Shown: in pieces, positions 1-30,726 of the stretch | Numbering within the stretch: position 1 is the first letter of the stretch | Layout of the letters: each line of letters begins with the position of its first letter | IMG/VR virus record: IMGVR_UViG_3300037805_000202 | Coordinates: 1 to 30,726 of that record | Direction: 5' to 3' (one strand) | From: a virus | DNA: 30,726 nt | Made by a program: the position numbers and the translations under genes | Notes under the pieces: generated by a model | What the model was told of the DNA's origin: nothing | The model's input: only the letters and a program-made list of their open reading frames with translations | Database searches by the model: none

Positions 1-1903
1 TAAAGTCAGTTGTTAGAGGGTTAATTTGTTTACTAAGTTTTTGCCATTCCTTCATAGCATTACTGTTAAGTCTGATAGATTTGAAGTAATTATTCAGAAT
101 AGCTTCTCTATCTGCGTATACATCTTCTATTTTAGTTGCGTATAGTTCTCTAGTTTGTTGCGCATGTACAGGAGATACTATAAATGCGTCGTGTATAGTT
201 AAAGCCCAAGGTAAAGCTTCACCGATTGAGTCAGCAATTTGACTATCAAGGTTATGTATTAGTAGTGTTTGGAAGTATCTTTTGAACTGTTTTAAGTCTG
301 GTACTTTATGCGTATGTGTATGCGCTATGGCAAGTACAGATCTATCAGCAGTAGAGTAGATAGGGTATCTTCTAGTGTAGTCTCCTACATTCTTGAATTT
401 ATTACAAGATATAGTAAATTCTTCATTCCAAATCTTTACATCCATACTTTGAGATGGTTGTGCGTTATCAATTACCATGTTCTTGAAGTCATTAGCTACT
501 GCGTAGAAGCCGTTCTTTACTTCGAAAGACATTAATGCTAACTGCTTAGTAGTGTAGTCTAATCCTTTCTTATCCCAAAGAGTTTTAACTGTCTGAGATG
601 AACCGTATAATGTAGGTGTAGCGTACGACTTAACTTGTAACCTACTGATATTGTCTAAATGCCAAGGATCAGTGATACCAGTGTTAGTTAATACGTTAGT
701 TGCTTCCATATAAGGTGTGTGGTTAAGTAATACACCAGTAAGTTGAAGCATAGATGCTGATGCGTCTAACTCAATAGGTACGTAAGAGTAGAAAGGTTCA
801 TCAGTATTTCTACTAAAGAATGCATCTAGCTCGTCATACAATCTTTCTAGCCAAATTAGCTCGTGTAATTCACTTCTGTCATGGTCAGCTCGTGCTATTT
901 CAGCCGTAACTTCATCGTCAGTCATGAACGAAGTTAATACTTCTTGACAGTCTAGCTTAGGTAATTCTCTGTTTTTATACATTTCTTTACCGATTCTAGC
1001 CTTATCCTGTTCACTATCGCAGAATTTAGTACCATTTAGTTCAGCAATAAATAAGTAGATTGCATGTGTATACGCTCTTGCTTCTTTGAATGAGTTTGTT
1101 GGTACTAACGTAGCTGGATTAATAAGTAATGCTCTCGCATCTTTGAATCCAATAGGGTTAAATACTTTCTTAAGTGCGTTAGATATAGCTCTACCTCTAG
1201 AGTCGTTGTAGTTAGCTCCAAGTGTAAACTCTTCTTCTGAGTACATATGGTAGTCAACGATATCTTTAGATATAGAATTATAATCTGCTCCATCTTCTAC
1301 TAGTTCGTGTATTTCAGCAACTTTTCTCATAGATTTAGTTACATTCATAACTATTGCATCATAGTACTTATATAAGTAATCTGTGTCATACTTAAAAGAG
1401 TTAGTTCCTGTAGTAGCGAACCCGTTTCTTGTAAGTCCAGTGTCTAACACTCTACCGTTTTGCTTAGTTAGGTTAGCGGCTGCGATATTTGGTTTATACT
1501 CTAGTTTATACTTGTTAAACTTAATAGCTTTTCTGATATTAGTAATAACTTCTTGAGGTACTACTTCTAGTAGTTTAGCTTCTACTAACTCTATTTCAGC
1601 CCAGTGTCTAGCTGGTACTACAATAGAGTTAATCCAACCTGCATCACTTAAATTCTTAAGGAATTGGTTGAATACTTTAGGATCTTCAAATTTATCATAC
1701 CAGTAAGTAGTAGATATTGTAGATTTATTCTTAAGGTAGTTAGTCCATAGGTTCTTCCACATACTCTCCATTAGTTGTGTTGGTTCTTTGATTAAGTCTA
1801 ATACTTCTACCGGAAAGCTTAGTTTACCTTGCTCTAGTTCTAATCTGAACTGCACTCTCTGCGCTAATCTTTGTTTTACTGTTGATATTACATTTACTGA
1901 CAT
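1..1903 (-). CDS. Single-subunit (T7/N4-type) DNA-directed RNA polymerase, 3' end cut by window edge
   Basis: Phage RNA polymerase that would transcribe phage genes. 634 codons are visible from the ATG at 1903-1901; the stop lies beyond the left edge. Translating the minus strand gives the family's motifs in order: DSRGR at residues 234-238 (T7 DWRGR); motif A PIELDAS with catalytic Asp380; motif B with Lys425 and Tyr433 in KSYATPTLYG, the same eight-residue spacing as T7 Lys631/Tyr639; and motif C TIHDAF with His571-Asp572. About 62 residues follow motif C, against about 70 in T7, so little is missing. At roughly 640-650 residues it is much shorter than T7 RNAP (883), mainly in the N-terminal part, and close to the summed length of the two N4 RNAPII subunits (from memory). 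AAGGA precedes the start. It is last in the minus-strand cluster as seen here. Identity is firm; subfamily is inference. Confidence 0.9.
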   Translation of the reverse strand, partial: MSVNVISTVKQRLAQRVQFRLELEQGKLSFPVEVLDLIKEPTQLMESMWKNLWTNYLKNKSTISTTYWYDKFEDPKVFNQFLKNLSDAGWINSIVVPARHWAEIELVEAKLLEVVPQEVITNIRKAIKFNKYKLEYKPNIAAANLTKQNGRVLDTGLTRNGFATTGTNSFKYDTDYLYKYYDAIVMNVTKSMRKVAEIHELVEDGADYNSISKDIVDYHMYSEEEFTLGANYNDSRGRAISNALKKVFNPIGFKDARALLINPATLVPTNSFKEARAYTHAIYLFIAELNGTKFCDSEQDKARIGKEMYKNRELPKLDCQEVLTSFMTDDEVTAEIARADHDRSELHELIWLERLYDELDAFFSRNTDEPFYSYVPIELDASASMLQLTGVLLNHTPYMEATNVLTNTGITDPWHLDNISRLQVKSYATPTLYGSSQTVKTLWDKKGLDYTTKQLALMSFEVKNGFYAVANDFKNMVIDNAQPSQSMDVKIWNEEFTISCNKFKNVGDYTRRYPIYSTADRSVLAIAHTHTHKVPDLKQFKRYFQTLLIHNLDSQIADSIGEALPWALTIHDAFIVSPVHAQQTRELYATKIEDVYADREAILNNYFKSIRLNSNAMKEWQKLSKQINPLTTDF

Positions 1904-1941
1904 TCTGTATTCCTTATAAGTTGTTAAATAGTTCTAGCACG

Positions 1942-1959
1942 ACTGGCTAGAATGCCAGT
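1942..1959 (-). other. Intergenic hairpin ahead of the RNA polymerase gene
   Basis: ACTGGC and GCCAGT form a 6 bp stem around a 6-nt loop in the 62-bp gap between the 218-residue gene and the RNA polymerase gene. There is no T-run after it on the minus strand, so it looks more like an RNA-processing or attenuating structure than a full terminator. No function is shown. Confidence 0.4.
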
Positions 1960-1965
1960 GCGGTG

Positions 1966-2622
1966 TTATGCTGTTTTATACACGATATCTGCTACTTCAT
2001 CATTGTTAGATGGGTCCAGTAGTTTGTTGTCCTCATATTGAGTATTAGCTTTTATTACAGCTTTGTCTTCAAGCACTTGTAGTTTGTCCTGATTGATTTG
2101 ACTAAAGTTCACTGCTGCTAATCCGATTTCTCTTGCTACTGTTTCTAAGATTGCTCTCATTTCGTGGGCATTGCCTATAGCGCCTGGTACTACTGATCCA
2201 GTTAATTTGTCGAAGTAAGTATTTCTACCTGCTACGTCTGGGAATGCATTAGCTCTCAGTTCTAGTGTACTAGCGAAGTACGATAATTCTGGGTTAAGAG
2301 CTATAGCTTCATTTAGAGCTTCTCTACCAGCTTTCTTCTGGAATTGGATTGTTCTAATAGCTCCGATTAGTGCATTTGCTTGAGTACCGAAGTTAAATTC
2401 TTGGTATCTTGCGAAATGCCTATCACTAATGCTGTCCAGCGGTTTAGTTATTGCTAATAGCACGGCGTCATCCGCCAGTGTTACTTGATCATTAACGTAC
2501 TTGTCCGAGTTGATGTAGTTAAGCTCATTTTCTAGTTTGATTACCTCTATTCTCTCTGTTGCTTCTACTTTTCTAGCCTTACTTGCTTCATTGATCTTGT
2601 TGATTAATTCTTGTTTTGTCAT
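1966..2622 (-). CDS. Unknown phage protein (218 aa) upstream of the RNA polymerase
   Basis: I do not recognise the family. The product has 218 residues, is soluble, without signal peptide or membrane segment. The N-terminal 35 residues are charged and look helical. The middle is a regular sequence with many Ala, Leu and Asn, and the C-terminus is acidic. The start is set by an AGGAA box about 8 nt before the ATG at 2622. A copy of the conserved minus-strand motif lies about 95 bp upstream at 2717-2731, making this the first gene of a likely transcription unit that continues into the RNA polymerase gene 62 bp downstream. A role linked to the polymerase or to middle-phase functions is possible from position alone. 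Real gene: confident; function: unknown. Confidence 0.8.
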   Translation of the reverse strand: MTKQELINKINEASKARKVEATERIEVIKLENELNYINSDKYVNDQVTLADDAVLLAITKPLDSISDRHFARYQEFNFGTQANALIGAIRTIQFQKKAGREALNEAIALNPELSYFASTLELRANAFPDVAGRNTYFDKLTGSVVPGAIGNAHEMRAILETVAREIGLAAVNFSQINQDKLQVLEDKAVIKANTQYEDNKLLDPSNNDEVADIVYKTA

Positions 2623-2716
2623 GTGTTTAATTCCTGTGTTTATTTTATTTGTTAGTATTCTATCACTTTGTTATGATATACCAGGTGTACGGCTAGTTTT
2701 TTGACAGTTACGGTCA

Positions 2717-2731
2717 TATCATAAATTAACG
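2717..2731 (-). promoter_or_regulatory. Candidate phage RNA polymerase promoter, copy 1
   Basis: Plus-strand text TATCATAAATTAACG, read on the minus strand as CGTTAATTTATGATA. It lies in the 125-bp gap in front of the 218-residue gene. Six bases further out (2738-2751) is TACGATGTACTTAG, matching a second block found at the same spacing beside copy 2. The conserved, oriented, intergenic repetition is the evidence for a promoter; recognition by the phage polymerase is inference. Confidence 0.6.
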
Positions 2732-2747
2732 GTAAAGTACGATGTAC

Positions 2748-2981
2748 TTAGTTGTTAATTATCTTAGCTTCTGGGTTATGTTGTGCCCAGTTACCACTAT
2801 CCAGTTCTTGCATTAGTTCTGGGTAGTTACTATATAGCTTGTCTATCATCTTCTCTTTGATATAAGTTTCTATATTTCTATCGAAGTTGATGCTACCGTT
2901 TATATACATCGATAACGTACACTTTCTGTGTTCATCGTAAAATGTCATACCAGTTAGCGGGTGCATTGTTTGTAATTTCAT
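2748..2981 (-). CDS. Unknown small protein (77 aa)
   Basis: Unrecognised 77-residue protein. A longer frame reaching 3035 exists, but the ATG at 2981-2979 has an AGGAG box at the right distance and shares one base with the stop of the upstream gene (TAATG), so translation is probably coupled to it. The sequence begins MKLQTMHPLTGM and contains a segment reading SMYINGSINFDRN, which could be a small beta-rich fold, followed by a Lys-rich helix. There are no membrane segments or cysteine clusters. It is the last gene before the intergenic promoter motif at 2717, so it ends the upstream unit. Function unknown. Confidence 0.7.
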   Translation of the reverse strand: MKLQTMHPLTGMTFYDEHRKCTLSMYINGSINFDRNIETYIKEKMIDKLYSNYPELMQELDSGNWAQHNPEAKIINN

Positions 2982-3229
2982 TATATATCTCCTATAATGT
3001 CTGATAAGTCTTCTAGTTCTATCGGCAGTTCCCATAGAATATCCTTGAATGCTGCACTCGTTTTGAATTCACTGTCTGCTGTCCATACTTGTGCACAAGC
3101 GAACTCAAACGATTCTGGATTATCGGATATATCCCATTCTAGGTATTCAGCGTACAGTTCTTGTAGTTTCTCATTATTCTCTCCGACAAACGTTTCTAGG
3201 TCGTCTATTCGGTAATATTTAGTTTTCAT
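2981..3229 (-). CDS. Unknown acidic protein (82 aa)
   Basis: An 82-residue protein, strongly acidic (many Glu and Asp, ending in LEDLSDIIGDI), rich in aromatic residues, with one cysteine. Small acidic proteins of this size in phage early and middle regions often bind host proteins or mimic DNA, but nothing here proves that. The ATG at 3229 has GAGAGGA upstream and overlaps the stop of the 23-residue minigene by one base. Its own stop overlaps the next start by one base. The plus-strand frame over the same bases has no ribosome binding site and is a shadow. Confidence 0.7.
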   Translation of the reverse strand: MKTKYYRIDDLETFVGENNEKLQELYAEYLEWDISDNPESFEFACAQVWTADSEFKTSAAFKDILWELPIELEDLSDIIGDI

Positions 3230-3300
3230 TAGTTAATCCTCTCTATAAAGTATATTGTTAGTGTTACTATAAACATTGTTAGCAGTATGTTGTTAGTCAT
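3229..3300 (-). CDS. 23-residue membrane minigene
   Basis: ATG at 3300-3298, stop TAA at 3231-3229. The product is MTNNILLTMF followed by IVTLTIYFIERIN: one hydrophobic span of about 18 residues with a charged tail. An AAGGAAA box precedes the ATG at proper spacing. The gene overlaps the stop of the upstream 76-residue gene by 8 bp (ATGACTAA arrangement) and shares one base with the next start (TAATG), so it sits exactly in the translational chain of its neighbours. That placement, more than length, argues for a real gene. A membrane microprotein acting on the host envelope is plausible but unproven. Confidence 0.6.
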   Translation of the reverse strand: MTNNILLTMFIVTLTIYFIERIN

Positions 3301-3523
3301 TAGATATTTCCTTAGTATTTAGTTTATGTTGAAAGTATAGTGGTGCTTCAAAAGCTTTTACAGCTAGCATCCTATCTTCCTCAGTAATTTCTATACCCAG
3401 TTGGATAGACATAACTTCTACAGGTACACTGTGTAAGTCCATCTCATAGATGTCCAGTATTACCTGTTCAGCTTCTTCTAATGTTACACTAGGTTCAGCT
3501 GGTTTAATATCGAATATATTCAT
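3293..3523 (-). CDS. Unknown acidic protein (76 aa)
   Basis: A 76-residue protein with acidic helices in the middle (TLEEAEQVILDIYEMDL). No cysteine, no membrane span. The start at 3523 has AGGAG about 9 nt upstream. It follows the 113-residue gene by 3 bp and overlaps the 23-residue membrane minigene at its 3' end. Family unknown. It belongs to the five-gene chain 3868 to 2748, which is translated as a block with overlaps or near-zero gaps. Confidence 0.7.
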   Translation of the reverse strand: MNIFDIKPAEPSVTLEEAEQVILDIYEMDLHSVPVEVMSIQLGIEITEEDRMLAVKAFEAPLYFQHKLNTKEISND

Positions 3524-3526
3524 AGA

Positions 3527-3868
3527 TTAAGCTCCTACTATTTGCTCTATTGTTGGAACTTTGTGTAGTTCCCACCACTCCGACCCATCATACTCATCTC
3601 GAGTAAGCCACGTACCGTTGTTTAGCAGTACCGTCCCAGTTAGGTGTTGCACACCATACCCAGAGTCGTACTCTAGATCTGCTGGGATAGTGCAGTTGTC
3701 TATCTCTATCCCTTTAATCTCTAAGGCACGAATTAGTAATGACTCCCCATTATCCGTACCTGATTTGTAGTTAGGATTGGAAATGCTTAGGCGCATGCTA
3801 TATGCTACTATGTCACTTAGCTGTGCTGGACTGATAGCGTCTTTTAATTCTTGTAGTACGTTTGTCAT
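3527..3868 (-). CDS. Unknown protein (113 aa), first gene of a five-gene chain
   Basis: A 113-residue protein, no membrane segment. The N-terminal 40 residues look helical (QELKDAISPAQLSDIVAYSM). The C-terminal half is beta-like and aromatic (TVLLNNGTWLTRDEYDGSEW). The start at 3868 is fixed by AAGGAG seven bases upstream. It opens the chain of small genes that runs down to 2748. The region just upstream (3885-3930) contains an inverted repeat CCTAGT...ACTAGG and AT-rich boxes that could hold a promoter, though no copy of the conserved phage motif is seen there. Function unknown. Confidence 0.75.
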   Translation of the reverse strand: MTNVLQELKDAISPAQLSDIVAYSMRLSISNPNYKSGTDNGESLLIRALEIKGIEIDNCTIPADLEYDSGYGVQHLTGTVLLNNGTWLTRDEYDGSEWWELHKVPTIEQIVGA

Positions 3869-4176
3869 GTTATGCTCCTTAAGCTCACCTATGGTATAAT
3901 AGGTATGGTCCTAGTTACTTACTAGGTGGTATGGTTTATAGTTGGACTATAGTAGTATTATTGGTGTGGTACATGGTGGTAGTTGAGGTTATTCTGAAGA
4001 GTAGGTTGTAAAATCCGCTGTAGCCAGTCCTCTCTCATCGCTATAAGGACGTAATTCGAAGTATTCGTAACGAACATTGCTCGAAGTCGTATCGCTTTGC
4101 TAGGTATAACTACGGAGCTGTAATAGAGTCTCTCTTTTTGGATTTACTCTCTTACCTGTGAAGAGAAGGTGAGGAC
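3869..4176 (-). other. Noncoding, stem-loop-rich stretch (308 bp)
   Basis: No open frame with a ribosome binding site on either strand. A 38-codon minus-strand frame starting near 4073 lacks one. Several short inverted repeats are visible: AGGAC/GTCCT around 4172-4185 with a four-base loop, TTCGT/ACGAA near 4060-4075, GTCCT/AGGAC near 4030-4053, and CCTAGT/ACTAGG at 3911-3927. If transcribed leftward with the genes on both sides, it would give a structured RNA of about 300 nt. It could be a leader, a small RNA or a decayed gene. I cannot tell which. Confidence 0.4.
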
Positions 4177-4251
4177 TTACGTCCTACTGTTGATTGCTCT
4201 AGCTTCTTCTAGGCTACTACATACTGTTCCGTTGTTCGCTATCCATATCAT
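4177..4251 (-). CDS. 24-residue minigene with strong ribosome binding site
   Basis: ATG at 4251-4249 and TAA at 4179-4177 give MIWIANNGTVCSSLEEARA followed by INSRT. AAAGGAG stands six bases before the ATG, one of the best ribosome binding sites in the minus-strand cluster, and is the main evidence. The peptide resembles a short beta hairpin plus helix with one cysteine. The sequence after its stop can fold into an AGGAC/GTCCT hairpin. It lies 56 bp after the 90-residue membrane-protein gene. Function unknown; it may be a true microprotein or the head of a truncated gene. Confidence 0.5.
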   Translation of the reverse strand: MIWIANNGTVCSSLEEARAINSRT

Positions 4252-4307
4252 GTTTTCTCCTTTAGATTAGTTGTTAGTACAATACTCCGAAGAGTACTGC
4301 GTAATTA

Positions 4308-4580
4308 CTACGAATTAGTAGCTGGTTTGTTCATGTTTCTAAGGAGGTCTTCGATTTCCTTGTTAGTTACTACGTTATCTATATTGTTTATAGAGTCGAA
4401 TTGCTCACTACGCTTTTCAGCGTTCATTATCAGCACGTCGTTTCTGTACGTCTTTAAACTATCATCAGCTGTCACATTTACTGTATCTACTACAGTTTCA
4501 GCAGTTGATGCTAATCCTTTGATCGAGTCTTTGAACCAAAATAGTAAGAATAGTCCCGCAATTAATATTAGTGTTTCCAT
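4308..4580 (-). CDS. Small membrane-anchored protein (90 aa)
   Basis: The first 16 residues (METLILIAGLFLLFWF) form one hydrophobic span, followed by a soluble, polar tail of about 70 residues with mixed charge. There is no lipobox, so an N-terminal membrane anchor with the tail on one side of the inner membrane is likely. AAAGGA precedes the start at 4580. Two copies of the conserved minus-strand motif sit upstream at 4672 and 4732, exactly 60 bp apart, suggesting strong transcription. It could be an inhibitor acting at the host membrane, but I see no recognisable family. Confidence 0.7.
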   Translation of the reverse strand: METLILIAGLFLLFWFKDSIKGLASTAETVVDTVNVTADDSLKTYRNDVLIMNAEKRSEQFDSINNIDNVVTNKEIEDLLRNMNKPATNS

Positions 4581-4671
4581 GTTGTTGTCCTTTGTTGATA
4601 TTAGTTAGTACTTAGCTATTGTACTAAGCTGTGGTTGTCCCTGATGGACGTAGTTAGCTACTAATTTAGCC

Positions 4672-4687
4672 TTATCATAAATTAACG
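4672..4687 (-). promoter_or_regulatory. Candidate phage RNA polymerase promoter, copy 2
   Basis: TTATCATAAATTAACG on the plus strand; reading direction is leftward, toward the 90-residue membrane protein. Six bases outward begins TACGTTGTACTAAG (4694-4707), the second block that also accompanies copy 1 at the same distance. Copies 2 and 3 are 60 bp apart. Promoter function is inferred from conservation and placement. Confidence 0.6.
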
Positions 4688-4693
4688 CAGCTG

Positions 4694-4801
4694 TACGTTG
4701 TACTAAGTGCTGTTGTTAGTAGTAATTAGTCTTATCATAAATTGACGAAGGTGTACCGTACGTTGAGTGACGAGCTAGTACTATTACGTCGTACTAAGTG
4801 C
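4694..4801 (-). repeat. Two copies of a 17-bp block beside the promoter motifs
   Basis: TACGTTGTACTAAGTGC at 4694-4710 recurs as TACGTCGTACTAAGTGC at 4785-4801, with one mismatch. A related TACGATGTACTTAG stands at 2738-2751. The block contains the inverted pair GTAC...GTAC in some copies. It may be the outer half of a bipartite promoter or a binding site for an activator. Confidence 0.5.
4732..4747 (-). promoter_or_regulatory. Candidate phage RNA polymerase promoter, copy 3
   Basis: TTATCATAAATTGACG, one base different from copies 2 and 4, oriented leftward. It lies in the 267-bp gene-free gap between the 80-residue and 90-residue genes, together with copy 2. Nothing else in the gap resembles a gene. 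Confidence 0.6.
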
Positions 4802-4827
4802 CTGTTGTACTCTCTTGTACCCCTTAC

Positions 4828-4859
4828 TAAAAACAAAGAGATAGACCCTAAAGGTCTAT
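4828..4859 (-). terminator. Probable intrinsic terminator after the 80-residue gene
   Basis: On the minus strand ATAGACC and GGTCTAT form a 7 bp stem with the TAG stop codon of the preceding gene in the loop, followed by a T-rich tract ending in five Ts. It overlaps the gene's 3' end and precedes the tandem promoters, as expected between two transcription units. Confidence 0.6.
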
Positions 4860-5090
4860 TTCGATGTTTGTCGGTGCTGGATTATTAAGACGGTGTCTTA
4901 CTAGTCCGCATATGTGAGGACCGTCGTCTTCACCGTATAGCTCCTCGAGCGTTTGTCCATTCAGTTTTTGACTGAATAGGATGCCGTATTGTACGGCCTT
5001 GTCTTTACTTGTAAAGTCAGCGTAAGCTGGTTGGTTGATTAGAGAGTTAGCGATCTTATCAGCAATTGTGTATTTAGTTTTTAATTCCAT
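4848..5090 (-). CDS. Unknown protein (80 aa)
   Basis: An 80-residue soluble protein. An upstream in-frame ATG at 5129 exists, but the ATG at 5090 has AAGGA about 7 nt before it and is preferred. The N-terminal half looks helical (KYTIADKIANSLINQPAYAD). The C-terminal part has acidic and then His/Cys-containing segments (GEDDGPHICGLVRHRLNN). It is the first gene of the leftward cluster, about 90 bp downstream of promoter motif copy 4, and it ends in an intrinsic terminator. That isolated position is typical of a small early or middle gene. Function unknown. Confidence 0.7.
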   Translation of the reverse strand: MELKTKYTIADKIANSLINQPAYADFTSKDKAVQYGILFSQKLNGQTLEELYGEDDGPHICGLVRHRLNNPAPTNIEIDL

Positions 5091-5178
5091 TCGAAATCCT
5101 TTTAGTATGTAGTTTTGGGTTAGAAACAATGCAGGTGGTCCTCGCCTTGCTCACGCAGGAGAATCTTTAGATTATTCC

Positions 5179-5194
5179 TTATCATAAATTAACG
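5179..5194 (-). promoter_or_regulatory. Candidate phage RNA polymerase promoter, copy 4
   Basis: TTATCATAAATTAACG, identical to copy 2, oriented leftward and placed about 90 bp before the first leftward gene. It is the outermost copy, at the edge of the divergent region. The outer block is only loosely kept here (TAGCGTAGG after five bases). Confidence 0.6.
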
Positions 5195-5531
5195 AAGCGT
5201 AGCGTAGGAAAAAGGGTCCCTTTTCTGGAAGAAACTTGACCGGGGGGTACTTGTTCTGGGAGCAGGCTCCAAGCAGGTATACTGCCCACATTCAGAGAAT
5301 TATAAAAATCAGTAAAAACAAAACTTAAACCAACCTTAAACACCCCCTCCTGTACATAAGCCTTGAGGTTTTCCTGTAGTACCACGACTGAGCGAGTCCT
5401 GCTCGAATCGTAGGAGCACACGAAGAAGCGCAGCGACTGAGTAGTGCAACGGAGATTGAGTAAAGGATGAGTCGAAAGAGTGTGTACGGAATGGAAAATC
5501 GAATAGGCGTCCCTTCGGCAAAGATTAAGAT
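5195..5531. other. Divergent noncoding region between leftward and rightward genes
   Basis: About 340 bp with no convincing gene. Two minus-strand frames of 61 and 79 codons lack ribosome binding sites and have atypical composition. It is locally richer in G and C than the rest of the window. Visible structure: a near-perfect inverted repeat AAAAGGGTCCCTTTT at 5210-5224; GCAG/CTGC around 5274-5286; GACT/AGTC and GAGC/GCTC near 5385-5403. It lies between outward-facing promoters, so it may hold regulatory sites or an origin. I see no repeat array that would prove an origin. Confidence 0.4.
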
Positions 5532-5560
5532 TTCACCTAATCGGGGTCAACTACTATAAT
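5532..5560 (+). promoter_or_regulatory. Sigma70-like promoter, rightward (distal)
   Basis: TTCACC at 5532-5537, 17-bp spacer, perfect TATAAT at 5555-5560. Four of six -35 positions match the consensus. It faces the ParB-like gene 146 bp downstream. GGGTC occurs within the spacer. Confidence 0.5.
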
Positions 5561-5648
5561 ATAACAGTACCTACCAGAAAAATAGAACATAACAGGGGTC
5601 GTGTACCCGATGAACACCGAAAAGTACCCTAAATAGTTAGAGTTATAA

Positions 5649-5684
5649 GGTACAAACAAGGGTCGTTATGTTATAATGGTACAT
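5649..5684 (+). promoter_or_regulatory. Extended -10 promoter, rightward (proximal)
   Basis: TGTTATAAT at 5669-5677 is a TGn-extended perfect -10 box; the -35 region is weak. Transcription would start near 5684, just before the ribosome binding site of the ParB-like gene at 5706. GGGTC precedes it at 5660. This supports host polymerase reading the plus-strand genes. Confidence 0.5.
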
Positions 5685-5705
5685 ATATTAGATAAAGGGG
5701 TTGAT

Positions 5706-6431
5706 ATGACAGATGTAAAAACTAGAGCTGGTACTGATGGAGCATTTCCTATTAATGAAGAATTAGCTGGGTTAGTTCCTATGGCTATTGCTAGTGAACA
5801 AGCTGTACTTACAATGGATATAAACGAACATGGTCAACGTGAGCCTATAGTGTTATGGAAAGGTGAGGTAGTAGATGGCCGGTGTAGACAAAAGGCGCTT
5901 ATAACATTAGGTAAAGACTTGTATTATAAGGAATTAGATAGTGCTCTTACTGAGGATGAAGTGAAGATATTCGTTAAGAGTGTGAATACTAGACGAAACC
6001 TAACACAGACGCAGAAGATAATGAGCGCTTGTAGAGATTCCCTTAAGTCTAATAGTAAGTCAATAGTTGATACAGCTAAAGCCTGGGGTATTGGTGATAA
6101 GACTTTGAAGAATGCTAGATACGTAGCTAAGCAACGTCCTGAGTTCATAGATCCACTGTTCAATGGTAAGACTGTTACTATAGTTAATGTGAAAGGTGAG
6201 GAGATCGAAAGTAATAAGATCACAGCGATTTATGCTTTTATTAAGAGGTTAGAGGAAGCAGTTATTGAGGATGTGGAGCATGCTTGGGATGAAAGGGCTG
6301 CTATCAAGACGCAAGCTGGAAAAGAGTGGTATTATAAACAAATGTCTGATATACAGGACTACGGTGACGTTAAAGCTAAGATGCTTATCGCAGAATTAGC
6401 GAATTATAAGTTTAAACAGAATAAAGATTAA
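5706..6431 (+). CDS. ParB-like (Spo0J/ParB N-terminal domain) protein
   Basis: A 241-residue protein. Residues about 35-75 match the ParB N-terminal pattern: EHGQREPIVLW, then VVDGRCRQKAL at 55-65, corresponding to the DGxRRxxA signature of ParB-type CTPase/nuclease domains. A helical segment around 100-140 (NLTQTQKIMSACRD, then AWGIGDKTLKNAR) resembles the following helix-turn-helix. The ATG at 5706 is chosen because AAAGGGG lies six bases upstream; the in-frame ATG at 5676 lies within the -10 box. No ParA is present in the window, so the protein more likely serves in transcription, DNA modification or packaging than in partition. It is first in the rightward group, followed after 43 bp by the phosphoesterase. 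Confidence 0.7.
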   Translation: MTDVKTRAGTDGAFPINEELAGLVPMAIASEQAVLTMDINEHGQREPIVLWKGEVVDGRCRQKALITLGKDLYYKELDSALTEDEVKIFVKSVNTRRNLTQTQKIMSACRDSLKSNSKSIVDTAKAWGIGDKTLKNARYVAKQRPEFIDPLFNGKTVTIVNVKGEEIESNKITAIYAFIKRLEEAVIEDVEHAWDERAAIKTQAGKEWYYKQMSDIQDYGDVKAKMLIAELANYKFKQNKD

Positions 6432-6474
6432 GGTGTATAACGATATACTGTTATCATAATTACATAGGAGAACC

Positions 6475-7707
6475 ATGAGTAAGCTAAAAAAATACAAATA
6501 CGAAGATCTAACAGATCAGGATAAGATTGATATCTATACACAGTTGAAGCGCAGAAACCTTGCCGTTGTTGAGGAATTCTACGTAAGATTTGGTAAAAAA
6601 GAAAGAACTCTATATAGCTGGAAAAAGAATATTAGAGAAGAGATTGAGGCTGGTAAACTAATACTTACTGGTTGGGATAATAGTAAAAACGCGGCGTGTA
6701 ACGATTATGAGGTTAACGGAGTAAGTACTGAGGTTAGAGAGTTAATGAAACCTAAAGCTACCAGTACACTGTACGGGCCAGACGGTGAAGTTAAGTTAGA
6801 ATGGGTAAAGAGTGACATTCAAAAAGATAATGCCTTAGAGACTTACGAAAAGGCTTTAAATGTGCTAAGCGAAAGTTTAATAGAAAGTAGAAAACCTATT
6901 AAAGTACCTAAGGTTAGTAATTCTGATTCTATGACTGTGTACACTATTGGTGATGCGCACGTTGGTATGTTAGCCCATAAGGCTGAAACAGGTAATGATA
7001 ACGACTTAAAGACTGTAGAAGACGACCTCGTTATAGCTATGACTATGCTTACTGAACAGTCTGTTGCTACAGAAGAAGCGTTTATTATTGATGTTGGAGA
7101 TTACTTCCACAGTGATAATCAAAGTAACACGACTGCCGCTAGTGGTAACAGGCTTGATGTTGATGGTAGATACCATAAGGTACTAGAGGTTGGGTTAAGA
7201 ATGACTACAGAGTTGGTTGATATGGCACTTACTAAACATAAAGTAGTTAGATGGAGATCAGCTATCGGTAACCATAATGAACATACCGCGTTAATGATCA
7301 ATGCATTCTTAAAAGCTTACTACAGAAATGAGTCTAGGGTTATTGTACATGACACACCTAACATGTTAATGTATCACCAATTTGGTAAGAATTTGATTGG
7401 AATTACACATGGGCATACGGTTAAAGCTGATAAGCTTGGTGAAATAATGTCGGTTGATTGTGAAGAGTTATGGTCAAGTACTAAGAATAGGTATTGGTAT
7501 ACTGGTCATGTTCACCACTTAAGTACTAAAGAGTACCCAAGTTGTGTAGTTGAAACATTTAGAACATTATCAGGTAAAGACGCGTGGCACTCTGCAAGTG
7601 GCTATAGAAGTGGTCAAGATATGAAAGCAATTACATTGCATAAAGACTTCGGTGAGGTTGGTAGAAACACTGTTAATATTGCTGCTATACAGAATCGCCA
7701 GAACTAA
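6475..7707 (+). CDS. Calcineurin-like metallophosphoesterase with N-terminal HTH-like region
   Basis: A 410-residue protein. The N-terminal 60 residues (LTDQDKIDIYTQLKRRN, then FGKKERTLYSWKKN) look like a helix-turn-helix. From residue 150 the metallophosphoesterase motifs appear in order: GDAHVG with Asp160 and His162, DVGDYFH with Asp209, GNHNE at 265-269, THGHT with His312 and His314, and GHVHH with His345 and His347. All usual metal ligands are present, so a two-metal phosphodiesterase or phosphatase active on nucleic acid or nucleotides is expected. AGGAG precedes the ATG. Such proteins are common in the terminase-side region of large phages, with unknown substrate. Fold assignment is firm; role is open. 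Confidence 0.85.
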   Translation: MSKLKKYKYEDLTDQDKIDIYTQLKRRNLAVVEEFYVRFGKKERTLYSWKKNIREEIEAGKLILTGWDNSKNAACNDYEVNGVSTEVRELMKPKATSTLYGPDGEVKLEWVKSDIQKDNALETYEKALNVLSESLIESRKPIKVPKVSNSDSMTVYTIGDAHVGMLAHKAETGNDNDLKTVEDDLVIAMTMLTEQSVATEEAFIIDVGDYFHSDNQSNTTAASGNRLDVDGRYHKVLEVGLRMTTELVDMALTKHKVVRWRSAIGNHNEHTALMINAFLKAYYRNESRVIVHDTPNMLMYHQFGKNLIGITHGHTVKADKLGEIMSVDCEELWSSTKNRYWYTGHVHHLSTKEYPSCVVETFRTLSGKDAWHSASGYRSGQDMKAITLHKDFGEVGRNTVNIAAIQNRQN

Positions 7708-7741
7708 GCTAGGATAAAGGGATTGGACGGTAAAATGTGGT

Positions 7742-8191
7742 ATGATTAATTTAGTAATAGCAAGTAAAAGATATAGTAAAACCGATAGCAGGTTTAACAC
7801 GTTTATGGCTGACGTAACTAAGTGTATCACAGAGTCGCCGTACTACCACACTGAGGTAATATTTGACGGGTTGTGGTATAGTATGAACACAGACGGGATG
7901 TCTGCTGGTGCGTTAAGACCTTTAGAGGATAATTGGGATTACCAGTTGGTAGAAGTTGACGATAAGTTTGAAGATATAATTAGACAGTGGTTTGAATGGA
8001 CTACCGATAAAGAGTACGATTGGATGGGTGCAGTAAGAGCACAGTACAGCTGGTTTCCTGAAAGTAAAGATAAATATTTTTGTACGGAATTTGTCGGTGA
8101 CTTACTACAAGCGTGCGACGTTCGTAGTATATGTACGATAGACACTAGTAAGTTAACTCCTGGTGAATTGTACGAATTGCTTGACAAGTAA
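7742..8191 (+). CDS. Permuted NlpC/P60 (YiiX/LRAT-like) cysteine hydrolase
   Basis: A 149-residue protein with the catalytic order of circularly permuted NlpC/P60 enzymes: His36 in YYHTEVIFDG first, then Cys114 in YFCTEFVGDLL with Glu116 directly after, similar to the FCSE motif of YiiX-type amidases. The middle has the usual long helical segment (residues 74-100) containing YDWMG. Substrate could be peptidoglycan peptide or another amide. In this position it is not next to the lysis genes, so it could be a virion or host-modifying enzyme. No signal peptide. The gene ends TAATG, sharing one base with the next reading frame. Confidence 0.7.
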   Translation: MINLVIASKRYSKTDSRFNTFMADVTKCITESPYYHTEVIFDGLWYSMNTDGMSAGALRPLEDNWDYQLVEVDDKFEDIIRQWFEWTTDKEYDWMGAVRAQYSWFPESKDKYFCTEFVGDLLQACDVRSICTIDTSKLTPGELYELLDK

Positions 8192-8382
8192 TGTTTAAAA
8201 TAGATCACTTACCCAAATGAGCTTACACTGCTGAAGAGTGGGGTGAGCTCAAGAAGGGCGCGTACGCGGCGGTAGGAGATACGTTGTATTCTAGGTTTAA
8301 GGAGAATATAAGTAAACCTGCTGTAAAATGTCAATCTATAAAAGGTTTACTTCGCAGTAGAAGTACTACCATAGACGAATAG
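8191..8382 (+). pseudogene. 63-codon frame interrupted by an in-frame TGA at codon 10
   Basis: ATG at 8191 overlaps the stop of the hydrolase gene (TAATG). The frame reads MFKIDHLPK, then TGA at 8218-8220, then stays open for 53 codons (AYTAEEWGELKKGAYAAVGD onward) to TAG at 8380. No ATG follows the TGA in frame, so the second part cannot be made alone without a weak start. The TGA lies at the base of a strong stem-loop (8219-8250). Possibilities are a nonsense mutation, a sequencing error, or readthrough with Trp at this site. TGA is a normal stop elsewhere in the window (at 26113), so the code itself is standard. Confidence 0.45.
8219..8250 (+). other. Stem-loop beginning inside the TGA codon
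   Basis: GAGCTTAC at 8219-8226 pairs with GTGAGCTC at 8243-8250 (8 bp including one G-T pair). After a mismatch two further pairs form, leaving a loop of about ten bases. The first two paired bases are the G and A of the interrupting TGA. It could slow ribosomes or stimulate readthrough. Confidence 0.5.
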
Positions 8383-8393
8383 AAAGGTTAAAC

Positions 8394-8468
8394 ATGAACG
8401 TATGTATAAGTTGTGGTGATACTGTACCAGACACTTACGTAGTTTCCCCTAACTGTTCAAATAAATAA
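8394..8468 (+). CDS. 24-residue Cys-containing minigene
   Basis: ATG at 8394 and TAA at 8466-8468 give MNVCISCGDTVPDTYVVSP followed by NCSNK. It carries a CxxC pair and a third Cys, like one half of a zinc ribbon. GAAAGG lies about 6-10 bases before the start, a moderate ribosome binding site. It is placed between the interrupted frame and the tRNA cluster. It may be a genuine metal-binding microprotein or the remnant N-terminus of a longer zinc-ribbon protein. Confidence 0.45.
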   Translation: MNVCISCGDTVPDTYVVSPNCSNK

Positions 8469-8473
8469 TTTAT

Positions 8474-8549
8474 GCTGTTGTAGCTCAGTTGGTAGAGCAC
8501 CTCACTTGTAATGAGGCGGTCGGTGGTTCAAATCCTCTCAACAGCTCCA
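8474..8549 (+). tRNA. tRNA-Thr (anticodon TGT)
   Basis: Cloverleaf: acceptor GCTGTTG/CAACAGC, D arm GCTC...GAGC, anticodon stem CCTCA/TGAGG with loop CTTGTAA, encoded CCA. The T stem has one central mismatch. It reads ACA and probably other ACN codons. Confidence 0.93.
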
Positions 8550-8550
8550 C

Positions 8551-8626
8551 GGGGAATTAGCTCAGCTGGGAGAGCGTCTGCCTTGCACGTAGAAGGTCAT
8601 CGGTTCGAACCCGATATTCTCCACCA
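8551..8626 (+). tRNA. tRNA-Ala (anticodon TGC)
   Basis: Acceptor GGGGAAT/ATTCTCC (one G-T pair), D arm GCTC...GAGC, anticodon loop CTTGCAC, T arm ATCGG/CCGAT, encoded CCA. It follows tRNA-Thr after one base, so the two are surely cotranscribed. Confidence 0.95.
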
Positions 8627-8720
8627 TATGAATTTATTAGACACTGATTATGGAACCGGTAAATTAACTGGGGACTATTGAGTTAGAACACAATCTCTGT
8701 TCCGTGAATTCACAACACAT

Positions 8721-8765
8721 ATCTGCTCCGCCTCTCTATGAAGCGCAACCGAGCAGGTCTTTTTT
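8721..8765 (+). terminator. Probable intrinsic terminator after the first tRNA pair
   Basis: ATCTGCTC at 8721-8728 pairs with GAGCAGGT at 8751-8758 (8 bp, one G-T), followed by C and six Ts. The loop is 22 bases and may hold a small internal GC/GC pairing. Just upstream is a perfect 10-bp palindrome, GTGAATTCAC (8704-8713). Confidence 0.5.
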
Positions 8766-8778
8766 GACAGGAGTAACT

Positions 8779-8976
8779 ATGAAAATAAAATCATATAGTA
8801 GCCATACCTTAACTAGAGGTAATACTGTTGTGCTAAAAAATGCTGTGTATCAAAAAATAATAGAATATGTGGAACAATCACCCGAAGTGCAGTTCTATAT
8901 AAATAATAAAACAAGTATATGTTATGGTATGAATAAGTACGGTCATCCTACTTATGATTGGACACATAATAAGTAA
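8779..8976 (+). CDS. Unknown small protein (65 aa) inside the tRNA cluster
   Basis: A 65-residue protein beginning MKIKSYSSHTLTRGN. A longer frame starts at 8704, but the ATG at 8779 has AGGAG six bases upstream and the earlier part overlaps a terminator hairpin, so the short form is chosen. Basic and Tyr-rich, no cysteine cluster or membrane span. Its stop codon (8974-8976) is immediately followed by the first base of tRNA-Glu, so mRNA and tRNA must be separated by processing at that junction. Function unknown. Confidence 0.6.
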   Translation: MKIKSYSSHTLTRGNTVVLKNAVYQKIIEYVEQSPEVQFYINNKTSICYGMNKYGHPTYDWTHNK

Positions 8977-9051
8977 GGCCCCTTCATCTAACGGTTAGGA
9001 TTCATGGTTTTCATCCATGCCATAGGAGTTCGAATCTCCTAGGGGTCACCA
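8977..9051 (+). tRNA. tRNA-Glu (anticodon TTC)
   Basis: Acceptor GGCCCCT/AGGGGTC (one G-T), anticodon stem CATGG/CCATG with loop TTTTCAT, T arm AGGAG/CTCCT, encoded CCA. It starts directly after the preceding stop codon. Confidence 0.95.
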
Positions 9052-9054
9052 TAT

Positions 9055-9128
9055 TGACGTATCGCCAAGCGGTAAGGCCGTAGCTTTTGGTGCTACTATC
9101 CTAGGTTCGATCCCTAGTGCGTCATCCA
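9055..9128 (+). tRNA. tRNA-Gln (anticodon TTG)
   Basis: Acceptor TGACGTA/TGCGTCA (one T-G), D arm GCC...GGC, anticodon stem GTAGC/GCTAC with loop TTTTGGT, T arm CTAGG/CCTAG, encoded CCA. Confidence 0.93.
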
Positions 9129-9140
9129 TAAATAACAAGT

Positions 9141-9217
9141 GCGGTTGTAGTTTAGTTGGTTAGAATGCCTGCCTGTCACGCAGGAGGTCGCGAGTTCGAG
9201 TCTCGTCAACCGCGCCA
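9141..9217 (+). tRNA. tRNA-Asp (anticodon GTC)
   Basis: Acceptor GCGGTTG/CAACCGC, anticodon stem CCTGC/GCAGG with loop CTGTCAC, T arm GCGAG/CTCGT, encoded CCA. Confidence 0.95.
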
Positions 9218-9222
9218 CTTTT

Positions 9223-9298
9223 TCCGAATTAGCTCAGTTGGTAGAGCGCACGACTGTTAATCGTGTTGTCGATGGTTCGAGCCCATCATTCGGAGCCA
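9223..9298 (+). tRNA. tRNA-Asn (anticodon GTT)
   Basis: Acceptor TCCGAAT/ATTCGGA, anticodon stem CACGA/TCGTG with loop CTGTTAA, T arm GATGG/CCATC, encoded CCA. An open frame crossing this tRNA is a shadow. Confidence 0.95.
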
Positions 9299-9312
9299 CA
9301 AATTTAAAATGT

Positions 9313-9401
9313 AGAGAGTTGACAGAGTTGGTCGAATGTACCGGTTTTGAAAACCGGCGAGGTTTACGCCTCCAGCGGTTCGAATCCGCTACTCTCTGCC
9401 A
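9313..9401 (+). tRNA. tRNA-Ser (anticodon TGA)
   Basis: Acceptor AGAGAGT/ACTCTCT, anticodon stem CCGGT/ACCGG with loop TTTGAAA, long variable arm GAGG...CCTC as expected for serine, T arm AGCGG/CCGCT, encoded CCA. It is the last tRNA of the cluster. Confidence 0.95.
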
Positions 9402-9439
9402 TTACTTATCCCCAAATTAAGCTTACTAAAAGATTCATA

Positions 9440-9448
9440 TGCTACAAT
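9440..9448 (+). promoter_or_regulatory. Possible extended -10 promoter after the tRNA cluster
   Basis: TGCTACAAT is a TGn-extended -10 box (5 of 6 matches). The -35 region is poor. It lies 28 bp before the zinc-ribbon gene at 9476 and could begin the packaging-gene transcript. Confidence 0.35.
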
Positions 9449-9475
9449 AAGTCAATAAATATACAAAGGGTACAC

Positions 9476-9703
9476 ATGACATGTGATAGATGTAATAAAA
9501 CTAATAGTGAATTCAGCACGTTTGATGTGCGAGTATCATTAGATGAGGTAGCTCAACGTAGTAGATTCAATGGATCTAGTTGGACTAGACGACTGTTTAA
9601 AAAGTACTTAGGTGTTTTACTTAAAGATCCTGTAACTAAAACTGTTAACGTGTGTCAGACTTGTACTAGCAGAATGCTCAGGAAACTAGATAAGGATAAA
9701 TAA
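9476..9703 (+). CDS. Small zinc-ribbon protein (75 aa)
   Basis: The N-terminus MTCDRCNKTNSE carries CxxC at residues 3-6 and a second pair, CQTC, near residue 61, the four-Cys layout of a zinc ribbon. The region between is basic with Ser and Arg. The start at 9476 has AAAGGG upstream; a longer frame beginning within tRNA-Ser is not used. The stop overlaps the next ATG by one base (TAATG), so the gene leads a coupled group (zinc ribbon, 73-residue protein, HNH nuclease). A nucleic-acid-binding role is probable; the exact function is unknown. Confidence 0.65.
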   Translation: MTCDRCNKTNSEFSTFDVRVSLDEVAQRSRFNGSSWTRRLFKKYLGVLLKDPVTKTVNVCQTCTSRMLRKLDKDK

Positions 9704-9924
9704 TGGGTTTACTAGCAAATAAAATAACAGCTATGCCCCAGGCTAATAATGGACCGCAAAAACCATCTCCGGCAGCTATAAAGTACTTTGAGATTTTACG
9801 TAAAAGTATAGGTAACGTACCTAAGGCTACACCAAAGGTAGAAGCTGGGAAACCTAAGCTAGACTTAGATAAACACTTCAGTTTTAATCCTGGTAAAGAC
9901 TTCGAAAATATAGATTGGAAATAG
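9703..9924 (+). CDS. Unknown Pro/Lys-rich protein (73 aa)
   Basis: A 73-residue protein starting at the ATG that overlaps the zinc-ribbon stop. The N-terminal half is rich in Pro, Ala, Gln and Asn (AMPQANNGPQKPSPAAIKYF), the middle basic with repeated KxxK, and the C-terminus acidic and aromatic (FNPGKDFENIDWK). It is probably flexible. Two bases separate its stop from the GTG start of the HNH nuclease. It may be an accessory packaging or virion protein, but no family is recognised. Confidence 0.65.
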   Translation: MGLLANKITAMPQANNGPQKPSPAAIKYFEILRKSIGNVPKATPKVEAGKPKLDLDKHFSFNPGKDFENIDWK

Positions 9925-9925
9925 T

Positions 9926-10264
9926 GTGAATTGGAGGCGCTCTAGAGAGTATAGGGTTTGGAGAGCCTCAGTTGTTCGAAAAGGTAAAGTGTGTCATATA
10001 TGCAAGTCAAGTCGTAGAAGACAGGCTCACCATATAAAGAACGGATCGCATCACCCTGAAAGTAGGTACGACGTAGATAACGGTGTAGTACTTTGCAGAG
10101 ACTGTCATTCACAACTGCATAACAATTACAAGCATAGTTATAGGATGAAAACTACTGATAAAGACTGGGATAATTTCAAAGCTTTAGCTAACTATTATAT
10201 TCAATTAGGTAAACTACAATATATAAAACAGTATAATAGGGAATTACATGGTAGTAGGTTATAA
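9926..10264 (+). CDS. HNH endonuclease
   Basis: A 112-residue protein with a complete HNH motif: CHIC (Cys23, Cys26), His35-His36 in QAHHIKNGSH, Asn52 in VDNGVVLC, and CRDCH (Cys57, Cys60, His61). This is the zinc-bound betabetaalpha-metal nuclease fold. The GTG start follows the previous stop by one base. Small HNH proteins beside terminase genes are known partners in genome packaging in several phage groups. The same fold also occurs in free-standing homing enzymes. Position near the terminase genes, 768 bp before the small subunit, leaves both readings open. Confidence 0.85.
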   Translation: MNWRRSREYRVWRASVVRKGKVCHICKSSRRRQAHHIKNGSHHPESRYDVDNGVVLCRDCHSQLHNNYKHSYRMKTTDKDWDNFKALANYYIQLGKLQYIKQYNRELHGSRL

Positions 10265-10448
10265 GTTTGATGATGTATATCCAAGTAAGTTGGACGAAGT
10301 AATAGACTACGTAGAGGATGAGTTAGTTCGTAGTACAGAACTCACAGGTATAGGCTATACTGCGGTGTACTACCTGAACGATAACGGTACTATATACGCT
10401 GATGTGTTTGAAGAGCTGATTGAGTCAGATGAGTTTCCTACGAACTAA
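10248..10448 (+). CDS. Unknown acidic protein (66 aa)
   Basis: A 66-residue, very acidic protein (Asp and Glu through most of its length), no cysteine or membrane span. Its ATG lies inside the end of the HNH gene (17-bp overlap) with ATAGGGA upstream, and its 3' end overlaps the next gene by 20 bp, so it is embedded in a tightly coupled chain. Small acidic partners of nucleases can act as inhibitors, but this is only a guess from context. Confidence 0.6.
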   Translation: MVVGYKFDDVYPSKLDEVIDYVEDELVRSTELTGIGYTAVYYLNDNGTIYADVFEELIESDEFPTN

Positions 10449-10962
10449 TGACGACGGAACCGTTACAGGTAGACGTAATAGTAAAAAGAAGAAGACATAC
10501 CCAAGGAAAGCTGAGGGCATAGTCTACATTATAAAGAGTAAACTTAGATGTGGTACTGTGTTATATAAGATAGGGTACACTACTAGACGTGGGATCAATG
10601 AACGGTTAGCTGAGAACTTACTAGGATTCTTTACACAATACAGGTATATCCCAGAAACAGACGTACGTAAATATAGTAAAACTCCATATTACTCGGAAGT
10701 AGAGGCGCTACTACATAGAGGTTACAACGACGTTAGGTATGTATTTGATAAGAAGTTCGGAGGCAGTACTGAATGGTTCCATATAGAAGACGAAGAATCG
10801 CTGATAAAAGCTTATGAAGAAATTATGGCTGATCCGCTAGACTACGTAACACCCACCAAATCAGCTTCAGCTAAGCAAGAAGAGCTAGCTGAAGAAGACG
10901 CTACCCAAGCAAGTATGATGGATATTGAACCTGTCAATATGATGGATATCGACTACACTTAA
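10429..10962 (+). CDS. T5orf172/GIY-YIG-like nuclease
   Basis: A 177-residue protein. Residues 30-125 follow the T5orf172 (GIY-YIG superfamily) layout: VYII at 32-35, YKIGYT at 46-51 with Arg nearby, then EALLH at 92-96 and STEWFHI at 113-119. The N-terminus is very basic (RRNSKKKKTYPRK), which suits DNA binding. The C-terminal 45 residues are acidic with two MMDI repeats. An in-frame TTG at 10420 is possible, but the ATG at 10429 is preferred. It overlaps the preceding acidic gene. It could be a free-standing homing-type enzyme or a DNA-processing virion protein. Confidence 0.7.
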   Translation: MSFLRTNDDGTVTGRRNSKKKKTYPRKAEGIVYIIKSKLRCGTVLYKIGYTTRRGINERLAENLLGFFTQYRYIPETDVRKYSKTPYYSEVEALLHRGYNDVRYVFDKKFGGSTEWFHIEDEESLIKAYEEIMADPLDYVTPTKSASAKQEELAEEDATQASMMDIEPVNMMDIDYT

Positions 10963-10997
10963 GAAAACTTTCAGAAACATTCGGATACACTAAAAAA

Positions 10998-11003
10998 TAT
11001 AAT
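10998..11003 (+). promoter_or_regulatory. Possible -10 box before the terminase genes
   Basis: Perfect TATAAT in a 69-bp AT-rich gap ahead of the gene at 11032. No convincing -35 box at 16-18 bp, so this is tentative. Confidence 0.25.
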
Positions 11004-11031
11004 AATTCTATAAACCGAAAGAGGCAAATTA

Positions 11032-11808
11032 ATGGCTGACGCAATTGATCCTACGGTACCGCAATCAGGTACACACAATATAACAAAAGATAAACTAAAA
11101 ACATTCTTACCCAAAGGTAGTAGCCATCAAGTAACAGATGAAATACTGAGTATGATCACAGGTATGGAAGACGATACCGGACTACTTCAAGATTATATGG
11201 AAGAAAGTGTGCTGTCACACATGCACGTATTCAAGACTATGAAGAAGGTTGACTTAAAAGACTACGTTAACGCTATTAAGTATTGTAACCTAAAACAGAA
11301 CATGAGTAACAAGAAAGCTTGGGAAATCACATTCCCAACTGTGTATACTAGATTATCAGAAAAGATAGCTAATGGCGAAAAAGCTGGATCAATCGATGCT
11401 AACGTATACATGTATGATAAGAGTGACATAGTTACTAAGATTAGTGCAGAGATGATGATTAGCGCTCATATACAGTACGCCCCTATGTTCCACGCATCAG
11501 TTAGGAAGCAGTTTGAGTTAATGAACGGTAAAGCCGCTGGCGGAATGAATGTAAGTGCCCACGTACAGCACTTAGCTGCTAAAGAATTAAGAGAGATAAC
11601 TCAGATGCCTGAAGATAACAGTATTGAGTTGAAGATAGGGCCGACTGATGAAGCTAAGAAAAGCCAAGATAAATTATTCGATCAAATGAATACACTGGCG
11701 TTACAGCAGCAACAGTTGCTTGCTGAGGGTCATGATATAACTAAAGTACAAAAACTTAATATTAAGATGACAGTAGAAGAAGATATAGAGGATGCTGAAT
11801 ATGAGTAG
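11032..11808 (+). CDS. Probable terminase small subunit
   Basis: A 258-residue, mostly helical protein immediately before the large terminase, overlapping it by 8 bp. This position is the main argument for a small terminase subunit, which binds the packaging site and regulates the large subunit. A region around residues 85-125 (NLKQNMSNKKAWEITFPTVY) resembles the helix-turn-helix of such proteins, while residues 215-245 (QQQQLLAEGHDITKVQ) may be the oligomerisation or peptide-contact part. The C-terminus is acidic. AAAGAGG precedes the start. The fold is not proven from the sequence; family identity is inferred from order and size. Confidence 0.6.
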   Translation: MADAIDPTVPQSGTHNITKDKLKTFLPKGSSHQVTDEILSMITGMEDDTGLLQDYMEESVLSHMHVFKTMKKVDLKDYVNAIKYCNLKQNMSNKKAWEITFPTVYTRLSEKIANGEKAGSIDANVYMYDKSDIVTKISAEMMISAHIQYAPMFHASVRKQFELMNGKAAGGMNVSAHVQHLAAKELREITQMPEDNSIELKIGPTDEAKKSQDKLFDQMNTLALQQQQLLAEGHDITKVQKLNIKMTVEEDIEDAEYE

Positions 11809-13654
11809 GCTTCCTACTGCAGTATACGATTGGCCAACAACAGCAGAGGGGGTAATAGAGTGCTTCGCTGATGGTAATTTATCTGTGGATAAGATGTTGG
11901 ACTACCCGGACGTATCGCTAGATTGGTATGTACCAAGCTTAGATGCAATAGACTTCATAAACACTATAAGGTTAATACTTGGAGATGAGCCGGAGAATAC
12001 AAACCCCAAAGCGCATTACTTCCTTATAGACTGTATATTCCAGCATGATAATGTAAAACCGTACTTCGCAGCTAGAGGGATAGACTTCGATGAGATGAAG
12101 GGGCGAACAGTTGTAATGGCAACCAGAGAGTTCGGTAAGTCAGTATTCGTAGTGTTCCTGATTCTGTACTTAGCTGTTAAAGGTGAGATGCCAGGGTTCG
12201 GTAAAGTTAGGTATGGTATATATGTATCAGACTCTATGCGTAATGGTGTAGAGACTACGATGACTACTATAGCTAAAGTATACTACGAGAGTGAATATCT
12301 GCAGAGTATGTTTGAAGAAACTAGGTTAATACAGACTGAGATAAACTTTATACGAAAGCCCAGAACTAAAAAAGAGATTGCAGTATACAAGCACCACGTA
12401 GAGGATATGGGTAAAGAAGCTAAGACTGTTCCAGGTAGGATGAAACGAACGTTGTCAATTAAAGGGTTAGGAGCTGCTACAGGTGGAAGGGGTTCCAGAG
12501 ATGGGCTTGCTAGACCTGAGTTTGCTATATTCGATGATATGATACCTAATGAAAAAGATGCTGAATCAGATACTATACTAAGTAACATCGAATCGACTAT
12601 TGAAGCCGATGTACTAAAAGCGCTTAGCGGTAATGGTAACTTTGCTATAGCTATTGGTACTCCGTATAATAAGAAGGATCCGATATATAGAAGAATTGAA
12701 GATGGTTCGTGGTTACCTGTAGTATTCCCTAGAGCAGAGAAACCTCCGGTTGACGGTATGAAAGAAGAAGAGTTCAACAGCGTATGGCCAGATAGGCATG
12801 ATTATAGGCAATGCAGAAAAGACTATGTAATAGCTAAGAAAGCTCAAGATAGCGGTAATGAGTTCCCTATGAGATCACTAATGCAAGAGAACTACCTGAG
12901 AATTAGTAATGATGCTGATAGATTAGTTCCTGCTCCGTTGATTCAATGGTATAGTAGACAAGATATTGCAGCTAATGCTTATAACTACAATTGGTACATT
13001 ACTACAGACTTCACAAGCACTGGTAGTAAAGGGAGTGACTATAGCGGTATCGCTGTATGGGCAGTAGGTAGTAATGGTGATTATTTCTTAGTTGATCTAA
13101 CACTTAGAAAAATGGAATTGGAGACGCAATATGGTGAGTTATTTAGACATGTGCATACGTACGGAGATATTAGTAGGGAGATTAATGTGGGAGTTGAGAT
13201 TGATGGTCAACAAAACATACACATCCTTGCTCTTAAAGATAGGATGGTTAAGAGGAATGAATTCTTTACTATAGCTAGACAAAAAGGAGCTAAGCTCGGA
13301 CAGGAAGGTATTAGATCTAGGTTAGAGAGTGGTAGTAAGCACTGGAGATTCAGAATGATGCTACCGCAATTCCAGAATAGAAAAATATGGTTCCCTAAAG
13401 AGTTGGAAGATACTCCTGATATGAGAGAGCTGCTAGAAGAAATTAAATACTGTACATACACAGGGTTCGGAAGTAGGTATGACGACGGTATAGACTTAAT
13501 AAGTCAGCTAGGTTTAGTGGATATTATGTTCCCGGCTAAAGGTATGACGGATGACTACAGGTCGAATAAAAAGTCAACTAAGAAGCGTGGTTGGATGTGG
13601 CAGAATAGAGGTAACGACGATGAAGAAGTTAATGGGTACAGTAGTTATGTCTAA
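11801..13654 (+). CDS. terL: Terminase large subunit (TerL)
   Basis: The packaging motor: ATPase plus nuclease, acting at the portal. From the ATG at 11801 it has 617 residues, a usual length. Walker A-like MATREFGKS at 106-114, Walker B EFAIFDDM at 240-247 with the catalytic acidic residue, coupling motif IAIGTPYN at 283-290, and the RNase H-like nuclease with Asp403 in TTDFTSTGSKGSDYSGI, an acidic strand GVEIDG further on, and YDDGIDL near residue 565. The ATG at 11792 is less likely because the AGAGG box abuts it, whereas spacing to 11801 is right. Preceded by the small-subunit candidate with translational overlap. The identification is firm. Confidence 0.95.
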   Translation: MSRLPTAVYDWPTTAEGVIECFADGNLSVDKMLDYPDVSLDWYVPSLDAIDFINTIRLILGDEPENTNPKAHYFLIDCIFQHDNVKPYFAARGIDFDEMKGRTVVMATREFGKSVFVVFLILYLAVKGEMPGFGKVRYGIYVSDSMRNGVETTMTTIAKVYYESEYLQSMFEETRLIQTEINFIRKPRTKKEIAVYKHHVEDMGKEAKTVPGRMKRTLSIKGLGAATGGRGSRDGLARPEFAIFDDMIPNEKDAESDTILSNIESTIEADVLKALSGNGNFAIAIGTPYNKKDPIYRRIEDGSWLPVVFPRAEKPPVDGMKEEEFNSVWPDRHDYRQCRKDYVIAKKAQDSGNEFPMRSLMQENYLRISNDADRLVPAPLIQWYSRQDIAANAYNYNWYITTDFTSTGSKGSDYSGIAVWAVGSNGDYFLVDLTLRKMELETQYGELFRHVHTYGDISREINVGVEIDGQQNIHILALKDRMVKRNEFFTIARQKGAKLGQEGIRSRLESGSKHWRFRMMLPQFQNRKIWFPKELEDTPDMRELLEEIKYCTYTGFGSRYDDGIDLISQLGLVDIMFPAKGMTDDYRSNKKSTKKRGWMWQNRGNDDEEVNGYSSYV

Positions 13655-13715
13655 TTAAGTTAGCATTAAGAGATAATACGGTAAGATTGGTAAAAATAAC
13701 AAAAGGTGTAGTTCT

Positions 13716-14132
13716 ATGACATACGGAATGTTAAAAAGTCTTACTAGAGTATTACTCACTGGTGACCATGTACTAACTAATAAAGAAGATGAGTTACGGG
13801 CGTTAGTGGCTTATGCTTATGACAAAGTTGCTACTGAGTCTGACGCGTTGAAGTTATTCACTAGCGATAAAAGTGATAACATACTTAGACTGGGGCCTGG
13901 TAAACTTTACGTAAGAAGTCCTAGACTACCACAAGCTGATGAAGAGGAATTAGACATCGATGATCAGTTAGGTTATCCTACGGCTAGATACATAGCCAGT
14001 TTCGTTAGTAAAGACAAAGGCGGTATTCATGTTAATGAAGCGCACACACTTATCAGAGCTTATAACGCTAAAGTACAAGCTTACTTTGAAGCACTAGAAG
14101 CTGCGGGTGAATTGGATCCTGAAGATGCTTAA
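13716..14132 (+). CDS. Unknown virion-region protein (138 aa)
   Basis: A 138-residue soluble protein, helical at both ends, with a central segment SPRLPQADEEELDIDDQLGY. It lies between the terminase and the first fibre gene. The ATG has AAAAGG upstream. Size and place would suit a head-to-tail connector or tail-completion protein, but I do not recognise the family. Its 3' end overlaps the next gene's start (ATGCTTAA), which suggests the two are made together. Confidence 0.65.
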   Translation: MTYGMLKSLTRVLLTGDHVLTNKEDELRALVAYAYDKVATESDALKLFTSDKSDNILRLGPGKLYVRSPRLPQADEEELDIDDQLGYPTARYIASFVSKDKGGIHVNEAHTLIRAYNAKVQAYFEALEAAGELDPEDA

Positions 14133-14523
14133 TGATTTAAACCACCTATATACTGACGATATAAAAATAGATAAAGCAGTAGACAGAGCTAAAACTTTAT
14201 TTGGTTCTAGAAAACTGTATACACTATACACGAAACTTGATGGAGATGTTGTTATATTTGATGATGTATTTATTCAGAAAGTTAGATATGCACTTACAAG
14301 TATGCATACAAGCCAGATGACACCGATAGAACTGCAGTTAGTTGAAGACATGGTAGAATACCAAAATACTGGGTACCTAGCTAGCAGAAACAACACAAGC
14401 GCAGGTAACCTTGCAAATTTACTAGATGACTACCTAAGTGACTCTATAGACTGTACTGTAATTGGTTCAGACTACGAAGATCACGAATGGATAAGTTGTC
14501 AGATTGAAGGAGAAGAGGCATAA
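14125..14523 (+). CDS. Unknown virion-region protein (132 aa)
   Basis: A 132-residue protein beginning MLNDLNHLYTDDIKID. A GTG at 14107 gives a form six residues longer, and neither start has a strong ribosome binding site. The ATG is preferred for its overlap with the preceding stop. It contains a mixed helix and strand region and an acidic end (DYEDHEWISCQIEGEEA). Its stop overlaps the start of the 770-residue fibre by one base (TAATG), suggesting a tail adaptor made together with the fibre. No family recognised. Confidence 0.65.
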   Translation: MLNDLNHLYTDDIKIDKAVDRAKTLFGSRKLYTLYTKLDGDVVIFDDVFIQKVRYALTSMHTSQMTPIELQLVEDMVEYQNTGYLASRNNTSAGNLANLLDDYLSDSIDCTVIGSDYEDHEWISCQIEGEEA

Positions 14524-16835
14524 TGGCTGATTTTATTGATGACTTACGGGACATAAAAGGGACTAGAGCTGGTGGGGCACAACCATCGGAAACTAAAACA
14601 TTTGAAGATGGTATATACGGGCACATCTTGTATATGCATGATGATACTATTGCTAACGTAAATGAGGTACAGGAAGATAGAGACGCTGTCCAAGTACTAC
14701 ATGATACTGTGGTTGAAAAAGAGGCACTAGCTAACCCTCACTACACTAATATAGACCTGATAGGTGATGCAATTGAGAATCACAACCTAAACGCTGTTGG
14801 TGACAATATTACCAAGGTTATTAGGGTTGCAGATGACTTACTAGAGACTATCTCGGAGATAGAAACAGTAGCTGACGATCTGAATGAAACTACTTCAGAG
14901 ATAGAGGTGGTTGCAAACGCTATTACGAACGTAAATATTGTAGGTTCAGGGATGTCAAGTGTGGCTACAGTGGCTACTGATATATCTAATGTTAGTGTAG
15001 TTAGCGATGCAATAATTAATGTAAACACGGTAGGTAACTCGATAGCTAATGTAAACACGGTAGCTGCTAACGATGTAGATATATCAATAGTGGCTAATGA
15101 CGTGGCTGATATAAACATAGTTGCCGCATCTATTGCAGAGATATTGCTAGCGGATAACAATGCTGCAATAGCCACGACTAAAGCATTAGAGGCATCAATA
15201 AGTGCCTCAGCTGCTCTAGTGAGTGAGGCTAATTCATTGGCCTCAGAAGCTGCGGCTGCAGTAAGTGAAACAAACGCTGCAAACTCAGAAGCAGGCACAA
15301 TAGCAGACGCCATAAGTACTGCTGCGGACCTAGTACAAACCAGCCAAGATGCAATAGATACAGCGGCTGACGTAGTAACTACAAATAACAATGTAGTATT
15401 AACTAATGCAGATGCTGCAAGTGCTAGCGTATCAGAGGCTAATTCAAATACATATATGACTCAAGCTTTAGCTCACAAGAATGCAGCAGAGTTGGCAGAG
15501 GTCCATGCAGAGACTGCAGAAACAAATGCAGAACTAGCTGAGACTCATGCGGAGACCGCAGAAGCAGCAAGTTTAGCGAGTCAAGCAGCAGCTTTAGCAT
15601 CACAACAATCAGCTACGGCTTCAGCAAACAGTGCAGCAGCTAGTGCTACAAGTGCAGGTAGTTCAGCTATAGATGCTCAATCAAGTGAAGACGATGCAGA
15701 AATATCACAAGTAGCAAGTGCCGCTAGTGCATTAGCGTCTAGCAATAGTGCAAGTGCTTCAAGTACAAGTGCAACCACAGCAACTACTCAAGCAGGAATA
15801 GCAACAGCAAGTGCTGCACTGACATCTGCTGACGTGGTATTAACACATGCGGATACAATATCAACTGCTTCTGATGCTACTCAAACAGCACTTGATAGAC
15901 TAGCTACTGCAGCCGACGTTGTAGCAACTAGTCAAGACGCTACAAATACTGCAGCAGATGTTATCAGTACTAATGCGGATGTAGTAGCTACACATAATGA
16001 TGTGGTGCTAACAAATGCTGATTCGGTAAGTGCTGGAACTAGTGCTGCTAATGCAAGTGCATCAGCAGCTACGGCTACAAGTCAAGCGGCTATAGCAACT
16101 ACACAGGCGGGCAATGCTAGTATTAGCGCAAGTAGTGCAGCAGTAAGTGAGACTAACGCTGGAATATCAGAAAGTAACTCTGCTTCAAGCGAGTTAGCAT
16201 CAAGCACGTCAGAGAATAATGCAGCTACAAGTGAGCTGAACGCTGCCAATAGTGCACAAACTGCTATAACTCAAGCAAGTAGTGCTAGTAGCTCAGCTAG
16301 TTCTGCACTAGCAAGTGAAGGTAAAGCAGAAAAATGGGCAGAAGAGCTAGAAGACGTAGAGGTTGAGACTGGTAAATATAGTGCTAAACACTATGCGTCT
16401 AAAGCTCAAACGTTCTCTAATTCAAACGTAGTGCATGTTAAATACTTGGATGCGGTAGTTAAAGGTGACCCTGTAAAGATTAGTGGATACAACCAAGGCG
16501 AGAATGCTATAGAAGTAGTAAGGTGTACTACGAACCAAGATATCTCCATAGGATTATCTATTGGAAGTTATGCACTAAATGAATTCGGGTATGCCATGAG
16601 TTCTGGGCTACTAGAAGAACTAGATACTAGTGCTTGGCCAGTAGGTACGATACTATATACAGACGGCACAGGATTGACAGATGTGAAACCTACGGTTGGT
16701 CACTACCAAGCAATAGCTTATGTAGTTAAAGATCAATTAAATAATGGTGCTGTTATGGTAAGTATAGCTGAACCTGTAGAAATCATAGGTACATATGCGG
16801 AATTCGAAACTGCATTTGATACTGCGGAGGCATAA
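14523..16835 (+). CDS. Large tail fibre with coiled-coil and Ala/Ser-rich repeats (770 aa)
   Basis: A tail fibre: the first 80 residues form a unique attachment part (GIYGHILYMHDDTIANVNEV); residues about 85-215 carry repeats of the NVNTVG/NVNTVA type, known from many marine and T7-like fibres; residues 215-620 are almost wholly Ala, Ser, Thr, Asn, Glu, Asp and Gln in coiled-coil-like repeats; then EVETGKYSAKHYASKAQ leads into a compact C-terminal domain of about 140 residues. The last residues are GTYAEFETAFDTAEA, a tag shared with the proteins ending at 18285 and 22290. Trimeric assembly is expected for this fold. It is first of the large fibres and probably attaches the rest. Confidence 0.9.
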   Translation: MADFIDDLRDIKGTRAGGAQPSETKTFEDGIYGHILYMHDDTIANVNEVQEDRDAVQVLHDTVVEKEALANPHYTNIDLIGDAIENHNLNAVGDNITKVIRVADDLLETISEIETVADDLNETTSEIEVVANAITNVNIVGSGMSSVATVATDISNVSVVSDAIINVNTVGNSIANVNTVAANDVDISIVANDVADINIVAASIAEILLADNNAAIATTKALEASISASAALVSEANSLASEAAAAVSETNAANSEAGTIADAISTAADLVQTSQDAIDTAADVVTTNNNVVLTNADAASASVSEANSNTYMTQALAHKNAAELAEVHAETAETNAELAETHAETAEAASLASQAAALASQQSATASANSAAASATSAGSSAIDAQSSEDDAEISQVASAASALASSNSASASSTSATTATTQAGIATASAALTSADVVLTHADTISTASDATQTALDRLATAADVVATSQDATNTAADVISTNADVVATHNDVVLTNADSVSAGTSAANASASAATATSQAAIATTQAGNASISASSAAVSETNAGISESNSASSELASSTSENNAATSELNAANSAQTAITQASSASSSASSALASEGKAEKWAEELEDVEVETGKYSAKHYASKAQTFSNSNVVHVKYLDAVVKGDPVKISGYNQGENAIEVVRCTTNQDISIGLSIGSYALNEFGYAMSSGLLEELDTSAWPVGTILYTDGTGLTDVKPTVGHYQAIAYVVKDQLNNGAVMVSIAEPVEIIGTYAEFETAFDTAEA

Positions 16836-16837
16836 AA

Positions 16838-17191
16838 ATGTTTGTACTAAGTGAAGAAATAAATATATATAGAGGATCTACGTATAAGCATACATTCTAC
16901 CTGGTTGATAATGATGGCGGGTTACTGGATGCGTCAGGTTACGAGGCTAGACTACAAGTGAAAGCTAAGCGCGGTGACATTAAAGTACTTGCTGACTTAT
17001 CAGAGTACTTAGATACAACGACATACGCTGCGCAAGGGATTATACTGTTAACTATCCCTCATGAATATACTTCTGGTACTACCCTTAGTAGGGGCGTATT
17101 TGATTTATTAGTTAAGAAGACTTTGACTGGCGAAATATCAAGAGCGGCAGTAGGAACACTTAAAGCTACAGATGGAATAACGAGGTTCTAA
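16838..17191 (+). CDS. Small tail/baseplate protein with BppU-like N-terminal fold (117 aa)
   Basis: A 117-residue beta-rich protein. The opening EINIYRGSTYKHTFYLVDND, then ASGYEARLQVK, follows the pattern of the N-terminal domain of upper-baseplate and fibre-linking proteins (R-G-D/S-T...F.L.D..G....GY.ARLQVR). Such domains often link a receptor-binding protein to the tail. It begins two bases after the 770-residue fibre stop, using GCGGAGGC in the fibre's last codons as ribosome binding site. The whole protein is the domain, so it may act as a separate clip between fibres. Confidence 0.65.
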   Translation: MFVLSEEINIYRGSTYKHTFYLVDNDGGLLDASGYEARLQVKAKRGDIKVLADLSEYLDTTTYAAQGIILLTIPHEYTSGTTLSRGVFDLLVKKTLTGEISRAAVGTLKATDGITRF

Positions 17192-17192
17192 T

Positions 17193-17477
17193 ATGGGAAA
17201 TCAAGAGATACTGCTGACAAGACCAGACACGCTTAATATAAGAGAGAACATAGATTCTCCAGAAGAGTATATAAAAGTACTACAAAATACTATATATACT
17301 CCAACCGAAGAGTCTCTCGAGAACTTCATGTCGCTGAATTCTCTGGATGCAACGAAGAACATAGTAAATCTGGCATCCGGGATAGATAGTAGGATACTAG
17401 ATATTGAAAATGATTATGTGACTGAAGCTGACGCAAATAAAATTGCTAACAAAAAAGCACTGATATACGGAGGGTAG
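17193..17477 (+). CDS. Unknown fibre-block protein (94 aa)
   Basis: A 94-residue protein, one base after the preceding stop. Charged and mainly helical (SPEEYIKVLQNTIYTPTEES; DIENDYVTEADANKIANKKA). No known family. In a block made wholly of fibre parts it is probably a small structural or chaperone component. One base separates it from the next gene. Confidence 0.6.
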   Translation: MGNQEILLTRPDTLNIRENIDSPEEYIKVLQNTIYTPTEESLENFMSLNSLDATKNIVNLASGIDSRILDIENDYVTEADANKIANKKALIYGG

Positions 17478-17478
17478 T

Positions 17479-17745
17479 ATGGGTAAATCATATACAGGTA
17501 ATATTACAAGTACTGAAGAGGAAGGCGTTATAGTTATAGCGGTAAACATATTTAACCCTGGAGCGTTAAACTCTATTGCAAAAATTAGCCTAACGGATAG
17601 TCTTGGAAAGTTAAGAGGCACTGTGTTAGAGAAGGAACTTAGACCTAAAGAAACTATATTCTTAAATACTAAGATGTTTATAGTTGACGGGGATACTCTG
17701 GTTCTGGAAGGCGCAGAATTTATAATAGCCGGGGAAGAAGTGTAA
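17479..17745 (+). CDS. Small beta-rich virion protein (88 aa)
   Basis: An 88-residue protein with alternating strands: GVIVIAVNIFNPGA, AKISLTDS, then LRPKETIFLNTKMFIVDGDT and LVLEGAEFII. The motif (K/G)ET..L..K....GDTL.V recalls small jelly-roll-like virion proteins found near phage tail genes, where they decorate or close the structure. It shares one base with the next gene (TAATG). Structural role likely; exact place unknown. Confidence 0.55.
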   Translation: MGKSYTGNITSTEEEGVIVIAVNIFNPGALNSIAKISLTDSLGKLRGTVLEKELRPKETIFLNTKMFIVDGDTLVLEGAEFIIAGEEV

Positions 17746-18035
17746 TGCTACTAAGTCTTACGGATATGCGATACTCTGCATCAACAATTGCAGTTCCCGA
17801 TAGAAGTGAAGTATATATTGATAGTAAAATAACGTACTGGGATGCAGATCTTGGAAGAAACTATATACTACTAGATCATGAACCGGATGGTGAAATAATA
17901 TCACTTGTGATAATGAAAGATGGAGAATCTCTTGTTGTTGACGGTAAACCTAACAGATCAGGCAAGAGAATAGAGTTTCTGTATGATGACAACCTTAACG
18001 GGTGTGAATCAGAAGTTAGATACCTAATTAGCTAG
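17745..18035 (+). CDS. Unknown fibre-block protein (96 aa)
   Basis: A 96-residue beta-rich, acidic protein (VYIDSKITYWDADLGRNYIL, then EIISLVIMKDGESLVVDG), translated by overlap with the preceding gene. It resembles a single beta-sandwich unit. No cysteine motif beyond one Cys near the end. It belongs to the group of four very small genes between the 770-residue and 707-residue fibres, probably accessory pieces of the same adhesion apparatus. Confidence 0.55.
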   Translation: MLLSLTDMRYSASTIAVPDRSEVYIDSKITYWDADLGRNYILLDHEPDGEIISLVIMKDGESLVVDGKPNRSGKRIEFLYDDNLNGCESEVRYLIS

Positions 18036-18045
18036 GAGAGTTGAT

Positions 18046-18285
18046 ATGTTACCACGAAGATATTTTGGAACCGCAAGTACTCACAGTACTGATGACATAG
18101 TAAGAACTAGGGACGCATTCAATACTAAACTAATTGATGCTAATGATGTCGCCGGAGCTGAGGCAGTCAAAGATATAATAAACATGCAGGATGAGCTTAG
18201 TGAGAGAATTACTAGCAACACTGGAATTCTTGATGTAATCGGCACATACGATGAATTCGAAGTATCATTTGATGCTGCTAAATAG
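18046..18285 (+). CDS. Short fibre-related protein with shared C-terminal tag (79 aa)
   Basis: A 79-residue protein. The N-terminus (MLPRRYFGTASTHSTDDIV) is followed by a helical stretch and then the final tag IGTYDEFEVSFDAAK, matching the ends of the 770-residue and 553-residue fibre proteins. TAGGAG stands before the ATG. Directly after the TAG stop, the -1 frame reads AAANKFGPSKTENWYRQ before its own stop, which looks like a fibre sequence. This protein may therefore be a truncated or frameshifted form of a longer one. As it stands it could be an adaptor carrying only the tag. Confidence 0.6.
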   Translation: MLPRRYFGTASTHSTDDIVRTRDAFNTKLIDANDVAGAEAVKDIINMQDELSERITSNTGILDVIGTYDEFEVSFDAAK

Positions 18286-18346
18286 CCGCTGCAAATAAAT
18301 TTGGTCCATCTAAGACAGAAAACTGGTATCGCCAATAGTGATATGC

Positions 18347-18369
18347 GTAATGTAGTAATACTGCATTAC
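18347..18369 (+). other. Strong hairpin in the leader of the 707-residue fibre gene
   Basis: GTAATGTAGT and ACTGCATTAC form a 10 bp stem (one G-T) around the 3-base loop AAT, 39 bp before the ATG. There is no T-run, so it is not a classical terminator. A 5' stem-loop like this can protect a highly used mRNA from degradation or mark a processed end. Confidence 0.55.
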
Positions 18370-18407
18370 AGAAGCATTCAATTGATAAAATAACAAAGGA
18401 AATAAAT

Positions 18408-20531
18408 ATGAGTACACCTACACAGTTTAGAAAAGTAGCCACTAAGGTTGCGCCACTATTTTTAACGAAAGTAGCATACACTGACATCGTTGATGATCTA
18501 TCTTCAGGGGGAACTGGAGTTCCGTTATCTGCGGAGCAAGGTAAACTTATAAGCACTTCAGTTTCACAAGAAGTTGCTGCTAGAGCACAAGCTATTCTTG
18601 ACTTAAAAGACGGAGTTGCTGTTGAGGGTAATACACTAAATAAGTTATACGGTAAGATTTCACAAGAAGTTACTGATAGATCTTCTGCAATTACTCAAGA
18701 AGTTGCTGACAGAGAGGCTGCAATCTTAGTTGAAAAAAATAGAGCCGAAGCTGAAGAATTAGCAATCAAAGGATTAGTTACTACAAGTAATTCTGATACT
18801 GATGCTGCAATTGCCGCTGAAAAAGCTAGAGCTGAAGCTGAAGAACTTAGAATTGAAGAAAAAGTAGATCAAGAAGTACTTGACAGAACTGCTGGAGATA
18901 CTGCATTAACTACTAAAATCAATACTGATATCGCTGCTGAAAAATTAAGAGCTGAAACTGCTGAGGGTGTAAACGCTACAGCTATCGCTACTGAAACTTC
19001 TGATAGAATTACTGCTGTAACTAATGAAGAAGTTGCAAGAGATGCTGCTATCCTTATTGAGACTAACAGAGCTGTTGCTGCTGAAGGTGTTAATACTACT
19101 GCAATTACTACTGAAGCAACTACTAGAAGTACTGCTGATACAACTTTACAATCAAACATTAATACGTTAGAAGGTGCTGTAACTGCTAATAAAACTGCTA
19201 TTGAAGCTTCATTAGGTAACGAAGTTACTGCTAGAACTACTGCTGATACTGCATTATCTGGAAGATTAACTGCTGTTGAAACAGTAATTACTGCTGGTGT
19301 TTCTTGGAAAGGTTCTGTAGCTGATATCGCTGCAATCGACGCATTAGACGAAACTACGTTACTTGCTGGTCAAGCTTACTATGTAACTGCTGAAAAAGAT
19401 GTATACGTTGTTCTTGCTGATCAAGGTGGAGATTACGTTCCTGCTACATTCACTACTAAATCATTCTTAAAAATCGCTGATTTCAAAGAATTATCTGGAT
19501 TAGTTGCTGCTGAAAAAGCTAGAGCTGAAGGTGCTGAAGCTACTTTAACTTCTGCTATCAATGCTGAAGTTACAAACAGAAGTAATGAAATCATCAGAGT
19601 TGAAGGTTTAATCACTGCTGAAGCTACTGCAAGAGGTAATGATATTACTACTGTTAATAATTCAATTGCTGCTGAAACTACTGCAAGAGAAAATGCTGAT
19701 ACAGCAATTACTACTGCATATACTGCTGCTGATAGTGCACTACAAGGTAATATTGATACTGAAGAAGCTGCAAGAATCGCTGCTGACACTGCATTAGACA
19801 CTGCTTATAAAGCTGCTGACACTGCTGCTAAAACTGCATACGAAGCTGCTGATGCTACATTAACTGCTGACTTAGCTTCTGAAGTTGCTAACAGAATCGC
19901 TGACGTAGATGCTGAAGAAACTAGAGCAACTACTGCTGAAGGTTCTCTTTCTGGTAGATTAGATATCGTTGAAGGTGACAACACTGTTGACGGTTCAATC
20001 AAAAAAGCTGTATTAGTTGAGAACACTAGAGCATTAGCTGCTGAGCAAGCTAATACTGACTTAATCAACTTAGAGATCACTAACAGAATTGCTGATGTTG
20101 ACGCTGAAGAATCTGCTAGACTTGCCGGTGATAACGCATTAGACGCTAGATTAGATGTAATCGAAGGTGATACTACGGTTGAAGGTTCAGTTAAAAAAGC
20201 TGAAATGGATGCTACTAACTACGCAATCGCTGCAATCGTTAGACCTAAGTTAGAAGGTAAAGCTGGTGACTTAATTGTTGCTGGAGATACTGTAACTGTT
20301 TCTAAAAACATCTTTGATGGTGAAAACGGAATTGTATTCGGTGAGGTAATTTGTTACCATGAGGGTGAGGCTGTAGCATGTAATGTTGCAACTGTATCTA
20401 ATAACGTAATTACTCTTCAAGTTGGTGAGCCAGGTGAATTTAATGGTGATGCATGTAAAGTTCATTACTTCTATGACTTAGCTTCTAACAATGGAGTTGG
20501 TGAGCATGGTGTTGGAGAGGGTGACATATAG
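18408..20531 (+). CDS. Long coiled-coil tail fibre (707 aa), separate transcription unit
   Basis: N-terminus with the fibre anchor-type sequence DIVDDLSSGG, then PLSAEQGKLIS, then long coiled-coil repeats of the EKxRAEAEE and ETTARENAD types from about 50 to 300. A small globular insertion follows at about 300-364 (VSWKGSVADIAAI, then AYYVTAEKDVYVVLADQGGD). More coiled coil runs to about 610, and a C-terminal beta-rich head ends the protein without the GTY tag. Codons are strongly biased to GCT, ACT, GAA, AAA, TTA and AGA, unlike its neighbours, as in a highly expressed or recently acquired gene. AAAGGA precedes the start. A hairpin lies before it and an intrinsic terminator after it. Probably an abundant fibre. 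Confidence 0.85.
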   Translation: MSTPTQFRKVATKVAPLFLTKVAYTDIVDDLSSGGTGVPLSAEQGKLISTSVSQEVAARAQAILDLKDGVAVEGNTLNKLYGKISQEVTDRSSAITQEVADREAAILVEKNRAEAEELAIKGLVTTSNSDTDAAIAAEKARAEAEELRIEEKVDQEVLDRTAGDTALTTKINTDIAAEKLRAETAEGVNATAIATETSDRITAVTNEEVARDAAILIETNRAVAAEGVNTTAITTEATTRSTADTTLQSNINTLEGAVTANKTAIEASLGNEVTARTTADTALSGRLTAVETVITAGVSWKGSVADIAAIDALDETTLLAGQAYYVTAEKDVYVVLADQGGDYVPATFTTKSFLKIADFKELSGLVAAEKARAEGAEATLTSAINAEVTNRSNEIIRVEGLITAEATARGNDITTVNNSIAAETTARENADTAITTAYTAADSALQGNIDTEEAARIAADTALDTAYKAADTAAKTAYEAADATLTADLASEVANRIADVDAEETRATTAEGSLSGRLDIVEGDNTVDGSIKKAVLVENTRALAAEQANTDLINLEITNRIADVDAEESARLAGDNALDARLDVIEGDTTVEGSVKKAEMDATNYAIAAIVRPKLEGKAGDLIVAGDTVTVSKNIFDGENGIVFGEVICYHEGEAVACNVATVSNNVITLQVGEPGEFNGDACKVHYFYDLASNNGVGEHGVGEGDI

Positions 20532-20540
20532 TCGCCTTCC

Positions 20541-20547
20541 CTGCCCT
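20541..20547 (+). promoter_or_regulatory. Possible antiterminator arm
   Basis: CTGCCCT can pair with AGGGCAG (20572-20578), the 5' arm of the following terminator, so the two hairpins exclude one another. It could set read-through from the 707-residue fibre gene into the next one. Confidence 0.35.
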
Positions 20548-20568
20548 GTATAAATAGATAGTAGATTT

Positions 20569-20602
20569 AATAGGGCAGTGTACTACACATTGCCCTATTT
20601 TT
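20569..20602 (+). terminator. Intrinsic terminator after the 707-residue fibre
   Basis: AATAGGGCA pairs with TGCCCTATT, with an inner GTGT/ACAC stem and small bulge, followed by Ts. It lies 38 bp after the fibre stop and 27 bp before the next gene. Confidence 0.85.
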
Positions 20603-20628
20603 AATTAATACAAAATGAAAGGATAATA

Positions 20629-22290
20629 ATGGATAACGTTACATATAACTTGCCGTCGAAGCAAGGAAATATAACTATACCACCTGGACAGAAGATAGTA
20701 TACAACGACCTGGAACTTCTAGGTAGAGGAACATCTAACTGGGGTGACGAGTTCAATGGAAACTACATTAAACTTGATGATAAGATTAGTGACAAACTAA
20801 GTGCTGTAATTAATCAAGATATCATACCTGACGTTGCAGATACTTATACACTTGGTTCTTTAGAGAAACCATTTAAGGATCTATATGTAGGTGCTAACTC
20901 CTTCTACGTTAATGGCCAAAAAGTAATCAGTGACAATTCCGGTACTATTGTACTTAGTGCTGATAATGACCAGAATATACAGATCAAAGCTAATGGTGGT
21001 GGTGATATTGAATTCTACCCATCAGGTACTGGTAATATTGAAATGAAAGGTACTGTTGAGATTGCTGCAGGGAAGTTGCTAAGAACTAGCGATGGTTCTA
21101 CGCTTACTATAAATAACTCTATCTCTGTTGATGGTGATGTATCTGCAGACTCATTCAATGGTAAGACTATAGAAGTTAATGTTCCAGCTGATGCAGTATT
21201 CACGGATACAATTGTAGATATTAGTGGTAAAGTGGATAAAATTGATGTACTGACTGCTACAAGTTCAAGCAATAAGATTGTTACTCAAAGTGATATTTCT
21301 GCACTTGGTAGTGGAGACATGGTTCAGTCAGTGTATGATACTGATGGAAATGGAATTGTCGATAAAGCTGAAGATGCAAACACAGTAAATGGATTCAATC
21401 TAGAGGTAAGCGTGCCTCATGATGCAATATTCACTGATACGTTGTACGGTAAGCCTGCATCAGAACCAATTTCATATATCGCTGGGCTTCAAGTAGAGCT
21501 GGATAGTAAACTTGGTTCTGAATCATTAACTACATTAACTTACATAGGTAATAAGTTAAGGTATACGGATGAGAATGGCGGAGTGTCTGAAATTAGTTTA
21601 AGTGAGTACATAGATGATACTAATCTTGCTAGAGTAACTTCTGGAGCAATCGCACCGGACGGTATAGCTACATTCTATAGAGATGACGCAACTACGTTCA
21701 CAATTGATATGAGTTCATTCTTAGATGACACAAACCTAATCACATCTGTTGCAGGTAAGACTGGGTCTGTTATACTAGTAAAGAGTGACATAGTTGACTT
21801 CGATGATTCTGACTACGCTGCTGCTTCTCAGGGTATTAAAGCTGACACTGCTGTGCAACCGAACAGTAACGTGAGTATACTTGCTAATGATGCTGGGTAC
21901 ATTACTGTCGCTGACGTACCTACGAATGTAAGTGAACTAGCTAATGACGCTGGGTATATTACTATTGCTGGTATATCTGGTAAGGTTGACAAAGTTACAG
22001 GCAAAGGATTATCTACTAATGATTATACTTCTGCTGAAAAAACTAAACTAACTAGTGTAGAGGCTGGGGCTACGGCGGACCAGACTAAAGCAGATATTGA
22101 TGCATTAGGTATTAATTCTGCAACAGTTAACGGTAAAAACGTACAGAGCGATGTTCCAGCTAATGCTGTGTTTGTTGATACAATATACGACGATTCTACT
22201 TTAAGCTCTAGGGTAGCTACGTTAGAGACTGCTGATAGTAATCATGGTACTTACGCTGAGTTTGCTGCTGCATTCGATGCTGCTAAATAA
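20629..22290 (+). CDS. Tail fibre/spike-like protein with shared C-terminal tag (553 aa)
   Basis: A 553-residue beta-structured fibre. Residues 1-45 are an attachment region. Residues 60-150 carry the DTYTLGSLEKPFKDLYVG type pattern seen in phage fibres, and NGK...VPADAVFTDT-like segments occur at about 176-196, 254-273 and 501-521. Residues 301-368 form a module also found at 33-101 of the 863-residue fibre. ILANDAGYITVAD and ELANDAGYITIAG are adjacent repeats (417-449), and GKGLSTNDYTSAEKTKL is a familiar fibre peptide. The last 15 residues, HGTYAEFAAAFDAAK, are the shared tag. AAAGGA precedes the start. Terminators lie on both sides, so it may be regulated on its own. Confidence 0.85.
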   Translation: MDNVTYNLPSKQGNITIPPGQKIVYNDLELLGRGTSNWGDEFNGNYIKLDDKISDKLSAVINQDIIPDVADTYTLGSLEKPFKDLYVGANSFYVNGQKVISDNSGTIVLSADNDQNIQIKANGGGDIEFYPSGTGNIEMKGTVEIAAGKLLRTSDGSTLTINNSISVDGDVSADSFNGKTIEVNVPADAVFTDTIVDISGKVDKIDVLTATSSSNKIVTQSDISALGSGDMVQSVYDTDGNGIVDKAEDANTVNGFNLEVSVPHDAIFTDTLYGKPASEPISYIAGLQVELDSKLGSESLTTLTYIGNKLRYTDENGGVSEISLSEYIDDTNLARVTSGAIAPDGIATFYRDDATTFTIDMSSFLDDTNLITSVAGKTGSVILVKSDIVDFDDSDYAAASQGIKADTAVQPNSNVSILANDAGYITVADVPTNVSELANDAGYITIAGISGKVDKVTGKGLSTNDYTSAEKTKLTSVEAGATADQTKADIDALGINSATVNGKNVQSDVPANAVFVDTIYDDSTLSSRVATLETADSNHGTYAEFAAAFDAAK

Positions 22291-22305
22291 TTCAACGTGA
22301 CTTAA

Positions 22306-22337
22306 GGATATACTAGGTATAATCTAGTATATCTTTT
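22306..22337 (+). terminator. Intrinsic terminator after the 553-residue fibre
   Basis: GATATACTAG and CTAGTATATC form a 10 bp stem around GTATAAT, followed by four Ts. It is 16 bp after the stop codon. Confidence 0.8.
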
Positions 22338-22375
22338 CGGTAGACCTAAATAACGTCTAAAAACTTATTTGAGTA

Positions 22376-22409
22376 TCCTCGCTTAGAGGAAGTTGTCCCA
22401 AACAGGGAC
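22376..22409 (+). other. Two tandem small hairpins in the leader of the 863-residue fibre gene
   Basis: TCCTC/GAGGA (loop GCTTA) and GTCCC/GGGAC (loop AAACA), five base pairs each with five-base loops, separated by four bases. No T-run follows. They lie between the terminator and the 863-residue gene; RNA processing, a protein-binding leader or a phage polymerase stop are possible. Confidence 0.45.
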
Positions 22410-22438
22410 GTGCAAATAAAAAATAGAAAAGGAAACAA

Positions 22439-25030
22439 ATGAGTATAGTACAACAAATGGGTACTAAAACCGGTGCCGAATTCAAAGCCCATAGGCTGAG
22501 AATTGAAACACTAGAAGATTTTTCGGAAGCTACTACAAGCTTAAACCTTGTAGGCAATCAGTTAGAGTATACTGACGAAGATGGTGTAGTTACTACACAC
22601 GACTTATCATTATATTTAGATGACACAAATTTAGCAAGGCTAGTTAATGGTACACTAGATAGTCAAACGGGTATAGCAACTTTTACAAGAGATGATGGAT
22701 CTACATTTACTGTAGATTTTAGCGCTTTCTTTGATGACACACAAGTTGTTGTTAATGATACTTTAACAAGTACTTCTACTACAGAAGCATTATCAGCTAA
22801 TCAAGGTAAAGTGTTAAATGCTAATAAGTTAGGTATTAACGCAAAAGCAGTTGACTCTGATAAACTAGATGGTAAAGACAGTTCAGAATTTGCTTTAGCT
22901 CATTCACATCCATTTGCAAGTGATACACATAATCATGATACGAATTACTTAGGTATAACAGCTACTGCATCAAATGCTAGTAAGCTAGAAAATAAAACTC
23001 TAGCTACTATTAAAACAGAAGTTGTTGATTCTATTGTTAATGGTGCTGGTGGAGCGTATGATACATTAAAAGAATTAGAAACTGAAATAAAAGCTAATGA
23101 TGGTGATATTTCAACTGTAATTACTAATTTAGGTGATAAGGTAAGTAAAACATCATCACAAGCTATGAGAGCAACAGATGCTTTAACTGTTAGTGATGAC
23201 ACAATTACTATTCATAAAGGTGATGGAACTAGTGAATCTGTAAGTATTGCTGATTCTAATACTTGGAGAAGTATTTCTGATAGTGTAACATCTACAAGTA
23301 ATTCGGTATCTGCTTCATCTAATGCAGTTAAGACTGCTTACGATAAAGCTAATCATTCACATCCATATTTAGGAAGTACAGCAAAAGCTGTTGACTCTGA
23401 TAAACTAGATGGACAACACGCTAGTGCTTTTGCTACTAGTGCTCAAGGAACACTAGCAACTAATGCTTTACCTAAAACGGGTGGCACTATGACTGGCAAG
23501 TTGACCCTTAATGCAGTCACACCTCAAATAGACTTTAACGGTACCTCAGATAGTGGTGTTGATATGGCTATTAAGGCTACTCCGGAAGGATTGGATTTCT
23601 TTGAGCCTGAAGATAGTAATAAGATACATTTTCAAATACTAGATGATGCTGGGGTAAATGCACCTTATGGTTATAAGGTAGGAACTACATCGGTTATTGA
23701 ATCAGATGCTAAAATCGATGCAAACAAGATTAAAAACGTACCTGCTTCTTGGCTTATAGGTGATACAGATACGAACACTTGGAGAAGTATTTCTGATAGT
23801 GTAACATCTACAAGTACAAGTGTATCTGCTTCATCTAAGGCTGTTAAGACTGCTTATGATAAAGCTAATCATTCACACAACTACTTACCTAGTTCTGGTG
23901 GTAGAATTGACAATGGTACTAATACTACAGTTGAAATCAAATGTGATGATGCTGGTAAAGCTATGCTTAATGTTTCAGGTGATGGACAAGGTACTGGTCA
24001 AGTATATGTAGGTCAATCAAATGATCATGGTGGTGGTATCGAATATAACGGAGATAATAATCCTAGTACAACTGGTGCTGGATCTGACCATATTACATTA
24101 TTTAGAAAAGCTGCTGGAACTTACACATGGACTGCTAGAAACCAGGTTAATAGCAATAACTGGGAATTTAGAGGTGATATTAAAGCACCAACATTTACGG
24201 GTACTGCATCAAATGCTGATAAATTAGATGGAATTAATAGTTCTCAATTCCTAAGAAGCGATGCAGATGATACTATGAACGGGACACTTACTCTACAATC
24301 AACTGGTTCTGTAGGTATAAATATTAATGCTGACACAGATAACGCTACAGAAACAGATTTGCCATTTATGAAGATGACTCAAGATGGCGGAATAGGAGAA
24401 TTAACTGTAGGTGTAGATAACAACAGTCCGTATATTTTCCCAAACCGTACAGATAATGCTGACCAAAATAGTGATAATAACCAACTGCATATTAAGCAAA
24501 AAAATGGAACATTTGGGAAGGTATGGCACTCACTTAATGATGGCGCAGGTTCAGGATTAGATGCTGATAAGTTAGACGGTAAAGATTCAAGTGCATTCAA
24601 CCAAATAATTGGTACTGATAGTGATATCAATACTTCAGGTGCTACAATTGTAGATAATATTTATGTAACTGATGGTGTTATTACATCAATGGGTACAAGA
24701 ACATTAACACCTGCAGATATTGGAGCAGCTACTACTGCAGATTTAGCTGGTGGGTTAACTGATTCTGGGCATAGTTACGCTACTAACGGTTATCAAAAAT
24801 TAAGCAATGGTTTGATTATTCAATGGGGTAAAAAACAAGGTGCAGGGAAAACTCTTGTAACTTTCCCTATTGCTTTCCCTACTGCATGCTTAAATGTAAA
24901 CTTAGTTACTCAATATAACGGCTATACTACAGCAAATGGTAATATATACCCAACACCTACAACAACTAGTTTTTATGGGCATATATACAACACATCTTAC
25001 TATGGATACTGGTTCGCAATAGGATATTAA
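22439..25030 (+). CDS. Receptor-binding tail fibre with gp53-like C-terminal domain (863 aa)
   Basis: Residues 1-32 are an attachment segment, followed by the shared module at 33-101 and the fibre peptide NDTLTSTSTTEALSANQGK. KAVDSDKLDGxxxS repeats occur at about 136, 317 and elsewhere (ADKLDG family, typical of T4-type long fibres), and LPKTGGTMTGKLTLN is another known fibre repeat. The C-terminal 80 residues (GYQKLSNGLIIQWGKKQG, then TFPIAFPTACLNVNL, ending FYGHIYNTSYYGYWFAIGY) match the gp53-like C-terminal domain that binds the host receptor in many phages. Two 101-bp direct repeats lie inside. AAAGGA ahead of the start. A fibre-assembly-like gene follows directly. Best candidate for host recognition. 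Confidence 0.9.
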   Translation: MSIVQQMGTKTGAEFKAHRLRIETLEDFSEATTSLNLVGNQLEYTDEDGVVTTHDLSLYLDDTNLARLVNGTLDSQTGIATFTRDDGSTFTVDFSAFFDDTQVVVNDTLTSTSTTEALSANQGKVLNANKLGINAKAVDSDKLDGKDSSEFALAHSHPFASDTHNHDTNYLGITATASNASKLENKTLATIKTEVVDSIVNGAGGAYDTLKELETEIKANDGDISTVITNLGDKVSKTSSQAMRATDALTVSDDTITIHKGDGTSESVSIADSNTWRSISDSVTSTSNSVSASSNAVKTAYDKANHSHPYLGSTAKAVDSDKLDGQHASAFATSAQGTLATNALPKTGGTMTGKLTLNAVTPQIDFNGTSDSGVDMAIKATPEGLDFFEPEDSNKIHFQILDDAGVNAPYGYKVGTTSVIESDAKIDANKIKNVPASWLIGDTDTNTWRSISDSVTSTSTSVSASSKAVKTAYDKANHSHNYLPSSGGRIDNGTNTTVEIKCDDAGKAMLNVSGDGQGTGQVYVGQSNDHGGGIEYNGDNNPSTTGAGSDHITLFRKAAGTYTWTARNQVNSNNWEFRGDIKAPTFTGTASNADKLDGINSSQFLRSDADDTMNGTLTLQSTGSVGININADTDNATETDLPFMKMTQDGGIGELTVGVDNNSPYIFPNRTDNADQNSDNNQLHIKQKNGTFGKVWHSLNDGAGSGLDADKLDGKDSSAFNQIIGTDSDINTSGATIVDNIYVTDGVITSMGTRTLTPADIGAATTADLAGGLTDSGHSYATNGYQKLSNGLIIQWGKKQGAGKTLVTFPIAFPTACLNVNLVTQYNGYTTANGNIYPTPTTTSFYGHIYNTSYYGYWFAIGY
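23261..23361 (+). repeat. Internal 101-bp repeat of the 863-residue fibre, copy 1
   Basis: Encodes TWRSISDSVTSTS to YDKANHSH-like sequence. It is identical in length to copy 2 at 23777-23877, with 8 mismatches counted by eye. Recent duplication within the fibre shaft is likely. Confidence 0.85.
23777..23877 (+). repeat. Internal 101-bp repeat of the 863-residue fibre, copy 2
   Basis: Second copy, 516 bp downstream of the first. Mismatches are clustered around the SNSVSASSN/STSVSASSK positions. The long identical stretches make it a possible site of homologous deletion or duplication. Confidence 0.85.
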
Positions 25031-25039
25031 GGATAAATA

Positions 25040-25390
25040 ATGAAAATAGCAAATATAGATAACGATAACAAACTATTAGGATGGTACGATTCAAATATTC
25101 ATTCTGTAATCCCTACTCCTAATGTAGAAGTAACAGACGAGCAATGGCAAGTTGCTTTAGATAATGGACACAATAAAGTTAATCAAGACGGTTCAACTGA
25201 AGTTTTTGACTTTAGAAGTGAAGAAGAAATTGCTGAAGCTGAAGCAAATGAATATAAGGTTTTAAGACAAGCAGAGTACCCATCAATTGAAGATTATGTT
25301 GATGGTATTGTAAAAGGCGATGACGCTCAAGTACAAGAATATATTGATAAGTGTTTAGAAGTAAAAGCTAAATACCCAAAACCAGAATAG
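25040..25390 (+). CDS. Tail-fibre assembly/XkdW-like protein (116 aa)
   Basis: A 116-residue protein. The N-terminal half (MKIANIDNDNKLLGWYDSNI, then EVTDEQWQVALDNGHNKVNQ) resembles tail-fibre assembly proteins and N-terminal parts of fibre accessory proteins. The end, QAEYPSIEDYVDGIVKGDD, then VKAKYPKPE, is the widely found YPSIGDQLDAI...KAKYPKP element of such proteins. It begins 9 bp after the receptor-binding fibre and probably helps its folding or attachment. GGAT lies before the start. The family link is by recognisable motif; the chaperone role is inferred. Confidence 0.7.
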   Translation: MKIANIDNDNKLLGWYDSNIHSVIPTPNVEVTDEQWQVALDNGHNKVNQDGSTEVFDFRSEEEIAEAEANEYKVLRQAEYPSIEDYVDGIVKGDDAQVQEYIDKCLEVKAKYPKPE

Positions 25391-25412
25391 AATCAAACTA
25401 TTAAATTGACTA

Positions 25413-25438
25413 GGAACCAGATGAAATACTCTGGTTCT
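25413..25438 (+). terminator. Hairpin after the fibre-assembly gene
   Basis: GGAACCAGA pairs with TCTGGTTCT (9 bp, one G-T), loop of eight bases. No T-run follows, so it is a weak terminator or an RNA-processing site between the fibre and lysis blocks. Confidence 0.45.
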
Positions 25439-25465
25439 ATGTGAGTTTACTAGAAAGGAGACAAC

Positions 25466-25744
25466 ATGGAAAAGATAATAGATATACTAATTAAACTAGC
25501 CGCTAGAGGGTTAAAAGGGTTACTAGCTAAGTCTGCTAGTAGAAGTAAAAGAGTGACTAAACTTGTAGAAGTTATGAGTGATGAGGATGTACTAGAGCTG
25601 ATGAAAGAAGGTAGTAAATACCTTGCGGCTAAAAGTACAAACTCGATTGATGATAAGTTAGTTGCTGAGTTAAGTAAGCAAACTACACTAAAGAGTAGTG
25701 CTCAGAGAAGGACTGTTAAACGTCCTATAACGAAAAGGGGGTAA
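25466..25744 (+). CDS. Unknown basic protein (92 aa) at the head of the lysis block
   Basis: A 92-residue, strongly basic protein. The first 25 residues form an amphipathic helix (IIDILIKLAARGLKGLLAKS), followed by a helical middle (DEDVLELMKEGSKYLAAK) and a basic tail (SSAQRRTVKRPITKRG). AAAGGAG precedes the start. Five bp before the holin candidate. It could bind membranes or act with the holin, but no family is recognised. Confidence 0.6.
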   Translation: MEKIIDILIKLAARGLKGLLAKSASRSKRVTKLVEVMSDEDVLELMKEGSKYLAAKSTNSIDDKLVAELSKQTTLKSSAQRRTVKRPITKRG

Positions 25745-25749
25745 GTAAA

Positions 25750-26115
25750 ATGTTTGGATTACTAAAAGGAACTGGAGTAGTAGACTCAATAACTAAATTA
25801 GGTATGGAGCTGATTGAGACTGACAAAGAAAGTGCTGAAGCTAAAGCTATACTATACAAGTCAATTGACCCTAACGGTAAGATGAGAAGAGATATCAGTT
25901 CACGAGTTACTAGTATGTACAGTGTATACATTGGGTTAACTATGGTACTGGTATTAGCTAGTGCATTCGACGTAGGTGATCCTAAACAGGTACAAGCCGC
26001 AGTAACTAATTTGACTGACTTGTTCACACCTATTACAGCTATGTTCGGAGCAATTGTAGGGGCATCGTTTGGTACTAACGTGTCTAATAACTGGAAAGAT
26101 AAAAATAGTAATTGA
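25750..26115 (+). CDS. Holin candidate with two membrane spans (121 aa)
   Basis: A 121-residue protein: a soluble N-terminus of about 55 residues; a first hydrophobic span around YSVYIGLTMVLVLASAF (58-74); a short linker; a second at about 91-107 (LFTPITAMFGAIVGASF); and a polar tail. This matches small phage holins that form inner-membrane lesions at lysis time. The arrangement recalls the GTA/3TM-type holin families, though no signature is certain. AAAAGGGGGG stands before the ATG. It ends in TGA, showing that TGA is used as a stop in this genome. Lysozyme is nearby, supporting a lysis role. Confidence 0.6.
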   Translation: MFGLLKGTGVVDSITKLGMELIETDKESAEAKAILYKSIDPNGKMRRDISSRVTSMYSVYIGLTMVLVLASAFDVGDPKQVQAAVTNLTDLFTPITAMFGAIVGASFGTNVSNNWKDKNSN

Positions 26116-26150
26116 TATTCAGCTGATATTCAGTAATGTGCAGATATAAT
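26113..26150 (+). promoter_or_regulatory. Sigma70-like promoter with overlapping 10-bp direct repeats
   Basis: TGATATTCAG at 26113-26122 is repeated exactly at 26124-26133, an 11-bp period. The -35 candidate CTGATA (26123-26128) lies in the second copy, 16 bp before TATAAT (26145-26150). Repeats over a -35 box suggest an operator or activator site for the second half of the lysis block. Confidence 0.5.
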
Positions 26151-26184
26151 GAGTACAAATAAAGCGTATAGGTATTAGTAAAAA

Positions 26185-26541
26185 ATGGAATCATTAATAA
26201 TTAAATCAGTAGACTACATTATAGCAAACGGTTTCATGGCAGCAGTACCTATAGTTACTATGCTACTGGTAGCAGGGGCATGGAAGTACAGGCTAAAACC
26301 CGTATACCTAAACACTAAAAGTACTAACAGTACTGTGAGCAAGATAGTAACATCAATTGGAACTATGGCAGGAAAGTCAAAAGACGGTCACCAGAAGATA
26401 ATTGAAGAAATTCAAACTACCTCTAGCGCTATTAAAGGCACACTAGAGCAGATGGAAAAGGATAACTTAGCTGCTAGTATAAAAAATGAAATGAAGTTAG
26501 ACGAGCTACTAAGAACTAGTAGATCAGGAAGAGGATTATAA
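26185..26541 (+). CDS. Single-span membrane protein, possible spanin or holin partner (118 aa)
   Basis: A 118-residue protein: short N-terminus, one hydrophobic span at about 13-32 (IANGFMAAVPIVTMLLVAGA), then a basic stretch and a long coiled-coil-like tail (KIIEEIQTTSSAIKGTLEQM). This layout fits an inner-membrane spanin or a holin-like protein with its tail in cytoplasm or periplasm. No lipobox partner is seen. Ribosome binding site weak (AGGTATTAG). One base precedes the 276-residue gene. Role is inferred from topology and place. Confidence 0.5.
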   Translation: MESLIIKSVDYIIANGFMAAVPIVTMLLVAGAWKYRLKPVYLNTKSTNSTVSKIVTSIGTMAGKSKDGHQKIIEEIQTTSSAIKGTLEQMEKDNLAASIKNEMKLDELLRTSRSGRGL

Positions 26542-26542
26542 G

Positions 26543-27373
26543 ATGATTAAAGGTTACGAGTATTTCGAAAATAACATAAAGTTCAGAGCTAAGAGTAGTA
26601 TAACATTAGCTAAGTACAAAGAAATGCAGGCGTTTAATCTGGATGAGATGATACACGGTAATCACCCATTCCCTAAAGGTGTAAGAGAAATATTCCTACT
26701 GAAGTTAGACTTGTGGTTCAGATTCCTACTAACACTGGAAGAACAGATGATTAAGTTAGATAAATTGCTTCTGGCTGACGCTGATGTTAACTTAGTTAAA
26801 CAAACTGCACTAATGACATCAGGTAAGTACTCAGTTATAATGGAAGACGAAGCGTACAACGATCACTTTAATGAGAAGATTTACGGAGTGTGGAAAGAAG
26901 TACATGCTCCACTATTCGAATACTTACTTAAAGTAATAGATAACGTTTACGGACTAGAGCCTATTACGGCATTTACAAAAATTGGTAAAGAACTAATAAC
27001 TATACTAGAGACTACACTATTTGAACTATTTGAAATAACTAGTTTTGCGTGTAGACGTGATACTGATGACGCTGAGGGCTGTAGTAACTGCTTCGGTGAT
27101 TCAACTGGTTGTATTAATAAACTTAATGAAGTTAAAGTACCTGTTGTGTGTTTCAGTGATATATGCAATAGCTACAGTGGAATGTTTGGAGTATCGCTTA
27201 CGTCGTTAAGACTTGATGTGTACTCAAAGTACTTCGAATTCAGTAAAATAGGCGTAAGAGACTACACAGAAAAGGGCGCTAACCCTGTGTGCATAAAATC
27301 GCTTGTAGCGAAGCTAGAAACTAACGGTGTAGAGATAGATCTATCAGAGTCAATACCTAGAAGAGGACACTAA
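26543..27373 (+). CDS. Unknown Cys-containing protein (276 aa) within the lysis block
   Basis: A 276-residue soluble protein of unknown family. The first 165 residues are helical and charged (LKLDLWFRFLLTLEEQMIKL). A Cys cluster follows at about 169-191 (FACRRDTDDAEGCSNCFGDS, then GC), plus Cys in VPVVCFSDICNSYSG, possibly a zinc site. The C-terminus is basic and ends RRGH. AGAGGA precedes the start. It lies between the membrane protein and lysozyme; it might be a regulator of lysis, a virion protein or a misplaced early function. I cannot decide. Confidence 0.65.
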   Translation: MIKGYEYFENNIKFRAKSSITLAKYKEMQAFNLDEMIHGNHPFPKGVREIFLLKLDLWFRFLLTLEEQMIKLDKLLLADADVNLVKQTALMTSGKYSVIMEDEAYNDHFNEKIYGVWKEVHAPLFEYLLKVIDNVYGLEPITAFTKIGKELITILETTLFELFEITSFACRRDTDDAEGCSNCFGDSTGCINKLNEVKVPVVCFSDICNSYSGMFGVSLTSLRLDVYSKYFEFSKIGVRDYTEKGANPVCIKSLVAKLETNGVEIDLSESIPRRGH

Positions 27374-27409
27374 AAAGTTAGCGGTTCCAGTACCTGCCAC
27401 TAATAAAAT

Positions 27410-27425
27410 AAATTATTTATAATTT
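27410..27425. other. AT-only perfect inverted repeat
   Basis: AAATTAT-TT-ATAATTT, immediately upstream of the -35 box of the lysozyme promoter. It could be an operator, or ease melting. All A and T, so chance is possible. Confidence 0.35.
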
Positions 27426-27429
27426 CATT

Positions 27430-27460
27430 TTGACTCCTTTAAAGATAAAAAATATACAAT
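27430..27460 (+). promoter_or_regulatory. Sigma70-like promoter before the lysozyme gene
   Basis: TTGACT (5 of 6), 17-bp spacer, TATACA within TATACAAT. It is the clearest host-type promoter in the window, about 85 bp before the lysozyme start, and supports host polymerase transcription of late genes. Confidence 0.6.
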
Positions 27461-27546
27461 AAGGATTAAATGGTATAGTGTGTATGTAGTATAGTGGTGT
27501 ATTCTCCTTCAGCACTATATTATCATGTACATAGTAAGGATTAGCA

Positions 27547-28104
27547 ATGACTAAATTAGAAATAGAACTGCTTGAAAAACTAGAAGGGTTTGAAGCATTC
27601 AGTTATAAAGACAAGCATGACAACACTCCAGGTAATCCAGATGACAACGTAACAGTAGGTTATGGATTCAACATGGATGGACACGGAGCCAGAGACGTAT
27701 GGAGTAGACTAGATATAGAAGAAGACTTCGACGGCGTTAGAGATGATAACCACGAACTGTCAAGAGAGTCTGCTGCTAAGTTATTAGAAGACTTCTGGGA
27801 GAACTGCGAAGACGCTGCAAAGCTTAGGTGTGATGAAGTAAGTATTAGATATGGAGCACTACCAGAATGGCATAGGTTCATACTAGCTGATGTTGTGTAC
27901 AATACTGGATCAATTAGTAACTGGTACAAAGTAATAGTTATGAAGAATCCAGAGGCAGTACTATACGAATCAAGACGTAAGGATGCTGACGGTGGACATA
28001 CACTAGACAGTAGAATAGCTAAAATAGGCTACGCATTTGGTCTAATCGAGTCGCTAGAAGATGCACACCGAATCGGACTAACTGAAGCAAAGTACATTAG
28101 TTAA
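27547..28104 (+). CDS. Phage lysozyme (T4-like/pesticin-like muramidase)
   Basis: A 185-residue endolysin cutting the glycan chains of peptidoglycan. The catalytic pattern of the T4 lysozyme group is visible: Glu13 in EKLEGFE, Asp22 in SYKDKHD, and Thr36 in VTVGYGFNMD, with about ten residues more between Asp and Thr than in T4 lysozyme (Glu11, Asp20, Thr26). The C-terminal part is helical. No signal peptide, so export would need the holin. AAGGA precedes the ATG, and it has its own promoter at 27430. The fold is well supported; family boundaries (GH24 against pesticin-like) are open. Confidence 0.8.
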   Translation: MTKLEIELLEKLEGFEAFSYKDKHDNTPGNPDDNVTVGYGFNMDGHGARDVWSRLDIEEDFDGVRDDNHELSRESAAKLLEDFWENCEDAAKLRCDEVSIRYGALPEWHRFILADVVYNTGSISNWYKVIVMKNPEAVLYESRRKDADGGHTLDSRIAKIGYAFGLIESLEDAHRIGLTEAKYIS

Positions 28105-28160
28105 GATAAATTTAAGAGAATGTGCGCTAAAATAGACAGAATAACTCATAGGGAGATTTG

Positions 28161-30425
28161 ATGATCGTAGATAATGCTGAATCAGTAGACAATTCACAAG
28201 AAACTAAGCTAACTTCGTGGAAGAGCGAACCTTCATTCAATGACTTATATGAAGACTACAAGCAAGCTCAGGAAGACCATTCTCAGTGGTTACTGAAGCT
28301 TGATGAGAGAAAAGTAAACCTAGACGGTGGACCTGAATTAGAGGTACCGAAAGGTAAAAGTACAGTTAGACCAAAGTTGATTAGAAAGCAACATGAATGG
28401 TTATACCCGTCACTAGAAGAACCGTTCCTGAATACTGAGGATATGTTCGATATCAAACCGAGAACTGCTGAAGACATTAATGCCGCTAAGCAAAATAGTT
28501 TAATGTTAAATTACCAATGGGCTACTAAAGTAGACAAAGTAAAACTAGTTGGGGACATTGTGAGAACTGATGTAGACGAAGGTACTGTAATAGTTAAGAC
28601 TGGTTGGGTTGTAGAAGAAGAGATCGTTGAAGTAGAAAAAGATTTCCCAGTATACGCTAGCCCAGAAGAAAGCTACATGATGCTACAACAAGCAGTTGAA
28701 TCAGGTCAAATGGATCCAGCTCAAGCTCAAGCAATGCTGGAGAGTGGAGAACCAGTTCAGACTGGAGTACAAACACAAATAGTTGAAGAGCCTAGATTAA
28801 TCAAGAATCATCCTACGTACGAAGTATGTAATAACTATAATGTAATCATCGATCCTACATGTGAAGGTGTAGTAGAGAACGCTCAGTTCATTATTCACGA
28901 GTATGAAACAGACATGAACACACTTAAGAAACAAGAGTACTCATGCGAAGTATGTGAAACAGTAGTTGACGGAGTTAGTACTACAACTAAGGAAGAACAA
29001 GGTATTTACAAGAACTTAGATAAAGTTGTACTCGACAGTAAAGCTAGAGAGTTCTACAATGAATATGAACAACAAACTACATTCGAGTTTAAAGATAAAG
29101 CTAGAAAAAAATTAACAGCGTACGAATACTGGGGTTACTGGGACATTGACGGTTCAGGCGAAACTACAGCAGTAGTTGCTACATGGATAGGTAAAGTACT
29201 AGTTAGAATGGAAGAAAACCCATTCCCTCACGGAGAATTACCGTTTAGTGTTGAAAGATACATGCCTGTTAAAGGTGAAGTATACGGAGAGACTGACGGG
29301 GACTTACTAGCTGAGAACCAAGATAGTATCGGTAAAATGACTAGGGCAGCTCATGATATTACTGCAGACCAGGCAATTGGTCAAGAGTTCATTGATGAAC
29401 AATTCTTTGCTAGTCCACTACAAAAAGATAACTACAAAGCCGGTAGGACAGTTTACTTCAGATCAGGTAAAGATCCAAGAACTAGTATCCACAAGAACAG
29501 TGTAACACCGGTACCACGTACAGTATTCGACATGATCGGACTACAGAAAGAAGACGCTGAGACATACAGTTCAGTAAGGCCATTTGGTGGAGATACTGCG
29601 TCACAAAACTTAGGTAACAAGAATACGCAGAGTAGGTCAGCATTAGATGCTACAAGTAAGAGACAACTAAGTACACTACGAAGACTAAGTAACTTATTCA
29701 AAGACATGGCTAGAAAAACTATTATAATGAATCAAGCATACCTAGATGAGGAAGAAGTAGTTAGAGTTACTGCTGAAGAATTCGTTAAAGTAAGACGAGA
29801 AGACCTAATGGGTGAGTTCGACTTAAAGATTGATGTTAGTACTCCAGAGAAAGATCAACAAGAAGCCCAAGAGCTTACTATGTTGCTACAAACTAACGGT
29901 CCGCAAATGGATCCAAAGATGTACCAAATAACTATGGCTAAGATTGCTAGACTAATGAAGCAACCAGACTTAGCTAAACAGTACGAAGAGCATGAACCGC
30001 AGCCAGATCCAATGCAGCAACAGCTACAGCAAATGGAAATGGAAAAAATGCAGTTAGAGATGCAAAAATTACAAATGGAAATAGCTGACTTAGCTAAGGG
30101 TATCGAGTCTGAAGATAGTAAGATAACAGAAAGAAATTCAAGAGTTGAACAAAATCTGAGAAGTGAAATGGCTGAAAACTTCGCTGAAGCTAGAAAGAAA
30201 AATGCTCAAGCGGAGTTAACTACAGCCCAAGCTGACAAGTTAAGAAGTGAAACAGACTTACTGGACCAAAAATTCGTTAGATCGAATGATGGATTAGACA
30301 GAATCGAAAAGCTGGAAGACGAAGCCATGAAGCATGACAGAAAGATGAACGAGAGAGAACACCAAAGAGTAACTGACTTAGATAAGCAGGCATTTACAGA
30401 ATTAAATAAAAGAGGACCACAATAA
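28161..30425 (+). CDS. Portal protein (754 aa)
   Basis: Dodecameric head-vertex channel for DNA entry and exit. Length 754 suits the large P22/N4-type portals. The N-terminal segment VRPKLIRKQHEWLYPSLEEP, then NSLMLNYQWATKVDKVK and DEGTVIVKTGW, is the conserved portal pattern R.KL.RKQ.EW....L.EPF. The stem and wing region follows, and from about residue 610 a long Gln/Met/Glu-rich coiled coil (QQQLQQMEMEKMQLEMQKL) that could form a barrel, as in P22. The ATG at 28161 is chosen over TTG at 28158 because GGGAG lies six bases ahead. One base overlap with the next gene. Confidence 0.85.
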   Translation: MIVDNAESVDNSQETKLTSWKSEPSFNDLYEDYKQAQEDHSQWLLKLDERKVNLDGGPELEVPKGKSTVRPKLIRKQHEWLYPSLEEPFLNTEDMFDIKPRTAEDINAAKQNSLMLNYQWATKVDKVKLVGDIVRTDVDEGTVIVKTGWVVEEEIVEVEKDFPVYASPEESYMMLQQAVESGQMDPAQAQAMLESGEPVQTGVQTQIVEEPRLIKNHPTYEVCNNYNVIIDPTCEGVVENAQFIIHEYETDMNTLKKQEYSCEVCETVVDGVSTTTKEEQGIYKNLDKVVLDSKAREFYNEYEQQTTFEFKDKARKKLTAYEYWGYWDIDGSGETTAVVATWIGKVLVRMEENPFPHGELPFSVERYMPVKGEVYGETDGDLLAENQDSIGKMTRAAHDITADQAIGQEFIDEQFFASPLQKDNYKAGRTVYFRSGKDPRTSIHKNSVTPVPRTVFDMIGLQKEDAETYSSVRPFGGDTASQNLGNKNTQSRSALDATSKRQLSTLRRLSNLFKDMARKTIIMNQAYLDEEEVVRVTAEEFVKVRREDLMGEFDLKIDVSTPEKDQQEAQELTMLLQTNGPQMDPKMYQITMAKIARLMKQPDLAKQYEEHEPQPDPMQQQLQQMEMEKMQLEMQKLQMEIADLAKGIESEDSKITERNSRVEQNLRSEMAENFAEARKKNAQAELTTAQADKLRSETDLLDQKFVRSNDGLDRIEKLEDEAMKHDRKMNEREHQRVTDLDKQAFTELNKRGPQ

Positions 30426-30726
30426 TGAACGGATTACCAAGTAAAGAAGAATTACAGGCTATGCAAGCACGACAGAATCAATTAGCTAATGCACAAGCTT
30501 TAGCAGCAATGGGTGGAGAGCCTGGAATGAATAGTACTGAAGCAATAGCCGCTAGAGATACGGCTGATTACTTAGCTAGTGGTAGACCTACTCAAGTTGC
30601 TAACGCAGCTCAAAGTGGTGCTAAAATTAATCCAGCACTAGCTCAATACTTGACGGCTAAAGATGCTGAGAATGCTGCTATGGCTGTTCCGGGAGCAACA
30701 GTTCAAGGTAGTATAGCTCAACCCAT
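30425..30726 (+). CDS. Start of a head gene (scaffold-like), cut by the right edge
   Basis: An open frame from the ATG overlapping the portal stop (TAATG) to the window end; 100 codons visible. Rich in Ala, Gln, Asn and Gly (SKEELQAMQARQNQLANAQA, then MGGEPGMN), low complexity, probably helical. The place directly after the portal suggests a scaffolding or head-completion protein; the capsid gene would be expected next. Family not recognised from this fragment. Confidence 0.6.
   Translation, partial: MNGLPSKEELQAMQARQNQLANAQALAAMGGEPGMNSTEAIAARDTADYLASGRPTQVANAAQSGAKINPALAQYLTAKDAENAAMAVPGATVQGSIAQP

Follow-up and report, generated by a model that had tools for sequence, protein, structure and literature searches.

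A conserved C-terminal peptide on three fibre-block proteins of a marine N4-like phage and its candidate role as a plug for the next fibre segment

Three proteins in the fibre block of a marine N4-like phage share one short C-terminal peptide (the tag), which on balance probably serves as a C-terminal plug that would dock on an N-terminal socket of the next, separately encoded fibre segment. Tag and candidate socket recur in other phages at opposite ends of their chains, covary between neighbouring proteins and are often carried by adjacent genes. The window, i.e. the whole stretch of DNA analysed here (30,726 nucleotides, to which all positions below refer unless a locus is named), is a 30.7-kb fragment of an N4-like podovirus (Schitoviridae). 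Its TerL is ~34% identical to Schitoviridae over ~95% of the length and 30 to 37% identical to eight N4-like terminases, that of Alteromonas phage AD45-P4 among them, and its portal belongs to phrog_1216 (E 1.7e-170). Terminase and portal flank the fibre block here as they do in other N4-like phages, and the block contains the following features, with tag and socket ranks taken from the HMMs described below:

14523..16835, + strand: 770-aa fibre protein, anchor/coil and a C-terminal domain of probable beta type, then the tag (ORF; phrog tail-fibre matches)
16788..16832, + strand: tag 1, GTYAEFETAFDTAEA, end of the 770-aa protein (rank 34 of 10,256 ORF ends)
16838..17191, + strand: 117-aa protein, phrog_1084 (E 3.5e-14)
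18046..18285, + strand: 79-aa protein, predicted long helix plus tag (ORF; AlphaFold2 single sequence)
18142..18282, + strand: 47-aa coiled-coil-plus-tag module of the 79-aa protein (blastp)
18241..18282, + strand: tag 2, GTYDEFEVSFDAAK, end of the 79-aa protein (rank 55 of 10,256 ORF ends)
20629..22290, + strand: 553-aa fibre protein with terminal tag (ORF; phrog_22284 tail fibre, E 1.6e-17)
22147..22287, + strand: 47-aa coiled-coil-plus-tag module of the 553-aa protein (blastp)
22246..22287, + strand: tag 3, GTYAEFAAAFDAAK, end of the 553-aa protein (rank 32 of 10,256 ORF ends)
22439..25030, + strand: 863-aa distal fibre with a gp53-like C-terminal tip and no tag (Pfam PF21882, E 1.3e-16 at residues 787-863)
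22439..22516, + strand: putative socket, N-terminus of the 863-aa fibre, MSIVQQMGTKTGAEFKAHRLRIETLE (rank 5 of 4,291 N-termini, HMM of the C N-termini of other phages)

The initial annotation had described the 770-, 79- and 553-aa proteins as otherwise unlike proteins sharing a terminal tag, and both the ORFs and their tags are present as described. All three tags lie 14-15 aa from the chain end, and no further window ORF end gives a clear match among all ORFs of at least 30 codons. For this composition, the chance probabilities of 9, 10 and 11 matches over 14 residues are 1e-7, 4e-9 and 1e-10 per pair, respectively. The description as otherwise unlike holds for the three proteins outside their ends, but two of them, of 79 and 553 aa, have their last 47 aa in common (36%, E 4e-5 by blastp), made up of a short coiled coil and the tag. 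This module also matches the end of a fibre protein of L004, a distant N4-like phage (E 2.7e-4), and the 770-aa tag is preceded not by it but by a different domain, which its sequence suggests to be beta-type. Neither the 79-aa protein nor the L004 fibre yielded any relatives in searches. Residues 42-248 of the 770-aa protein are 40% identical to the 1236-aa fibre of AD45-P4 (E 4e-25), and the 553- and 863-aa proteins have a 76-aa module in common (54% identity). Directly after the stop codon of the 79-aa gene, the -1 frame (18283-18337) reads IAAANKFGPSKTENWYRQ, which resembles fibre-tip motifs and is possibly a decayed tip; a readthrough or frameshift extension of the gene had no database match.

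Over 13 tag codons, each pair of window tags has 3-6 identical codons, 3-7 synonymous and 3-4 non-synonymous differences, in agreement with the earlier observation that the tag DNA differs mainly at silent or conservative sites, and the flanking DNA is 10-47% identical in register, i.e. near random. The silent differences and unrelated flanks rule out a recent 3'-end duplication as the origin of the tag, and the predominance of silent changes indicates either that selection has maintained the peptide since an ancient shared origin or that it arose by convergence. Nor does the tag lie mainly within a known fold, as no Pfam or PHROG domain covers it; a search of the PDB found no solved structure showing it.

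IMG/VR was searched with back-translated tag patterns and 84,980 prokaryote genomes with a similar pattern. A fibre gene shortly after the terminase of L004 ends in SLNSRIDSIGTYDEFILAFDAGSL, and Bacteroidales prophages encode small coiled-coil proteins that carry the tag 22-25 residues before the end. Every fibre-like protein identified (the three window proteins and those of L004, L119, L123, L124, L165 and L166) has the tag at its C-terminus or close to it (14-25 aa from the end). Internal GTYxEF matches occur in unrelated proteins at about chance level, and a match at the end of an ATPase resembling an ABC-F protein (L125) was judged unrelated. Four tag-bearing proteins are encoded by one Bacteroidales genome, and the L166 block contains two unlike ones, of 582 aa (Flg_new repeat) and 187 aa (YadA_stalk). 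Strong matches among 393 Bacteroidales genomes scanned were confined to that one genome, whose own tags were among the seeds, indicating a rare but clustered motif, the pattern that joint action of the tagged proteins would be expected to leave. The Bacteroidales tag proteins match phrog_4757, and the gene following several of them encodes a probable membrane protein, not a socket. At two Bacteroidales loci (L165 16476-17003 and L124 2278-2952), proteins made of repeated LTFxxFV units adjoin the tagged proteins. The close TerL relatives of the window phage, L039 (68%), L040, L041 and L043, lack the tag, which rules out its inheritance with the N4-like core and suggests that it travels with fibre modules.

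A tblastn search with a Bacteroidales tag protein led to Pseudomonas phage SM1 gp70, ending in GVGDPEQDLVAVYNAAKA, and from there to at least 114 phage records with a broader motif, [IL]G-(D/N/T)-(P/Y)-x-[DE][FL]xxx[FY][DNE]x[AG]-end, of which the window tag is one form. In homologous proteins, the Bacteroidales and SM1-type tags fall at equivalent positions of the alignment, and hhalign places the two tag types in register (P 9e-5, probability 59%). Phages of Pseudomonas, Gordonia, Caulobacter, Sinorhizobium and Rhodococcus carry the C-terminal tag on two unlike neighbours, here called B and C, with the endings TPEIDLVLLFNNALT and NPENDLVAVFEAALV in Gordonia phage Nadmeg and DDVDFVLIFNAGL and DPDTNFVAVFNTGLT in Caulobacter phage BL47. 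RedWattleHog has three tagged proteins, and some tag-bearing B proteins are just 44-48 aa long. Most of 14 further loci, which were picked by similarity to protein C and are not a random phage sample, have the gene order A (usually small; phrog_1084 or similar), short B, coiled-coil C (phrog_4757 where scanned) and D. The phrog_1084 family opens this cassette and is found just upstream of the tag proteins in phiM12 and SM1; in the window, the gene for the 117-aa phrog_1084 protein lies four genes upstream of the 79-aa tag gene. Within the cassette the peptides are partitioned, B having the C-terminal tag only, C an N-terminal motif as well as the tag, and D the N-terminal motif and a tip only, its end being without the tag. 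An HMM of the C tags (last 11 residues), built solely from the tags of other phages, places the three window tags within the first 55 of 10,256 ORF ends (group p 0.0013; p 4e-8 with all GTY-type tags pooled) and also ranks B ends highly (p 8.5e-9), although the B tags of Pseudomonas phages are too divergent to be captured.

The N-terminal motif common to C and D is MSLxxLxxLAxxIGxEFKxxR, and with an HMM of the C N-termini the nine D N-termini all come out on top of ~4,300 (ranks 1-9). Applied to genes directly downstream of tag genes, this HMM ranks a 576-aa protein of L033 first among 4,291 N-termini, the window 863-aa fibre fifth, and the corresponding proteins of L119 and L166 23rd and 121st; the L033 protein follows a 138-aa protein ending in IGTVAAFEAQLS. 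The enrichment depends on position, being evident downstream of tag genes (p 0.006) and not upstream of them (p 0.72). The score of the 863-aa N-terminus is weak alone (7 bits, E 1.4) and gains weight from its rank and from its position directly after the tagged 553-aa gene. No other window protein has a notable score, leaving one recognisable socket for three plugs, and the products of the genes after the 770-aa gene (117 aa) and the 79-aa gene (707 aa) score at background. A socket motif derived from Bacteroidales N-termini alone had no match in the window, the HMM from cassette proteins being needed to detect it. Past the 553-aa gene, positions 22300-22340 read as a hairpin-like GATATACTA...TAGTATATC followed by TTTT, which probably serves to terminate transcription between the tagged gene and the candidate socket gene.

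Tags of B and C resemble each other more within one phage than across phages (13 pairs, p 1e-4; 8 clades, p 0.008), and the N-terminal motifs of C and D covary as well (p 5e-4; 8 clades, p 0.005), phylogeny being partly controlled in these permutations by using one phage per clade. The tag is absent from fibres in which the segments are fused: the single 1236-aa chain of Alteromonas phage AD45-P4 combines the 770 and 553/863 modules, and in POA1180 the coil runs straight on towards the tip. The initial annotation had proposed docking, trimer capping or chaperone recognition as the role of the tag, and docking emerges as the best supported of these given the tagless fused versions, the covariation of neighbouring tags and the frequent location of a gene with the shared N-terminal motif directly downstream. 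Covariation between C and D, together with the downstream socket genes, supports the plug-and-socket form of docking in particular. We envisage that a Gly-Thr turn would begin a short amphipathic helix, N-capped by a T-x-x-E type motif and bearing a hydrophobic Tyr/Phe/Phe stripe, and that this stripe would bind the N-terminal socket motif of the following protein. The helix is a prediction from sequence to which single-chain AlphaFold2 models add weak support at best: the 79-aa protein is modelled with a helix at residues 15-69 and its tag at low confidence (~55 pLDDT), and a Bacteroidales 130-aa protein (pLDDT 48, weak) with the tag as helix 108-119. In cassette phages, the simplest reading is a relay in which B (plug) would be linked through C (socket and plug) to D (socket and tip). 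In the window, the plug of the 553-aa protein and the socket of the 863-aa fibre form the clearest candidate pair. The 770- and 79-aa plugs may also use the 863-aa socket, or else a hub, for which the 117-aa phrog_1084 protein is one candidate.

The alternative that survives best, albeit an unlikely one, is that every tag binds a common hub or adaptor at the head or tail collar instead of the next fibre segment, so that the same docking place would call for the same tag. Such a hub would account for three window plugs facing one recognisable socket and for the tag on the very short B proteins, and phrog_1084 genes adjoin tag genes. The profile of the A protein (phrog_1084) weakly matches the T5 collar protein p132 (E 0.067), an anchor of side fibres with a BppU-like Ig fold (PMC10038345). 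Against this stand the directional adjacency from tag gene to socket gene and the N-terminal motif that C and D have in common and that covaries between them. Trimer capping, in which three short helices would fold back on the coiled-coil end and lock the fibre in register, fits poorly and is improbable; the tag usually does follow a coiled coil (YadA_stalk in the L166 187-aa protein, helix 15-69 in the 79-aa protein), but it also follows globular domains (the 770-aa protein and the L166 582-aa protein with its Flg_new repeat) and ends peptides of 44-48 aa, and neither B/C covariation nor a downstream socket is predicted by capping. Chaperone recognition or an assembly-quality signal could draw on the small 116-aa protein after the fibre block, assuming that this is a chaperone, and on the fibre chaperone known in an Alteromonas schitovirus (PMC10579305). 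It is nevertheless the least supported of the proposed roles and very unlikely, because the 863-aa fibre adjoining the 116-aa protein ends in a gp53-like tip without the tag, and tagged proteins are also present in phages where no chaperone is recognised in the vicinity. We give as little credence to the tags being functionless inherited remnants of a truncated tip domain or of old 3'-end shuffling, for which the tip likeness of IAAANKFGPSKTENWYRQ and the 47 aa common to the 79- and 553-aa proteins might be cited, since the peptide is kept through many silent changes and recurs with covariation at chain ends in unrelated phages, and the IAAANKFGPSKTENWYRQ extension itself lacks a database match.

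Returning to the plug and socket, we suggest tentatively that many unrelated groups of tailed phages may use a common peptide code of this kind to chain fibre segments, the two peptides coevolving within each phage as a pair that would allow segments to be swapped by recombination. No earlier description of such a code was found in the open literature searched, where the peptide GTYAEF, the phrase "conserved C-terminal peptide" combined with tail fiber, and six variants of the DFVAxF core were each in no paper. Little is understood of how phages join several fibre proteins when a large anchor domain is lacking, and most such small fibre genes carry a hypothetical annotation. If a plug/socket pair can be read, sequence alone would predict which fibre proteins touch and in what order, and the pair would explain the exchange of fibre parts between unrelated phages.

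Shared endings of other types were also observed. In N4-like relatives (L029 6474-7813, L027 2782-3790, also L030, L022 and L031), several unlike small early proteins upstream of the terminase share the ending (K)YPE(Y/I/L)(F/Y)(I/V), e.g. KYPEYFI, KYPEIFV and KYPELYI, which is another shared C-terminal tag, on early genes. Three small early proteins of Vibrio phage PG11 (L037 13693-14809) have a common C-terminal stretch of the W..EQKRDNFKCLD type. At L023 (4250-7013 and 8064-9592), adjacent fibre proteins of 814 and 102 aa end in S(V/I)ALG, and proteins of 156 and 70 aa in LEQG(G/S)IDGN, both possible further tag types.

Branched or modular receptor-binding systems, as in podoviruses and Klebsiella phages, join separate fibre or spike proteins via conserved terminal parts, for which they use folded anchor or branching domains, whereas the shared element here is ~15 C-terminal residues. 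Endings of the GTENEYNYIYQKDPNTLYLIKG type are common in phage structural proteins, and one terminates gp68 (FibU) of Staphylococcus phage 80alpha (L208 1724-2896). FibU (PDB 6v8i; PMC7048315) has a collagen-like part, no density beyond residue 123, and a LVDSAPESMNTLRELAEAI coil that is also seen in tag proteins. It resembles the cassette fused into one chain, and differs in being a single fused chain with GTENEYNYIYQKDPNTLYLIKG in place of the tag, an ending that may be a distant relative of it. The host-recognition module of Alteromonas schitovirus A5 (PMC10579305) belongs to the same N4-like family and genome region and has a fibre beside a small chaperone; no shared C-terminal tag was found at that locus. 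Also among the systems closest to the window is the B-C-D cassette of Gordonia, Pseudomonas, Caulobacter and Sinorhizobium phages (phrog_1084 or similar, B, and phrog_4757 annotated as 'head fiber' or 'tail fiber'), in which two or three unlike neighbours likewise carry a C-terminal tag of the same form, with a phrog_1084 gene upstream in both and a socket-bearing protein, a candidate one in the window, downstream. The window differs in that none of its fibre-block proteins matches phrog_4757, and in a tag that has T-Y where the cassette has D-P and that sits on large N4-type fibres.
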